From Methanosarcina barkeri 3 (GTDB lineage Archaea > Halobacteriota > Methanosarcinia > Methanosarcinales > Methanosarcinaceae), in NCBI RefSeq assembly GCF_000970305.1, contig NZ_CP009517.1, forward strand, positions 124,001 to 188,000: a DNA stretch of 64,000 nt. The letters run 5' to 3'. Every line of letters begins with the position of its first letter. The stretch's first letter is position 1. This document shows, in pieces, positions 1-64,000 of this stretch. The position numbers and the translations under genes are program-made. The notes beneath the pieces were generated by a model. That model saw nothing but the letters and a program-made list of their open reading frames with translations, ran no database searches and had not been told where the DNA came from.

Positions 1-1
1 C

Positions 2-229
2 CAGTTCAATGCCGAAAAAGGATACCTGATAAAGAACGGAGAACTCACCGAACTTGTACGGGACGTTTCTCTCTCAGGCAAAACTCTTGAGATTCTCAAC
101 CATGTGGCCCTTGTGGGCAACGACCTTAAAATGACTGCAGGCAGATGCGGAAAAGCCGGACAGCTTGTACCCGTATCAGATGGTTCTCCTCACCTGTCTA
201 TCTCAAAAGCCCTGGTGGGAGGTGCCTGA
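2..229 (+). CDS. tldD: TldD-family metalloprotease subunit, C-terminal end (partial)
   Basis: An open frame enters from the left edge and stops with TGA at 227-229. The last 75 residues resemble the C-terminus of TldD proteins (a gly-rich CGKAGQ stretch and a final ALVGGA). TldD and PmbA/TldE form a heterodimeric metalloprotease that cleaves unfolded or modified peptides. The pmbA gene starts 2 bp after this stop, so the two are almost certainly co-transcribed, which supports the call. The catalytic HExxxH part lies outside the window. Confidence 0.8.
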   Translation, partial: QFNAEKGYLIKNGELTELVRDVSLSGKTLEILNHVALVGNDLKMTAGRCGKAGQLVPVSDGSPHLSISKALVGGA

Positions 230-231
230 AG

Positions 232-1542
232 ATGTACGAGCTTGCAAGAAAAGCTCTAAGGCTTGCAGAAAAGGCAGGAGCTGAAGAAGCTGAAATCTAT
301 TATGCTGCAAACCACTCAACAAGTGTGAATTTTAGAAAAGATGCACTTGAGAATGCTAAAGACCGTTTCTCGGAAGGTATAGGAGTCAGGGCTATAGTAA
401 ACGGAGCTGTGGGCTTTGCCAGCACGAATTCGGCAGCACAAATAGAGGATGCTGTTGAGGTTGCGGTTTCCGAAGCCAGGATAAGGGAAAGTGATCCTGA
501 TTGGGTGGGTCTTCCTTCGAACGAAAAATATCCCACGGTATCGGGCATCTTCGATAAAAAAGTCGAGACCCTGGAACTTGAAGCCTGTATTGAGCATGCC
601 CTGGCACTTATTGAAGGCACAAAAGAAGTCCCAGGTACACTTCCAACATCAGGAGGCTTTACTCGGGCAAAGAGCAAGCAACTTATCCTGAACACAAATG
701 GCATAGAAATAGAAGAGGAATCAACAGCAGTTTCCGGTTTTGTTGATGTCATTACTGTAAACGGGCAGACTTCAACAGCCTATGACTTTGGAATTTCCCG
801 TTCTCTGGATATTGATTTCTTCGCCCTTGGAAAGAATGCAGCCGAGCTTGCACTGAAATCCAGTGACGGAATAAAGATCGAACCGCAAAAAACTGATGTG
901 GTTTTCCATCCGTTTGCTTTTTCAGACATTATTGAGGAGGCGCTTGCTCCTTCGTTTGATGCGGACAATGTCCAGAAGGGAAGGTCGGGCCTGATAGACA
1001 AACTCGGCGAGGAACTTGCAGTGCCGGAACTCAGCATCTATGATGACGGACTCATTGAGGCAGGAATCGAGACATCTACTTCGGATGATGAGGGAGTTCC
1101 TTCGCAGCGTACTACCTTGATTGGAAAAGGCGTACTTGAAACTTACCTCTATGACAGTTATACCGCAGGAAAATCAGGCGTCAAGAGTACCGGAAACAGC
1201 TCAAGGTCTTCTTATACAAGTCCTCCTGCAGTAGGGCTCAGAAACGTTATAGTTGATTATCCTCAGACGGATGTTATTGCTGATACTCATTCCGGGATCT
1301 TCGTAAACACGATAATCGGTGCTCACACGGCAAACTCGATTTCTGGAGACTTCTCAGTAGAAGCCAGAAATGCCTTCACAATTAAAGACGGAGCACTTGA
1401 TAAGCCTATAAAATCCCTCATGATTTCAGGCAATGCTTTCGAGATTTTAAAACAGATCACAGGAGCAGGCTTTGATGTCAGGAAAGTCGGAGGAATAATT
1501 ACACCTTCTATCCGGGTTTCGGATATGAGTGTTATAGGTTAA
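232..1542 (+). CDS. pmbA: PmbA/TldE-family partner of TldD
   Basis: The 436-residue protein has the PmbA/TldE layout: an N-terminal domain beginning MYELARKALRLAEKAGAEEA and a C-terminal beta-rich domain with a TSPPAVGLRN-type segment. TldE-type subunits lack the HExxxH zinc motif of TldD, and none is visible here. The frame is open upstream to 145, but ATG at 232 is preferred: it lies 2 bp after the tldD stop, and the upstream 29 residues overlap tldD and look non-coding. With TldD it probably acts as a cytoplasmic peptidase. The substrate in methanogens is unknown. Confidence 0.85.
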   Translation: MYELARKALRLAEKAGAEEAEIYYAANHSTSVNFRKDALENAKDRFSEGIGVRAIVNGAVGFASTNSAAQIEDAVEVAVSEARIRESDPDWVGLPSNEKYPTVSGIFDKKVETLELEACIEHALALIEGTKEVPGTLPTSGGFTRAKSKQLILNTNGIEIEEESTAVSGFVDVITVNGQTSTAYDFGISRSLDIDFFALGKNAAELALKSSDGIKIEPQKTDVVFHPFAFSDIIEEALAPSFDADNVQKGRSGLIDKLGEELAVPELSIYDDGLIEAGIETSTSDDEGVPSQRTTLIGKGVLETYLYDSYTAGKSGVKSTGNSSRSSYTSPPAVGLRNVIVDYPQTDVIADTHSGIFVNTIIGAHTANSISGDFSVEARNAFTIKDGALDKPIKSLMISGNAFEILKQITGAGFDVRKVGGIITPSIRVSDMSVIG

Positions 1543-1616
1543 GGCTCATAAAGAGCCTTCTTTTTAATCAGTAACAGTTACTGATTAATAATTTTAATAT
1601 TCTCCTATTCTAATGA

Positions 1617-1860
1617 ATATTTTGTATTCCTTACTTCAGATTTTCAGTATTCCTCATTTCTAGACATTTTGTATTCCTTATTTCAGATCTTCAGTGTTTC
1701 TCATTTCTAGACATTTTGTATTCCTTATTTCAGATCTTCAGTGTTTCTCATTTCTAGATAATTTGTATTCCTTATTTCAGATCTTCAGTGTTTCTCATTT
1801 CTAGATAATTTGTATTCCTTATTTCAGATCTTCAATATTCCTTATTTCTAGATATTTGAT
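1617..1860 (+). repeat. Five-copy 47-bp tandem repeat
   Basis: A unit containing GTATTCCTTATTTCAGATCT recurs with starts of the GTATTCC motif at 1624, 1671, 1718, 1765 and 1812, an exact 47-bp period. The copies differ by a few bases. It fills the spacer between pmbA and the convergent uspA gene. No spacer/repeat alternation is seen, so it is not a CRISPR. Confidence 0.85.
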
Positions 1861-1928
1861 ACTTTCTTGTTACAATAAATAATAATTTTTAAGGTTTAAT
1901 ATTTCTGTTTTTAGAAAAAGAATTTACT

Positions 1929-2417
1929 TTAAACTACTGGTTCTTCGTTTGCTGTCTCGCCCTTTACGACCATCACCGGTGTTTTTGAATGCCTTACTAT
2001 CTTTTCAGCTACGCTCCCCAATAGGAACCTATCAAGCCCGGTTCTTCCAAGTGTGCCCATAACTATAAGGTCTATGCCTTCCTGTTCTGCAAACTCCATA
2101 ATTCTATCTGCAGGGTGCCCGTCAAGAATCACAGACTCTACTTCAATACCTGAGGTTTTTCCCGCCTCTTCAACAAAAGTAACGGCTCTTTTCGCTTCAG
2201 CCTCGAGAATTTCTCTTAGTGACTCTTCCCACCCGAAATTTCTTGGAGTATAGCCCGTTGAAGCGATTACATACACGGCGTAGAGTCTTGCTCCAGTAAG
2301 CCTAGCAAGCTCAACTGCTGACTTAACTGCCTTTTCTACCTGTTTTGAACCATCGGTTGCAATCATTATCTTGTCGTAACTTTTGCCTTCCAAAATTAAG
2401 TCCCCCGATTTTAACAC
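1929..2417 (-). CDS. Universal stress protein (UspA family)
   Basis: The 162-residue single-domain Usp opens with KIMIATDGSKQVEKAV (beta1 and first ATP-binding Asp). It ends with the GTLGRTGLDRFLLGSVAEKI segment, matching the G-2x-G-9x-G-S/T nucleotide-binding motif, followed by TPVMVVKG. Such proteins bind ATP and help cells survive stress in the cytoplasm. The start is uncertain: the family core begins near residue 14 (SYDKIM), but no better internal ATG was seen. A paralogue lies at 3376-3831 in the same orientation and another at 61987-62454. A long AT-rich upstream region suggests an independent promoter. Confidence 0.9.
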   Translation of the reverse strand: MLKSGDLILEGKSYDKIMIATDGSKQVEKAVKSAVELARLTGARLYAVYVIASTGYTPRNFGWEESLREILEAEAKRAVTFVEEAGKTSGIEVESVILDGHPADRIMEFAEQEGIDLIVMGTLGRTGLDRFLLGSVAEKIVRHSKTPVMVVKGETANEEPVV

Positions 2418-3375
2418 TATGGGTTTTTACATTACAGTTTTTACATTACAGTTTTATATTATAGTTTTATATTACAGTCTTACATCATAATCTTTACATT
2501 ACAGTTTTTAAATAATGTAGTATAATCCTTATTTATCCTTATTTGGGAGCTTTCTTATATATTTAGAACTTTATTCTTTACAGACGTTTCTATATTTGTT
2601 TATGCTTGTCAGAAAATAAATTTTCCACCATTGATATATATAACTATTATATAAATTACTTTTTCGCTAAGTTTTAGTTATTAAATATTATTGATTACCG
2701 ATATAAGATTACCTCGACCCTTAAATAAAACAGATAGATAATGTTGTTTTAATACTGTTTTTAATATTATTTTATTGTTTTAATCCAGTTTATTGTCTGT
2801 ATACGGACAAAAAGTCTTTAAATTAAAATATATTTACGGTAATTATGGCACAAAAAGGTACTCTTTTTTTGCGCACCAGAACACTTATATATTGCTTAAT
2901 CGTCAGAGGGGATTGTTGAACGGGTAAGCTCAAATCAAATATTATTGACAATAATTATATCCAACATATTTTAACCTCCTCCAAAAAACCCCGTTCACGA
3001 ACATATTTTTTATATCTTTCTTAAGTTTATACAAGTAATCTTTAGTTGCTCTTCTAGTTTCTTTGCTGCTATAACATCCGTGACAATTTTTTGAGCGCTT
3101 GTTTTTAAATAAATTCTTTCCAGACAATTCATTCACTACTATACTCTATAATATGTAAGCATAGAGTTCACTATCGCATGAAGTAAGACCTTTCTATTCT
3201 CCAGACAATTTTCCTTTTTGCCTGGGAAAGAATCGGTTTGCAGCTACTAGAGACCCTATTTACATTAGGAAAGTTAAAGCACAGGTATCGGGTAAATTTG
3301 TATTTTAACTGCTCTTTTATTTGTATTTTAACTGCTCTTTTATTTGTATTTTAACTGCTCTTTTTTATCTTCCTT
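2418..3375. other. AT-rich intergenic region, no supported gene
   Basis: This 958-bp stretch lies upstream of the 1929-2417 Usp gene and downstream of the second Usp gene. It holds ATTACAGTTTT repeats at 2430-2505 and a GCACAAAAAGG segment near 2846. A 64-codon minus-strand frame at 2942-3136 has no recognisable protein features. TATA-like stretches (TATATATAAC near 2634) may be promoters. Confidence 0.6.
3298..3366 (+). repeat. Three-copy 23-bp tandem repeat
   Basis: TTGTATTTTAACTGCTCTTT starts at 3298, 3321 and 3344, giving three near-identical 23-bp units that abut the 3' end of the second Usp gene. The last copy runs into a T-rich tract, so the array may also act as the terminator region of the minus-strand gene. 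Confidence 0.8.
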
Positions 3376-3831
3376 TTAAGCAGTTTCTCCCCTTACAACA
3401 AGTACCGGTCTATTTGAATGTCTTACCACGTTCTCGGCCACACTCCCGAGTAAGAACCTCTGAATTCCAGTTCTTCCAAGTGTACCCATAACAATAAGAT
3501 CAATATCGTTTTTTTCTGCAAAGTCGACAAGCTCATTTGCAGGAGTGCCTTGCAGGATTACGGGTTCAACCTCAACATCTGCAATTTTTCCTAAGTTTTC
3601 GACATAATCCGTAGCCTCTTTGCCTTCAGCCCTGAAGTATTCGAGAATGGCTCTTTCCCATCCGACATTCTTTGGATAAATTATCGAAAACCCTTCAGAA
3701 GCAATCACGTAGACAGCATATAGTTTTGCACCGCTTATTTTTGCGATTTCAACTGCTGTTTCGACTGCTCTTCGGACAGATTCCGAACCGTCGGTTGCAA
3801 CCATTATCTTCCTGTAAAAACTGTTATTCAT
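3376..3831 (-). CDS. Universal stress protein (UspA family)
   Basis: The 151-residue Usp has KIMVATDGSESVRRAVETAV at the N-terminus and the ATP-binding GTLGRTGIQRFLLGSVAENV segment near the C-terminus. It is clearly a paralogue of the Usp at 1929-2417; the two share most motif residues, consistent with local duplication. It encodes a cytoplasmic ATP-binding stress protein. It sits downstream of cooF in the same orientation, with a spacer of about 190 bp, so co-transcription with the CO dehydrogenase genes is possible but not shown. Confidence 0.9.
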   Translation of the reverse strand: MNNSFYRKIMVATDGSESVRRAVETAVEIAKISGAKLYAVYVIASEGFSIIYPKNVGWERAILEYFRAEGKEATDYVENLGKIADVEVEPVILQGTPANELVDFAEKNDIDLIVMGTLGRTGIQRFLLGSVAENVVRHSNRPVLVVRGETA

Positions 3832-4020
3832 ACCTGACTCCCCATTTTCTTCTGAAATTATATTTGCTAATATGGAAATAATCCTTTATAAAGTATCATT
3901 CAAGAAGGAAGCGATAAGAAGGAAGCGATGGCGCAGATGGACTTATTGCTTGAAAATAAATGCGCCATCACGATTATGTTTATCCTGTACGTTTCGCAGT
4001 AACTTACGTATATTTTTCTT

Positions 4021-4539
4021 TTAAACCTTGTTTGCCTCTGTAAAAATAAGAGCATGTGTCGGGCAGGCTTCGACGCAGGCAGGAATATCCCTATCCTCGC
4101 AGAGGTCGCATTTTATTCCTGCTTCGGCTTGCCTGTTGATTACTCCGTGATTGTAATTCATGGAACTGCTCCAGCAGCCCATAACAAGAATCAATTGATA
4201 TAGAGTACTGAAACGGGAACATACCTTAGAACAGTTCCAGCAGTCTACACAGCGGTTCTGGTCATAGCTGACAATACTGGCATTTTCGTCCTGACGGAGA
4301 GCTTTTGTAGGACAAACCGAAACACAAGGTGCATCCTTACAGTGGCGGCAGGTGATGGGTAGAGAAACTCCAAGGCCAGGGACATACTCCAGGCAGATGC
4401 GTTTTTTCGGAGCTGGTTTTTCTCCTACAGCCGAAAAGAGGCTTTTGCTCTCGGAATGTGCAACGGCACATGCGATCTCACAGGAGCGACAGCCCAGGCA
4501 GCGTTCGGGCCGAATCATTACGTCTTTCATATAAATCAT
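4021..4539 (-). CDS. cooF: CooF-like iron-sulfur electron-transfer protein
   Basis: The 172-residue ferredoxin-like protein has four cysteine clusters: CLGCRSCEIAC near residues 15-25, CRHCKDAPCVSVCP near 64-77, CVDCWNCSKVC near 96-106 and CDLCEDRDIPACVEACP near 144-160. This is the four-cluster layout of CooF/HycB-type polyferredoxins that take electrons from CooS. The third cluster ends CS instead of the usual CP and is followed by an unusual serine/tyrosine-rich stretch (GCWSSSMNYNHG). Its start overlaps the cooS stop by 4 bp (ATGA-type), indicating translational coupling. It probably passes electrons from CO oxidation to hydrogenase or other acceptors; the partner is not in the window. 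Confidence 0.9.
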   Translation of the reverse strand: MIYMKDVMIRPERCLGCRSCEIACAVAHSESKSLFSAVGEKPAPKKRICLEYVPGLGVSLPITCRHCKDAPCVSVCPTKALRQDENASIVSYDQNRCVDCWNCSKVCSRFSTLYQLILVMGCWSSSMNYNHGVINRQAEAGIKCDLCEDRDIPACVEACPTHALIFTEANKV

Positions 4540-6431
4540 CTCTGAGAATCCAGACCTAGCGCCTTTCTTTTTGCATCTATGTGCTCAAGCATCAGTTTTG
4601 CGGCTTTAAGGGGATCAGGCTCAACCGCAAAGCTTGCTCCGACTACACTGTTCAAGCCTTCTGTCAGAAGGGACGTAACAGCCTGACTTCCAAGAATAGC
4701 CGGAATGGTCCCGAGCACAGTAAATACGCCGGATGAAACCACATAAGCCCCGATACTAACTGCCTTTTCGCTCATCCATTCGGGAGCTGCTCCTGCTGCT
4801 GGAAGATCACTTATGTCCACACCCAGGTAATTTGCAAGCGCGGATGAAAGCACAAGGATACGGCTGATATCAACACAGGAACCCATGTGCAGGACCGGTG
4901 GTATGCCAAGAGCTTTACAGACAGCTTTTAGCCCATCGCCTGCAAGTTCGGAAGCTTCCGGCAAAAGCAGTCCTGCTTCGGCACACGCAATCGCATTACA
5001 GCCGGTTGTGACCACAAGCACATTGTTTTTAATCAATTCTTTAACGAGGTTGACATGGCCATAATTGTGCGTTACTTTAACATTATTGCAACCGACAACA
5101 GCTCCTATTCCCCAAACATCCCCACCCTTTATTGCCTCGATAAGAGGGTCAGGGCTTCCTCCAAGGGCACTGAGGATAGCCTCGGCACTGAAGCCTACCA
5201 TACATTCCTGTTTCTCTTCAGGTATGGTAATTTTTTCAGGAACCCTGTTAGGGAAGTTTTCGACGGCGATCCTTACAATTTCTTTTGCAGTTTCGTAAGC
5301 TCTGCCTTCATGGAACTCCATCCTTATGGTATTGGGAAAATCAGCCTTTGGGGATGTGGATATGAACTTCGTATGGTAGCAGCCTGTAAGTTCCCCAAGA
5401 GAAGGCATGACACACTGGACATCCACAACCATAGCTTCTACGGCACCTGTAATTACTGCCAGCTCCTGCTGAAGGAAGGTTCCGGCTATGGGAGTCCCGT
5501 GCCGCATCAGGGTCTCATTGCCAGTACAGCATATCCCGGCAACATTGATGCCTGCTGCACCCTTTTCCTCTGCAAGTTTAAGGAGCTCGGGATCTTCTGC
5601 AGCTTCTACAATCATTTCTGAGAGAATAGGTTCGTGCCCATGGACAATTACGTTTACTTTATCTTTAGATAGCACTCCCAGATTAACAGTACTTCTTCTA
5701 GGTTGCGGGATTCCAAAGAGTATGTCCTGGACATCGGTAGCAATCATCGAGCCTCCCCAACCATCGGAAAGACCTGTGCGCAGGCCTTGCAACAGGATAT
5801 GAACCGCATCATTGTCCACACCTATATGAGTCCGATGCATGCATTCCACGATTTCCCGGTCAATTCCCCTTGGTTCTATTCCAAGCTCGGCCCAGAGTTT
5901 AAGCCTTGATTCAGGCACTCTTCTGGTACATAAGAGGTGTCCATCCTGTTTTCCAAATTCCTGAAGGAGTGTGTCTGCAAGTATGGATGCAACTTCTTTC
6001 GGGCTTTTTCCCTCAGGGGGGATCCCATATTCCGAGGCAAGAGATAATAGTTTTGCTTCGTCTTTTATCCTGTAACTTCCAGCCTCTCCTTCACTCATTT
6101 TCTTAAAGGTCAGCACAGCATCTCTTGCATGGTCGGAATGAGCTGCTGCACCTGCGGCAATTGTCCTCAGAAGATTCCTTGCAACTATAATATCCGCGGT
6201 AGCACCGCAAATTCCTTTTTGAGCTCCTTCTCCGAAAGGATCTATCCTGCAAGGACCCATATTGCAGTTCCGACAGCAAACTCCTAGCTGACCGAAACTG
6301 CATTGAGGCAATTGTTTCTCATACCTGTCCCAGACGGTTTCAATGCCTTCTTCTTCGGCCTTTTTGAGTATTTTCTGGCTTGCAAGGTCAATGCTTTTCT
6401 CATATATTTCCGGTTTCATCTCATATCCCAC
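4536..6431 (-). CDS. cooS: Anaerobic Ni-carbon monoxide dehydrogenase catalytic subunit
   Basis: The 631-residue protein matches CooS in length and motifs. Cys44, 52, 53, 56, 61 and 75 fit the D- and B-cluster ligands. His264/His266 (VHGHEP) with Cys301/302, Cys340, Cys448, Cys478 and Cys519 fit the Ni-Fe-S C-cluster set known from CooS of Carboxydothermus. It oxidises CO to CO2 at a cytoplasmic site. It is monofunctional: no CdhA-type extra ferredoxin domain is present. It is co-transcribed with cooF (4-bp overlap). A 1.1-kb upstream intergenic region suggests complex regulation. Start: MGYEMKPEI; Met5 is an alternative. Confidence 0.96.
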   Translation of the reverse strand: MGYEMKPEIYEKSIDLASQKILKKAEEEGIETVWDRYEKQLPQCSFGQLGVCCRNCNMGPCRIDPFGEGAQKGICGATADIIVARNLLRTIAAGAAAHSDHARDAVLTFKKMSEGEAGSYRIKDEAKLLSLASEYGIPPEGKSPKEVASILADTLLQEFGKQDGHLLCTRRVPESRLKLWAELGIEPRGIDREIVECMHRTHIGVDNDAVHILLQGLRTGLSDGWGGSMIATDVQDILFGIPQPRRSTVNLGVLSKDKVNVIVHGHEPILSEMIVEAAEDPELLKLAEEKGAAGINVAGICCTGNETLMRHGTPIAGTFLQQELAVITGAVEAMVVDVQCVMPSLGELTGCYHTKFISTSPKADFPNTIRMEFHEGRAYETAKEIVRIAVENFPNRVPEKITIPEEKQECMVGFSAEAILSALGGSPDPLIEAIKGGDVWGIGAVVGCNNVKVTHNYGHVNLVKELIKNNVLVVTTGCNAIACAEAGLLLPEASELAGDGLKAVCKALGIPPVLHMGSCVDISRILVLSSALANYLGVDISDLPAAGAAPEWMSEKAVSIGAYVVSSGVFTVLGTIPAILGSQAVTSLLTEGLNSVVGASFAVEPDPLKAAKLMLEHIDAKRKALGLDSQR

Positions 6432-7522
6432 AATTTTTTAATTCCTTCCAGAACTATCCAAAATCCTGGTCCAAACTCTATTATTTGAAGAATTGATCGT
6501 GAAATCCGTGATTCTGAAGAAATTTTACCTGGCTGATCTTTAGTTCTTGATTTCCAGCCCTGTTTTATCTTAAAACTGGCAAATCCCGATAAATTCTTCA
6601 AAATTATCAAAATTTATTATTTTATAAACTTTTTTAAAAAACGCGGCTAAGTTCAGATCTTTCATACTAAATTTCAAAACTGGGTTCTTGAATCTCGGAT
6701 TTCGAACGATAAATCAAGTTTTAGCATAAGTTTAAACATTCTTTTAATTCCCTGGAAATTTTTGAATCTAATTGATATTTGTAAATTACTTTTGAGGTTA
6801 GTTCACTTTTTATGTGTTTTTTTCCAATTTATTTTCAAGTTTAGATTAGTGTTGAATATAAGACCTTAACATCTCCAGTAAATTTATCAGAAATTAAAAA
6901 ACATATTACTCATTGAGAATATCTTTCAGAAATTTATTTTGACAGCTTCGTTTTTGTTGTTTTATTAATCAGTTAGCTATTCTCTGTTCTAAGTTTTATT
7001 CCTTTCACAGTAATGCGGAATCTTACTTCCTAGTAATAATATAAATAATTTTCGAAAAAGGCGGCTTTGCACAAAATCTCTTTTTTGCATCTAAAATCTG
7101 AACTGTTAAAAAATTAACTATAGATCAAATAGCAAAATAATATTGATATAAATAAAATAGACAATAACTTTGTTTAATAAGTAACATAGATATCCATAAA
7201 AACACTTCCTCCAATTTTTAAAAAAATCGTTTCACTATTTCATGTTGAGGTTCTGTAACGTCTTCTAGGGCATCGTGGCATCCAAAATCCACTGTAAAGT
7301 TTAGGGGGATAAAATGAGATGTTAGTTTAGGAAGTTAAGGTTAAAACTAAAATATCTTTTTATATATAATTAATTTCTCTCTTGTTCTCCTCCCCATTTT
7401 ATTTTTTACAACCAAAAAAGTTATATACCAACCATGCTTATAATTTCCTTATACGTACCTGATAGATTCCTTATGAACTCCTGAGTGTTTCCTGATACAT
7501 TCTCGGAGAAATAGGTGGTAAT
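6432..7522. other. Long AT-rich intergenic region between divergent cooS and the 7523 gene
   Basis: No convincing gene is seen in 1.09 kb. CGGCTTTGCACAAAA at 7062-7076 recurs in inverted orientation at 13555-13569. A TATA-like TATATATAATTAATT near 7362 and a ribosome-binding-like AGGTGGT near 7512 precede the ATG at 7523. The length between divergent genes is compatible with long 5' leaders, which are common in methanosarcinal catabolic operons. Confidence 0.5.
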
Positions 7523-9397
7523 ATGAAAAAGACAACTCAAACAAATTTAGATGGAATACCTTTGAAAAACACACAACTGAATAAAAAACTTACGTGGAGA
7601 CAAAAACAAACGCTTTTGGCGATTTATTGGGAAGTTAAGAACTATGGCAGTGTTACTTTTTCTAATTTAGTTGGGGACATTGGAGTGGCTTCTATTACTA
7701 TGAGTATACATTTGGGATCGTTACAAAAGAAAGGACATATTTTGAAGCCGGCCAAACAGTTTATTGAAATGAGTTTCGAAGATAAATTAGAGTTAACCGA
7801 AGACGGAATTAATACCGCGGAAGAAGAATTACATAAAATAAATTCTACTATAAACGATTCACTTGACTCAATTTTTGAAAAACTTAAAACCGATTATGAA
7901 AAATTAGCTTATACAAAATCAACGGGTTTTAATCTCACAAGCAATTCTTTTTCGAAAGCTTATACCGATTTAATAAAAAACAAAAATTTGACAGAGCCCG
8001 TAATTACAAGTATTGCACTTTACGCAGAATTAGATAGTCAATTAAATCTTTTGATGATGGATAAAGTAGGTAAAAAATTAAATCCGGTTTATAGATCTTT
8101 AACTCAAAATAAATTAAGTACTATAATCAGAACCGGTAGACTTTCATCGATAGCTATACCTATTATGTTAAAGGGGCAGGTATCGTTTAATGAAGCACGA
8201 AACATACTTGAAGATAGTTGGGCATGGCTTAATACTGTTCAAAACAGGCAGATTAATCGATATATGAACGAGGCGTCAAGTTTAGGATTAATTACACAAA
8301 ACGCTGGTATGATATCGAGTTTAAAACCAAGTGCTACGGATCTAATACTTTGGCTTGCTACAAAAACCGGAGATGCTTTTATGAATACTGTTAATCCAGC
8401 TCCAAAAGCATCTTTAATTGTTTATAAAGAATCTTTTAATTTGCCAACTATCGAGGACCTGCTTTCACCCCAAAATTCCAATTTAGAATGGGCACAACAA
8501 ATTTACGATGACACTCCTAAAGATGTATATACTAATTCAATAAACGATGCAGTTGACATTCTTGTAAATCAAGCTAAAGTGGTGGAAAAACTAGAAGGGG
8601 ATAGATTAGTTCCTAAAACAGTAATGAGAGAAGTGAATGAAGCCCCTGATATTAAAGTTGCATTTGACACAATTTTAAAGTTTAGCAAAAAAGAGAATAA
8701 CTATGTCTCTAATGTCTTACTAGCAATAATAGCAAATCCTGGAATAACCATACAGGGGTTATATAATAAAGTTAAATCTTCGACAAATATCGAACTGAAT
8801 CAGCTAGAAAGTGTCATAACCAATTTAGCAGGCAAAGGGTTTGTTCATATAGCTCGATCTTTGTATTCGAAGGATCTTAATACAGTCAAGTTATACGCAT
8901 TTTCACATATCCCTCATTTCGAGAAATCTAAATCTTCGAATGATGATAATCTTGTTGGTGAAGCAAACGCAGTTAGCAAAGGCATGGAACCGTGGATACT
9001 CTCTTCAATAAAAGACTTTTTCCCAAGTAACGATGAAAAAATACAATTGTATGAAATATTGAATTACTTACTAAAGGAAAAAGAAATTTCATTTGATGAC
9101 ATTGAAGATAAATCAGACAAACGACTTTCTCGAAAAATGGGCGCTTGGAGTTATACTTTAAAACCGTTTATTGAATCGGATGAAGATTTTTCACTAATAA
9201 AAATACCAGACTCTAGGCTAGGAGAAATAATTTTAGATACACTGCAATTTTCTTTATTAACTTCTAATGATGCATTGGGTATATATAATAGTGCAATGTC
9301 TAATTTTATTAGTAAAGACGGTGATTTAATGAAGCGAGTTGAAGAAGATGCAGCAATATTAAAGAAAGAACTCTTAAAAACTAAAAAAATAAAATGA
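7523..9397 (+). CDS. Unrecognised 624-aa protein with two predicted winged-helix domains
   Basis: I do not recognise the family. Residues 25-90 (WRQKQTLLAIYWEV, then a serine-rich helix and LGSLQKKGHI) look like a winged helix. A second helix-turn-helix-like stretch is near residues 420-485 (LLAIIANPGITIQGLYNKV to LAGKGFVHIA). The middle is alpha-helical, and no catalytic motif stands out. Codon use is very AT-rich compared with the housekeeping genes further right, suggesting transfer. A ribosome-binding-like AGGTGGT precedes the ATG. It may be a DNA-binding regulator or part of an accessory or defence module with its neighbours; neither is shown. Confidence 0.7.
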   Translation: MKKTTQTNLDGIPLKNTQLNKKLTWRQKQTLLAIYWEVKNYGSVTFSNLVGDIGVASITMSIHLGSLQKKGHILKPAKQFIEMSFEDKLELTEDGINTAEEELHKINSTINDSLDSIFEKLKTDYEKLAYTKSTGFNLTSNSFSKAYTDLIKNKNLTEPVITSIALYAELDSQLNLLMMDKVGKKLNPVYRSLTQNKLSTIIRTGRLSSIAIPIMLKGQVSFNEARNILEDSWAWLNTVQNRQINRYMNEASSLGLITQNAGMISSLKPSATDLILWLATKTGDAFMNTVNPAPKASLIVYKESFNLPTIEDLLSPQNSNLEWAQQIYDDTPKDVYTNSINDAVDILVNQAKVVEKLEGDRLVPKTVMREVNEAPDIKVAFDTILKFSKKENNYVSNVLLAIIANPGITIQGLYNKVKSSTNIELNQLESVITNLAGKGFVHIARSLYSKDLNTVKLYAFSHIPHFEKSKSSNDDNLVGEANAVSKGMEPWILSSIKDFFPSNDEKIQLYEILNYLLKEKEISFDDIEDKSDKRLSRKMGAWSYTLKPFIESDEDFSLIKIPDSRLGEIILDTLQFSLLTSNDALGIYNSAMSNFISKDGDLMKRVEEDAAILKKELLKTKKIK

Positions 9398-9480
9398 TTT
9401 TTTGTAATTTGTATGAAGTATCAACTTTTTAAAAATCGGTTTAATCATATGTTGCATTAGATTTATCATTTGGAGGAATT

Positions 9481-9837
9481 ATGGGTTCTAAGATCACTTT
9501 CAACAATATTGTTTTTTCCCTAGTAAAAAAGTACGGAGAGGTAACAGACTCTGAGAGGAAATCGGGTAAACTTCAAGCGGGAAGTGTAGCAAGTAAACTG
9601 ACTGACGGGAAAGTAATCGATGTTCTAGTTTTGAAAAAAGAATATCCTGAGATAAGGGATGAGTCTGTTACTTTCAATGAGGCTGATATTAGAAAAGGAA
9701 CGAGAAGACAATTTACAGAACTCGCGGAATTGTACAGAAGAAAGGGGAGACTTCCCGTACATACCGATTTCTTCAAGAATATCCAACCAGGAGATATAGT
9801 TATTATTATGTCGCCATTTACGCAGATAAAAGCATAG
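9481..9837 (+). CDS. Hypothetical 118-aa protein
   Basis: The ATG is preceded by a strong GGAGGA site 4-9 bp upstream. The protein is mixed alpha/beta with a basic middle (IRKGTRRQFTELAELYRRKG) and a hydrophobic end (GDIVIIMSPF). No family is recognised. It follows the 624-aa gene by 83 bp on the same strand and converges on the TOPRIM gene 18 bp away. The stop is TAG; read-through would add only four codons before TAA, so amber decoding is not suggested. Confidence 0.65.
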   Translation: MGSKITFNNIVFSLVKKYGEVTDSERKSGKLQAGSVASKLTDGKVIDVLVLKKEYPEIRDESVTFNEADIRKGTRRQFTELAELYRRKGRLPVHTDFFKNIQPGDIVIIMSPFTQIKA

Positions 9838-9855
9838 ACTATTTTTATGTAAATA

Positions 9856-10551
9856 TTAAGAATAAATTAGTAAACTCTTAGCCCAATCTTCATTTTCTAT
9901 ATCGTAAATTGCAAAATTTGATGCTGTAAATCTTATCAGTTCGGCAATGTCCTTATCAAAGAAATCTTCTGCGAGCTCTTTCATAACGATATGAGGACTT
10001 TTTTTAGAAAAGTTGTATTTTTTAGAATTTGTCAAATTTCTATGCTTCAAATAAGTACGCACCACAACAGTCTCGATGTTTTGAGGAACAGTTATCAGTT
10101 TAGCTTTTATACAACCATATTTTCCGACTTTCTGAAATATAAAAACTCCATCTTTTTCACAATACAAAGGTAATTTTTGGAATTTTCTTTTGTTTGTAGC
10201 CAGTAATCCCAATGTTTTTTGGACCTTCGTGTATAAATCCCCATACTCCACACCATCGTCATCCAGAACGAGAAGTATACCAATCTCGTCTTGATGTGTC
10301 CCCAGTAAGTCCGAAATGACGTCTGGAAACAGTTTTTCATGTATGCCTGGTTTTCCAGAGTCTCCAAATATAACTAAATCATATTCATTATTGTAATAAT
10401 TAAAGCAACTGTCTTCAAGGATTTTTGTTTCTAATTCATTAAATGTGCGGCCAATCATTGAATAAATTTTTTTATTCATTTTTGGGCATTTATTGAACAT
10501 TTCTTCAAAGAATAGCACATCATTAGTGCCTTCGCATATAATAATGTTCAA
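9856..10551 (-). CDS. TOPRIM-like protein (DUF3226/OLD-type), partner of the adjacent ATPase
   Basis: The 231-residue protein begins MNIIICEGTNDVLFFEEMF; Glu7 in the CEGTND turn matches the conserved TOPRIM glutamate. VLDDDG at residues 95-100 supplies the Asp-x-Asp pair after a hydrophobic strand. TOPRIM domains of this kind act as metal-dependent nucleases or nucleotidyl-transfer centres in OLD, Gabija and related defence proteins. The gene starts 1 bp after the stop of the upstream ATPase gene, so they form an operon. In OLD nucleases these two domains are fused; here they are separate, as in PARIS (AriA/AriB). Assignment to a named system is inference. Confidence 0.75.
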   Translation of the reverse strand: MNIIICEGTNDVLFFEEMFNKCPKMNKKIYSMIGRTFNELETKILEDSCFNYYNNEYDLVIFGDSGKPGIHEKLFPDVISDLLGTHQDEIGILLVLDDDGVEYGDLYTKVQKTLGLLATNKRKFQKLPLYCEKDGVFIFQKVGKYGCIKAKLITVPQNIETVVVRTYLKHRNLTNSKKYNFSKKSPHIVMKELAEDFFDKDIAELIRFTASNFAIYDIENEDWAKSLLIYS

Positions 10552-10552
10552 T

Positions 10553-11788
10553 TTAATGCCCCCGCAAATCCCGTTTTATTGTTTTAATTTCATCATGTGC
10601 TTCTTCTCCAGAAAAAACTTGCCTTTCAATTTCTCCATCGTATAATCTACGTAATTTAATGATGTTTATAGAATCAATTGCCCCTTTTTTTCCAGCTTTC
10701 TTTAATAAATATTCGATTAATTCTGAACTATGAGTAGATATAAAAAATTGAGAGTTTTCAGAGTGGGATACAATTTCATCAGCTAAAATATCTAAGTACC
10801 CAGGGTGCATCGATACTTCAGGTTCTTCAAAAACAACTACTCCATTGTTTATCAACGGTGCCACGAATGCAAGTTTTAATAACGCTTTGAACCCATCACC
10901 CATAAATGTTAAGGGCAATGGTTCATCCAAATTCTTTAGCAGGATGAATAACTCTCCATCAATTTCTCTTACATCTTCAAAGTAGGAGATCCGATTTTTT
11001 AGATATGCAAGTACATTTTCCAATCTTTTTGTTTCAACCAGTTTTATATAAAGTGATGAAATATCTTCCGCTATTTTCGGAGAACTTATCATAAAAGGAA
11101 TAACGTATGCAGATTTATTTTGTTCCTGATAAATAGGTAACGGATTGCGATCTCCAAGGATATCTGTCTTAAAATACACAGAAATTAATTTTTTATTCAA
11201 CTTTGACAATAAGAATATCTTTTCAGATTCAGTAAAATCTTTCCTCATTTTTTCTCTTCGAGAGGTGATTTTATCCGAAATATCGTTCAAGATATATTGT
11301 ATTTTTTTATCATCGGTTTTTATTTTTTCAGTTCGTTGAAGTTCGTTTATTAATTTAAATAGATTATACTCATAATCTTTTGTTGATTCTAATATTTCAT
11401 ATCCAACTATTTCTTTAAATGAAAGTAAAAAATTTTCGAAAAACTCAGCCACTTCGATTGGATAATTGTTATCACAGTATAATATATCAAGTTCTAAATT
11501 TTTATTGCCAGATAACTTTAATATTAGTTCAGATTTAGTTCCTTTTTTGTACATTAAATACTTAAAGCTGTTATCGTTTGAGACGTAATTAAAATTTGTA
11601 TTTAAAGCATCTTCATAATCATTAAGTGAGGAAAGAGTTACCCAAATTGATTCTAATATAGAAGATTTTCCAGTATTATTTGGGCCCACTATTATATTTA
11701 TTGAATTGCAGGGGAAATTAATTTCTTCAATGCCTCTATAATGTTTAATTTCCACATCAGTTATCATATCCATTAGATCCGCATCCAT
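10553..11788 (-). CDS. OLD/AriA-like ABC-type ATPase (AAA_21/AAA_15)
   Basis: The 411-residue ATPase has Walker A GPNNTGKSS at residues 35-43, an inserted coiled-coil or helical region (about 100-270), a signature-like GDGFKALLKLAF, Walker B VVVFEEPEVSMHPG and an H-loop FISTHSSELI. This is the SMC/RecF-like ATPase family used as sensor or motor in OLD, retron, PARIS and Septu-like anti-phage systems. The gene lies directly upstream of a TOPRIM protein (1-bp gap). AT-rich composition and position inside an accessory stretch fit a transferred defence module. The start may be Met1, Met6 or Met8. Confidence 0.88.
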   Translation of the reverse strand: MDADLMDMITDVEIKHYRGIEEINFPCNSINIIVGPNNTGKSSILESIWVTLSSLNDYEDALNTNFNYVSNDNSFKYLMYKKGTKSELILKLSGNKNLELDILYCDNNYPIEVAEFFENFLLSFKEIVGYEILESTKDYEYNLFKLINELQRTEKIKTDDKKIQYILNDISDKITSRREKMRKDFTESEKIFLLSKLNKKLISVYFKTDILGDRNPLPIYQEQNKSAYVIPFMISSPKIAEDISSLYIKLVETKRLENVLAYLKNRISYFEDVREIDGELFILLKNLDEPLPLTFMGDGFKALLKLAFVAPLINNGVVVFEEPEVSMHPGYLDILADEIVSHSENSQFFISTHSSELIEYLLKKAGKKGAIDSINIIKLRRLYDGEIERQVFSGEEAHDEIKTIKRDLRGH

Positions 11789-12304
11789 TAATAAAACTAT
11801 ACAATATATCTATTCGACTCATTACTTAATTATTTTTTCAATAATGTGAAGGTTCCATGACAATATTATTACGCCAAGCTTTAATAAAATTACGCCAAAT
11901 CATAAGTTCGTAAAAATATTTGATTCTGGGCAAAATACTTATAAAATTGTCATATTTATGATATAATTCCAAGCCACATGTATGATATTCATTTTTACAG
12001 GCAACACATGTTAAAAATATTTACAGTCATCGGATACTAATTTGCTCCTGTTTTTTGTAATTTAACATATGATGTTTAACACATATTCTCAAGACTTCAC
12101 CGCAGACGAAGACTTTATAAAACCTGTTTAACAATGTATCTAAAACGTCTTAATTATTTTTCCCCAATAATTAAACTAATCCTTATACATTCCACACCCG
12201 ATTTTTGACACCTTTCTTTCAGAGAGAAAACACCCGTTAACTTGACACAACCTAAAAACACAATAAATAAATCTTAACCACTCTTTCTCTTTCTTGGTGT
12301 CACA
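11789..12304. other. Intergenic region
   Basis: These 516 bp separate the divergent ATPase and lipoprotein genes. ATTACGCCAA occurs twice (about 11868 and 11889), and TATA-like sequences occur in both directions. No coding frame is supported. Confidence 0.5.
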
Positions 12305-12640
12305 ATGAGAAAACTGTTAATTATCTTGATATTTTTTATAATATTTTCCTCTGGCTGCGCTTCAAAAGAAACAAAATACGTTCGCAGTGGGGAAGATCGA
12401 GAATACGTAACGTTATCATCGGATGGGTCTGCTTTTTACCACACTGGAGGATTGGAAAACTATAAGGGAACATGGAAAGAAGTAGAAGGCCAATATGGAG
12501 AGAATGAAATCACAGTATTCTTGGACGATGGATCAAGTTTAGTATTTAGACAAAAGCAGGATGATAAAGACATATTACTGTTAAAGGTTCCAATAGAGAA
12601 TAATAATGGTGGAGTAGAAAGATATTATAAAGAAGATTAA
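12305..12640 (+). CDS. Small predicted lipoprotein
   Basis: The 111-residue protein has a typical lipoprotein signal: MRK, a hydrophobic stretch of about 15 residues, then a lipobox ending SSGC with Cys18. The mature part is short and beta-rich (YVTLSSDGSAFYHTGGL, then FLDDGSSLVFRQ), like small surface proteins of the lipocalin or DUF4923 type, but no family is assigned. It is probably anchored to the outer face of the membrane. It stands alone. Confidence 0.75.
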   Translation: MRKLLIILIFFIIFSSGCASKETKYVRSGEDREYVTLSSDGSAFYHTGGLENYKGTWKEVEGQYGENEITVFLDDGSSLVFRQKQDDKDILLLKVPIENNNGGVERYYKED

Positions 12641-13134
12641 AGTTGACTTCTTTTAAATGTAATTAGTATATATCCAATTAATATTTTAACCTTGCAAAAG
12701 CGTTACTCATTTATTCCTATATTTTGTATCAATTTGGCATCGTTTCTCAAAATATTATATGATGTCCTCATTTGATTCAAACAAGTATATATCTTGCAAT
12801 ATATTTTCTCTCAGCTTGTATTTTTACAGAACGAGCCGATAAAAATAATAATGTTCGTCTATATGCGAACAAATTAAAAGTGTATAAAATTCACTTTCGC
12901 GCTAAATCATCCCAAAAGTTTTTAAATAAACATGTATATTATGTACAATATATAAAAGAAGGTATTATTATGTAATTACAAAAATCAATCATTATTTGAG
13001 GACGATAGCTCCTACAACTACCGCCACTCAGAAAAACAATATCGTATCCATCAAAATCTAGGATACGTCATCAGAAAACAATGTTATATACAATTTTCTA
13101 GTATATAATTTTGATGGCACTCTAGTTTTTATTA
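12641..13134. other. Intergenic region, no supported gene
   Basis: A 67-codon plus-strand frame at 12772-12975 lacks a ribosome-binding site and protein-like composition. The sequence is AT-rich. Confidence 0.45.
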
Positions 13135-13368
13135 GTGGATACTTTATTGTTCGTACTGAAAGAAGACAGAAAACCAATCAGTAAGGGTTGGGAAAATCAA
13201 ATTAAGTATTCACAAAACATGATATTAACATTAAAAGAATTTTCCATTATGGGAGTCTTAATCGAAGGATTCTACCTAAACGCGAACATACAAGAAGCTA
13301 AGATTTTCTTCATTGCGTTGGTAGTAATTGTCATCGCATGGGCATACATTGTTAAGTCATATAAATGA
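13135..13368 (+). CDS. Possible small membrane protein
   Basis: A 77-codon frame from GTG encodes a charged N-terminus and a C-terminal hydrophobic helix (IFFIALVVIVIAWAYIV) ending in basic residues. This is a topology typical of small membrane proteins. No ribosome-binding site precedes the GTG, and the family is not recognised, so the gene is uncertain. Confidence 0.4.
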   Translation: MDTLLFVLKEDRKPISKGWENQIKYSQNMILTLKEFSIMGVLIEGFYLNANIQEAKIFFIALVVIVIAWAYIVKSYK

Positions 13369-14281
13369 TTTAACAACTTCCTATTTTTTTTAACTGATAA
13401 CTTGCACAATGCAGGTAATTTAAAAATAACTTCAGTATTATTTATATCTATGGATTTTAATATTCATGAAATGTTCTAAACTTGATCTTTCCTTGATTTT
13501 CATCTTGCACAAAATCTCCCTCATCTGCACAAAAAGTAGAGGAAATTAGGGACTTTTTGTGCAAAGCCGAAAAAGGCCAAAAAATTGAATAACAGTTTCA
13601 TTTAGTACGAAGAGTAGTTTTCCTGATTTTAAAGTAAGAGTTATATGAAAATTTCTCTAAATTTATTTATATCAGCAGTTTAAATTTAGAAATCATATAC
13701 AAACTTGTTTCAAAATATTTTTCATATTTAGGACCTATATGGCTGAACCGAGAAGTCAGTAACGTTAAACCTTCAACTACTTAAAATACTAAATTATATA
13801 ACGTCAAAAATACTTGGTTTTGTACTTAAAAGCGTAAATCTAATATTATAAATAAGAAACGTAAATCCTAATATTATAAATGGATAGAATTTCGTAGAGA
13901 TATTTCAAAGAGATAATGAATTGCAACTTGTAACTCTCTATTGAAATTCTCATAATATATTATAGACTTTGAAGTGCTTTTTTGAATACTGTATCCTAAG
14001 TAGAAATATTATACTCTCGTACTTATGACACCAATAAAATATTAGTTTTGATATTAGCTTATGTAAAAAATAACATTCGATAAAGTGAACAAGCTTCAAA
14101 TCGTGAGTGCCTGTAAATATAGATTACATTAAAATAGAAGATGAATTGAATACGGTTAAGTAACGGGATAAAGTTTACATCTGCAGAATGAAAAAGTAAG
14201 GATTGGGAGCAATCATCTGTCCTTACTGGTGTGTAACTATGTCTCCTCCTATCGGAAAAGAGACTTTAACGGTGAATTCTA
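13369..14281. other. AT-rich intergenic region with hairpin
   Basis: Apart from the hairpin at 13527-13562, no gene is supported over 0.9 kb upstream of the Trm112-like gene. ATATTATAAAT direct repeats occur near 13843 and 13873 (AAACGTAAATCCTAATATTA type). Confidence 0.5.
13527..13562. repeat. Perfect 11-bp stem hairpin of the GCACAAAAAGT type
   Basis: GCACAAAAAGT at 13527 pairs with ACTTTTTGTGC ending at 13562 across a 14-nt loop. The right arm continues into GCAAAGCCG, the inverse of CGGCTTTGCACAAAA at 7062-7076. GCACAAAAAG also occurs near 2846, so this is a dispersed motif. It could be a terminator or a mobile-repeat remnant. Confidence 0.6.
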
Positions 14282-14464
14282 ATGAAAAAAAATCTTATGG
14301 ATATTCTGGCCTGCCCTATATGTAAGGGCGATCTGATTTTGAACGTAGTAGAAGAAAATGAAGAAGAGGTCATATCCGGAACTCTCTACTGCCCTGTATG
14401 CAAAGAGCACTATCCCATTGATGAGGGGATTCCAAACTTACTTCCTCCTGACCTTAGAAACTGA
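14282..14464 (+). CDS. Trm112-family zinc-ribbon protein
   Basis: The 60-residue protein has CPIC and CPVC pairs (residues 11-14 and 38-41) and the closing signature HYPIDEGIPNLLP, diagnostic of Trm112p-like (UPF0434) proteins. In archaea Trm112 activates several SAM-dependent methyltransferases acting on tRNA, rRNA and release factor. The next gene follows 14 bp later on the same strand, probably in the same transcript. Confidence 0.9.
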   Translation: MKKNLMDILACPICKGDLILNVVEENEEEVISGTLYCPVCKEHYPIDEGIPNLLPPDLRN

Positions 14465-14478
14465 TATGAGGGTTAAAC

Positions 14479-15225
14479 TTGCAGCAGACATTCCAGAATG
14501 TTATTATCAACAGACAGGAAATAAACTCAATTGAGTTTGAAAAAGAAAGTGTTGAGATTTCTCTTTCTCCAGGCGGAGAAGAAACCTTTGAGATCCTGAT
14601 CACAAACTACGGGTCACCTACGCATATTCATTTCTCGGTAAGTGATGAACTGAAAGGTCAGATCGCTTTTCTGAGGGACAATCCATATGTGCTTCAGAAA
14701 GAATATATTTCTGTAGCTGCAAGAATCCCGCAAGAAGGCAGGGTGCTTACAAAAGGGCAGATCTATATCACAGCAGGTTACGGCTCAATAAAGAAAGGTT
14801 TTCCGGTCCAGCTTGGAAAAATTGATTCAAAGTCGCAGGAGCACTCCGATGATGAGTCCCGTATAGGGAATCAGGAAGAGAAATTGATTTCTCAAAGATC
14901 CTCAGTTATACTACCTGTAAAGAAGCTTTCTCACTCGAGATCAGAAAGAGGATTTGGCGACTTTTCATCTTTTATCCGTAGAAGCTTTACAGGAAGCTTT
15001 TCAACCACAGAAAGAAAGATTCCCAAAAGTGTAAGTGAAAACGAAAAATTACCTCTGAATATTGCTTTTGGAGGCTTTTTGCTACTTGTATGCTTATTCT
15101 TCCTCTACTTTATACTGCCATCGAGCCTTCAGTTCGAAGTCAGCTTTGCCCAGTCGCTTTTGTTTTCAATACTATTTGTGACCTGTATGATATATATTCT
15201 GCTAAAAATTGCAGAAGAGAGCTAA
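14479..15225 (+). CDS. Archaeal membrane-anchored beta-domain protein (DUF7524-like)
   Basis: The 248-residue protein starts at TTG 14479, preceded by GAGGG 5-9 bp upstream; the ATG at 14466 is in another frame and soon stops. Residues 1-115 form an Ig-like or COG1361-type beta domain (VEISLSPGGEETFEILITNYG). A charged linker follows, with two C-terminal transmembrane helices (about 193-216 and 220-243). It is probably a membrane protein with a large soluble N-terminal domain. DUF7524 is my best guess and not verified. Confidence 0.7.
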   Translation: MQQTFQNVIINRQEINSIEFEKESVEISLSPGGEETFEILITNYGSPTHIHFSVSDELKGQIAFLRDNPYVLQKEYISVAARIPQEGRVLTKGQIYITAGYGSIKKGFPVQLGKIDSKSQEHSDDESRIGNQEEKLISQRSSVILPVKKLSHSRSERGFGDFSSFIRRSFTGSFSTTERKIPKSVSENEKLPLNIAFGGFLLLVCLFFLYFILPSSLQFEVSFAQSLLFSILFVTCMIYILLKIAEES

Positions 15226-17584
<2,359 letters not shown>

Positions 17585-17613
17585 ATAACAGATAACGTCA
17601 GCAAATAAATAAT

Positions 17614-17698
17614 GTCGATAAATGAATGATGTCGATAAATGAATGATGTCGATAAATGAATGATGTCGATAAATGAATGATGTCGATAAATGAATAAC
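17614..17698 (+). repeat. Five-copy 17-bp tandem repeat after pyrG
   Basis: GTCGATAAATGAATGAT units start at 17614, 17631, 17648, 17665 and 17682, followed by degenerate copies to about 17715. They lie directly after the pyrG stop. All frames through it are short. Confidence 0.85.
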
Positions 17699-17971
17699 GC
17701 CGATAAATAAAACCATGCCGGATAAAGCAGGCAGAGGTTATTTTAGGGGATTTATCACTAACTCCCTTTTTTGTAAAGATTATAATCGTATAGGAGAAGT
17801 TCAAACTTTAATCTAATCAGATACTCTGCCAAAAAGATTTATTCGGTGGGAAACTGATAAATACTTTTAAAATTGAAAAAGGTAGATTATGCGACATCTA
17901 TTGAGGCATCTTATAGAAATAATGCTTTTACAGATATCGCAACTTCATCAAAATCTATGAAGGTACTAATT

Positions 17972-18106
17972 ATGGCAATGTCTAAAAAAGATCTGGATAA
18001 GAAGAAAATCGCTAAGAGAGAAAAACTTGAGGAGCTTGAAAAACAGGCTTCTGCAGGCAGCAAGGACGCCAAGAAGAAGCTTGCAAAGGAAAAGAAGAAA
18101 AAATAA
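17972..18106 (+). CDS. Small lysine-rich protein
   Basis: From ATG 17972 (AAGGT 8-12 bp upstream) the product is 44 residues, about 40% lysine (MAMSKKDLDKKKIAKREKLE and a KKLAKEKKKK tail). Starts at 17957 or 17873 would add up to 33 residues without lysine bias, so the short form is preferred. It could be a nucleic-acid-binding or ribosome-associated peptide; no family is recognised. Confidence 0.6.
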   Translation: MAMSKKDLDKKKIAKREKLEELEKQASAGSKDAKKKLAKEKKKK

Positions 18107-18782
18107 TTCTTTATAATTCTTTATAATTCTTTGTATAATTCTTTGTAATGTATTTCTTTTCTATATGGCGTAAGAAGATCCGGGGACTCTTCACCCCGAT
18201 CGACACCAATTTTTATTTTCAAGATCGTACTAAAAGTGATCTAAAGTTATGTTACCTATCTCAAAACTTTTACATTTCTAAATCCTTACTTGTCTACTAT
18301 TGAATCTTTTACATCTCTAAATCCTTAATTTTCTATTATTGAATTTTATTGTCATTTAATTCTTTGTTCTCACGGACTTTTCCTATCATTCCATAATCTG
18401 ATTACTCTTCAAAAAAAACTATTCAAGATAGTATATTATAAAGGCATTGGGAAGTGCTAATTAAGATCAAGATTTAAAAAGAAATACAATTAAATAGAGT
18501 CAATAGTTACATAATCTCATTAGCTGAGTATGTCAAGCCCTTGTTTAAGATCCATTACTTAAGTCGATTGATTAGTTCCATTTTTAAGTCAATACTCTTG
18601 ACTGAACTGACTTATTAAAAAGCAGGATAAGACAGCGGGTACAAGTTATACTGGTATGCTCCGCGTGTAATTAATATAGAAATAAAGTACAGTGATGTCC
18701 AGAAAGTTGAGCTCGCCTCAAGAAAAAAACTATATAAAGAGTTGATACCACGATCGAGCTGATAATCAAAGCCTTCTGGCTG
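18107..18782. other. Intergenic region upstream of carS
   Basis: After the lysine-rich gene come TTCTTTATAA repeats (18108-18150), an ACATTTCTAAATCCTTA / ACATCTCTAAATCCTTA pair near 18269 and 18310, and AT-rich sequence. Codons 18753-18782 read in frame with carS as ELIIKAFWL and are probably the true carS 5' end. Confidence 0.5.
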
Positions 18783-19310
18783 ATGCTTCCTGCATACCTT
18801 CCCAATCCTTTTGCAGCTGTTTTCGGCGGCGGAAAACCAATTGACGGAGGAAGGACTTTAAAGGACGGAAGAAGGATTATAGGAGATGGAAAAACCTACA
18901 GAGGACTTTTTTCAGGCATTTTTTTCGGAGTGCTTGCAGGTAGTATCCAGATCTGGCTGAGTTCAAAAGGCTTCGAGATTCTGGGAGTCGAGATGCCAGC
19001 CTTCGGCCCAAATTATACTGAGGCTTTCAAAGTTGTTCTTGCCCTTGCCTGCGGCTCGCTTTTCGGGGATATGTTCAAGAGCTTCTTCAAGCGCAGGATG
19101 GGTATGAAAAGGGGAGCTCCGCTTCCACTTGTAGATCAGCTGGACTTCGTAATCGGAGCCTGGGTTTTTGTATACCTTACAGCTCCGGAATGGTTTGTGA
19201 GCAATTTTACGCCCTCGATAATGATAATCATCCTTATAGCGACACCTCTGCTGCATCTTACAACAAACATAATCGGATACGTTACAGGTATAAAGAAAGA
19301 ACCATGGTAA
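18783..19310 (+). CDS. carS: CDP-archaeol synthase
   Basis: The protein matches CarS (DUF46/COG0575-like): GGGKPIDGGRTLKDGRRIIG, GDGKTYRG, LFGDMFKSFFKRRMGMKRG and PLVDQLDFVIGAW are the archaeal signature segments, with four or more membrane helices. It activates unsaturated archaetidic acid with CTP for archaeal phospholipid synthesis at the membrane. The ATG at 18783 is the first in frame, but the preceding codons encode ELIIKAFWL, which completes the usual first transmembrane helix. No ATG, GTG or TTG exists upstream before the in-frame stop near 18740. Confidence 0.92.
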   Translation: MLPAYLPNPFAAVFGGGKPIDGGRTLKDGRRIIGDGKTYRGLFSGIFFGVLAGSIQIWLSSKGFEILGVEMPAFGPNYTEAFKVVLALACGSLFGDMFKSFFKRRMGMKRGAPLPLVDQLDFVIGAWVFVYLTAPEWFVSNFTPSIMIIILIATPLLHLTTNIIGYVTGIKKEPW

Positions 19311-19469
19311 AAAAGAATCGTGGCAACTTTCAAAATATATATATTTTGTGCAGTCACATGAATTTATACAGTTATTAATAAAATAATATTAATAAAGTAA
19401 TAAAATCTGATATGTTGCAAGGCAACATTTAATAGAAAATAGCTAATAAGGCTGCAAACCGGTGAGACC

Positions 19470-20027
19470 ATGAACAAATCGGAAACCAAAAATGAGTTAG
19501 AGACACAAAAACAGGAACTGATCGCAGCCCTCAAGGCCTGCGGAGCTATCCGCTACGGAAATTTCACGCTTGCCTCGGGAAAAAAGAGTAAGTATTACAT
19601 AGATATCAAAAAAGCAAGTACCGACCCTAAAACCCTGAAACTTATAGCACGACAGGCAGCATTCAGGATAAAACAGATGGATGTGAACATAGTAGCAGGA
19701 GTAGAACTTGGAGGTGTGCCTCTTGCGACTGCAGCTTCCATAGAAACCGAACTTCCCCTGCTTATAGTCAGGAAAGCTATAAAGGACTACGGTACTAAGA
19801 GCAGGTTTGTAGGTGACATTGAACCGAAAGACAGACTTGTAATGCTAGAAGACGTAACTACAAGCGGAGGTTCGGTCAGGAACGCAATTGAGGTTGTCAG
19901 GGAAACCGGAGCAAATGTCAAGTACGTAATCAGTGTCGTGGACAGAGAAGAAGGAGCAACTGAAAACTTAAAAGAGGTAGATGTGGAACTTGTTCCTCTT
20001 GTGAGTGCAAGCGATCTCTTAAAGTAA
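19470..20027 (+). CDS. pyrE: Orotate phosphoribosyltransferase
   Basis: The 185-residue enzyme has the PRPP-binding loop VMLEDVTTSGGSVRNAI near residues 127-143 and the orotate-binding N-terminal part (IRYGNFTLASGKKSKYYIDI). It makes orotidine 5'-phosphate from orotate and PRPP in UMP synthesis. The N-terminal 15 residues are polar and specific to this lineage. GGTGAG precedes the ATG. It converges on the carboxymuconolactone decarboxylase-family gene 30 bp downstream. Confidence 0.95.
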   Translation: MNKSETKNELETQKQELIAALKACGAIRYGNFTLASGKKSKYYIDIKKASTDPKTLKLIARQAAFRIKQMDVNIVAGVELGGVPLATAASIETELPLLIVRKAIKDYGTKSRFVGDIEPKDRLVMLEDVTTSGGSVRNAIEVVRETGANVKYVISVVDREEGATENLKEVDVELVPLVSASDLLK

Positions 20028-20057
20028 GGAAAGTGCAAGAGCACATTCCTGGAAGTT

Positions 20058-20399
20058 TCAGATTTTACCTTCAAATCCATCAATTGCTGCAGGAAGGCAC
20101 TCAAGAACGTTAGCAAAACCGGAGTGATGAAGGTTCAGTACCACTGCAGCAATAATTTCTTCACGAGCTGCACCCTCGTTTTTTGCCATCATTGCATGCA
20201 TCTGTACGCCTCTTGGATTTCGATTCGCAGTCTGGATAGCTATGTTGATCAACTGCTTTGTTCTGGCATCAAGGCCCTTTAATGCTTTCTGGGCTTCGAT
20301 AAGGTCATTAAAACGTGCTGCTACTTCCGGACATTCTTTCTGGAAAACTTCATATGGATTTTGGTTCGTATTTTTCATCTCCTGAAAGAATCTAATCAT
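20058..20399 (-). CDS. Carboxymuconolactone decarboxylase-family protein
   Basis: The 113-residue protein has the CMD fold: LDARTKQLINIAIQTANRNP, then QMHAMMAKNEGAAREEIIAA, then LNLHHSG. AhpD-type members carry a CxxC redox pair before the His; here the position reads NRNPRGVQMH with no cysteine. It is therefore not a thiol peroxidase of the AhpD kind and is probably a decarboxylase-like or uncharacterised member. Stands alone on the minus strand. A start at Met8 is possible. Confidence 0.85.
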   Translation of the reverse strand: MIRFFQEMKNTNQNPYEVFQKECPEVAARFNDLIEAQKALKGLDARTKQLINIAIQTANRNPRGVQMHAMMAKNEGAAREEIIAAVVLNLHHSGFANVLECLPAAIDGFEGKI

Positions 20400-20829
20400 T
20401 ATTACTTTATAAAAATTAGGTTTTTCATCTAAAAGAAAGTACGTGTTTTCATCCTGCTAAAAAAAACCGGGTATTCGGTTCGAAGAAACTGAATTTCTAC
20501 CATTGGAAAAACTGGAGTAAAAATATGAAATCAATCTCAAAAAGGAAAATTATTAGTTGGATTTGAAGCCTGACAATGACAAGATATTTATTAGAAGAAA
20601 TAGAGAATTAGGAAGTCCTTCAGTACATTCCTTATTAAATGTATTTGGTTAAATTGCTAACAAATTATCAATAAAAAGAGACAGCTGTATAAAGCAGTAT
20701 TGAAAGGTTTTGAGGACTGAAATTCATTACCTTTTTCTTATCTCACCTATTTCACCTTATATCAGTACATATTGAAACCATACTTATACTTGAATGTAAA
20801 AGGAATCTTTTTAAAACAGGAGAATAAAA
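20400..20829. other. Intergenic region upstream of purD
   Basis: No gene is seen. The region contains the divergent promoters for the minus-strand CMD gene and purD. An A-rich AGGAGAATAAAA precedes the purD ATG. Confidence 0.5.
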
Positions 20830-22131
20830 ATGAAAATTTTGCTTATCGGCGGAGGCGGAAGGGAACATGCAGTCGCCGAAGGAATTAAGAAAAGCAAGCA
20901 TAATCCTTCTCTTTATGCGTTAATGGCGAAAAAAAATCCCGGAATTGCTGCCCTCTGTGAGGACTTTCTCCTTGAGAAGGAAACCGAAGTTGAAAAAGTA
21001 GTTGAGTATGCAAAAGCCAGAAATGTCGAAATGGCTTTTGTAGGCCCTGAAGCCCCTCTTGCAGCAGGAGTAGCAGACGCCCTCTGGGAAGCCGGAATTC
21101 CGGTCGTAGGGCCTAAAAAAGCCTGTGCAATTATAGAGTTTGACAAGGCCTGGGCAAGAAATTTCATGAAAAAATACGGAATAGAAGGCTGTCCTGCCTA
21201 TGAAGTTTTCACAGAGGAAAAGCCTGCACATGCTTTCATAGAAAAACTGGGCGACGTAGCAGTTAAACCCTCAGGTCTGACAGGAGGCAAAGGCGTAAAA
21301 GTTATGGGAGACCAGCTCCCTGACCTTGAGGCTGCCAAAGCCTACACAAGTGAGTTGCTTGAGAAAGGAGCTGTGGTCATAGAGGAACGTTTTATCGGAG
21401 AGGAGTTTACACTTCAGGCCTTTGTAGATGGAAAAAGCCTTGTTTTCTTCCCTGCAGTGCAGGATCACAAAAGAGCTTATGAAGGAGATCTCGGACCGAA
21501 TACAGGTGGTATGGGTTCATATACCGATGCAGGAGAAATCCTGCCTTTTATGCTCCCTGAAGACCTTGAGAAGGCAAAGAAGATCATGCAGGATACCGTA
21601 AATGCACTTTCCGAGGAAACCGGGGCCGGGTATCAGGGTATTCTTTACGGACAGTTTATCCTTACAGCCAGCGGCCCTAAGGTAGTGGAATTCAATGCTC
21701 GGTTCGGTGACCCAGAAGCTATGAATGTGATTCCCCTCCTTGAGACTGACTTCGTGGAAATTATGTCTGCGGTAGTTAAAGGGACACTGGGAAATTTGCC
21801 TGTAAGCTTCAGCAAGAAAGCAACTGTCTGTAAATATGCTGTTCCTGCCGGATATCCTGAAAAGCCTGAAACGGACAGCGAGGTAACTGTAGGTGATATA
21901 GGAAAAGCTTCCATTTATTATGCCAGTGTCTACGAAAAAGAAGGAAAAGTTTACACAACCAGTTCCCGTGCCATTGCAGTTGTCGGGGTTGCTGAAACCA
22001 TAGCTGCAGCCGAAAAGATTGCCCAGAATGCCCTTGAAAATCTCCACGGCAAGCTATTTTTCCGGAAAGACATTGGGACTGCCGCTCTTATCCAGAAGAG
22101 AATCGACCATATGAAGGAACTTAGAGGCTAA
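20830..22131 (+). CDS. purD: Phosphoribosylamine-glycine ligase (GAR synthetase)
   Basis: The 433-residue protein starts with the nucleotide-binding [19 protein letters not shown]. It carries the ATP-grasp core ([17 protein letters not shown], the [12 protein letters not shown] region, [11 protein letters not shown]) and a C-terminal PurD domain. It catalyses the second step of purine synthesis, joining glycine to 5-phosphoribosylamine. Length and motifs are complete. AGGAGAA lies 7-13 bp before the ATG. It is monocistronic as far as seen. Confidence 0.97.
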
Positions 22132-22136
22132 TTGCT

Positions 22137-22208
22137 GAAAGGTTAACTGCTGAAAAATAAGGCTAATTGCCGAAAGGTTAACTGCTGAAAATAAGGCTAT
22201 TGCCTGAC
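22137..22208 (+). repeat. Two-copy direct repeat after purD
   Basis: GCTAATTGCTGAAAGGTTAA and GCTAATTGCCGAAAGGTTAA are followed by ACTGCTGAAA-AATAAG in both copies, giving a period of about 38 bp. It begins at the purD stop codon, so part of the unit derives from the gene's last codons. Confidence 0.7.
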
Positions 22209-22320
22209 CTGTCATTGCAAAAGTACGGCGTGCAAATAAGTACTATGCAGTAATATAAATTAAAGTTCAACCAGAAAGAAGTAAGTTCAGTTAAAAAAGA
22301 GAAACTCAGCTTGAATGAAG

Positions 22321-22520
22321 TAAGTTCGGCTTGAATAAATCAAATTCAGCTTGAATAAATCAAATTCAGCTTGAATAGATCAAATTCAGTTTGAATAGAT
22401 CAAATTCAGCTTGAATAGATCAAATTCAGCTTGAATGAAGCAAGTTCAGCTTGAATGAAGCAAGTTCAGCTTGAATTGAGCAAATTCAGCCTGAATGGAG
22501 TAAATTCAGCTAGAGTAAGT
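22321..22520 (+). repeat. Ten-copy 20-bp tandem repeat upstream of argF
   Basis: CAAATTCAGCTTGAATAGAT-type units begin every 20 bp at 22321, 22341, 22361 and on to 22501. Positions 17-20 and a few others vary (AGAT, AAAT, GAAG, TGAG). The last copy ends about 10 bp before the argF start, so the array sits in the argF leader or promoter. Degenerate copies extend left to about 22265. Confidence 0.9.
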
Positions 22521-22530
22521 CGGGGTTGAA

Positions 22531-23442
22531 GTGATGAAGAAGGATGTACTTTCGATAACTGATCTGTCCAGAGAAGAGATTTATGAACTTCTCGAATCTG
22601 CCATGGACCTGAAAGAAAAACGCAAAGCTGGAGAACCTACAGAGTACCTGAAAAACAAAAGCCTGGGAATGATTTTTGAGAAATCTTCTACAAGAACCAG
22701 GGTGTCTTTTGAAGTTGCAATGACTGATTTCGGAGGACATGCCCTTTACCTGAATTCCAGAGATATCCAGGTAGGAAGAGGCGAAACTATTGAGGATACT
22801 GCGCGAACTCTTTCAGGCTACCTTCACGGAATCATGGCCAGAGTTATGAGCCACGAGACTGTGAAAAAACTTGCCGAATATTCAACCATACCCGTGATCA
22901 ACGCGCTTTCGGACAGGGAGCACCCCTGCCAGATCCTTGGCGATTTCATGACCATACTGGAGTACAAGGACAAATTCGAAGGCCTGAAATTCGCCTGGGT
23001 AGGAGATGGAAACAACGTCTGCAATTCAGCCCTGCTAGGCTCGGCAATTATGGGAATGGAGTTTGTCGTTGCCTGTCCGAAAGGATACGAGCCAAAAGCC
23101 GAATTCCTTGAAAAAGCAAAAGCCCTCGGAGGCAAGTTTACAATTACGGATGACCCGAAAGCTGCTGCAAAAGACGCTGATATCATTTATACCGATGTCT
23201 GGGTCTCTATGGGCGATGAAGCCGAACAGGAGAAGCGCCTGAAGGACTTTTCCGCTTTCCAGGTCAATACCGAACTCCTTGGAGTTGCAAAACCGGATGT
23301 AATAGTTATGCACTGCCTGCCAGCCCGTAGAGGCCTTGAGATTACGGATGAAGTTATGGACGGCCCGAATTCCGTAATTTTTGAAGAGGCTGAAAACCGT
23401 CTGCACGCACAAAAAGCCCTTATCCTGAAATTGATGAGATGA
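22531..23442 (+). CDS. argF: Ornithine carbamoyltransferase
   Basis: The product of about 303 residues contains the carbamoyl-phosphate motif [23 protein letters not shown], and the ornithine-loop motif [19 protein letters not shown]. It makes citrulline from ornithine and carbamoyl phosphate (arginine synthesis). Either GTG 22531 or the adjacent ATG 22534 is the start; ATG is likelier. The upstream 20-bp repeat array leaves little space for a conventional promoter immediately next to the gene. Confidence 0.96.
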
Positions 23443-23663
23443 AAATTTCATCAATTCCAACCTACTTTATATACTTGATAAGTACCAGAACTTCTTTTGA
23501 GTCCTGTATTCGGAATTTCAGTTTAAATCTGTTTGAACTCTTTTTCCAAAAGAGTAAATTCTTAAAAAAGTTCAGGCAAATTTCGCCCTCCGAGCAGGCT
23601 TTCAAGGAAAAAGTATAAGAACAAAGAGCACTACTATTGCTCCTGCAACATAAGCTACATCGT

Positions 23664-23704
23664 GCGAGAGTTGCCCAGCCAGGTCAAAGGCGCTGGATTC
23701 AGAG
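23664..23704 (+). pseudogene. Detached 5' half of a tRNA-Leu(CAG) gene, cut at the anticodon loop
   Basis: The 41 nt match the resident tRNA-Leu at 23752 base for base over the acceptor, D-arm and first 30 nt. It then has its own anticodon stem CTGGA and loop TTCAGAG, after which the sequence becomes unrelated. The missing half with the complementary TCCAG stem lies at 41634-41684. Joined at the loop they give an 85-nt tRNA, the same length as the intact gene. It is a tRNA gene interrupted by an integrated element. Confidence 0.85.
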
Positions 23705-23751
23705 TTTAACATAGAGGACTATATTTTATTCAACAGTAAACAAACCAACAT

Positions 23752-23836
23752 GCGAGAGTTGCCCAGCCAGGTCAAAGGCGCCAGATTCAGAGTCTGGTCT
23801 TGTAGGAGTTCGTGCGTTCGAATCGCACCTCTCGCA
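23752..23836 (+). tRNA. tRNA-Leu, anticodon CAG
   Basis: The 85-nt gene has acceptor GCGAGAG/CTCTCGC with discriminator A, anticodon stem CCAGA/TCTGG enclosing loop TTCAGAG (anticodon CAG at 23788-23790), a long class-II variable arm and T-arm GTGCG/CGCAC with TTCGAAT. CCA is not encoded. A TATATTTTATT box lies about 30 bp upstream and T6 follows the gene. It is just inside the left end of the 17.9-kb element and probably replaces the split copy at 23664. Confidence 0.95.
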
Positions 23837-24018
23837 CTTTTTTTAATTACTTCTATGCTTTTATCTAATTCTTTAAGTTTCTTATTCTATATTTAAGGCA
23901 TATAATAGTTCACGTAGTCTTCAGGGTTATATTTTGAGAAGGAGAATAGACATGTTATATAACTTTGGAACTATTATAAAAAATAACAATTATATATAAT
24001 AGTCAAATAAACAAGATT

Positions 24019-24402
24019 ATGAAAATATGCAAAAGTTGTAATGGACAATATGAAGAGAAACACATATTTTGTCCAAAATGTCACAAAATCCTTTATCCTG
24101 ACGTATCTCCAAAAGTTGCTCTTAATAAAACACATCTAGAGCGAGAGCCTCAGTACGATGACTGGGATCCACCATCTCCTACAACCATATACTGTAGAAT
24201 CAAAAATATTCCCTATGAAGTTTTCAAGTACAATAGAGCAAAAGGACTATATTCTCTTGGGCCGCGGAGAGTTAGTGATTAGCTGAGGAAAAAAGAATAC
24301 TGTTGCCTCACATGTTCATATTACTTAGGGCCGGAATGCACCCTTAAGGGAAGAGATGTTTTCCCAAAGTCTATTTGTAAATCTTATGAACCTAAACCTT
24401 GA
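24019..24402 (+). CDS. Zinc-ribbon protein with an in-frame amber (UAG) codon
   Basis: From ATG 24019 the first 87 codons encode a protein opening with a zinc ribbon (CKSCNGQYEEKHIFCPKCHK). At 24280-24282 there is a TAG. The same frame continues for 39 more codons to TGA at 24400, encoding a second cysteine-rich motif (YCCLTCSYYLGPEC, then SICKSYEP) of protein-like composition, with no start codon of its own. In Methanosarcina UAG can be read as pyrrolysine, so the full product may be 127 residues with pyrrolysine at 88. Otherwise the gene ends at 24282 or is decayed. Function unknown. Confidence 0.6.
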
Positions 24403-24479
24403 GGAGTCCAAATCTAAGACTGATAAACATGCAAGCAACAACAATTCTACTTTATCCTGAAATTACTCTAACTGATTAA

Positions 24480-27400
24480 TTACTCTTTTTCGAACCCATG
24501 ACTATTAAACTTCAGCGTCCTGCTGTTTTCAGTAACTATTCTTACAACATTATCCGGAACTCCTGATAGAGTCTCTGCTTCAATTTCCAGGGTCACTGTA
24601 ACCTTGGAGCCGAGCAAACCTACTAGGTGAGAGATTACTTCATCGGCTATTTTTCCAGCATCACGACCTACACGGGCTGGATCAAGAGTTACACTGCCAT
24701 AGAAACGTTTTGGAGGCTGTTCTACAGGTTCTATGACTGTAATTACAGCTCCGTTCCCTGTTACCACTGCTGTTCCTGTATCTGTAGTGTTTCCACCGGA
24801 TACTATATATGGTTCCCTCGGATCCACAACCTCTCCTGAAGGAGTAGGTGGAATTACCACAGGAGAAGGAGTTTCTGCTTTCTGCTGATTTAAAGCCACA
24901 TCTGACTTCACCAGCAAGCCTGAAAGGTTATCCTCGGTAAGTGTCAAGAGATGCCCACAGCGAAGTCCACGGTAACGTTTTGCTGTTTGGTCAAAACTAT
25001 CGGCGTAAGTAAAAGAGTCGTCCAACCATGAGATCAGGTTGTTCCCGTCACAAACTGCACGTACTAGCACTGAAGGTCTTACCAGCCTGGGAAGGTAGAG
25101 ATAGGATGCAAAATCCTCTGCCAGCTGCTTTACTGAAACATTATCCCCACGCCAGAGAGGAATTCTATCAAGCTCCATGCGAAGGCGTGTACCCGCAAGA
25201 GCTGTTATTAGCAATTCCTCATTTTTGAGTTTCTTGCTGGCTCTAACTGCGAGAGGATCCTGGCCTGTAAGTCTGATAGACTGCCACTCTATGGAAGACT
25301 GTGGATTTACTTGCACAGGCACAAGAAGCCACAGATATGCCTCTGGAATCCGTGCTGCTACCGTTTTGTCTGCAGAATCTCTTTGACTCTGGGCTTGCTT
25401 TACCTGATGAGGAGAAAGGTCGAGTATCTCTTTTTCTCCGAGAATTGACTCCCATGCAAGGTATTTGCGAACTGCTTCATCAAGATCCTGCAAGCGCGTC
25501 TTATCAGCTGCAAGGAAGACAAGGGTATTGCGATATTGACGAGGGTTACTGCCACGGCTTTCAAAAATTGCTCTCGAAGCTTTTTCAGCTCCGTTTCCTG
25601 CTTCTTTAGTATAAGTGTGGTCAATTCCAAGCACTACAAGACGTGCATCCAGATCATCAGGAATATCAGCACTTGATGTAGGAAGAGGGTGCACACGACT
25701 GAAGTCGCCTTGATGGCGAAGGTCAGCACGCAGTCGTTTGTCAAGCTCCTTTACTACCTTGTCAGGATCGCGCTTAAGCTGCTCTGCACGGTCTTCAGCC
25801 AGTTTGGTGACCGTGGGTTGAGTAGAGTACCAGTAGCGAGGGCCGTCTTGGTAGAGGTATGTTGCTGAAGAGGACAGCCTTCTGAGAGCATCTCCAAAGA
25901 CTGCAGGAGACTCGCCAGGCATTACGCATCCAAGTTTCACTCTTCTGTCCTCAAGACCACGGTTAGCAGCGGTCAGAGTAGGAGCAGAGCCTAGATAAAT
26001 AGTACGTGCTACGCGGCGGCAGGCAGAGAATTTACCTAGGTTAGGCACTTCTGAGTCGATACGCAGAGGTAGAGAACTGGAGCCATCTACATCTTTTTCG
26101 ATAATGGGAGTCCAGTTGTCTGAGAGATAACGGGTAAGCTCAGTCTGCACACGCGTATCTTCTATAGGAATGTTTGCCGGAAGGATGAGCGGATTTTTGT
26201 CCCCTTTTTCCCAGAGGCTATAGATAACTGCAGCCATAAGGCGCAGTACCCCTCTTGTGCGCTGGAACTTCACAAGGGTAGACCAATCAGTATAGAGCCT
26301 GTCAAAAATCTCCGGATGAATCGGATAAGCTGCTTTTATGCGTTTTTCGTAATCAGAATCCCGGCATTCGGGAGGGAATTCCTGGCTCTGGGAGCGGTAG
26401 AGCTCAACAAACTCGCGAGCCACAACATCCCTGTCTTTATACTGGGAAGGATCAGTAATTGGTTCAAACAACCGTCTGCGCACGATTTCAAACCCTTCTT
26501 CTGCACTTGCAGGTCTCCAGGAAGATTCCAGCCGCCCTACAACATTTCGAAGCCTTTCAAGAGCTTCTCGACCACGCTGACCTCCCACTTCTACGTCGTC
26601 AACCTGAGAGTTAAGAGAAGTAGCAGTGTCTGAAGCTGGCAGACTGATAACAAGCAGACAATTTCTGGCAAGCTTTGCAGATTCAGTAAGAGCCTGGGCA
26701 AAGGTGAATTGAGTTTCAAAACCACCTGCAGGTAGGTCGCTCTGGTCATGGAGCTGGCGGGCATAAGCTACCCATTCATCAATGAGAATAACGCAAGGCC
26801 CATATGTGTTGAAAAGTTCGCGTAATACGTCACCAGGGCTTGTTGCTTTTTCGTCGTCTGCTCTTACACGTTCGTATGCCTCTTTTCCACCAAGCTGCCA
26901 GGCAAGTTCACCCCAGAGAGTATGTATGACTGTCCCATCGGATTTTGTTGCAGGATTTCCGGGGGAGATTTTGTTTCCCACAAGAACTACACGCCTTGCA
27001 TGTGGAATCTTGGGAATTCCGGCTTCCATTAGTACGCTTTCAATTCCCGGAAGCTCATTTCCGCTAACGTTTTTAGAGAAGAGGTGGTAAAGTGCCAGCA
27101 TAGAGTGAGTTTTTCCTCCCCCGAAGTTTGTCTGAAGCTGGACAACAGGATCTCCTCCCAGCCCTGCAATGCGCTGCAATGAGCTTACAAGGAGACCTTT
27201 AAGGCTTTCAGTAAGGTATGTACGCCTGAAAAATTCAACAGGATCTCTATATTCGTCCGTCCCTTCCCCAAGGTGAACCTGCCAGAGGTCGGCTGCAAAC
27301 TCAGCCTGCTGAAAGCGTCCGCTTGCAACATCATGGTGGGGAATGACGACTTCTCTCCAGGGTTTGAGGCTGCTGGAAGCACTTTCGATCCCTGTTCCTG

Positions 27401-27860
27401 AGTTTTTGCGCCTTTCGTTCCTCACCTGTTCATCAAATATTACCCGGCGAAGCTCCATTTTCATTTTGTGAACTTCATCAGCCTTTGGGGAGGAAATTGC
27501 TGCCAGTAATCTTTCTGTCGAGTCTAAAGCCCTGTCTGCGTCGTCGCTTGAGAAAGGCTGCTGATGTGCCCATTTATTTCTCACATCCCTGAGCTCACTT
27601 ACCAGAGTTCGTTCGGAAAAGCCTAGAGTATTGCGGAAAACATCATTCCAGGTATCCCACATGAGCTTGAAAAGCCCTGCTGCGTCAAGGTCAGAAATGG
27701 GCTTTCCTGCAAAGATCATGTCTCCGCCCAGGACTTGAGCTACCTTTTCTCGAGCTTCTCCCTGATAGACATTTTCCATCTCTCTCTCAACATAAGGCCC
27801 AAGATCTCCTTTTAGCAGTTCCAGCGCTTTTCCCACACGTTCGCTGTTGCTCATTGACAT
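24480..27860 (-). CDS. BrxC/PglY-like AAA+ ATPase with DUF499 and N-terminal Swt1-type HEPN-like domain
   Basis: The 1126-residue protein has an N-terminal helical domain (1-120) with an R-x4-H motif (RNKWAH, residues 95-100) like Swt1-type HEPN RNases. Walker A is NFGGGKTHS at about 245-253 and Walker B is CVILIDEW at about 356-363. A long DUF499-type region follows, then a C-terminal tail. DUF499 proteins include PglY/BrxC of BREX systems. Its start is 2 bp after the methylase stop, so helicase-methylase-ATPase form one operon. It probably acts as an ATP-driven part of a defence system that distinguishes modified DNA. No PglZ is present in the window. Confidence 0.85.
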   Translation of the reverse strand: MSMSNSERVGKALELLKGDLGPYVEREMENVYQGEAREKVAQVLGGDMIFAGKPISDLDAAGLFKLMWDTWNDVFRNTLGFSERTLVSELRDVRNKWAHQQPFSSDDADRALDSTERLLAAISSPKADEVHKMKMELRRVIFDEQVRNERRKNSGTGIESASSSLKPWREVVIPHHDVASGRFQQAEFAADLWQVHLGEGTDEYRDPVEFFRRTYLTESLKGLLVSSLQRIAGLGGDPVVQLQTNFGGGKTHSMLALYHLFSKNVSGNELPGIESVLMEAGIPKIPHARRVVLVGNKISPGNPATKSDGTVIHTLWGELAWQLGGKEAYERVRADDEKATSPGDVLRELFNTYGPCVILIDEWVAYARQLHDQSDLPAGGFETQFTFAQALTESAKLARNCLLVISLPASDTATSLNSQVDDVEVGGQRGREALERLRNVVGRLESSWRPASAEEGFEIVRRRLFEPITDPSQYKDRDVVAREFVELYRSQSQEFPPECRDSDYEKRIKAAYPIHPEIFDRLYTDWSTLVKFQRTRGVLRLMAAVIYSLWEKGDKNPLILPANIPIEDTRVQTELTRYLSDNWTPIIEKDVDGSSSLPLRIDSEVPNLGKFSACRRVARTIYLGSAPTLTAANRGLEDRRVKLGCVMPGESPAVFGDALRRLSSSATYLYQDGPRYWYSTQPTVTKLAEDRAEQLKRDPDKVVKELDKRLRADLRHQGDFSRVHPLPTSSADIPDDLDARLVVLGIDHTYTKEAGNGAEKASRAIFESRGSNPRQYRNTLVFLAADKTRLQDLDEAVRKYLAWESILGEKEILDLSPHQVKQAQSQRDSADKTVAARIPEAYLWLLVPVQVNPQSSIEWQSIRLTGQDPLAVRASKKLKNEELLITALAGTRLRMELDRIPLWRGDNVSVKQLAEDFASYLYLPRLVRPSVLVRAVCDGNNLISWLDDSFTYADSFDQTAKRYRGLRCGHLLTLTEDNLSGLLVKSDVALNQQKAETPSPVVIPPTPSGEVVDPREPYIVSGGNTTDTGTAVVTGNGAVITVIEPVEQPPKRFYGSVTLDPARVGRDAGKIADEVISHLVGLLGSKVTVTLEIEAETLSGVPDNVVRIVTENSRTLKFNSHGFEKE

Positions 27861-27862
27861 TT

Positions 27863-30745
27863 TTATTCCTCCTCAACAAGGTGTGTTTGCCCTTTTGGCA
27901 GGACTTTCTCCTCTCTTGAAAGCCTCATAATTTCAGGCCAGCTCTGCACCAACGAGTTGTAAGCAAGTGCTTCCTGAGCCCGTTTTTTACGCTCGCAAAG
28001 AGTGTATAATAGATAAGCGAGTTCCCTTGCTGTATCAGCTTTGCTTCCGAGTTTTGCCACCATTTCAGCAGCAGCATTTTCCCCGCCGGCTTCAAGCACG
28101 CGGATAAGGTGATGTACTATTTCCCATACTGTTAATCTGGAATCTGTAGCTGGATCCCAATCTTTCGGAAGCTCTTCAGGTTTCAAAAGGCGTACTTTGC
28201 CTCCTTTTGAAGTTAAAATCCCAGCTTCAACCATTCCAGAAACGCTGGTATTCTTTGCTTTAGAGAGCGTTTCAGCAACTCCATACTCACTCTCTGCAAA
28301 TCCAAACTGCTCGAACCATGCAAGAGCCCATCGACTGTCTGAATCAAAATCTCCTTCCTGCTCGGCTAGCACTTCGTCCAATGTCTGGTTAATAAGTGTG
28401 AGAGCTTCGCGTACAGAGAGAGCTTTGCCCTCAGCATCAAGCACTTTTGAATAGCGAGTATAGATCGCCATTCCGGGGCCAATTGCTGCTTGTTGTAAGT
28501 CTACAGGAGCTATATTTCCACGTTGGAGATGTTTGAGTGCAATTGGTAGCTCTGATTTGAGTGCATTAAGAAACTCTCGGCGGGTAGCTGTAGGGGCATT
28601 TTCATCACGTTTACGGCAGACGAGAACGATACTGGAAGCAAGGGTATTGGTACCAGATCGTTCCAGAGTTCTACCTTTCATCTCTGTACGCATTGGCCAA
28701 GTACCTGTAAGGGTAAAACCCGCTTGGATAACTGCATTGAGGAAAGTTTCCCAACCCGTAGAGACAGTACCTTCTCTTTCTGTTTCTGATTGCTTGAAGG
28801 CGTAGTAAATTGTAATCGGGAAGTTTGGATGCACTTGTCCAGCTAGCATGTGCATGGCTTGTGTCATGCCAGCCAAGAAAAAAGCCTCTGCATTTTCCTT
28901 ACTTCCATGGCGGTAAGGAGAGGCTACAAGTTCTTCAGCCTTTGGCACGGCAAGTGTGGCGAAAATATTAGGGAAAAATGGCTTCAAAGAACGACGTAGC
29001 CAGACATAGAAAAAGTCCGACAAGTCGGCATAGCCGATGTTGTCATAATATGGAGGATCTGTAGAAACGACCTTACAGTTACTTATTGCTTGATTAGTAG
29101 CATCCGATTGACTAGCAAATCCCTTGATTTGAGAAGGCAACTGAAGAAGTACCTGCCTATTTTGCTCAATGGAGTTTAGGAAGTTCCCGGAAGTTTCAGA
29201 AAAAGGATTTCCTTCCATAAAATCCCATACCATTGGAATGGCTTGTCTTGCAAACACAGACGTTATTTTTTCTCTAGAGGTGTCATGAGTTGTGATGTTT
29301 GACCAATAAGAAGAGATACGACTTATGGAAATGCTGAGACATGCTGCAATAGCATCTGCATAAGCTTCCGCATTCGTACCACCATTGTTTAGACTCAGAC
29401 CATCGTCAGATATTCCTGCCATGAGTGCATCTTCTTTCACTTTTTCGTGCACTTCTTGTACTAGATCTGAAAATGTTGTAAGAGCCACAAGCTGGCGGGG
29501 AGTAAAGAGATGATTAAAATGCGTAAGGCCATATAGAGGAGTGAACATTGACCGGCGATCAGGTGGGATTTCAACGTTCGGTTCCCAAATTGGCTGTGCC
29601 TGGCATGCAATTGTTTCCATATCTGGTGTTGGTGGTAGGTACACACGACCACGATCACCTTCAGCCACAATAGCCATCATCCGTGCACCAATGCGTCCAG
29701 CCACTCCCTCTGCCTTAATATAATCTGGTTTTAGTGGTGCTCCTGACATTAAGCATTTAAAATTAGCTCCCCTTGCAAGCTTAGTACCGTTTTTAGCTGC
29801 GTCTAAATCTTTTGGTTTTCCCATTTTCACTGTAAAGTAATAATTGTCACCCTCAATAACAGGCTCAACATAAGCCTGTTTACCTGGTTTGGCGCAAAGC
29901 ATAAATTTGGAAGTGAGAGGTACTTTCACATGCGCAAATGCAGGATTTGGGCTTTTCACTGTACGTGCCCAGAGCCACGCAATAACTGTAAGTTTTTGCC
30001 CAATGTAAGCTTTCAGGTCAGGCCTTTCTTGTATCATTTCTTCTGTAATCTCAACTTTTGGGTAGAGATTCCCAATTTTCTTTTCTGCTTCGTCGCGCAT
30101 CCACTTCCCATAATAATACACATCCTCTGCCAATCCTTTTGCACCTTTCCAACTCCCTGAAGTTATTTCCTTTTGCTTTCTGGATTGAGGGTTTATCGGT
30201 GGATTGCCTGCGAATTTTGGCGGAATCTCGATCATTACCTTGTTTATGAGCACAGCTACAGGATTTAGGTCTGAGGCATAAGCCTCCAGACCCAACCTCT
30301 GAGCTTCCAGAGGAATAGAGCCACCCCCTGCAAAGGGATCATGGAAAGAAGGTAGTTTATCTGGATTAAAGAGTTTTACTGCTTGAGGGTCTTCTTTGTT
30401 TTCTTCACAGATGGTACGCCAGCTTTTCCAGATTTCTTTCCTTGCTTGGTTGAGCACTTTTTCATTTGTGGTATTCTCCCACTGAACAAATTCCTCAATA
30501 ATCCGGAAGAGGCGCTGTCTTTCCTGTTCCTGTGACTCTTCTGTAGGGAATTTTTCTGGGTGCTCTGAAGGATCGTCTATCATCTGGGCAAAGATCACGG
30601 CACGGGCTGTAGCAGTAGGTTTTCTCGACCACCACAAGTGCAGGGTACTGGGGTGTCCGTGACGGATAGATTTTTCTCGTACAGAGGCTTCGTTGATAGC
30701 CTTCAGGGGGAGGGCAACTTCGATAAGTTTCTTTTTATAAGCCAT
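27863..30745 (-). CDS. DUF1156 adenine-specific DNA methyltransferase (COG1743, PglXI-like)
   Basis: The 960-residue protein starts with the DUF1156 segment (LKAINEASVREKSIRHGHPS, then LHLWWSRKPTATARAVIF). SAM-binding motif I DPFAGGGSIP is at residues 136-145 and catalytic motif DPPYYDN is near residue 565. These families are predicted N6-adenine methylases and occur as the modification subunit of BREX type 3 (pglXI) and related defence loci. The target sequence is unknown. It lies between the helicase (80 bp upstream) and the DUF499 ATPase (2 bp downstream). Start ATG 30745; the motifs are intact, with no sign of decay. Confidence 0.9.
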   Translation of the reverse strand: MAYKKKLIEVALPLKAINEASVREKSIRHGHPSTLHLWWSRKPTATARAVIFAQMIDDPSEHPEKFPTEESQEQERQRLFRIIEEFVQWENTTNEKVLNQARKEIWKSWRTICEENKEDPQAVKLFNPDKLPSFHDPFAGGGSIPLEAQRLGLEAYASDLNPVAVLINKVMIEIPPKFAGNPPINPQSRKQKEITSGSWKGAKGLAEDVYYYGKWMRDEAEKKIGNLYPKVEITEEMIQERPDLKAYIGQKLTVIAWLWARTVKSPNPAFAHVKVPLTSKFMLCAKPGKQAYVEPVIEGDNYYFTVKMGKPKDLDAAKNGTKLARGANFKCLMSGAPLKPDYIKAEGVAGRIGARMMAIVAEGDRGRVYLPPTPDMETIACQAQPIWEPNVEIPPDRRSMFTPLYGLTHFNHLFTPRQLVALTTFSDLVQEVHEKVKEDALMAGISDDGLSLNNGGTNAEAYADAIAACLSISISRISSYWSNITTHDTSREKITSVFARQAIPMVWDFMEGNPFSETSGNFLNSIEQNRQVLLQLPSQIKGFASQSDATNQAISNCKVVSTDPPYYDNIGYADLSDFFYVWLRRSLKPFFPNIFATLAVPKAEELVASPYRHGSKENAEAFFLAGMTQAMHMLAGQVHPNFPITIYYAFKQSETEREGTVSTGWETFLNAVIQAGFTLTGTWPMRTEMKGRTLERSGTNTLASSIVLVCRKRDENAPTATRREFLNALKSELPIALKHLQRGNIAPVDLQQAAIGPGMAIYTRYSKVLDAEGKALSVREALTLINQTLDEVLAEQEGDFDSDSRWALAWFEQFGFAESEYGVAETLSKAKNTSVSGMVEAGILTSKGGKVRLLKPEELPKDWDPATDSRLTVWEIVHHLIRVLEAGGENAAAEMVAKLGSKADTARELAYLLYTLCERKKRAQEALAYNSLVQSWPEIMRLSREEKVLPKGQTHLVEEE

Positions 30746-30824
30746 GAGTTATTACATCTCTGTAGATATTTTTTTAGCATTGAAAGATCAAATAAATTAG
30801 AAGATTTCAAGAATTAAACTGACA

Positions 30825-33800
30825 TTAAATGGGGTTTCTGCGTATTGATATGGGGGGCAATGCTTCAGCAGTATAATGCCGCATCTCCTCCGCTCTTGAC
30901 AGCAGTTCTGCAAAGTCATAGTTTACACTTGTCACCCCGAAATCAGGTTCACGCTGGAAGGGATGGCGGAGGTAGTGCACGTGGTGATTTTCATCAGACA
31001 TGAACTCGACGATAGCCAGGATGAAGTCATCCGGTTTATTAAGAGAGTAGAGGATCTCATTTTTAGTAACTGTAACGGTCTTTGCGCCAGAAACCCTTCC
31101 TTTTACTTCAATGAATCGCAGCTTCCCTGTACCTAAAACGCGGCTTTCTATATCGTAACCGAGTTTCTCAGTCTCGCGGTCAATAGGATCAAAGCCGAGG
31201 CTGCGTTCTATATCCATCACAATGGCACGCGCACGGGCTGCAGAAGCCTGGGTATCTATCGGCTGCACTGGTTCTGGAAGAGGCTTTCCAGTCATTTTTG
31301 CAATCAATCCTGCTGGCACTACCAGAAGCCCACCAAGAATCACAGGAGGAAGCGGAGAAATCTGTCTCTCCAGTCTCAGTTCTTCCATACGCTTTTCAAG
31401 GCGAGCCTGCAGTGCATCTGCACGTTTGCGGGCTTCCCCTGAGTTAAGCCTGGCATTGGGCTTGCCTGCCTGCTCCTGAAGCTTCAATTCTTCAGCTCTG
31501 TGATCCCAGTAGTTTATCTCTTTTGTCAGCCGGTCTTTTACTGCTGCTTCTGTCTTCTCAATTAGTTCCAGTTTGCGTGAACGGATCTCTTTAAGGTGTT
31601 CCGGTACAACATAAGCAACGGCATGTCCCTGAGCCTTCTGCTCAAGTTCCCGGCTAATCCATGAGCACTCTGGTCTGGCAAGAAGCTCTTCCACGTGAGG
31701 TTCATCAGGTCTGAGTGGACGATAGTCAAGATAAGGTGCATAGTGTATATGCCTGGTATTCCCTGCTGAGTCCAGTTCTACGTACAGCATACGCTTAGAA
31801 ATGATACGCCTTTCCCCTGAACGGGTAAGGTTTGCATCCTGAATGGCATGTTCAAGGTAGAAAAGAACACGTGGGTTGATTCCCGGATCGCGCTCGTCTA
31901 CAAGTATAGTTCCTCTGCGCAGGAGGTCTCTGTGACGTTCCAGCGTAAGATCTATGGTAGAAGCGAGCAGCGGGTGTCCAGGACAGACAAAGGCTGCAAG
32001 AGGCTGTCCCTGAGGTGCAACAAGCGATTTTTCAAAAGCAATTCTTTCGTACCTCGGCAGTATCGGCTCACCCGTACCAATCATGCGGTCGCGGTTTCTG
32101 ATAGGTGCTGGCACATAAGTAATTTCATATCTGCGAGGCTCACGCTGTTTGACAGAACCTCCAAGGCGCTGGAAAGCTTCAAGGAAAAAGGATTCAATGT
32201 AATGTGGTTGAAGCCTTCTAGCCTCAGCCCGTTCCATATCCTCACGGATACGGTATACCCGGCTTGCATCCATTGCGTCGTGAGCAAGAGCTTTCTCTTC
32301 CAGCAGATCCTGGAGATGGTTTTGGTCGAAGGCATTAGATATTACCTGTGTAAGTTTAGCCCTCACATTAGGTTGTTCACCATAACGAATTGCTTCAATC
32401 AATAGTTCACGCAGTGGTTTGCCATCAAACTGGAGTTTTCCCAGAACATCAAAAACTTGACCTCCAAGTGCCTGCCGTGCCTGTTCTAGTTTTAACAGCA
32501 GTGTTCTGTATACGTCACCTTCTCGGGTTTCTTCAGCAACCAAGTTCCAGAGATGACAAACTTCGGTCTGTCCTATACGATGAATACGGCCGAAACGCTG
32601 CTCTATACGATTTGGATTCCACGGAAGATCATAATTGACCATCAGATGAGCACGTTGCAGGTTGATACCTTCTCCAGCCGCATCAGTTGCCAGAAGTACC
32701 TGGACTTCAGGGTCGTGCTTGAAGGCTTCCTGTGCCTTCATCCTATCCTCACGCCCCATGCCACCGTGTATGGTCACAATGGCTTCCTCTCTTCCTAAAA
32801 GGGTACTGATACGTTTCTTCAGGTATTTCAGTGTGTCTCGGTGTTCAGTGAAAATTACCAGCTTCTGGCGCGGGGAAGATACAGGCCTGGGGATTGGCCT
32901 TGATCCATAAGGTGTCTGCTCTTCAGCGGCGCGGTCGACAATGGGCGCCAGAGTGAAGATTTCTCCAAGCAGGCTTGCAAGTTCACGCCATTTTTTGTCC
33001 TCCCCACTACGATAAACAGTATCAGCGAGGGCTTCCAGATGTTTCAGGGTCTCAATCTCTGCTTTCAATTCTGTAATAGTGCGGGCTGCAGTTGCCTGGT
33101 CGAGGATCTCCTCCTCAACTGTTTCGACCTCACTGTCAGGTGCATCTTCCAGGTCTTCTACGTCTTCTGCGTCAAGCACTGCTCCTTCGTATACAGAAAC
33201 CTGAGCTCCTCTCTGGAGCAATTCCATCTCACGCAATCGTTTTTCCAGGCGTTCGTGACGGCGACGCAGTGATTCGCGGATTGCCTCAGGAGATGATGCA
33301 AGACGACGCTGCAGGATGGTTAGTGCAAAGCCAACTGTCCCCGCTCGTTTGTCGTTCTGAAGCGCTTCGGCGCGGTCAAATTCATTTCGCACATAATCAG
33401 TAACTTCCCTGTAAAGCCGTGTTTCTGCATCCGAAAGCCTATAAGGTACAGTATAAGCAATGCGCTCAGGGAACAGAGGCGTTGCATCAAACTTGAACAA
33501 TTTTTCCTTTACCATCCGACGCATCAGATCAGAAACGTCTGCTGTATGGACTCCATCACGGAAACGTCCCTCAAAGCGGTCTCCGTCCAGCAGAGCCATA
33601 AAGAGCTGGAAGTCTTCCTCTTTCCCATTGTGTGGGGTTGCCGTCATCAAAAGGAAGTGTCGTGTCAGAGTAGAGAGTAACTGCCCAAGCCTATACCTTT
33701 TTGTGTACTTAATTTCGCCGCCAAAAAACGTTGCTGACATCTTGTGCGCTTCATCGCAGACTATCAAGTCCCAACGGCAGTCTGGAACTTTGAGCTTCTC

Positions 33801-34448
33801 CTGTATATTTTCATTGCGTGAGAGTTTATCCAGCCTTGCAATAACCAAGTTTGTCTCCAAAAACCAGTTGCCTGTGCGTGCAGCTTCAAGCTTGTCATTA
33901 GTAAGAATCTCAAAAGGAAGATTAAAACGTCGGTAAAGCTCATCCTGCCACTGTTCAGCCAGACTTCCAGGACAAACAACAAGGCAGCGATGCAGATCTC
34001 CTCGGGCTATCAATTCTTTCATTAGGAGTCCAGCCATAATCGTCTTCCCAGCTCCTGGGTCATCTGCCAGCAGGAAACGCAGAGGCTGTCGAGGCAGCAT
34101 TGCATCGTAGACAGCTGTAATCTGATGTGGAAGCGGATCAACCATTGAGGTATGCACAGCAAGAACCGGATCAAACATGTGTGCCAGACGGATTCGATGA
34201 GCCTCCGAAACAAGCCTGAAAAGACCTCCGTCCCCATCGAAACTCCAGGGTCTTCCCTGCTCAACAACTTCAATTCTATTTTCGTCATGACGATAGAGAA
34301 GTTCATTGGCAGGCTTACCTTCAGGAGTTTTATAGGTAAGATCAAGGGCTTCTGAACCGAACCAGTGTACGTTTATGACTGTTACCAGACAATCTGAAAG
34401 AATACCTCGCACTGCTGCGTTTGGTCGAAGGTCTTCAAGTTTACTCAT
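30825..34448 (-). CDS. SNF2-family helicase with C-terminal NOV_C (DUF3883) nuclease-like domain
   Basis: The 1207-residue protein carries Walker A DDPGAGKTIMAG at 129-140, the DEAHK box, motif III MTATPHNGK, and C-terminal helicase motifs TDAAGEGINLQ and QRFGRIHRIGQT. A coiled coil (about 950-1020) follows. The C-terminal domain has GYDIES and RFIEVKGR, a D...ExK arrangement found in NOV_C/DUF3883, which belongs to the PD-(D/E)xK-like fold. It resembles the helicase of BREX type 3 and DISARM-like systems (BrxHII/DrmD type). First gene of the defence operon. Probably translocates on and perhaps cuts unmodified invading DNA (inference). Confidence 0.9.
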   Translation of the reverse strand: MSKLEDLRPNAAVRGILSDCLVTVINVHWFGSEALDLTYKTPEGKPANELLYRHDENRIEVVEQGRPWSFDGDGGLFRLVSEAHRIRLAHMFDPVLAVHTSMVDPLPHQITAVYDAMLPRQPLRFLLADDPGAGKTIMAGLLMKELIARGDLHRCLVVCPGSLAEQWQDELYRRFNLPFEILTNDKLEAARTGNWFLETNLVIARLDKLSRNENIQEKLKVPDCRWDLIVCDEAHKMSATFFGGEIKYTKRYRLGQLLSTLTRHFLLMTATPHNGKEEDFQLFMALLDGDRFEGRFRDGVHTADVSDLMRRMVKEKLFKFDATPLFPERIAYTVPYRLSDAETRLYREVTDYVRNEFDRAEALQNDKRAGTVGFALTILQRRLASSPEAIRESLRRRHERLEKRLREMELLQRGAQVSVYEGAVLDAEDVEDLEDAPDSEVETVEEEILDQATAARTITELKAEIETLKHLEALADTVYRSGEDKKWRELASLLGEIFTLAPIVDRAAEEQTPYGSRPIPRPVSSPRQKLVIFTEHRDTLKYLKKRISTLLGREEAIVTIHGGMGREDRMKAQEAFKHDPEVQVLLATDAAGEGINLQRAHLMVNYDLPWNPNRIEQRFGRIHRIGQTEVCHLWNLVAEETREGDVYRTLLLKLEQARQALGGQVFDVLGKLQFDGKPLRELLIEAIRYGEQPNVRAKLTQVISNAFDQNHLQDLLEEKALAHDAMDASRVYRIREDMERAEARRLQPHYIESFFLEAFQRLGGSVKQREPRRYEITYVPAPIRNRDRMIGTGEPILPRYERIAFEKSLVAPQGQPLAAFVCPGHPLLASTIDLTLERHRDLLRRGTILVDERDPGINPRVLFYLEHAIQDANLTRSGERRIISKRMLYVELDSAGNTRHIHYAPYLDYRPLRPDEPHVEELLARPECSWISRELEQKAQGHAVAYVVPEHLKEIRSRKLELIEKTEAAVKDRLTKEINYWDHRAEELKLQEQAGKPNARLNSGEARKRADALQARLEKRMEELRLERQISPLPPVILGGLLVVPAGLIAKMTGKPLPEPVQPIDTQASAARARAIVMDIERSLGFDPIDRETEKLGYDIESRVLGTGKLRFIEVKGRVSGAKTVTVTKNEILYSLNKPDDFILAIVEFMSDENHHVHYLRHPFQREPDFGVTSVNYDFAELLSRAEEMRHYTAEALPPISIRRNPI

Positions 34449-34813
34449 GGAAACACATACCTAGAAAATATATTATAAAACTTATTTATATTTCATTAAA
34501 GATTTTCTATTAAGGTATACCTGCTAATCTTTTTAACTCTTGCTCTTCACAATAATTTCCTTGTGTTTCATAAACAATAAGCAGTATTCTAAACTGAATT
34601 TTCTAGGTTTTAATGAAAGAGTAAAAATAGCTACTAAGTAAGTTTAATTTGAAGATGTTTAAGATATCGTCAAAAATAATTTATTTTCAAAAAAACACAC
34701 ATGAATTTCTTCGAAGAAAAGGCTCAAAAAGTGAAAGTATCTGGAAGTACTTTCGTGCCAAAGAATAATACGTTCTTTCGTGATATCTGCAAGACTGACA
34801 ATTACTAAAAATC
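34449..34813. other. Promoter region of the defence operon
   Basis: These 365 bp separate the defence operon from the element's replication genes. A/T-rich ATATATTATAAAACTTATTT near 34469-34488 is TATA-like for the minus-strand helicase gene. No coding frame is supported. Confidence 0.45.
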
Positions 34814-35278
34814 TCATATCCCTGCTTCGTACATTGCTTGAAGTAATTCATATTCTGCATCAATAACTTCAGGAGTTCTATCTTTGCTTAATAACGAATT
34901 CATTTTATCAAGTGCTCTTTTATAATTTTCAACTTCCACCGGGCAATCGAAAAGATAATTAATTTTTATTTGTGGCTTATTAGGGTTCTCTGCATTCCAT
35001 GAAGCCCTTAAGAAATTATGATTCGCATCCATGACTTCAGCATCACAGATAAAGTCCATTCGTTCATGTTCAAGTAATTCGGATTCAGATACCCCACTGT
35101 CTACTAACCGCTGCCTGGCCCGTGCCTTTGCCATCTCAAACTCTTTAGAACAGCGCAAGAGTTCAGGAGTATATGATAAATTTTCGCTGTGTCTATTTGG
35201 TGGTATTATGGCTTTCCTGAGCTCCTGTATTTCCCTTTTAATCTGCTGCAGCGTCATATTTAAGTACCTCATCGGCAA
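34814..35278 (-). CDS. Hypothetical helical protein of the integrative element
   Basis: The product is about 154 residues, strongly alpha-helical and charged (MTLQQIKREIQELRKAI at the preferred start, Met8). No family is recognised. It lies 18 bp downstream of the 92-aa gene and in line with the primase, so it probably belongs to the element's replication/maintenance block. Confidence 0.65.
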   Translation of the reverse strand: MPMRYLNMTLQQIKREIQELRKAIIPPNRHSENLSYTPELLRCSKEFEMAKARARQRLVDSGVSESELLEHERMDFICDAEVMDANHNFLRASWNAENPNKPQIKINYLFDCPVEVENYKRALDKMNSLLSKDRTPEVIDAEYELLQAMYEAGI

Positions 35279-35296
35279 GCTCTTTTAATTCATGCC

Positions 35297-35575
35297 TTAT
35301 CTTTTGGATTGAGATTTCAAAGCCTCTTTGAGTTCTTCTATTTCGTTTTTGATTTCGTCGAGTTCTGTATCTTTCAGGATTGAATTTTGAACCTGAATAG
35401 CCTGGAGATATACCCTCATATAGGCAAGTTTTGTATTATCTCCTTCCTGAGGTCTGAAGCGTTTAGCTTTTAGCCTATCCTGCAAGTGTGCGATTAGTTC
35501 AGAATTGGCGTTTAAAAGCGAGTTCCTAGAGGAAAAATTTAAAGTAACTATAGGGCTACTGTTATCTGTTTTCAT
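35297..35575 (-). CDS. Hypothetical 92-aa protein of the integrative element
   Basis: Residues 1-25 are polar and the rest forms helices ending in a coiled coil (DEIKNEIEELKEALKSQSKR). It resembles small accessory replication or partition proteins in size and position, but no family can be named. It is co-oriented with the primase-helicase upstream (119-bp gap) and the 154-aa gene downstream. Confidence 0.65.
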   Translation of the reverse strand: MKTDNSSPIVTLNFSSRNSLLNANSELIAHLQDRLKAKRFRPQEGDNTKLAYMRVYLQAIQVQNSILKDTELDEIKNEIEELKEALKSQSKR

Positions 35576-35694
35576 ATTTTCCCTTTATAAACATGTGGTT
35601 CTTATATGACATAATATTTAATTTATAAGCTGATAAATTTCACGCTGTTAACATAAAAATGAAAAGAAATTGATATAGAGGAAAAGAAAAAATT

Positions 35695-38600
35695 TTACCC
35701 CCACTCCCATTCACAGAGTCTTTCGGCTTCGTCTAGTAAAGTTTGATATCCTAACACCTGTTTATACCCAGGATATCTTCTATTAAACTCATCCAATAAA
35801 CTTGGAATATTATCAACAGAAAAATTATGTCCATCACTCACCAATCTTTTTAAGTCAGCTCTGAAAGATCTGATGTATTCTAAGTTTTTTACACTGTATT
35901 CTTCATTTTGTTGCTCAGAGATTAGCTTTTTTTGTTTCAGGACAGGCTCGTCTACGTATCTGTCCTGCAAGCCTGTCCTATCGCTTATGCTATCGAAAAA
36001 ATGCATTTTAGGACAGGCTTCAAGGTTATTTGTTAGTGAGTTTTCTATTTTATTTGCATTTTCGTCTTTTTTGTCCGTCACCTCTGTGTAAAAAACACAA
36101 GAATGACAGTATGGTTTATTTACTAGACAAGTTTGAGGAAGGGGTAAAGCCTGTCCTGCCTGTCCTAATTGCATTTTTTCGGCATCAGTTGCCAATAAAA
36201 AACTAGGACAGGCTTGAGTGTCTTTTTTCCAATTAAGCCTGTCCTGAGCCTCTGGAATGAGGGCTATATTGCACCAGTATGTAACTTTTTTTGTGCAGTT
36301 TGTGCCGGGTTTGTTATCTCTGTAATTCTCATAACCGAGTTTTTTAAGTTCCTTCCCCCACTGGTTATAAGCTGTTGCGTTTTTGTTACTGACCTCAGCC
36401 CATAACGTGTATGTACTGTAAAGAATTATAGCATCTATATCTCCCTGGCTTTCTTTTGTGCATTCATCCATAAAAGCAGCTATCGGATTACTATTAAACT
36501 CATATTCTCTTTGAGTATCTTCTACAGATTTATCGTTTGAAAATTTCCCATTTTCTTTAAGTCTCTTCAATCCTTGGAGAGCAAGATTAAGAAAGCCTGA
36601 AAGTTCTTCAGGATCTTTCAGCTTCGTAATTAACGTTTTATCTTCCTTCCCTCCTTCAAAATTATTAGGAAACTGAACTAAAACCCATCTGCGATAATAT
36701 GCCTTGTCTTTTTTTCCTTCAGGCAACACATTTGCGGAGAAAACAAGTTTAGCGGTGTTGCGGAAATGAAAAGAGTCCTGATATTTATTCTCCCCATCGA
36801 TCAGATCTAGTCCGCTGGTCAACTTTTTGAAGACTTCCGATTTATGCATTTTGCTATCTGGAATATCTCCACAAATGTTAACCAGCTTTCCGTATAGTTT
36901 TGCGGTCCTATACTTGTCGAATTCAAGTCTTTGCAGGCTCTCCGCGGAGGTATTTTCTCCGCCAACAAGCGCCTCTAACAATGCAAGAAATACACTTTTA
37001 CCGTTAGAACCGACACCATAAAGCATGAAAGCCTTTTGATGAGAGCAATCTGTGGTTAAACAATAGCCTGCGATCTCACACAGCAAATCTATATCCGGCT
37101 CTGCAACTACATCATGTAAAAACTTGCTTATTTGAGGGCATTTTGCATCTTCATTATAAAAAACAGGAATTTGCCTGATCAATTTTATTTCCGGTGTGTG
37201 GGGTTCAAGTTCCCACGTTTCAAGATTGAAAAGCCCGTTTTTCAGGTTGATATATCTATCCTGGTTCTCTTCTATACTGTCGCGTGTAATGTGAGTATAA
37301 GCCCTGATATAAGCCAGCACCTCACTTACATACTTTGCCGTAGCTTTTGGAACATGAGTTAAAGGAAATCCGGGATTTGCTTCATTCCAATATTTTGCAT
37401 AATATTCATTGTGCACATTTCTGATTTCAGTATCTAAAAGTGCTTCTGTGTCTTCGTTCTTGTAAACACCGTCTTTGTAAAGATATATTTGCTTATTATC
37501 CCTCATTGAAAAAATATGGGCGTTCTCCAATATATGCTCTGCAACTACATCGAAGGGAACGTTTATCTTTTCTGGTTTACCTTCACGAATTTTCTGTTTC
37601 CTTTTCTTTTCTTTTATTGGCTCTCTTCCAGTCTCAATTCCTTCCTTTTTGCAGTCTTCCAGAACCCTGTTATAAATAGATACGGGAAGCTTCCAGCCAT
37701 CGGTAATTTCTTCTTTCGTGCATAGCTCCCGATTCAGTGCACAGTAAATTAATGCTTTGGAGGGTATAGGATCACTTTTTGGAATGTATCCATGATCTTT
37801 AGCATATTTCCAGATAGTAAACTGAGTATAAGGGTCTTCTACGTCTACTCTTGAACTTCCCCCGCCATGTGGAAAGCCAGCCTGGGAACATGTAGAAACT
37901 CCAGAGGCTACCGCCAGATAAGTTATAGCGTTATGGCTAACATTATGCCGCCAACAGTGCAAAACATCCCCAGAAATGCTGGCATTTTTACCCGTTTCAG
38001 AACCGTGTAACTCAGCGAACATTTCAAAACGTTTGCCTGGTTGGTTGCTCCTTCCAGTCACATCATGTATATCCAGATCAAACAGAGCGCTTCTATTTTT
38101 TTGGCCCTGCCGTTCCCAGCTTTTACACTGCCTTTTTTCTATTTTCTTTATACTGGCAGCAATTTCAGTGGCTCTTCTTTCTTCGAGAGTTGTCCTGTAT
38201 ATTTCCGGTAGTTCTTCATAAGTTATGTTTGAGACCTCAGATTCTAAACATAACCTGTACTTTCCAGCATGTATACGGTCTTCTTCTGGAATCCTGCGAA
38301 TCTCCTCTTCTGAACAAGGAACAAAAGACCCCGAACAAACAACATATTGCCAGTTTGAGCGAACTTCTCCAGCGTTTTCTGTTGCTATGTTCTGTTTAGC
38401 ACTATTTTTAAATATTGCACCTTCTCCCTGCGCTGGTTCATCTTTAGTAAAATAAAAACAATGCCTCCCGATTTGTTTTCTGGATTTTACTGTTAAAGTT
38501 GTTTTAGCTCCCCCTACTGCTTCCAGATTGTCTATGTCAACTATGCAGAGGTTATCTTTATCCGTGCCTGCAATACCGATATTAAACCCTTCTCTCATCA

Positions 38601-38778
38601 GGCTATAAGCTTCAGAAAATGTTTTTCTATTTTTCTTCCAGCTTATTCCAGGCAGTGGATCTTTTCCGTTTTTAACAAGCGGAAAATAAAAAGGTTGATA
38701 ATCCGGGTTGCCTTTCGTTAAGAGTTGATGGAACTTTTTAAACTCTTCCGGATCTGTATTTACTGCAGGGAGGGACAT
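35695..38778 (-). CDS. Primase-helicase replication protein (AEP prim-pol plus D5/P4-type SF3 helicase)
   Basis: The 1027-residue protein starts with an archaeo-eukaryotic primase/polymerase-like domain: Asp81/Asp83 in CIVDIDN and a GRHCFYF strand near 104-110. A zinc-finger-like CWRHN segment is at about 275, and the N-terminal D5 region at 400-560. The SF3 helicase has Walker A YGVGSNGKSVF at 587-597 and later VNICGDIPDSK and KLVFSANVLPEG. Such proteins initiate replication of plasmids and viruses. It lies in a minus-strand cluster with at least three small genes upstream. Its C-terminal 200 residues are variable and low-complexity. Confidence 0.9.
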   Translation of the reverse strand: MSLPAVNTDPEEFKKFHQLLTKGNPDYQPFYFPLVKNGKDPLPGISWKKNRKTFSEAYSLMREGFNIGIAGTDKDNLCIVDIDNLEAVGGAKTTLTVKSRKQIGRHCFYFTKDEPAQGEGAIFKNSAKQNIATENAGEVRSNWQYVVCSGSFVPCSEEEIRRIPEEDRIHAGKYRLCLESEVSNITYEELPEIYRTTLEERRATEIAASIKKIEKRQCKSWERQGQKNRSALFDLDIHDVTGRSNQPGKRFEMFAELHGSETGKNASISGDVLHCWRHNVSHNAITYLAVASGVSTCSQAGFPHGGGSSRVDVEDPYTQFTIWKYAKDHGYIPKSDPIPSKALIYCALNRELCTKEEITDGWKLPVSIYNRVLEDCKKEGIETGREPIKEKKRKQKIREGKPEKINVPFDVVAEHILENAHIFSMRDNKQIYLYKDGVYKNEDTEALLDTEIRNVHNEYYAKYWNEANPGFPLTHVPKATAKYVSEVLAYIRAYTHITRDSIEENQDRYINLKNGLFNLETWELEPHTPEIKLIRQIPVFYNEDAKCPQISKFLHDVVAEPDIDLLCEIAGYCLTTDCSHQKAFMLYGVGSNGKSVFLALLEALVGGENTSAESLQRLEFDKYRTAKLYGKLVNICGDIPDSKMHKSEVFKKLTSGLDLIDGENKYQDSFHFRNTAKLVFSANVLPEGKKDKAYYRRWVLVQFPNNFEGGKEDKTLITKLKDPEELSGFLNLALQGLKRLKENGKFSNDKSVEDTQREYEFNSNPIAAFMDECTKESQGDIDAIILYSTYTLWAEVSNKNATAYNQWGKELKKLGYENYRDNKPGTNCTKKVTYWCNIALIPEAQDRLNWKKDTQACPSFLLATDAEKMQLGQAGQALPLPQTCLVNKPYCHSCVFYTEVTDKKDENANKIENSLTNNLEACPKMHFFDSISDRTGLQDRYVDEPVLKQKKLISEQQNEEYSVKNLEYIRSFRADLKRLVSDGHNFSVDNIPSLLDEFNRRYPGYKQVLGYQTLLDEAERLCEWEWG

Positions 38779-38946
38779 TTAAATCCTCCTGAATATCTGC
38801 GGTTTGTGCTTCCTTGCCTGTTGCCTCTCAATTATTCTATGTTTGCAGTCTTTACAATGCTCTTCCAAAATGCTAGCATCGATGTATTCAGACAGGTCAG
38901 GCTCCGGAGGGAGTATATCATTATCGTCCTCAAGTAAAGAGCTCAT
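38779..38946 (-). CDS. Small 55-aa protein directly upstream of the primase-helicase
   Basis: Translation gives MSSLLEDDNDILPPEPDLSE and continues to HCKDCKHRIIERQQARKHKP. The TAA stop (38779-38781) abuts the primase ATG, indicating coupled translation. A CxxC pair and a basic C-terminus suggest a metal- or nucleic-acid-binding accessory peptide. No family is known to me. Confidence 0.7.
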   Translation of the reverse strand: MSSLLEDDNDILPPEPDLSEYIDASILEEHCKDCKHRIIERQQARKHKPQIFRRI

Positions 38947-39026
38947 GGACTTTCTCCTCCATCAAAAATGGAAACAAAGAAAAACTCATAACCTCGTACA
39001 GTATAGAATAACCAAAAGCAGTTATT

Positions 39027-39191
39027 TTACTCAGAGATGGACACCCCCGCATATTTTTTTATTAAAATCCCGATAGCATGTTCGAAGGGATCCGAAGAGT
39101 TTTCAAGAAAATCTACAGCTTCTTTTTTTCTCTCATAAGTCTGCCTTGACCACGACAAAAAAGATATATCTTCTGAAGTACTATTTTTCAT
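39027..39191 (-). CDS. Small 54-aa protein of the integrative element
   Basis: ATG at 39191 is preceded by an AAGGTG site. The product begins MKNSTSEDISFLSWSRQTYE and is helical and charged. It lies 17 bp downstream of the AbrB-like gene and upstream of the 55-aa gene, all on one strand, which supports a real gene in an early-type operon. Function unknown. Confidence 0.65.
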   Translation of the reverse strand: MKNSTSEDISFLSWSRQTYERKKEAVDFLENSSDPFEHAIGILIKKYAGVSISE

Positions 39192-39208
39192 TGCCTGCAC
39201 CTTCTCTT

Positions 39209-39412
39209 TTAGTTGGTTGGTGTTGAGCTCTCGGTTCTTTCAGAGTCTTGGCCGGCCTGTGGAACCGAGGTAACTATTATTCTCTGTTGGTCATCCATCT
39301 CAACATTTACACATTTCATTTCTACGTTCATGGTTTTTACCCATTGCATAGGTAGCGAAATTAGATAACTACCACCTTGTTTAATCACAGATCTTTGTCC
39401 GAAACAGAACAT
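39209..39412 (-). CDS. AbrB/SpoVT-type DNA-binding protein
   Basis: The 67-residue protein has the swapped-hairpin pattern RSVIKQGGSYLISLPMQWVK followed by a beta hairpin (VNVEMDDQQRIIV). This fits AbrB-like transcription factors of archaeal plasmids and proviruses. It is the first gene of the minus-strand replication cluster and diverges from the winged-helix gene at 39648. It probably represses or switches the element's promoters. The 235-bp divergent region contains repeated AATCGA/TCGATAATC motifs that could be operators. Confidence 0.75.
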   Translation of the reverse strand: MFCFGQRSVIKQGGSYLISLPMQWVKTMNVEMKCVNVEMDDQQRIIVTSVPQAGQDSERTESSTPTN

Positions 39413-39479
39413 AAATACCCTCTTTTATTATCTGTCGTTTTGTATATAGACAACTTATAACTTTATATGCATTTTTTAT

Positions 39480-39615
39480 CGAAAATAAGAGCTAACAAGG
39501 TCGATAATCGAAAATCGGGCCTCAAAAATCGATAGTCGAAAAATGAACTTCAAAAGTCGATATATTTGTAAGTTTTACTGCCTACTGATGATTAATCGAT
39601 TAATGATCGATAATT
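39480..39615. promoter_or_regulatory. Divergent control region with repeated TCGA-containing motifs
   Basis: Between the AbrB-like gene and the winged-helix gene the motifs GGTCGATAATCGAAAATCGG, AAAATCGATAGTCGAAAAAT, AAAAGTCGATATATT and TTAATCGATTAATGATCGAT follow each other. Several are palindromic around TCGA. The pattern fits binding sites for one of the two flanking regulators. Confidence 0.5.
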
Positions 39616-39647
39616 TTAATATTGATTATAACATATCTTAGAATACT

Positions 39648-40445
39648 ATGAAAAAAGATAAATCACCAAAAATAAAAAACAAAAATAAAATTCTGAGTTC
39701 TTTGCTGGACTCTCCTAAAACAACTGGAGAACTAGCTGAAGAACTAGGTTATGTTAAATCGAACGGCGATCGGAAGTATCATTCAATTGATAGGCTTTTA
39801 AAAGACCTAGAAGAAAACGGATACCTTGTAAGTAAAAAAGAGAAAATAGAGAATCAGTCTGGAGCTCCTCCAAGGCGCTACTCAATTAACTATAGTTTTG
39901 AAAATCTAGTAAATATACTTAATGAAGATCCGGGCTTAATATCAAAAATGCAAACGAACGATTCAGTTCTCGAAAGTATATTAAAGATAACAAGAACTCG
40001 TTCTTACAAGCACCGTATTAGTTTTGAAAATACAGGTAGAGTTGAAACATATATCGAAAAAGATAAGCCTCTCTCAGAGAAATTGGAAAGAGAATTGAAA
40101 GCAGAATTAAAAGAAAAATTCAGACTATCTCCTGAATTCTTCAGGTATTTTCTAAATAATTGTGACAGTAATTTACGGAATCGTCTTATAGAACTTGCTG
40201 AATTTAACGAAAAAATAGAGGGAAATGGATACAAGAAAGAAAAAGAACGTTTTGTTAATAACTGGAAAGCACATAATAACACATGTTCAGAAATGAATGC
40301 ACCAGGCTTTGATACAGCATTCAAAGTATGTGTTTTTCGGGATATATTGAATGGACAATCAAGCGAAGAAGCGAAAGAATATTTAATAAAAATAGAGCAG
40401 GAGAAAAAAGAAGCAGAAGAATACATAAAGAAACTGAAAGGATAA
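39648..40445 (+). CDS. Winged-helix transcriptional regulator of the integrative element
   Basis: The 265-residue protein is basic at the N-terminus. A winged helix follows: ILSSLLDSPKTTGELAEELG, then HSIDRLLKDLEENGYLVSKK, then a wing with APPRRYSINY at residues 15-85. The remaining 180 residues are helical and unassigned. It is divergent from the AbrB-like gene and convergent with the integrase (8-bp gap). It probably controls excision or replication genes of the element. Confidence 0.75.
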   Translation: MKKDKSPKIKNKNKILSSLLDSPKTTGELAEELGYVKSNGDRKYHSIDRLLKDLEENGYLVSKKEKIENQSGAPPRRYSINYSFENLVNILNEDPGLISKMQTNDSVLESILKITRTRSYKHRISFENTGRVETYIEKDKPLSEKLERELKAELKEKFRLSPEFFRYFLNNCDSNLRNRLIELAEFNEKIEGNGYKKEKERFVNNWKAHNNTCSEMNAPGFDTAFKVCVFRDILNGQSSEEAKEYLIKIEQEKKEAEEYIKKLKG

Positions 40446-40453
40446 CTGGCAAG

Positions 40454-41569
40454 TTACTGTTTTTCACTAAATTTTTTTACTACATTTAAAAGTTCTAGCA
40501 TCACCTCATTATCAATCTGTCCCAAAGCTTCGGTTTTTACGTCCTGTACTTCTACAGCAAGCTTGTGATCAAGAATCATCGAACATATGTAACAGTACTT
40601 TGCACCTGCCGGGTTCCTTGTCTTGCACCTGGTGCATTCAACAGGTTTTAGTTCTATGTCTCTTTCATCACTGTCATCTTCAACAATGCCATTCTTAGCA
40701 AGTAGTTTCTTTTCTATATCAGCTCCTGAGAGATGCAAATAAGTTGCAGGCATGTTACTTTCTTTAGTCCAACCTGCAAATATCCTTAACTCCATCTCGT
40801 TAAATCCTCTTTTAGCAAGATCTGTTAAGCGTCCATGCCGGAATGCATGAGGATAAACATTCTTTTTTATCCCGGCTTTGTTTGCGAGGCTGTTTAACAT
40901 GTTGTTTACTGTCTGCTCGTTGAGCCTCCGGTAATTTCCATTATACTTTCTATCTGTAATAAACAAAGGAGCACTGGGGTCATCTCGGAGAGGATGCATA
41001 TTTAGATAAAGCTGCAGGTCTGGAACGCTATCAATAAGCCTTATTCTTCTTTTTCCTGTTTTGCCGTCAACTATAACTGTAGCCCCGTATTTGTCAGGCT
41101 GGATATGCCCTATATTAATGTTCAATAGCTCTCCTTTTCTTGTTGCAGAATCCCAGAGTACCATAACTAAAGCCCTGTCCCTCTGATTGTTTGCAGCATC
41201 CCGCAGAGTCAGGACATCCGCAGGCAAAAGAACTTCATCGACAGGCAAGTTGTTTTTGGGTTGCTTGCTTTTGATTCCTGTAAAAAAGTCATTATCAGGT
41301 TTTAGCCATTGAAAGAAAGTTCTTAGGGTTAAAAAATTATTATGCACAGTTGTTTCACTGCATGTCTTTTTGCGGTGAATAATGAAATTCTCTATATCCT
41401 TCTTCTTAACCGTGTTAAGGGATTTATTTTTCATGAACTCAACAAATGCCTTTAATCTCCACTGTTCGCCAAGAATTGACTTCTCTTTCTTTCCGGCTAA
41501 CGTAGCATGACGGATATAGTCATCAATAATTTCTTTGTTTTTTCCTGTAAATTCTGGGGGGTTTTTCAT
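40454..41569 (-). CDS. Tyrosine recombinase/integrase with C-terminal zinc ribbon
   Basis: The 371-residue protein has a SAM-like N-terminal core-binding domain (1-95) and a catalytic domain with Arg144 (ATRKGE), Lys172 (DGKTGKRR), His241-x-x-Arg244 (HAFRH), Trp267 in the second His position, and Tyr277 (ATYLHLSG). An extra C-terminal zinc ribbon, CTRCKTRNPAGAKYCYIC at 312-329, is unusual for integrases but known in archaea. Its start lies 64 bp from the right-end tRNA half, the normal place for an integrase next to its att site. It probably inserts the element at the anticodon loop of tRNA-Leu. Confidence 0.93.
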   Translation of the reverse strand: MKNPPEFTGKNKEIIDDYIRHATLAGKKEKSILGEQWRLKAFVEFMKNKSLNTVKKKDIENFIIHRKKTCSETTVHNNFLTLRTFFQWLKPDNDFFTGIKSKQPKNNLPVDEVLLPADVLTLRDAANNQRDRALVMVLWDSATRKGELLNINIGHIQPDKYGATVIVDGKTGKRRIRLIDSVPDLQLYLNMHPLRDDPSAPLFITDRKYNGNYRRLNEQTVNNMLNSLANKAGIKKNVYPHAFRHGRLTDLAKRGFNEMELRIFAGWTKESNMPATYLHLSGADIEKKLLAKNGIVEDDSDERDIELKPVECTRCKTRNPAGAKYCYICSMILDHKLAVEVQDVKTEALGQIDNEVMLELLNVVKKFSEKQ

Positions 41570-41633
41570 ATAATGTAATTGGACGACTCCCTATAAATAA
41601 TTAATCAAATCCAGTATCGTACTTTATGGATTA

Positions 41634-41684
41634 TTCAGAGTCCAGTTTCGTAGGAATTCGTGCGTTCGAATCGCACCTCTCGCA
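41634..41684 (+). repeat. tRNA-Leu 3' half no. 1 (right end of the 17.9-kb element)
   Basis: This 51-nt segment starts at the anticodon loop TTCAGAG and runs to discriminator A. Its stem TCCAG pairs perfectly with CTGGA of the 5' half at 23693-23697. The T-arm and acceptor strand CTCTCGC are intact. Compared with the resident tRNA, the variable arm reads GGAATTC instead of GGAGTTC. Confidence 0.9.
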
Positions 41685-41719
41685 CTAAACTTTACCTCTT
41701 TTGATAACCGTATTCTCAT

Positions 41720-41893
41720 TTACAGATTTTCTAGAATTACAACCGATGATAAGATACTTTTTACCTTTATGTTTTCAGCTACAAATTGTATTATTTCTTC
41801 TTCTCTTTGAAAAGTAATTGTTTCAAGACCTTTTACTAAAACGTCAAGAAAGTATTTTTTACCACATTCAGGGCATTTTACTTCAACTAGCAT
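41720..41893 (-). CDS. 57-aa CPxCG protein of cassette B
   Basis: From ATG 41893 it begins MLVEVKCPECGKKYFLDVL, a half zinc ribbon with one CPECG knuckle, and continues as a strand-helix protein. An upstream GTG at 41902 would add three residues. The copy in cassette D (46232-46405) is the same length and almost identical, which shows selection at protein level. It starts 2 bp after the stop of the 38-aa gene. Function unknown; a dimeric zinc-binding regulator is possible. Confidence 0.7.
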   Translation of the reverse strand: MLVEVKCPECGKKYFLDVLVKGLETITFQREEEIIQFVAENIKVKSILSSVVILENL

Positions 41894-41895
41894 TT

Positions 41896-42012
41896 TCAAC
41901 ACCTACCTACAATGACTCCTATTTCTTCTTTTCCAATTTCAACAACAGTACCTTTCCATTGCTGGTTTTCGTATCTGACAGCCATTCCGGTTTTAAAAGC
42001 TTGTGTGTTCAT
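41896..42012 (-). CDS. 38-aa protein of cassette B
   Basis: ATG at 42012 with a GGAGC site upstream; the product starts MNTQAFKTGMAVRYENQQWK and ends with GRC. It is a predicted small beta-barrel-like peptide (MAVRY...WKGTVVEIG...GVIVG). The cassette D copy has the same 38-codon length. It is co-transcribed with the CPxCG gene. Confidence 0.6.
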   Translation of the reverse strand: MNTQAFKTGMAVRYENQQWKGTVVEIGKEEIGVIVGRC

Positions 42013-42256
42013 CTTGTTATGCTCCTTTACATTTCCTAGGGCAACTTTACCCTTATTACATTATAGCATATGTTGCTTAAAGCATATAATCTTTAATCAT
42101 AATGGTAAAATTTGATTTTTATTTATTTCTTAGAATCAAGTCTATAAATCACGTAAACTATTTTCAATTCATTGAAGTGATCCACTATGAAATATATATT
42201 CTTTAAGCAATAACAAACTATTGTAACATAATGGATCGGATAAACGAGTCAATAAA

Positions 42257-42406
42257 ATGGTAATTAGTAGAAAATGCAAAATGTCCAAACAGAACAAAAT
42301 TGAGAATGCATTGAAAAACGCAAAGAACATTGGTGACGCACACATAATTCTTGAACAATTCAGGCTTACAAATGAGGAAAATTGCACAATTGCTCAGCAA
42401 TGGTAG
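42257..42406 (+). CDS. 49-aa helical protein of cassette B
   Basis: The frame runs from ATG 42257 to TAG. The core AHIILEQFRLTNEE is shared with AYLILESFNLTNEE of the 45-aa protein in cassette D, so a real peptide is likely. The first 15 residues differ. It lies about 90 bp upstream of the 106-aa gene on the same strand. Confidence 0.5.
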   Translation: MVISRKCKMSKQNKIENALKNAKNIGDAHIILEQFRLTNEENCTIAQQW

Positions 42407-42496
42407 AGAGAAAATGATTCTGCAAGGCATAGAGTATTATAAACCTTACTCTTTTACTGCATAAAGAATATATAGTTTAAATTGTAAGAAACGAAT

Positions 42497-42817
42497 ATGA
42501 CCGGGGAACCTAACAGACCATCTAACACCGTACCTATGAAAATTCTATGTAATATGGTTCTAATCCCTGACAGAAAAGATGAAGTAGAATATTTCACCGT
42601 TGACAGTAGAGGATACCCAACCCCGACGAAAACCGTATATGCAAAAAAGGAAGCTACAATAATTGTAGGCCACAGAGAACGAAATAGTCTTATAGTTACA
42701 CCTCAGGACCGCGTGTTTACTGGCGTTTTTGGGAGTAATGGGCGTCTGTCTTCCGTGGGAAAAGATTTAGAAGGGCAGGAACTTACGGTTATTGTGCATG
42801 TTCCTGAAGAAAATTGA
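42497..42817 (+). CDS. 106-aa protein of cassette B with AbrB-like C-terminus
   Basis: The protein is beta-rich. Its last 30 residues (GVFGSNGRLSSVGKDLEGQE, then LTVIV) resemble the hairpin of AbrB-like or transposon-associated DUF2080 proteins. The paralogue at 46934-47254 has equal length and differs mainly in the middle. It is the largest gene in the cassette and lies next to the right tRNA half. Possible roles: DNA-binding regulator or recombination directionality factor (both inference). Confidence 0.7.
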   Translation: MTGEPNRPSNTVPMKILCNMVLIPDRKDEVEYFTVDSRGYPTPTKTVYAKKEATIIVGHRERNSLIVTPQDRVFTGVFGSNGRLSSVGKDLEGQELTVIVHVPEEN

Positions 42818-42902
42818 TTCTTTTTTCACTCTTTCAACATGAGAACAACAGATCAGGCATTAAACTCCAGTTGCTGCAAAAAATTAGATCAAAAGCGTCA
42901 GT

Positions 42903-42953
42903 TAGAGAGCCTGGTTTCGTAGGAATTCATGCGTTCGAATCGCACCTCTCGCA
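42903..42953 (+). repeat. tRNA-Leu 3' half no. 2
   Basis: This 51-nt copy has a degenerate loop (TAGAGAG), stem CCTGG, variable arm GGAATTC, T-arm ATGCG/CGCAC with one mismatch, and an intact CTCTCGC acceptor strand followed by A. The kinase gene of the next cassette ends 8 bp beyond it. Confidence 0.85.
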
Positions 42954-42960
42954 TTAATTT

Positions 42961-45615
42961 TTAATTACTACATTTCTGTGATTTTGAGTCAACTTGAGTA
43001 GGATCATCTTTTTCTGTCACTGTGAATCTCATAGTAAATTCTGTGCCATTATTCCTTTTCAATTCAAACTCCCCATCCAGCTGGTCTACAAGGGAAATTA
43101 CAAGCTGAAATCCAAGGCTATTAAGATCTTCGATATCAAGTTCTTCGAGAATGCCAACGCCATTATCTGAAATCGTTAGAGTGAAATTGGTGCTCTTACA
43201 GTCTTCGGATATACTTTCTATACACTCTTTTCTTTCCTCTCTATGGAGCTTAATTTTGATTTCTCCTTTTTCCCTACTGGAAAACGCGTGTTTAAGAGAA
43301 TTGGAGACAAGTTCATTGATGATCATACCAAGTGGAATAGACGTGTCCATATCAAAGAAAATATTTTCTTCTATATCCGTATCCAGGATGATGCCGTCGC
43401 TTCCAAACTTGTAGGTGAGAAATAGATTGTCAGCGAGGTTCTTAATATACTGTGAAAAGTTAAGAGTATCGATTCCTCCGCCTTTATGGAATTCCTCATG
43501 GATAAGAGCCATCGAAATGACACGGTTTTGACTTTCTTTGAACGCTTCCAGAACTTCCGAGTCCTTTATGCACTCTTTATTATCGAATTTCTCAGCTTGA
43601 AGATCGAGCAAAGATGAGATCACCTGTAGATTGTTCTTAACACGATGATGGATCTCCCGCTTGCGAATAGTTTCGATTTTCTTCAAAAACTTATAAGCCT
43701 GCTCAAGTTCGGATGTACGTTCTTGAACTCTCTCTTCTAAAGTTTCATTTGCTATCCTTAAGGCTTCCTCAGCCTTCTTGCTCTCGGTCATATCCGTGAT
43801 TGTTACTCCACAGGTGGTCTCTGAAAACTTCCACATATTCACGTTGTACCACTTGTCGAGAACCACCCCATAGTTCTCAATCTGAATTATCTCGCCCGTT
43901 TTCAATGCTCTATCCATCGCCTCAGGCCAGTAGCTCTCCACGGAGCCGACCGCTTCGCTAGCTTTACGTCCAAGAACTTGCTCCTTCTTTAGCCCGGTCA
44001 TCCTCTCCCATGCTGGGTTGACATCGAGGAAGATATAATCGACCGGCTTTCCGTTCTTGTAGATGAGCTCCATGAGCTCGAATGCCTCAGCCATCGAGTC
44101 GAACAATCCATGATATTTGGCTTCGCTCTCTCTCAGTGCCTTCTCGGCCCGCTTGCGCTCGGTGATATCCGTTGATGCACCGGATATGCCGATAAGCATG
44201 CCCCTCGCATCATACAGCGGCTCGATCGACAGGGTATAGTAAAATGGATTCCCGTTCACCCAGATAACGACATCTCCCTGAAGAGGCCTCTGTTCATCTA
44301 AGGCACGTTGTTTGAGGGCTGTAATGGGAGCTGCATCCTGGGGATCGAGAACATCCTCGTCTCTCTTGCCAAGAAGGCCTTCGGGAGTGAAGTGAGGATG
44401 GGGCTGGTACACCCAGGTATACCGAAGATTGAGGTCTTGCTGGAAGACTGCAGTTTGTGAACTCCTTAAAGCGACCCGGAACTTTTCTTCACTCTCTTGT
44501 AACGCCTTCTCTGCCCGCTTGCGCTCGGTGATATCCGTTGATGCACCGGATATGCCGATAAGCATGTCCCTCGCATCATACAGCGGCTCGATCGACAGGG
44601 TATAGTAAAATGGATTCCCGTTCACCCAGATAACGACATCTCCCTGAAGAGGCCTCTGTTCATCTAAGGCACGTTGTTTGAGGGCTGTAATGGGAGCTGC
44701 ATCCTGGGGATCGAGAACATCCTCGTCTCTCTTGCCAAGGAGGCCCTCGGGAGTGAAGTGAGGATGGGGCTGGTACACCCAGGTATACCGAAGATTGAGG
44801 TCTTGCTGGAAGACCGCAGTTGGTGAACTCCTTAAAGCGACCCGGAACTTTTCTTCACTCTCTTGTAACGCCTTCTCTGCCCGTTTGCGCTCGGTGATGT
44901 CATTGAAAATAATGGCCACCTTGTTGCTGTTCGATCCGCCGTACGGGAAGGCATAAACGTCGTACCAGCCTCCCATCAGCGGTTTTGCCGTCTGGGTGAA
45001 GCGCCTAGGTTCGCCGGTTTTTGCAATAGCACCGTAGATTTCGAACCAATGCTCTTCATGGTTTGGTACAAACTCCCGCATCCTCTTACCTGTCGCATTG
45101 TGCATTCCTGTCTGTCTCTCGAACGCTCGGTTCGTCTCTAGGAACAGGTAGTCCACCGGTTTGCCCTCGGCATCGAAGATCATCTCGATGATGCAGAATC
45201 CTTCATCGATGGAGTCGAAGAGGGAGCGGTACTTCTCCTCGCTCTTCCTTAATTCTTCCACCGGAGTATCCCTTTCTGCCTTCTCTCGAGCTTCACTTAC
45301 CATACCTTTTTCGGACTTTTTCTGGTCACTTATGTCAAATCCAGAGATACTTACGTATTGCTCTCCAGGTAAGGGGGAAAAAACAACCAAGTATAACTTA
45401 TTTCCCACTTTAACTTCAATTTTCTCGGGACTATTCCGAGAGATTACACTTTGCGTAATATCCACGATACTTGAAGGTAGTTTTTCCCCAATCTCAGCAC
45501 TCCACTCTTGCAATAAGGGTTCAGAAGCCTCATTTGAATAAAGAACAGTACCATCCCTGGCAACATTGAGCATAGGATTCAAATCCATAGAGAATTGATC
45601 TATTTTTGATTTCAT
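42961..45615 (-). CDS. Soluble multi-PAS sensor histidine kinase
   Basis: The 884-residue protein contains about five PAS/PAC units (1-90, 125-245, 246-370, 370-492, 493-620), each followed by DITERKRAEKALQESEE-type linkers. A HisKA_2-type dimerisation helix with HHRVKNNLQVISSLLDLQ follows, then a HATPase domain (IINELVSNSLKHAF, then TISDNGVGI). No transmembrane helix, so it senses a cytoplasmic signal. PAS units 2 and 3 are nearly identical 122-residue copies. No response regulator is adjacent, as is common in methanogens. It occupies cassette C between tRNA halves 2 and 3. Confidence 0.93.
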   Translation of the reverse strand: MKSKIDQFSMDLNPMLNVARDGTVLYSNEASEPLLQEWSAEIGEKLPSSIVDITQSVISRNSPEKIEVKVGNKLYLVVFSPLPGEQYVSISGFDISDQKKSEKGMVSEAREKAERDTPVEELRKSEEKYRSLFDSIDEGFCIIEMIFDAEGKPVDYLFLETNRAFERQTGMHNATGKRMREFVPNHEEHWFEIYGAIAKTGEPRRFTQTAKPLMGGWYDVYAFPYGGSNSNKVAIIFNDITERKRAEKALQESEEKFRVALRSSPTAVFQQDLNLRYTWVYQPHPHFTPEGLLGKRDEDVLDPQDAAPITALKQRALDEQRPLQGDVVIWVNGNPFYYTLSIEPLYDARDMLIGISGASTDITERKRAEKALQESEEKFRVALRSSQTAVFQQDLNLRYTWVYQPHPHFTPEGLLGKRDEDVLDPQDAAPITALKQRALDEQRPLQGDVVIWVNGNPFYYTLSIEPLYDARGMLIGISGASTDITERKRAEKALRESEAKYHGLFDSMAEAFELMELIYKNGKPVDYIFLDVNPAWERMTGLKKEQVLGRKASEAVGSVESYWPEAMDRALKTGEIIQIENYGVVLDKWYNVNMWKFSETTCGVTITDMTESKKAEEALRIANETLEERVQERTSELEQAYKFLKKIETIRKREIHHRVKNNLQVISSLLDLQAEKFDNKECIKDSEVLEAFKESQNRVISMALIHEEFHKGGGIDTLNFSQYIKNLADNLFLTYKFGSDGIILDTDIEENIFFDMDTSIPLGMIINELVSNSLKHAFSSREKGEIKIKLHREERKECIESISEDCKSTNFTLTISDNGVGILEELDIEDLNSLGFQLVISLVDQLDGEFELKRNNGTEFTMRFTVTEKDDPTQVDSKSQKCSN
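44133..44864 (-). repeat. 366-bp tandem duplication inside the histidine kinase gene
   Basis: Two consecutive 366-bp segments (exactly 122 codons) encode near-identical PAS domains. The residue differences seen include SSPTAVF/SSQTAVF and ARDML/ARGML. Synonymous divergence is also very low, so the duplication is recent or kept uniform by gene conversion. Confidence 0.9.
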
Positions 45616-46144
45616 TTCTCCTCCAAGCTCGTCTCTTAAGCGAAAAAATATCTAATCTTGGATTGTCTTTAACTAAGTTAATATTCTATTTTTTATACTG
45701 TTCAACTTCTGTTGTATAATATGGAATAATCGCATTTGTCTGTACTTGATAAATTTGAGGATATGTTATAAGTCGGTTGCTTCTCTTTGCGTTAATATAT
45801 CTTAACTTTCTCTTTTATATTGTCACAACAGTACATAATACAAATATGATTTTAAGTTTATATAATCTGTTATTGGTGTCATTAAGTATGAACCTTTATC
45901 TATAAATAGCAATCAACTTGGGAATAAAAATTTGAAAAAATATTAAACGAAAGTATACAAATAAAAGAATATTATGCCAAAAAGAGATACATTAATAATA
46001 TATAACTAAATTAATGTTATTAATTATATAAAAATGTTGGCTTAATCTTTTTAAAACATGAGCTAAATGTGTTAAGACACGAGCTAAACAAAGTTATATT
46101 TTGTATATCAAAGTAAAATTTTATCAGTTAAATTAATATATATT
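45616..46144. other. AT-rich region of cassette C upstream of the kinase
   Basis: No gene is seen in about 530 bp. The region is very AT-rich, with several TATA-like stretches. It contains the kinase promoter and runs to tRNA half no. 3. Confidence 0.5.
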
Positions 46145-46195
46145 TTCAGAATTCGGTTTCGCAGGAATTCGCTCGTTCGAATCGCACCTCTCACA
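46145..46195 (+). repeat. tRNA-Leu 3' half no. 3
   Basis: The 51-nt copy has loop TTCAGAA, stem TTCGG, variable arm GGAATTC, T-arm GCTCG/CGCAC (mismatch) and acceptor CTCTCAC. It is the most decayed of the five 3' halves. It forms the left boundary of cassette D. Confidence 0.85.
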
Positions 46196-46231
46196 CTCAA
46201 ATTTTACCTTTTTTGATAACCTTATTCTCGT

Positions 46232-46405
46232 TTACAGATTTTCTAGAATTACAACCGATGATAAAATAGTTTTTACCTTTATGTTTTCAGCTACAAACTG
46301 TATTATTTCTTCTTCTCTTTGAAAAGTGATTGTCTCAAGACCCTTTATTAAAACGTCAAGAAAGTATTTTTTACCACATTCAGGGCATTTTACTTCAACT
46401 AGCAT
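46232..46405 (-). CDS. 57-aa CPxCG protein of cassette D
   Basis: It reads MLVEVKCPECGKKYFLDVLI and is identical to the cassette B copy except for a few conservative changes (V to I, S to T). The stop TAA is at 46232-46234. Paired with the 38-aa gene upstream. Confidence 0.7.
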   Translation of the reverse strand: MLVEVKCPECGKKYFLDVLIKGLETITFQREEEIIQFVAENIKVKTILSSVVILENL

Positions 46406-46407
46406 TT

Positions 46408-46524
46408 TCAATACCTACCTACAACGACTCCTATTTTTTCTCTTCCAATTTCAACAACAGTACCTTTCCATTTCTGGTTTTCGTATCTGACAGCCATTCC
46501 GGTTTCAAAAGTTTGTGTGTTCAT
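46408..46524 (-). CDS. 38-aa protein of cassette D
   Basis: It starts MNTQTFETGMAVRYENQKWK and ends GRY. Exact length match to the cassette B copy with about eight substitutions, mostly conservative. The TGA is 2 bp before the CPxCG ATG. Confidence 0.6.
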   Translation of the reverse strand: MNTQTFETGMAVRYENQKWKGTVVEIGREKIGVVVGRY

Positions 46525-46777
46525 CTTGTTATGCTCCTTGTACGTTACTACAATAAAGTATACAGGCCTAAAGTATATAAACTTTATTCCTTTATATTAA
46601 ATTAGAGATGAAACTGAATAAGTGGTATTAGAGTATTTTTATTATAGATCTGTAGAAGAGTGGTTCCTATTTCCAGTCTAAACTATATATTATTTAAGCC
46701 AAGTTGTGGTATTGTATTAGTAAGGCCGGATAAGATAAAAGGAGTAGAATGATTCAGAAAAAAGGAAGAGCAACAAA

Positions 46778-46915
46778 ATGGTAGAAGATTCAGAAAACCT
46801 CGAAAGAGCAACAACAATATCCGAAGCTTACTTAATTCTTGAGTCCTTCAACCTGACAAATGAGGAAAGGAAATTGATTAACCCCTCTTGGTGTCATAAA
46901 GTTTATAAAGTTTAA
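46778..46915 (+). CDS. 45-aa helical protein of cassette D
   Basis: MVEDSENLERATTISEAYLI continues to LTNEERKLINPSW and ends in TAA. The central helix matches the cassette B 49-aa product. It lies 18 bp upstream of the 106-aa gene, likely in one transcript. Confidence 0.5.
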   Translation: MVEDSENLERATTISEAYLILESFNLTNEERKLINPSWCHKVYKV

Positions 46916-46933
46916 GTCTACTATCTAAAGAAT

Positions 46934-47254
46934 ATGACTGGAGAACCTAAGAGACCATCTAATACAGTACCCATGAAGATATTATGTAGTATGGTGATAA
47001 TTCCGAATAGACATGATGAAGTAGAATATTTCAAAGTGGATTCTAAGGGATACCCTATGCCTAAAAAAACAGCATATGCAAATAAAGAAGTAACTATTAT
47101 AGTTGGACACAAGGAGCGAAATAACCTTATGGTTACACCTCAGGACCGTGTATTTACTGGCGTTTTTGGGAACAATGGGCGTCTGTCTTCCGTGGGAAAA
47201 GAATTAGAAGGGCAGGAACTTACGGTTATTGTGCATATTCCTGACGAAAATTGA
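46934..47254 (+). CDS. 106-aa protein of cassette D with AbrB-like C-terminus
   Basis: It is the paralogue of the 42497-42817 product: the same length, identical PSNTVPMKILC and nearly identical last 45 residues (TPQDRVFTGVFGNNGRLSSV). Substitutions cluster at residues 22-65. Conservation of length and of both ends argues for function rather than decay. No family is firmly recognised. Confidence 0.7.
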   Translation: MTGEPKRPSNTVPMKILCSMVIIPNRHDEVEYFKVDSKGYPMPKKTAYANKEVTIIVGHKERNNLMVTPQDRVFTGVFGNNGRLSSVGKELEGQELTVIVHIPDEN

Positions 47255-47337
47255 TTCTTTTTTCACTCTTTCAACATGAGAACAATATATCAGGCATTAA
47301 ACTCCAGCTGCGGTAAAAAATTAAGTCAAAAGCGCTT

Positions 47338-47388
47338 TTCAGAGCCTGGTTTCGTAGAAATACGTGCGTTCGAATCGCACCTCTCGCA
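47338..47388 (+). repeat. tRNA-Leu 3' half no. 4
   Basis: The 51-nt copy has loop TTCAGAG, stem CCTGG (as in half no. 2), variable arm GAAATAC, T-arm GTGCG/CGCAC intact and acceptor CTCTCGC plus A. Right boundary of cassette D. Confidence 0.85.
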
Positions 47389-47581
47389 TTGATTATTTTT
47401 TATTAGCTTTTATCTTTTGTTAACGATCTGATCTTCTACTAATATTACATAAAAAAAATGTCTGCAATTACGATTTTTGATGTATAACCAAAAGTATCAG
47501 GATACGAATCTAGTTGATTGCTTAAATCGAAAAATAGAGGCGGATAAATAATAACATCATTTTCCTCATAGTGATTTCATG

Positions 47582-47957
47582 TCACTTTTTTGACGTTTGG
47601 TTTTTACTTGTTTTTTTAACAATTTTCATGTTAGATTTAAAGTCAACTTCGAGCACTTTGTTTTCTCTTTGTATTTTTTCAGCAATCTCGCAGGACAACT
47701 CACTTGAAATCCCAAATATATTTTTGAGAATTTCAGCAAGTTCCTTTTTACTCATATGTAACTTTTTATGTTCCCTCAACGTTTTCAAAACTGATTTCAT
47801 TAAAATTTCTTCTGTTATTGTTTCTCTTACTTCCATCTTTTTAATAGTCGAGTGTGAGAATAATTTTCCATTTAAAAAACTGGAAGTTTTTAAAGTTTAC
47901 TGCTACGTTGTGCAAGTTAGCTTTTCCACAATGGGTACAGAAAGTTTTTATGTACAG
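47582..47957 (-). pseudogene. Frameshifted zinc-ribbon/helical protein, paralogue of 63394-63777
   Basis: The N-terminal part reads YIKTFCTHCGKANLHNVAV from a CTG where the intact paralogue has TTG, then goes out of frame and stops. The rest continues in another frame from ATG 47836 as MEVRETITEEILMKSVLKTL to KKTSKNQTSKK. Comparison with the intact copy places small deletions near 47870-47890. The 84-aa downstream frame might still be made, but without the zinc ribbon. Confidence 0.7.
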
Positions 47958-48093
47958 TTTTATCCCCCCTCTTTCATGTTGTTCAAAATCGCTCTAATTT
48001 GGTCATTTGAGTCATGCTATCCGCTGCCATTGAAATCCCAAGTCCTTGAAGTTGCTTTCTGGGAAAGATCGTTAAACTGTACTGTCAGAGAGA

Positions 48094-50259
48094 CTAACCT
48101 TCTGTAATCTTACTATTGCAATCTGCAACCGGAGTGCCTGGATTGGTAACAACTATGTAACCCGGCTTTGTCGCTGTACTTTTCCCTGCTGCATTTTCTG
48201 CAGTCAGACTGACTGTATAATTTCCTGGTTTCGCAAACGTGTGGGTTACATTCATAGCACGTTTTGAACTGATACCATCGCCAAAATCCCAATGCCAGGA
48301 AGTTGGTACTCCACCATTGATGATCTCAGTATATAACAGCGTTTGATGTCTTGTAGCAGCGAATAATACCGTTAAAGGCGCTGTTCCAGAGGTTACATTA
48401 GCAGAGAAGTATGCAACTGGTGTTTTTGGGAAAGTTACTGTAATATAACTCTTTCCTATTGCCGTACTATTGCCTGCTTCATTTGCCACTGTTAAAGTAA
48501 TATCATACAACCCTGGATTTGTAAATGTATGTGTTGTATTCCTGGCATGGTCTGAGTAAGTACCGTCCCCAAAGTCCCAATACCAGGAAGTTGGTACTCC
48601 ACCAGTGCTGGTATCAGTGAATAACACTGTTAGAGGTGTTGTTCCGGAGATTACATCAGCAAAGAAATCTGCAACTGGTTTTTTTGGGGAATTTGCATTA
48701 ATTGGGGAAGTCACATTAATGTAACTCTTTTTTGTCACCGTACTATTGCTTACTTCATTTGCCACTGTTAAAGTAATATCATACAACCCTGGATTTGTAA
48801 ACGTATTTGTTGTGTTCATGGCATGTCTTGAGTAAACACCGTCTCCAGTGTCCCAGTACCAAGAGGTCGGTACTCCACCAGTACTGGTATCATAGAATTG
48901 CACATCTAAAGGTGCAGGTCCGGAAGTTACATTGGCAAAGACTTTTGCAATTAGTGTTTTTGGGGAAGTTACAATAATATAATCGGGTTTTGTTACCGTA
49001 TTATTGCCTGCTTCGTTTGCCACTGTTAATGTAACATTATACACTCCTGGCTTCGTAAAAGTGTGTGTTGTATTCATGGCATGTCCTGAGTAAGCACCGT
49101 CCCCAGTGTCCCAATACCAGGAAGTTGGTACTCCACCAGTGCTGGTATCAGTGAATAACACTGTTAGAGGTGCTGTTCCAGAAGTCACATTGGATATAAA
49201 CCCAGCTTGTGGTTCTATGTGCCTAGCAGTGAGATCATACATATAGATATCACTAAAATAACCATCACCAGGTGGCAATCTTTGACGATTATCCCTATAT
49301 ACTATCCTGTCTCCGTAGATATCAGGACTGTGTGCACTTCCGCTAGTGGTAATCTGACTCTCCTTCTGACTTGAGAGGTTGTACATATAGATATCTTCTT
49401 TTCCATTACGACGATCTTGCCACACTATCCTATCACCATAGATAGCTGGAGACGAACCTGACGAGGACTGTCCGCTGTAAGAGATCCGGCTTTCTTTCTC
49501 AGTTGAGAGGTTATACATATAGATATCTCCTATTCCTCCAGTAAGGACGTCTAAATTGCGCTTATCCTGCCACACTATTCTGTCGCCATAGATAGCTGGA
49601 GTTGATGCAAGTCCGCTAGTAGTAATTCGAGTTTCCTTGGATGTGGAGAGATCATACATGTAAATATCTGATCTACCAATGGAATTTTTATTTTTATCTA
49701 TAATAGTTCCGTTTCCATAACCCACCCACACTATTTTGTTATCATAAATGGTAAGATCCCTTGCAAATCCGTTTATGGGAATCTGAGTTTGAATCTGAGT
49801 AGAAATATTGTACATACAAATATGACTCATTCCTACCCATACAAATCTATCACCATAGATATCAGGTCTGTCGTAATAAGATACATTCTCTGTAATTAGC
49901 GAACTTGTAGAAGTTAGTATATCATACACGCAAAATTTGCTACTATGCTCAACATCATTAGAATTACAAAGATACCATACAATTTTATTATCATAGATGG
50001 CAGAATTTGCTGCATAATAATGCTCAGGTATAATAATTGTGGTATCATTTCTGGTTTTTAAGTCATAAAGATGAATTTTGTCCCAATATACCCACACCAC
50101 TTTGTCGCCATAAATAGAAGGTTCTCCGTTCTCTCCAATATCCTCTGAGAGCCTGATTTCCTGGGCAGCTAATGCTAAGGATGAAATTAAAATAGAAAAT
50201 ACAAAAAATAAAACTGTTGAAACTAAAATTATCAAATATGATTTTTTGTTAATTTTCAC
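48094..50259 (-). CDS. Secreted beta-propeller/PKD surface protein, C-terminally truncated
   Basis: The 721-residue protein has a signal-anchor (LIILVSTVLFFVFSILIS). A TolB-like beta-propeller follows, with repeated IYGDRIVWQDKRNG...DIYMYNLS units (about 35-350). Four PKD domains come next (TSWYWDFGDG motifs, about 355-700). This architecture is typical of methanosarcinal S-layer-associated proteins. The fifth PKD starts (PVADCNSKITEG) and stops at 48094. Beyond it another frame continues LTVQFNDLSQKATSRTWDFN, so the gene was shortened by a frameshift. The fourth PKD has an insertion (ATRHQTLLYTE). It is the cargo of cassette E. Confidence 0.85.
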   Translation of the reverse strand: MKINKKSYLIILVSTVLFFVFSILISSLALAAQEIRLSEDIGENGEPSIYGDKVVWVYWDKIHLYDLKTRNDTTIIIPEHYYAANSAIYDNKIVWYLCNSNDVEHSSKFCVYDILTSTSSLITENVSYYDRPDIYGDRFVWVGMSHICMYNISTQIQTQIPINGFARDLTIYDNKIVWVGYGNGTIIDKNKNSIGRSDIYMYDLSTSKETRITTSGLASTPAIYGDRIVWQDKRNLDVLTGGIGDIYMYNLSTEKESRISYSGQSSSGSSPAIYGDRIVWQDRRNGKEDIYMYNLSSQKESQITTSGSAHSPDIYGDRIVYRDNRQRLPPGDGYFSDIYMYDLTARHIEPQAGFISNVTSGTAPLTVLFTDTSTGGVPTSWYWDTGDGAYSGHAMNTTHTFTKPGVYNVTLTVANEAGNNTVTKPDYIIVTSPKTLIAKVFANVTSGPAPLDVQFYDTSTGGVPTSWYWDTGDGVYSRHAMNTTNTFTNPGLYDITLTVANEVSNSTVTKKSYINVTSPINANSPKKPVADFFADVISGTTPLTVLFTDTSTGGVPTSWYWDFGDGTYSDHARNTTHTFTNPGLYDITLTVANEAGNSTAIGKSYITVTFPKTPVAYFSANVTSGTAPLTVLFAATRHQTLLYTEIINGGVPTSWHWDFGDGISSKRAMNVTHTFAKPGNYTVSLTAENAAGKSTATKPGYIVVTNPGTPVADCNSKITEG

Positions 50260-50586
50260 TGGTCTCTTCCCCTTATATTCATTTAAAAAACATTAATTCC
50301 CAAGGCATGAATTTAATTTTCAATTATTTAATTCTAAATTCAGGATATATAAGTACAAAAGAATTTAAGATCATTTATTAAAAGATGGTATTCTGGTAAA
50401 TCAAAGCTGAATTAATATGCTAAAATATTCAGCTAAAAAAACTTACAAGGTGTCTTAAGAATTCATACTGCCATGAAATTACCATTAGAAAGTTCCGAAA
50501 TCGCTGAAACTCCCTTCTGCATGAAAGAGTAAAGATTACAAGACCTAAAGAAAAAAACTCGAGAAAGCTAGGCTAGGTGAGGAGAA
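50260..50586. other. Promoter region of the PKD protein gene
   Basis: These 327 bp of AT-rich DNA extend from the surface-protein start to tRNA half no. 5. No gene is supported. Confidence 0.45.
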
Positions 50587-50637
50587 TTCAGAGTTCAGTT
50601 TTGTAGGAATTCGTGCGTTCGAATCGCACCTCTCGCA
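50587..50637 (+). repeat. tRNA-Leu 3' half no. 5 (right end of the array)
   Basis: The 51-nt copy has loop TTCAGAG, stem TTCAG (pairs with CTGGA of the 5' half with one G-U), variable arm GGAATTC, and intact T-arm and acceptor. The flank CTAAACTTT is shared with half no. 1. It could be the original 3' half of the tRNA interrupted at 23704. Confidence 0.88.
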
Positions 50638-51006
50638 CTAAACTTTTTTTAATAGCTCTTATTTTTGCTCATAATCTTTTTCTACATCTCTTTTGAGTTT
50701 CGGCAAAATGGATATCTAAGGAGACGGGTTTAATAACGGTTTTCGTTGACAATTGGTTGACATTCGAGTGTTGACTTTAAAACACTCTGGGGTTGTGGGC
50801 AAGCGCCCTGGCAATTGAAACTCTTTGTTGGTGGCCCCCGCTCATTTGGGAGGGAAACTAGTGTCTTGGCAGTTTAGTTGTTGTGCATAATTTTGGTAAC
50901 TTCTCATCAGCATACAATGATTTTGAGCTCATCAGATTACCAATAACTAAATTTTCATGACACTAGATTCGATTTTCGACTTATACTTGTCTATCATAAA
51001 AACACC
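50638..51006. other. Intergenic region with a GC-rich patch
   Basis: No gene is seen. A GC-rich patch at about 50788-50865 (TGGGCAAGCGCCCTGGC, GGCCCCCGCTCATTTGGGAG) stands out from the AT-rich surroundings. It can form short hairpins and could be the end of a former IS200/IS605-type element. This is a weak inference. Confidence 0.35.
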
Positions 51007-51468
51007 TTATACTTTGATTCCATAATTCCCAGGTGAAGACTGCTGCGGCTTCGGGGCAGGCACTTCTAAAGCTTTTATCCAGTTTTCCCCATCCCATTTT
51101 TTCCAGTGCATCATTATCATTGCACGGTTTAACAAAAGTTCTTCTCCCGAGTCAATAAAACCATTTCCATTCTTAAGTCCATGTTCAAAAGTATATCTAA
51201 GGCGTCCAGAGTACCATTCCAAAAATCGTAAGAATGCTTCGGATTTCGATATCCTCAGCTTCTGCATAAAAAATGCAGTACAGATTTCTTGCAGTTGATC
51301 CTGTCTCGGTAGCCAGATATAATTAATAGAATTATTTCCGAGGTGGAGTAAAACCTCAACTTTTTCAAAAGCAGGATTATAAACAAAATCACCGGATTGG
51401 AATACCCATTTCTTCTGAATTTCCTTCGCGAGTGAGCACATTCTGATATATTTTTCTGATGTATCCAT
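51007..51468 (-). CDS. Hypothetical 153-aa protein
   Basis: The product is an alpha/beta soluble protein (MDTSEKYIRMCSLAKEIQKK, then IWLPRQDQLQEICTAFFMQK). The preferred start is Met at 51468, three codons inside the longest frame, following the poly-purine AAGGTTGAAATG context. No family is recognised. It is divergent from the TrpF-like gene with a spacer of about 170 bp. Confidence 0.7.
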   Translation of the reverse strand: MDTSEKYIRMCSLAKEIQKKWVFQSGDFVYNPAFEKVEVLLHLGNNSINYIWLPRQDQLQEICTAFFMQKLRISKSEAFLRFLEWYSGRLRYTFEHGLKNGNGFIDSGEELLLNRAMIMMHWKKWDGENWIKALEVPAPKPQQSSPGNYGIKV

Positions 51469-51638
51469 TTCAACCAACCTTAAAATGAATTATGAGTAAT
51501 AGGCTAAAAGGAGTAACCGAGCTGGGTGAAAGTATTGAACACAGATGATTCATATAATAAGTCTTTCTTTTTCACAGTAATCAATAGATTTGCACTTGAC
51601 TTGTCAGAGCACTATCAAAGACTTTTCAGGAGAAAATT

Positions 51639-52319
51639 ATGAGAATAAAAGTTTGTGGTATTAAAAGGGTCGAAGATGCTATTATGGCTGCATACTGTGG
51701 AGCTGATGCAATTGGATTGGTAGTGGGACAAAAGCATAACTCAGACGATTTTATTGACAAACACTTAGCCCAAAAGATCGTGAAAGAATGCCCTCCTTAT
51801 ATTTCGCCAGTTCTGGTTACAGAACTGGATAATGCTAAAGAAATCTCCAATCTGGTGCATAAAATAGGCGCTACTTCTATCCAGTTGCATTCCGACTGTA
51901 CAGTTGATTGTATCATATTGCTGCGTAAAATCTTCCCTCATATAAAAATAATCAAAAACTTTCATGTTACAGGGTTAGGAATTATTCACGCTATGAAACC
52001 CTTCGAATCCGTGGTGGATGCTTTCATTCTGGATACTCTTGATTTAGCCAATGGTAAAGTAGGTTCAACAGGTTTAGTCCATGACTGGAACATTAGTAGA
52101 AACATCGTTAAAGAGATATCACGACCAGTTATCTTAGCAGGAGGTCTGACTCCAGAAAACGTTGGAGAGGCTATACGGTTTGTAAAGCCATATGGCGTAG
52201 ACGCCAGTTCCGGGCTTAAAGGCTCTAATGGTTTCAAAGATGAAACGAAAGTGACTAATTTCGTGTATCGTGCAAAACATGAGTTTTTCAAGGTAAGAAA
52301 TTTGTCTTTAGAGAACTAA
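51639..52319 (+). CDS. Phosphoribosylanthranilate isomerase-like protein
   Basis: The 226-residue TIM barrel starts RIKVCGIKRVEDAIMAAYCG and contains the catalytic Cys7. It has FILDT near residue 130 with the phosphate-binding VILAGGLTPENV and GVDASSGLKG signatures of TrpF. TrpF isomerises N-(5'-phosphoribosyl)anthranilate in tryptophan synthesis. No other trp genes are in the window, and several positions differ from the usual TrpF pattern (GLVVGQKHNSDDF instead of the GFVF..SPR motif). It may therefore be a divergent paralogue. Confidence 0.8.
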   Translation: MRIKVCGIKRVEDAIMAAYCGADAIGLVVGQKHNSDDFIDKHLAQKIVKECPPYISPVLVTELDNAKEISNLVHKIGATSIQLHSDCTVDCIILLRKIFPHIKIIKNFHVTGLGIIHAMKPFESVVDAFILDTLDLANGKVGSTGLVHDWNISRNIVKEISRPVILAGGLTPENVGEAIRFVKPYGVDASSGLKGSNGFKDETKVTNFVYRAKHEFFKVRNLSLEN

Positions 52320-52411
52320 ATCCAGGCTTTTAGAAGAAAAACCAGGCTGTTAGGGGATGTTCACAGGTAATAACTTCACGTTCAATTTACTGTTATATAA
52401 AATTTAATTAA

Positions 52412-52606
52412 ATTTCATCACTCTTTTACAATAACAGTTTTCTGATTTTGTATCCTGAAGATATCCCTATAAGCGATAACGATTTTGAATGGGATATTGT
52501 AGTGTTTGCAGAAGTATACGAACTTATCCAGATTGACCTTAATGGAGATGACATTACACTTCACTATCTGGATAGTGGGGCCCCAAAGAGTGAGCTGCCT
52601 TGATTA
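52412..52606 (+). pseudogene. Possible gene remnant
   Basis: An open stretch without a start codon encodes LILYPEDIPISDNDFEWDIV and on to HYLDSGAPKSELP before TGA. The composition is protein-like, but the upstream in-frame stop at 52409 and the lack of a ribosome-binding site suggest a decayed fragment. Confidence 0.35.
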
Positions 52607-52734
52607 CACTGGATAATCCGGGGTTTTTTCACTTGTTAATTATTGCCTATTTTTCCTGCACTTGTTAATAAAATCATTAGTGGAATTCTTGGTCAGGTTA
52701 TTAGTGTGATTCGTTGATAATTTTTGAGTTTTTT

Positions 52735-53061
52735 ATGGCACAAATTGGCAATTATGCTGTTCTTGAGCCAAGTTGTACAATCTGGTTTGGAGTGATAGGA
52801 ACATGAAGCAGTCTGCTTGCCAATGGAAATCTTATTATGAGTTATGTTACGGACAGCTCAATTATTAATACCGATATTCGTTTTTCGATAGTAGAAAACA
52901 ATTCGTTTCTTGGTGCCGGATTAATTATCACAGATTTAATTCTGAGGAATGCTGATCAGAGTGATACCAAGTTGAGTTCAATGATGGTGAAAGTTCTCGT
53001 TGGTAAGGGAATAGTTAATTCCGGATATTATGTCCTGGGTCTGGCTTTTGAAAGTTTATAA
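52735..53061 (+). pseudogene. Possible interrupted small gene
   Basis: ATG 52735 opens 23 codons (MAQIGNYAVLEPSCTIWFGV) ending in TGA. After it a 74-codon frame from 52837 encodes MSYVTDSSIINTDIRFSIVE and a beta-rich remainder. The two parts may be one broken gene of unknown function or unrelated frames. Confidence 0.3.
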
Positions 53062-53168
53062 TAATAAGGGGTCGAAGTAAACGTTTAGAATGATTCATAT
53101 AAAAAGTCTTACTTGCGGCAATTATATGATCAATGAATAATAAATGAATAAGCCAGATTCTAAAACTC

Positions 53169-53188
53169 ATATCAATCTTTTTTGATAT
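53169..53188. promoter_or_regulatory. Inverted repeat upstream of the ArsR-FeS gene
   Basis: ATATCAA (53169-53175) and TTGATAT (53182-53188) form perfect 7-bp arms with a 6-bp spacer, about 130 bp upstream of the regulator start. Candidate operator of the FeS regulator. Confidence 0.35.
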
Positions 53189-53319
53189 CTATACCGTGGG
53201 TTTTTATGAACTAAACCCATATCGATTAAAAGAATCAAGTTTTATTTTTGAAAGAAGAAATACTGATATTGTTATGTCAGAGAATAAGTTAATTTTCATA
53301 ACTTTCGTAGGTGTTAAAG

Positions 53320-54117
53320 ATGCCTGGAAATCCTAATGAGATAAAACTGGTAAACAACGCTATGTCTAATGCTACCCGACGGAAGATGATGAACTTTTTA
53401 TCGGCAGGAGATAAAAGTACTGAGGAAATTGGAGGAGAAGTAGGGAAGACAATGCTTGATTTCCATCTCAAGCTTCTTCAGCAGGCTAGTTTGATCGAAA
53501 TCGAAGAAGGGATTGTGAGACTAAGCGAATATGGAAAGAATTTCCTTAAAGAGAAAGAAGAGAAAGGTGCAGATAAAACTGCAGATATTTCTCAGGCAAA
53601 ACCAATAGAAATTACTGAAGTCAGGCAACTTTTACCCTGTATAGCTGATTCCTCAAAGTTCAGGGTAATTGCAAACATAGCTCCTCCCCTGGGTGGAACT
53701 CTCAAGGTTCTTGAGCCACTCTTTCCCAGAGGCAAATATTCAGGCAAAATAAATGCCCTGATAATTCAAAAAGGAGAAATTATTACAACTGTTTACGGCA
53801 CTGGAAAAGTGACCATGACAATGATAAAAAATGAGGATGAAGCAAAAGAATCTCTCAAGAACTTAAAAAATACCATCAATGAAGCTATTACAAAAGGTGT
53901 TGCTCCGGCACCAAGGGAAAAAGTCAGGGTCGAACCTATGGAGATCTACAAATACCTGCCTCAGACCAACTGTAGTAAATGTGGCGACCAGAGCTGTTAT
54001 ACTTTTGCAATAAAGCTCATGGGTGGGGAAACAAGCCTGGACAAATGCACACCTCTCAAAGAATCAAAATATGTAACCAATCTTGAACACCTGCAGGTTC
54101 TTGCCAATTACATTTAA
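53320..54117 (+). CDS. ArsR-type winged-helix regulator fused to a C-terminal FeS domain
   Basis: The product is about 265 residues, starting at ATG 53320 (AGGTG 10-14 bp upstream). It has an N-terminal winged helix (NAMSNATRRKMMNFLSAGDK, DFHLKLLQQASLIEIEEG), a middle domain of about 100 residues unknown to me, and a C-terminal [4Fe-4S]-type motif NCSKCGDQSCYTFAIKL followed by a fourth Cys (DKCTPL). The last matches the FeS domain (PF04060-like) known from corrinoid iron-sulfur proteins and RnfB. It probably senses redox state or cluster status and controls the DsrE/F/H-like genes that follow 45 bp downstream. Confidence 0.85.
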   Translation: MPGNPNEIKLVNNAMSNATRRKMMNFLSAGDKSTEEIGGEVGKTMLDFHLKLLQQASLIEIEEGIVRLSEYGKNFLKEKEEKGADKTADISQAKPIEITEVRQLLPCIADSSKFRVIANIAPPLGGTLKVLEPLFPRGKYSGKINALIIQKGEIITTVYGTGKVTMTMIKNEDEAKESLKNLKNTINEAITKGVAPAPREKVRVEPMEIYKYLPQTNCSKCGDQSCYTFAIKLMGGETSLDKCTPLKESKYVTNLEHLQVLANYI

Positions 54118-54162
54118 TCTTTATTAATAATGTATTAAATTATAATTCATTCGGAGGAGATT

Positions 54163-54543
54163 TTGAAGACACTTACTATAGTGCTTACCGATGGTCCTTA
54201 TATTTCCGAGTACGCTGAAATTGCCTGTAAACTTACCGAAGAAGCGCTTAGATGGTATCACGTGAATATATTCCTCTACCTGGATGCAGTGCACATACCT
54301 CGAAAAGGCCAGACCCCTTCCTTCTTTTCTAACATAGGTGAACTTTTCACCGGACTTGCAGAGAAAGGAGTCGTAATCAGAGCATGTGCCCGATGTGCTG
54401 CTGCAAGAGGCTACATTGCAGAAGAGAACCTTGAGAACGGAAGTAACTGCAAAGACTATCACCCTGGAATAAGAATTTCCAGCCTTTATGAACTCGCAGA
54501 AATGCTGAAAAAGAGTGATAGAGTAATCTCACTGTCAAGATAA
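54163..54543 (+). CDS. DsrE/TusD-like sulfur-relay protein
   Basis: TTG start preceded by GGAGGAG. The 126-residue product has the DsrE fold: LTIVLTDGPYISEYAEIACK and a conserved cysteine region ACARCAAARG near residues 74-83, where DsrE/TusD carries its persulfide cysteine. DsrE/F/H complexes move sulfane sulfur between proteins in tRNA thiolation or sulfur metabolism. First of three DsrE-superfamily genes in a row. Confidence 0.82.
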   Translation: MKTLTIVLTDGPYISEYAEIACKLTEEALRWYHVNIFLYLDAVHIPRKGQTPSFFSNIGELFTGLAEKGVVIRACARCAAARGYIAEENLENGSNCKDYHPGIRISSLYELAEMLKKSDRVISLSR

Positions 54544-54566
54544 GCTCCCCAAAAGAGGTTTGAACG

Positions 54567-54911
54567 ATGAAATCAGTTTTCTATCTGCTGGATACTGCCC
54601 CATACGGAAGTGAAAAGGCATTCGGAGCATTGAATGCCGTTGCAGTAAGTCTTAATGGAATGAATGTAACTCTCGGTCTTTACGGAGATGGAGTTTATCT
54701 TGCAGCTGCTGACCAGGATAGCACAAATCTTAGAATGCCAAACCTTTCAGATATTCTCTATTCTTATGGTGAGCTAAGAGTACTGGTGCATGAACCCTCA
54801 CTGATCGAGAGGGGGCTTTTTGATAAAACTCTTATAGAGACCATAGAGCTTGTCGATGAAGAGGACTTTCTCAAAGAGATGGAAAATTTAGACTCCGTAA
54901 TCTTATTTTAA
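54567..54911 (+). CDS. DsrF/TusC-like protein
   Basis: The 114-residue protein starts KSVFYLLDTAPYGSEKAFGA and has GLYGDGVYLAAADQD, typical of DsrF/TusC. No obvious catalytic cysteine, as in other structural DsrF subunits. AGAGGT precedes the ATG. It probably forms a hexamer with its neighbours. Confidence 0.82.
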   Translation: MKSVFYLLDTAPYGSEKAFGALNAVAVSLNGMNVTLGLYGDGVYLAAADQDSTNLRMPNLSDILYSYGELRVLVHEPSLIERGLFDKTLIETIELVDEEDFLKEMENLDSVILF

Positions 54912-54927
54912 AAAAAGAGGTGATAGT

Positions 54928-55224
54928 ATGCAGGAAGAATATGATGTGTTTCTGCTGACAAATTCTCCATCTAATCTACGGTCGGAATTATGTCTTAAAC
55001 TGGTTACTCGCTCTGGAAATGCCAGGATTTACCTTGCAGGAGATGGAGTATATCATCTGCTTTCCGGTATACTGGAACTACCCGGATACATAGTTTATGC
55101 CTGTCAGGAAGATCTCAAGGCTAGAGCTATAAACGTTAGAGAGAAAGTTATAATTCCGGACAACTTTTATTCCGTTCTTGTAGAGGATATGATGGAGCAC
55201 TGTAAACGCGCATACACGTTTTAA
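54928..55224 (+). CDS. DsrH/TusB-like protein
   Basis: The 98-residue protein has FLLTNSPSNLRSELCLKLVT, YLAGDGVYHLLSG and YACQEDLKARAI, the DsrH/TusB pattern, with the Cys in YACQED as candidate sulfur carrier. AGAGGTG precedes the ATG. Third member of the set. Confidence 0.8.
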   Translation: MQEEYDVFLLTNSPSNLRSELCLKLVTRSGNARIYLAGDGVYHLLSGILELPGYIVYACQEDLKARAINVREKVIIPDNFYSVLVEDMMEHCKRAYTF

Positions 55225-55272
55225 ATGACGGTTTGCGGATTACAATAAGAGTCAACTGAAAGGAAAGTTATA

Positions 55273-55485
55273 ATGGCTGAAAAGCTTCCATCTGAGTTTA
55301 TTAGGGAATTAGAGTTCGTGAGTACGTTACACGAGCAGGCAGTCTGCAACAAAGAGAAGTGCAGAGAGTTTAGTGAAACTTTATCTAACCTTCTTGTCAG
55401 GCTCGAAGACATGAAATACTACAGGACAGCAGACAGGTTAATGAGCATTCTCATAAATTGCAGCCCGAAAGAAGCATCACATTGA
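55273..55485 (+). CDS. Small 70-aa helical protein linked to the DsrEFH-like set
   Basis: ATG 55273 with AAGGAAAG upstream. The product is all-helical with three cysteines (HEQAVCNKEKCREF and NCSPKEASH). It lies 48 bp after the DsrH-like gene on the same strand and is probably in the operon. No family is recognised. Confidence 0.65.
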   Translation: MAEKLPSEFIRELEFVSTLHEQAVCNKEKCREFSETLSNLLVRLEDMKYYRTADRLMSILINCSPKEASH

Positions 55486-55851
55486 GAAAAAGCAACACTT
55501 GTGGGAGAGAGGATGAAAGAGGCAGTGAAAGAAGCACTCTTATAGGTGACATGACTTTATGAAAAAACTAACTTATAAAACCTTAGATTCCTTTAAAATC
55601 GTTGTACAATAAATCGTTGTGCAATAATACATTAGACTCTTTTCTATTTTGTTTTGTGAGATACTCGGATAGATTGCTTTTGTCTTTTTCTCTATTTGTC
55701 TCTATTATAAGTTAATTTATATTTCTTATTACTTTAGTGTGAAAAACAGCAAGATTTTCTTTTTCTATTAATTTTACTTAAGAATCATGATTCTGAAAAT
55801 AATTTTCATAAACATTGAACGATAAAATAATAAAACTATAATTTTAAATAG
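55486..55851. other. Intergenic region between the sulfur-relay and arsenic clusters
   Basis: No gene is seen. It contains TTAAAACC and T-rich tracts that could terminate the sulfur-relay transcript, and AT-rich promoter sequence in front of the arsR operator. Confidence 0.45.
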
Positions 55852-55881
55852 TATATGAGTATAATTGCATATACTCATATA
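55852..55881. promoter_or_regulatory. Palindromic ArsR operator
   Basis: TATATGAGTATA (55852-55863) and TATACTCATATA (55870-55881) form perfect 12-bp arms with a 6-bp spacer, ending 23 bp before the arsR start. This is the size and position expected of an ArsR/SmtB operator overlapping the promoter. Confidence 0.75.
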
Positions 55882-55904
55882 ATGGTGGTGATGCTGCGGA
55901 TATT

Positions 55905-56234
55905 GTGCAAATATTTAAGGCGCTGGCTGATGAAAACAGATTGAGGATACTTAATCTTTTAAGAAACGGTGAATTGTGCGTCTGTGATATTGAAGCAGTT
56001 CTGAATATTAAACAATCCAATGTTTCCAGGCATCTTAATAAGTTGAAAACTACAAAGATTATCGTCTCCGAAAAAAAATCTCAATGGGTTTATTACCGGC
56101 TTAATGAGGAAATTTTTCTAAAGTATCCTTTTCTCTTAATCATTCTCAATAACGAAATTGGAAAGATCAGCATTTGCGAAGAAGACCTATCTTTGTTGGA
56201 AAAATTCAAAATAAGCGGTAGATCTTGCGAGTAA
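55905..56234 (+). CDS. arsR: ArsR-family repressor (arsenite-responsive type)
   Basis: The 109-residue winged-helix protein starts from GTG 55905, with GGTGGTG upstream. It has FKALADENRLRILNLLRNGE, the ELCVCDIE motif (Cys25, Cys27) typical of ArsR As(III) sites, and a recognition helix QSNVSRHLNKL. A Cys near the C-terminus (RSCE) may be a third ligand. A palindrome lies just upstream and acr3 is 42 bp downstream, so this is an autoregulated arsR-acr3 operon. Confidence 0.93.
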   Translation: MQIFKALADENRLRILNLLRNGELCVCDIEAVLNIKQSNVSRHLNKLKTTKIIVSEKKSQWVYYRLNEEIFLKYPFLLIILNNEIGKISICEEDLSLLEKFKISGRSCE

Positions 56235-56276
56235 CTATTTAAAATAATTATTTTCATTAAAACAGAGGAAGATCAT

Positions 56277-57341
56277 ATGGAAAAGTCCACTGTATCAAAA
56301 TTATCATTTTTAAATCGTTATTTAACTGTTTGGATTTTCCTGGCTATGTTTATTGGTGTAGCCTTAGGTTTTGTTTTTCCCGGCTTTTCGGAATTTTTGC
56401 AGAGCCTTTCTATTGGCACTACATCCATTCCCATTGCCATTGGATTAATAGTTATGATGTATCCTCCACTGGCGCGGGTTAAATATGAGGAATTAGGCAA
56501 GGTTTTCAAAAATTATAAAGTATTGTTTTTGTCCTTACTGCAAAACTGGATTATTGGCCCTGTTTTGATGTTTATCTTGGCAATAGTATTTTTGAGGGAC
56601 TATCCCGAGTACATGGTAGGCGTGATTCTAATAGGGCTCGCAAGATGTATTGCCATGGTAATTGTATGGAACACTCTGGCAGACGGAGACAATGAATATG
56701 CTGCTGCTCTGGTAGCCTTCAATTCTATCTTTCAGTTAGTCTTCTATTCCGTCTTTGCTTACTTCTTCATAACCGTACTGCCTGAGTGGTTGGGACTTAG
56801 TGGTATGGAAATAGATATCTCTATAAGAGAAGTTGCCCAGAGTGTTGCAATTTACCTTGGAATTCCTTTCGCTGCTGGCTTTTTAACCCGCTACTTCCTG
56901 CGTCCTTCGAGAGGAGCAAAATGGTATGACGAAGAGTTCATTCCCAGAGCAGGTCCTATTTCGCTTTACGCTCTACTGTTTACGATTGTTGTAATGTTTT
57001 CATTAAAAGGCGAATATATCGTTACCTTACCTTTAGATGTTGTAAGGATTGCAATTCCTCTCTTAATCTACTTCATAGTTATGTTCGGGATCTCCTTTTT
57101 TATTGCTATGAAGTTAGGGGTAAGTTACGGACAGACGACGTCCCTTTCTTTTACCGCAGCCAGCAATAATTTCGAACTGGCAATTGCAGTAGCAGTAGCG
57201 GTTTTCGGCATAGATTCAGGGCAAGCATTTGCAGCGGTAGTAGGGCCTCTGATTGAAGTGCCCGTTATGATAGGACTTGTCAATGTTGCACTTTACTGGA
57301 GAAAGAAATATTGTATCTCATTTAAAGCATGCGAAGGCTGA
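56277..57341 (+). CDS. acr3: Arsenite efflux transporter, ACR3 family
   Basis: The 354-residue protein has about ten transmembrane helices and the family motif [15 protein letters not shown] carrying the essential Cys, as well as [18 protein letters not shown] near the C-terminus. ACR3 exports As(III) using the proton motive force. Length is normal. The gene follows arsR by 42 bp, preceded by AGAGGAAGA. Short basic C-terminus with two Cys. Confidence 0.96.
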
Positions 57342-57570
57342 TAAACTCAAAATTGCTTCTCTGAATCCTATGTTCCAAATAATCAATCAAATTTCGGATC
57401 ATGGAAGTAATCCTGAAAATTCTTGACGATTAAGAACTAAATGGCTTTTGGGATAGGCTCGTTAAACAGAAGTTGATATCTCAGTTAATAACTCATTAAA
57501 TGAAAATAGTAAATGATCAAAAAGTGAACTAAACAACCTTTTAACAACTACTTAGAAAAGGAGCTTTTAC

Positions 57571-58119
57571 ATGGGATGGCCTGCAACTTCCGGTGATTAT
57601 ATAGTAGGAGACCAAAAATCTCCAGTAGCAGTAGTAACTCTTGCCTCTGACTATCGAAGTCTGAACCTAGAAAATTACGCCATCTGTGGAACTTGTTTTA
57701 CGGAGAATTTCGGGATTGAGAAGGTAATAGTTAATGTGCTCTCTAACTCTCACATAAGTTGCCTTATTGTCTGCGGGAAGGAAAGTGATCATTTTGCAGG
57801 GCAGTCCTTGCTGGCACTTGCCGAAAACGGGGTTTCGACTTTCGGAGGATCAAAAAAGGTTATAGGGTCAGAAGGAGTGATTCCTTATCTTGACGATATT
57901 CCGGCGACCACAATCTCTCGCTTCCTCCGGGAAATTGAGATTATTGACCTTGTAGGAACAACTGATCCCACAGTCATTCAACAGGCGATCGATTCCTGTA
58001 GCGGAAAAGAAAGAAGTGAAGTTCCGGAGATTTCCATGCCCGAGATTCATGAACACAGCTGGAAGAAGTATGAGAATGAAGTAAAGCAGAATGTAATGTC
58101 CAAAATTAAGAAAGGATAA
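57571..58119 (+). CDS. Soluble MtrA-like corrinoid protein
   Basis: The 182-residue protein matches the cytoplasmic part of MtrA, the cobalamin subunit of methyl-H4MPT:coenzyme M methyltransferase: GWPATSGDYIVGDQKSPVAV, CFTENFGIEKVIVNVLSN and CGKESDHFAGQSLLAL. His74 aligns with the cobalt-coordinating His84 of MtrA, with a one-residue gap. The C-terminal membrane helix of MtrA is missing, and no other mtr gene is near. Located 229 bp after acr3 and before arsC/arsM. It might carry methyl groups in arsenic or other methyl metabolism (inference). AAAAGGAG precedes the ATG. Confidence 0.88.
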   Translation: MGWPATSGDYIVGDQKSPVAVVTLASDYRSLNLENYAICGTCFTENFGIEKVIVNVLSNSHISCLIVCGKESDHFAGQSLLALAENGVSTFGGSKKVIGSEGVIPYLDDIPATTISRFLREIEIIDLVGTTDPTVIQQAIDSCSGKERSEVPEISMPEIHEHSWKKYENEVKQNVMSKIKKG

Positions 58120-58174
58120 GCCTCTTGAAGACATTTATTGAAAAATTAAAAAAGGAAAAAGCTTGCCTCCTTTT

Positions 58175-58519
58175 TTAAACTTCATCAAACTCTATACTGA
58201 TGCTACCTGCTTTTTTTACCAGGGATTTTGCAAGGAAACCGCTTTCCATTCTGCATAGATTGAGCACTGCGCAGGGTACAAGGCAATTAGAGGAGCACTG
58301 AGCCTCCTGTGCTCTATCAATGACATAGTTGTTCTTGATATCCAGAATTTCCATCATGGGAACTTCCATGTGAGAGAATTTCTTTATCTTTTCACACGGA
58401 GTTTCGATATCAACAATAATTTTGTTTCCTTTTTTGCTTCCGTGTATCTTGTGAACAAAACCACAGATAGTAGAATTTACAGTAAATTCAGTCAATTTGT
58501 CACCCTTAATTTTTGTCAT
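58175..58519 (-). CDS. DUF6951-like cysteine-containing protein
   Basis: The 114-residue protein has six cysteines, including CSSNCLVPCAVLNLC near residues 79-93, and a beta-rich N-terminus. The cysteine spacing suggests metal or cluster binding. DUF6951 is my best family guess. It lies inside the arsenic island on the minus strand, convergent with the MtrA-like gene. Confidence 0.65.
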   Translation of the reverse strand: MTKIKGDKLTEFTVNSTICGFVHKIHGSKKGNKIIVDIETPCEKIKKFSHMEVPMMEILDIKNNYVIDRAQEAQCSSNCLVPCAVLNLCRMESGFLAKSLVKKAGSISIEFDEV

Positions 58520-58698
58520 TTAAGTTTTTGTTATTCAGATAAATGGTCTCAGCAATGCATAGATATTAGTTGAAACCGAGATCGTTCTTATAAACCTTAA
58601 GTGAATCCAATAAAGAAGTCATAAGAGATAGAAAAACAATACATCACATATCCTGGATTACAGATCTTGAACTTCGACTCAAGTGATTGGACAAAAAA

Positions 58699-58998
58699 CT
58701 ACTCGTCAATAACTTTTAAAACCTTTCTGATTTTATTGTTTTCTATAGAATAGAGCCTCATCTTCCCTTCTTTTCTTACCTTAATTATTCCCCAATTCTG
58801 CAACTTTGCAAGGTGCATCGAAGTATTGGATTGGGTCCTACCAATTATTTCCGGAATCTCACAGGCACATAGCTCCCCTGTATTACCGTATTTGTTTTCT
58901 CTGCATTTATTCTCAGATTCGATTAAAGCCTTAATTATTCTATACCTTGTCTCTTCGCTTAGAGCTTTGAAAAGTTGTATATTTTCTTCATCAATCAT
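58699..58998 (-). CDS. ArsR-family repressor next to arsC
   Basis: From Met at 58998 (MIDEENIQLFKALSEETRYR) the product is 99 residues, with the GELCACEIPEIIGRTQSNTS motif: Cys pair CAC and recognition helix. A further Cys (NKCREN) lies before it. The frame is open upstream to 59151, but those codons overlap arsC and are not ArsR-like. Same strand as arsC, 130 bp downstream of it. Confidence 0.85.
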   Translation of the reverse strand: MIDEENIQLFKALSEETRYRIIKALIESENKCRENKYGNTGELCACEIPEIIGRTQSNTSMHLAKLQNWGIIKVRKEGKMRLYSIENNKIRKVLKVIDE

Positions 58999-59128
58999 AT
59001 CATTAATTATTGAATCTTTGAAATTATATATTTTTCGAAACAGGAAATTACACTTATTGTTAAACGGGAAATAAAGACTATTTTGACTTTCACAGTTATT
59101 CTGGTTAATAAAAGTAAACATATACTCT

Positions 59129-59605
59129 TCAAATTTGGAGCGTTTTTTCAAATGTGTGCAAGATCCAATCCTTTATCTCATCTCTGACTCGCCGAAAGAC
59201 TCTGAGCTGTTCTTCTTCCGACCCCACTGCCGCAGCAGGATCTTCAAAACTTTTGTGAATCACTTCTCTTGCTCTGGGATATTCTGCAGGAATCTCCAGA
59301 TTTGTACTGCAGATAGGACAGGAAACTTTAGCACGATCACATACCGTAACTGCCATATCAAAAATAATATCTTGGAATTCTTTGGGAGTTTTGGAGTATT
59401 GATTGGAAATATCAATGTCTATTTCCTTCATTACCTGAATAGCATGAGGATTAACAGTTGTGGCACTGACACCTGCGCTGTAAGCCTCGTATCGGTCTCC
59501 ATAAATAGCCCTCAAAAGACCTTCCGCCATCTGGGACCTGACAGAGTTGTGGGTGCATAGAAAGAGAACCTTTTTCTTTTCCTGTGATCTTGTATTCGGC
59601 GCCAT
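59129..59605 (-). CDS. arsC: Arsenate reductase, low-molecular-weight phosphatase type
   Basis: The 158-residue protein has the P-loop LCTHNSVRSQMAEGLL (C-x5-R) near the N-terminus and the LMW-PTP/ArsC features MAVTVCDRAKVSCPIC. The extra cysteines (VCDRAKVSC) correspond to the resolving Cys of thioredoxin-coupled ArsC. It reduces As(V) to As(III) for export or methylation. It is followed by an arsR gene on the same strand. Confidence 0.93.
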   Translation of the reverse strand: MAPNTRSQEKKKVLFLCTHNSVRSQMAEGLLRAIYGDRYEAYSAGVSATTVNPHAIQVMKEIDIDISNQYSKTPKEFQDIIFDMAVTVCDRAKVSCPICSTNLEIPAEYPRAREVIHKSFEDPAAAVGSEEEQLRVFRRVRDEIKDWILHTFEKTLQI

Positions 59606-59803
59606 CTGATTAATATTAGATATGATGATTAATTAGCATTGCTACATTTCCTTTAACCTATTGGAATAAATATTAAAAAATCCGGATGAAGAAATAAAGA
59701 TTTTTTATGAACAGGTAAGGGAAAACCGGAAATAAGTAAAAGTAGTCGTTCAGGAATTCTGATGTTTAATCATACCTTTTTCCATGTATTTATCCTATCT
59801 TTT

Positions 59804-60553
59804 TTATACCCAGGCTTTTAATTTCAGGCTTTCGACTGGCAAATCTCCGTATTGCCTTTTACTAATATCCAAGTCTTCACTCAGGATTTCTACCGAAAAC
59901 CCTGCTTTTTTCAGAAGCCTCAAATATTTCTCTTTTAAAACTGCACCAGCAATACAACCTGCAAGCAAGCTACTGTCATTTTTAAGCTCTTCAGGTAAGT
60001 CCTCCAGAAGAACCATATCCGAGATATACATCCTTCCTCCGGGCCTCAAAACCCGGAAGGCTTCTCTGAAAACCTTTTCCTTATCCGGAGCCAGGTTAAT
60101 TACACAGTTACTAATGATAATATCCACAGAACTATCTTTAACCGGAAGAGCCTCAATATCTCCATGACGAAATTCAACATTTGAGTATCCGTATTTTCTA
60201 GCATTAGACTGCGCTTTTTCAACCATTTCAGGAGTCATATCTACTCCGATAATCTTCCCTGAGCTTCCTACTTTCTGTGCAGCAAGAAAACAATCAAACC
60301 CTGCACCTGAACCCAGATCCAGAACAACGTCTCCTGGATTGAGTTCTGCAAAAGCGGTAGGGTTACCACAGCCAAGTCCCATGTTTGCATCCGGAACAGC
60401 CTGAATATCCGATTCAGAATAACCAAGAGACTTGGAAAGAACTGCCGGGCTGGAATCACCACAGCATCCCCTGCCAGGACAACAAGAGCTACCTAAAACT
60501 GCAATTTCCTGATACTTCTTTTTGATAATTTCCTTTTTTTCATTAGCATCCAT
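59804..60553 (-). CDS. arsM: Arsenite S-adenosylmethionine methyltransferase
   Basis: The 249-residue protein has SAM motif [15 protein letters not shown] and the three arsenic-binding cysteines Cys62 (GLGCGNP), Cys150 (ISNCVINL) and Cys200 (LAGCIAGA) of ArsM. An N-terminal CC...CC cluster (CCPGRGCC, residues 24-31) is also present. It methylates As(III) to mono-, di- and trimethylarsine species. The gene lies 63 bp downstream of an arsR gene on the same strand, whose palindromic operator probably controls both. Confidence 0.95.
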
Positions 60554-60616
60554 GTTCTATCCATTCCTTATTTCGATAATTTTTCCCATTCTATCTTTAG
60601 CTTATGTCAGTTATCC

Positions 60617-61030
60617 TTAGACTTGTTTTTCAACCTGGTTGTCAGCAGTCTCATTAATTGCATTGTTAGCTCTGTTTTCAGTTTTACACATAGGATATAT
60701 CCCTGAGACTTCAGTTTTACACATAGGGTATACTCCTGAGACCTGCTGCTTATCACAACAGGGTTTTATATCCCTGATTCCAAGAGAGAGAAGTAAATCC
60801 TCAATCTCCTTGTTTTTTATACTGTAGATGATATTTCTTCCCTGCTTTTCGTACTTTAAAATTCCAGCTTCAACAAGAACTTTAAGGTGCTTTGAAACCG
60901 TAGTTTGATCCTTTTTTGTAAGGGAAGAGAAATCACAGGCGCAGTAACTGTGTTCCAACAAGTAAGATAGAATGGTAAGCCTTGTCTCGTCTCCGAGAGC
61001 TTTAAAGAATTTCACTTTACTGTCAAGCAT
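60617..61030 (-). CDS. ArsR-family repressor of arsM with duplicated Cys-containing tail
   Basis: The 137-residue product starts MLDSKVKFFKALGDETRLTI, with a SYCACDF Cys pair and helix DQTTVSKHLKV. The C-terminal tail has PCCDKQQ and a tandem VSGVYPMCKTE / VSGIYPMCKTE repeat, giving at least four extra cysteines. Met at 61030 is preferred over an upstream Met because the upstream codons coincide with a 30-bp palindrome. No ribosome-binding site lies in front, suggesting leaderless mRNA. Confidence 0.88.
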   Translation of the reverse strand: MLDSKVKFFKALGDETRLTILSYLLEHSYCACDFSSLTKKDQTTVSKHLKVLVEAGILKYEKQGRNIIYSIKNKEIEDLLLSLGIRDIKPCCDKQQVSGVYPMCKTEVSGIYPMCKTENRANNAINETADNQVEKQV

Positions 61031-61033
61031 GAT

Positions 61034-61063
61034 TATATGGATATATGCGCATATATCCATATA
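61034..61063. promoter_or_regulatory. Perfect 30-bp palindrome, operator of arsR-arsM
   Basis: TATATGGATATATGC followed directly by its reverse complement GCATATATCCATATA. It ends 3 bp upstream of the arsR start codon at 61030 (minus strand). It therefore overlaps the transcription start region and is a likely site for ArsR autorepression. Confidence 0.8.
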
Positions 61064-61395
61064 TATTTAATGGTTTTTGATCTTCTTCATCTGGCCGCAA
61101 AACTTGTATTTATAAAGAAAACATTGTAAAAAATATCGAAAATAGGAGTATTAAATGATTATGTCCAACAAAATTCTGTTATAATGCAAGTTCAGTAAAT
61201 TGCATTCGAAAAACACTCATAAGTTCTCAAATTAAGTTCAGGATTTCAATTGACAAAAACTGCACATCCCATATCAAGATACCTCCACATGCAATCGTCA
61301 GAGTATGAGAAAGAGAAAAAATACCAGTAATGAATTAGATATCAAACAAAACTGATATGAAAACTCTTATTTAGAAAGCTCAACTTCTTTTATTT
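61064..61395. other. Divergent intergenic region between two arsR genes
   Basis: No gene is seen in 332 bp. TATTTAATGG next to the palindrome is TATA-like for the minus-strand arsR. Confidence 0.45.
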
Positions 61396-61746
61396 ATGAG
61401 CTACTGCTGCCCTGCGGACCCTGAGAAAAAAAAGGAATGGGAAGAGAAAATGCTCCAGGAAATAGATTTTCTGGACAATGATATAAAGAAGGCCAGTGAA
61501 ATATTCAGTGCTCTCGGGCATCCGATAAGATTAAAAATTGCTTATTTTCTCTCTCAGAGAGACCACTGCGTATGCGAACTGATATTCAAGTTGAATGAGA
61601 GACAGAATCTGGTTTCCCATCATTTGACTATCATGAAAAACTGTGGAATTATCGAAGCTTATAACAACTCTAAGTGGCGTTTTTACAGGTTAAACCCTGA
61701 ATTTAGCGATATTCTAAACGTTATCTCAAAAATAAAGCCCCTCTAA
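61396..61746 (+). CDS. ArsR-family repressor with N-terminal CC motif
   Basis: The 116-residue protein starts MSYCCPADPEKKKEWEEKML. Its core has FSALGHPIRLKIAYFLSQRD and HCVCELIFKL (Cys pair) with recognition helix QNLVSHHLTIM. The N-terminal Cys-Cys and the C-V-C could form a metal site as in CadC-type ArsR proteins. It is followed by a Usp gene, but no obvious efflux or enzyme gene is adjacent. Confidence 0.88.
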   Translation: MSYCCPADPEKKKEWEEKMLQEIDFLDNDIKKASEIFSALGHPIRLKIAYFLSQRDHCVCELIFKLNERQNLVSHHLTIMKNCGIIEAYNNSKWRFYRLNPEFSDILNVISKIKPL

Positions 61747-61819
61747 ACTGGATAAATATCAAAATTCATCTCTTTACAGAGTCTCGAAGGCTACGTGAAT
61801 AGCTCCAGTAATCTTATTT

Positions 61820-61908
61820 GCTTGTATTTCAGATGCTTGTATTTCAGATGCTTGTATTTCAGATGCTTGTATTTCAGATGCTTGTATTTCAGATGCTTGT
61901 ATTTCAGA
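61820..61908 (+). repeat. Six-copy 15-bp tandem repeat
   Basis: GCTTGTATTTCAGAT begins at 61820, 61835, 61850, 61865, 61880 and 61895; all copies are identical until the last two bases. It lies between arsR and uspA. The perfect identity suggests recent expansion. Confidence 0.9.
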
Positions 61909-61986
61909 ATAATAGTGTAATAACTTTACTCATGCTTAGTTTGTTATCGACACAGTTCGATAATATCCTGGAACCGGGGGAGATTA

Positions 61987-62454
61987 GTGACTCTTAATAA
62001 TACTTACCATGTAATTCTAATTGCAACAGATGGGTCTAAGTGTAGTCAACACGCCGTTCTTCACGGAATGGAACTTGCAAAATTAATGGGTGCAAAGGTC
62101 TATGCCCTTTATGTTTTGGACAAAAATGCATATGCTCCGCCTACATTAGAAACGCCAATTTATCTAGGTTCCAAATGGGATGTCATGGAGGAAACTCTAC
62201 GTCAAGAAGGAGACAACGCTATTCAATATGCAAATAATGTTGCACAGAGTAAGGGAATAGACTTTGAAGGTGTGGTTATTGAAGGTAACCCGGCTAATGT
62301 AATCCTGGAATTTGCGGAGCAGAAAAAAGTGAATCTGATAGTGATGGGAACTCTTGGTAAAGGTGGATTGGAAAGATTTTTGCTTGGAAGCGTAACAGAT
62401 AAGGTAATAAGACATTCAAAAAGATCTGTCCTTGTAGTAAAGGAAGAAAATTAG
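61987..62454 (+). CDS. Universal stress protein (UspA family)
   Basis: The 155-residue protein starts from GTG with a strong GGGGGAG site. It has VILIATDGSKCSQHAVLHGM and GTLGKGGLERFLLGSVTDKV nucleotide-binding segments. It is a third Usp in the window, and its Cys in DGSKC is not present in the other two. It may take part in the metal(loid) stress response with the neighbouring genes (inference). Confidence 0.9.
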   Translation: MTLNNTYHVILIATDGSKCSQHAVLHGMELAKLMGAKVYALYVLDKNAYAPPTLETPIYLGSKWDVMEETLRQEGDNAIQYANNVAQSKGIDFEGVVIEGNPANVILEFAEQKKVNLIVMGTLGKGGLERFLLGSVTDKVIRHSKRSVLVVKEEN

Positions 62455-62507
62455 AATAAATTAGGTAAGAAGTTAAGGAAAACTTGAAAGATAATTAAAC
62501 GAAGTTT

Positions 62508-62852
62508 TCAGTCACCAGAGCAACAATTACAGTCCTCTTCTTCTTTACTATCCTTTTCAAAGATCTTATTGTATATGTTTTCTTCGTATATATTAGTCCA
62601 TCCTATCTGTGAACCAGCAGCAATAAACATTACAACTGAGATAGCTTCTGCAATTTCCTCCTTTGTGGCTCCTGCATTAATTGCTCTTTGTGAATGGGTG
62701 TCAACACAAAACTGACAGCGCATAAGGACCGAAGAAGCGACAGCAATTAATTCTTTTGTTTTAAGATCCAGAAAGGCGTCTTTAAATATGGAATCTCTCA
62801 TCTTCCCGAAAGCTTCCGCAGTTTCAGGCAACATTTCGTTCAAAAATGACAT
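62508..62852 (-). CDS. AhpD-like carboxymuconolactone decarboxylase-family protein
   Basis: The 114-residue protein has the AhpD motif RCQFCVDTHSQRAINAGATK with the redox CxxC pair and downstream His. The C-terminus carries a second cysteine group (DCNCCSGD). Such proteins act as thiol-dependent reductases or peroxidase partners; the Cys-rich tail may bind metal or As(III). Convergent with uspA. The CMD protein at 20058 lacks the CxxC. Confidence 0.88.
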   Translation of the reverse strand: MSFLNEMLPETAEAFGKMRDSIFKDAFLDLKTKELIAVASSVLMRCQFCVDTHSQRAINAGATKEEIAEAISVVMFIAAGSQIGWTNIYEENIYNKIFEKDSKEEEDCNCCSGD

Positions 62853-63393
62853 ATTAATACTCCTATTTAAAAATATTATTATAGTTAGTTGCGAATCTTT
62901 TAAAATGATTTCAAGTTAAAGGATGCTTGTTTATAGGTAATAGAAGAGTGCCAGAATTATCTATAAAACGATCAGTTAGAGGTTACGAGATTTTTAGTAT
63001 TTTTAATGACCTGGTCTTCTGCAAAAAGCAGAGTTCCATTGCATACTATTTCCTCGATTTTCAGGTTTGTGTGTATATAGTAAGTCTTCATCATTTTTTG
63101 AGTTGTCTTCAGTTTTCTTTTCTTCCAATACTGCATCGCTCTCTTTATTCATGTCCAATCTCCTTTTCTATTGGATATTTTAAGACTATAATTAAAAGAA
63201 GTTCAAATTTTAAGAATCCAGAGGGTGGGTATCAATTATTCTTGATACATTCTAGAACAGCTGAGTGAATCATCAGTAAGCTGATATATCTTAGAGATTA
63301 AGTTTGACCGGGCTTATCAGGATACAGACCTTGTTAATTGAGTCAAAAGAAAAGAAACTAATAAAAATAAAATCATTTTCCTGACAGTGATTT
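62853..63393. other. Intergenic region, no supported gene
   Basis: A 113-codon plus-strand frame at 62927-63268 has low-complexity Phe/Ser/Tyr composition and no ribosome-binding site. I see nothing else. Confidence 0.5.
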
Positions 63394-63777
63394 TCATGTC
63401 ACTTTTTTTGACGTTTGGCTTTTACTTGTTTTTTTAATAGCTTTTATGTTAGATTTAAAATCAGCTTCCAGTACTTCATTTTCTCTTTGTATTTTTTCAG
63501 CAATCTCGCAGGACAACTCACTTGAGATTCCAAATATATTTTTGAGAGTATCCGCAAGTTCCTCTTTACTTATATGTAATTTTTTATGCTCTCTCAGCGT
63601 TTTCAAAACTGATTTCATTAAAATTTCTTCTGTTACTGTTTCTCTTACTTCCACTCCTTTAATGGTAGAGCGTGAGAATAATTTCCCGTTTAAAATACCG
63701 GAAGTTTTTTCACAGCTAACTGCTACGTTGTGCAAGTTAGTTTTTCCACAATGGGCACAGAAAGTTTTTATGTACAA
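63394..63777 (-). CDS. Zinc-ribbon/helical protein, intact paralogue of the broken gene at 47582
   Basis: The 127-residue protein starts from TTG 63777, preceded by GGAGGG 7 bp upstream. The N-terminus has FCAHCGKTNLHNVAVSC (CxxC plus a third Cys). A central helical domain (VRETVTEEILMKSVLKTLRE, GISSELSCEIAEKIQRENEV) and a Lys/Ser/Thr tail follow. Possibly a chromatin- or RNA-associated protein; the family is not recognised. A similar sequence, frameshifted, lies in cassette E. Confidence 0.72.
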   Translation of the reverse strand: MYIKTFCAHCGKTNLHNVAVSCEKTSGILNGKLFSRSTIKGVEVRETVTEEILMKSVLKTLREHKKLHISKEELADTLKNIFGISSELSCEIAEKIQRENEVLEADFKSNIKAIKKTSKSQTSKKVT

Positions 63778-64000
63778 TTTTCATCCCTCCTATTTCATTT
63801 CGTTCAAAATCGCTCTAATTTGGTCTTTCGTCATGCTTATTCTCTCAAGCTTTTTAGATTGCTTTGATTGTTGCTAATTCTTTTGTATGTTTCTGTTGCG
63901 CTCATTTTGTGTAACTACAATATAAATGTTGACGTAAACTATATAAACTTTACGTCCATATGGCTAATAACAGGTAGTTCAAGCGATTTCATTACACAAA
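63778..64000. other. Right-edge intergenic sequence
   Basis: The segment upstream of the zinc-ribbon gene contains CAAATTAGAGCGATTTTGAA (minus strand), which is shared with the region upstream of the broken paralogue (about 47985-48005). The paralogy therefore includes upstream DNA. No further gene is seen. Confidence 0.45.

Follow-up and report, generated by a model that had tools for sequence, protein, structure and literature searches.

The amber gene and its integrated element

The window, by which we mean the whole 64,000-nucleotide stretch analysed here, contains at 24019–24402 of the forward strand a frame that opens with ATG at 24019, runs for 87 codons to a TAG at 24280–24282, and continues for a further 39 codons (24283–24399) before closing at a TGA (24400–24402). 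Re-reading this frame confirms the preliminary description of it, including the lack of any start codon (ATG, GTG or TTG) in the 39 codons that follow the TAG. The read-through product of this ‘amber gene’ is 127 amino acids long, with the amber at position 88 and the motif YCCLTCSYYLGPEC. Its N-terminus carries a zinc-ribbon-like CxxC...CxxC segment (residues 4–21) and its C-terminus a domain that we call ‘WDPP-Cys4’ (residues about 46–127), the four invariant cysteines of which (96, 99, 107 and 120) are all located 3′ of the TAG. Upstream, an A+T-rich, TATA-like stretch (23985–24018, forward strand; ∼20–35 nt from the start codon) has a counterpart at a comparable position in each of the two closest orthologues and may represent a promoter; all three genes have the same start context, ATGAAAATATGC.

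The open extension is in itself unremarkable, since 28% of random frames drawn from the window remain open over 39 codons when only TAA and TGA are counted as stops; judged from the sequences, it is homology across the TAG that exceeds chance, not the length of the open frame. Codon-usage scoring leaves the gene indistinct from background, both before and after the TAG. An AlphaFold2 model of the protein is poor (mean pLDDT 55), and searches returned neither a Pfam or NCBIfam match above curated cut-off nor a significant match in the PDB; no relatives were found in phage, plasmid and viral collections.

Consistent with the earlier proposal that the gene is carried on mobile DNA, it sits within a 17.8-kb element integrated at a tRNA-Leu(CAG) gene (23752–23837, forward strand), which provides the attachment site at the element's left end; a copy of the tRNA-Leu 3′ end (41634–41685, forward strand) is the probable right attachment site. 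Moving rightwards from the amber gene, we see a series of genes on the reverse strand: tail-to-tail with it, an HmaC-like ATPase (Swt1-like HEPN, DUF499; 24480–27860), then an HmaB-like DNA methyltransferase (DUF1156; 27863–30745), an HmaA-like SNF2/DEAD helicase (30825–34448), the element's D5_N/DUF5906 primase-helicase-like protein (35695–38778) and its tyrosine integrase (40454–41569). The surroundings of the attachment site are themselves repetitive. A second 5′ half of tRNA-Leu(CAG) is present at 23658–23705, 88 bases upstream of the intact gene, perhaps as a remnant of an earlier integration or duplication. Copies of the tRNA-Leu 3′ end occur at five places between 41634 and 50666, the probable right attachment site being the first, and suggest several elements stacked in tandem. 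Two of these segments contain repeated ORFs of 106 amino acids (42497–42817 and 46934–47254) that are 82% identical over a 300-nt repeat (42490–42789 and 46927–47226).

The helicase, methyltransferase and ATPase together make this a complete HmaABC locus: PADLOC matched HmaA, HmaB and HmaC with bit scores of 1717, 1545 and 1184, respectively, covering most of each profile. The amber gene matched no PADLOC model and is not itself an Hma member. Both orthologues from genome G137—L103 and L104—are likewise arranged tail-to-tail with the same HmaC-like gene; elsewhere in the family, G004 and G055 each have a near-full Hma locus whose examined flanks lack the companion, indicating that one lineage of Hma loci conserves it without its being a core part of the system.

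Homologues spanning the amber codon

L103 and L104, from a genome of the same family as the window host but of another genus, are exactly 127 amino acids long, collinear with the window protein, and 69% and 68% identical to it; after the TAG, 8 of the 39 residues differ. Codon 88 is CAC (His) in L103 and TAT (Tyr) in L104, and a change from TAT or TAC to TAG requires just a single base. The homologue search proposed in the preliminary description therefore yields one 127-aa family that spans the TAG, with sense codons at position 88 in its orthologues. That description had also held that homologues ending at the TAG without the second motif, or variants with TAA or TGA at this position, would speak against read-through; we saw neither.

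More widely, a search of 100 genomes, among them the one that contains the window, matched the read-through protein in 40, and a family profile built from eight sequences, the window protein being one row, found matches in 78 of 238 genomes of the class. Against the window, that profile matches across the TAG at 1.6e-34, a value to be read with the window sequence being one of its eight rows. Most matches begin at residues 26–50 of the window protein and extend to its C-terminal end, and thus define one domain of ∼80 residues that spans the amber, with the pattern WDPPxPxT...NIPY...L...YCCxxCSxY...C...ICKSFxPK. At site 88 other homologues have mostly Arg or Lys, but also Asn, Tyr and Leu; among the matches listed, only the window copy has a TAG inside the domain. 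The suggestion of a 127-aa protein in which pyrrolysine at position 88 links two metal-binding motifs is thus upheld as to the length of the family and its passage across the TAG, but the ‘second motif’ belongs to a single domain begun before the amber, of which it forms the C-terminal half, such that pyrrolysine would lie within this domain and not between two motifs. The N-terminal CxxC...CxxC segment is common to Methanococcoides-type relatives, whilst most Methanosarcina genomes encode the domain as a fusion with TPR repeats. One relative of the domain protein (L047) is found between genes that, by eye, are BrxL-like and Cas1-like, suggesting an association with defence islands beyond Hma.

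A second amber occurs within the family: the TPR-fused orthologue L021, from another Methanosarcina genome (G021), has a TAG mid-repeat, followed by ∼100 conserved codons; the corresponding codon is GAG in L008 and GAA in most relatives. This TAG is the sole premature amber among the 29 fused orthologues tallied, in which we found no clean premature TAA or TGA; a further fused orthologue, L007, ends early and lacks the tail motif. The L021 amber is independent of that in the window, and two such events fit a tolerance of UAG in the genus, the number being too small for a test.

The possibility that the TAG is a sequencing error or strain polymorphism, codon 88 really being TAT or TAC, is best weighed here. 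Within the collections searched, the amber at this site is seen in one genome only and lies a single base from either tyrosine codon; the assembly, on the other hand, is a single contig judged 99.99% complete, and the family has its second in-frame amber in an independent genome. We consider this explanation very improbable.

Decoding of UAG and the state of the gene

Methanosarcina reads UAG as pyrrolysine. The 4.56-Mb genome contains tRNA-Pyl (pylT, detected by ARAGORN) together with PylS, PylB, PylC and PylD, each over NCBIfam curated cut-offs, and so the complete pylTSBCD set whose presence the preliminary description had left to be checked is in place. In a 464-kb sample of the genome, TAG terminates 22 of 344 ORFs, and 9 of the 215 with at least 200 amino acids; ORFs in this sample that continue past a TAG include trimethylamine and dimethylamine methyltransferases (mtbB/mttB-type). 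The pylB gene itself (L045:9002–10117, reverse strand) ends in TAG; the published pylB stop is TAA in M. barkeri and TAG in M. mazei, M. acetivorans and M. burtonii (PMC2933860). PylS is also encoded by G137 and by all six other relatives checked, some of which have sense-codon copies at site 88.

As the host makes charged tRNA-Pyl, insertion of pyrrolysine at UAG would compete with termination. Termination at codon 88 would leave an 87-aa product devoid of every invariant cysteine and thus destroy the C-terminal domain. The main rival to continued production of the complete protein is a fresh pseudogene, in which the protein is cut short at the amber, what remains has no activity, and the gene has become unnecessary to the element. 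The gene looks dispensable, given the Hma loci of G004 and G055 that lack the companion in the flanks examined, and an amber introduced into M. acetivorans gave mostly terminated product, with only 20–30% incorporation of pyrrolysine (PMC2933860). Set against this, the amber is the only lesion in 127 codons, the start context is conserved and the post-TAG segment is constrained, retaining the positions that are invariant in a five-sequence alignment. Comparison with L103 and L104 gives dN/dS values of about 0.14–0.16 before the TAG and 0.20–0.21 after it, and about 0.06 after it for the L103–L104 pair, all from small counts; at polarised sites, the window branch has 5 amino-acid changes in 41 before the TAG and 2 in 22 after. 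Relaxed constraint after the TAG is thus not clearly visible in these alignments, though a very recent mutation would leave none, and in that event neutral tolerance and early decay would look alike. On balance, we think it unlikely that the gene is already dead.

Nor do we see much to recommend a functional or regulatory pyrrolysine, by which full-length protein would be made mainly when tRNA-Pyl charging is high, as in growth on methylamines, so switching the Hma companion. With all four invariant cysteines past the amber, read-through would be all-or-nothing for the domain, and decoding of UAG in Acetohalobium does vary with carbon source (PMC8211752). Yet the amber is conserved in no homologue that we have seen; pylS-bearing relatives use His, Tyr or other ordinary residues at the site, which gives no support to pyrrolysine having a function there, and around the amber we found no PYLIS-like Rfam match and a fold z-score of only −0.20. 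We regard such a role as improbable, and quite improbable the specific proposal of a decoding switch in which the companion's cysteine domain is made only with abundant charged tRNA-Pyl; were it true, it would couple a mobile defence module to growth on methylamine. The idea of a tie, through the amber, between the element and Pyl-decoding hosts is weak and finds no support: the orthologues with His and Tyr reside in a pylS-bearing genome, and the element's other genes of >100 amino acids, all closed by TAA or TGA, contain no in-frame amber, giving little reason to think that the element depends on such hosts.

The explanation we favour, and consider likely, is that an intact companion gene underwent a lineage-specific sense-to-amber substitution and that, UAG being ambiguous, it still yields some full-length protein containing pyrrolysine; a state tolerated rather than selected. 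The ancestor would have been a normal companion gene of the Hma system, 127 codons long and carried on an integrated element; one of its sense codons, specifying a variable position in a helix (a tyrosine TAT or TAC, cf. L104, being one base away), would have become TAG, recently, in the window lineage. A fraction of translation would then continue to the full-length protein, with pyrrolysine at residue 88, and the remainder would stop at 87 residues. We infer both expression and read-through of the gene; since the host can read UAG as pyrrolysine, some rounds of translation probably still produce the complete 127-aa protein. The amber would be tolerated because UAG is ambiguous in the host, whilst the neutrality of the change is suggested by the relatives without it; most likely, then, the amber is an evolutionary accident and does not reflect a need for pyrrolysine.

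Relation to known amber genes

The amber gene shares an in-frame TAG and the host's decoding system with MtmB, MtbB and MttB. In these methyltransferases, however, the amber is conserved and pyrrolysine occupies the active site, whereas the amber gene has no known active site and its amber lacks the conservation across Pyl-decoding hosts that marks a required pyrrolysine. The in-frame amber transposases of Methanosarcina resemble it in being amber genes on mobile DNA of Pyl-decoding archaea, and have relatives in Methanococcoides burtonii that lack the amber (PMC2933860); they differ in that their amber is conserved within the transposase family, while that described here is unique to the window copy. 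As for the candidate virus-defence system Hma (HmaABC) defined by PADLOC, three neighbouring genes match its components, the amber gene itself falling outside the models; of the Hma loci seen in the family, only some have such a gene alongside. The cysteine domain to which the gene points is uncharacterised and occurs across Methanosarcinaceae, in one form next to Hma defence genes.

The closest likeness is to Thg1, the tRNA-His guanylyltransferase of M. acetivorans, which is reported to have acquired, by neutral evolution, an amber that is not essential for activity (PMC2933860). The two proteins are unrelated, ours being the product of an accessory gene on an integrated element, and pyrrolysine has been physically observed in Thg1 whereas in the amber protein it is expected from the host's decoding; but in both an amber is present in one species of a Pyl-decoding genus and homologues carry sense codons. 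The amber gene would add a clean sense-to-amber case in a Pyl-decoding archaeon, with an orthologue one base away, on an integrated element and in a protein without known link to methylamine metabolism; cases of this kind are relevant to how the ambiguity of UAG persists in Methanosarcina.
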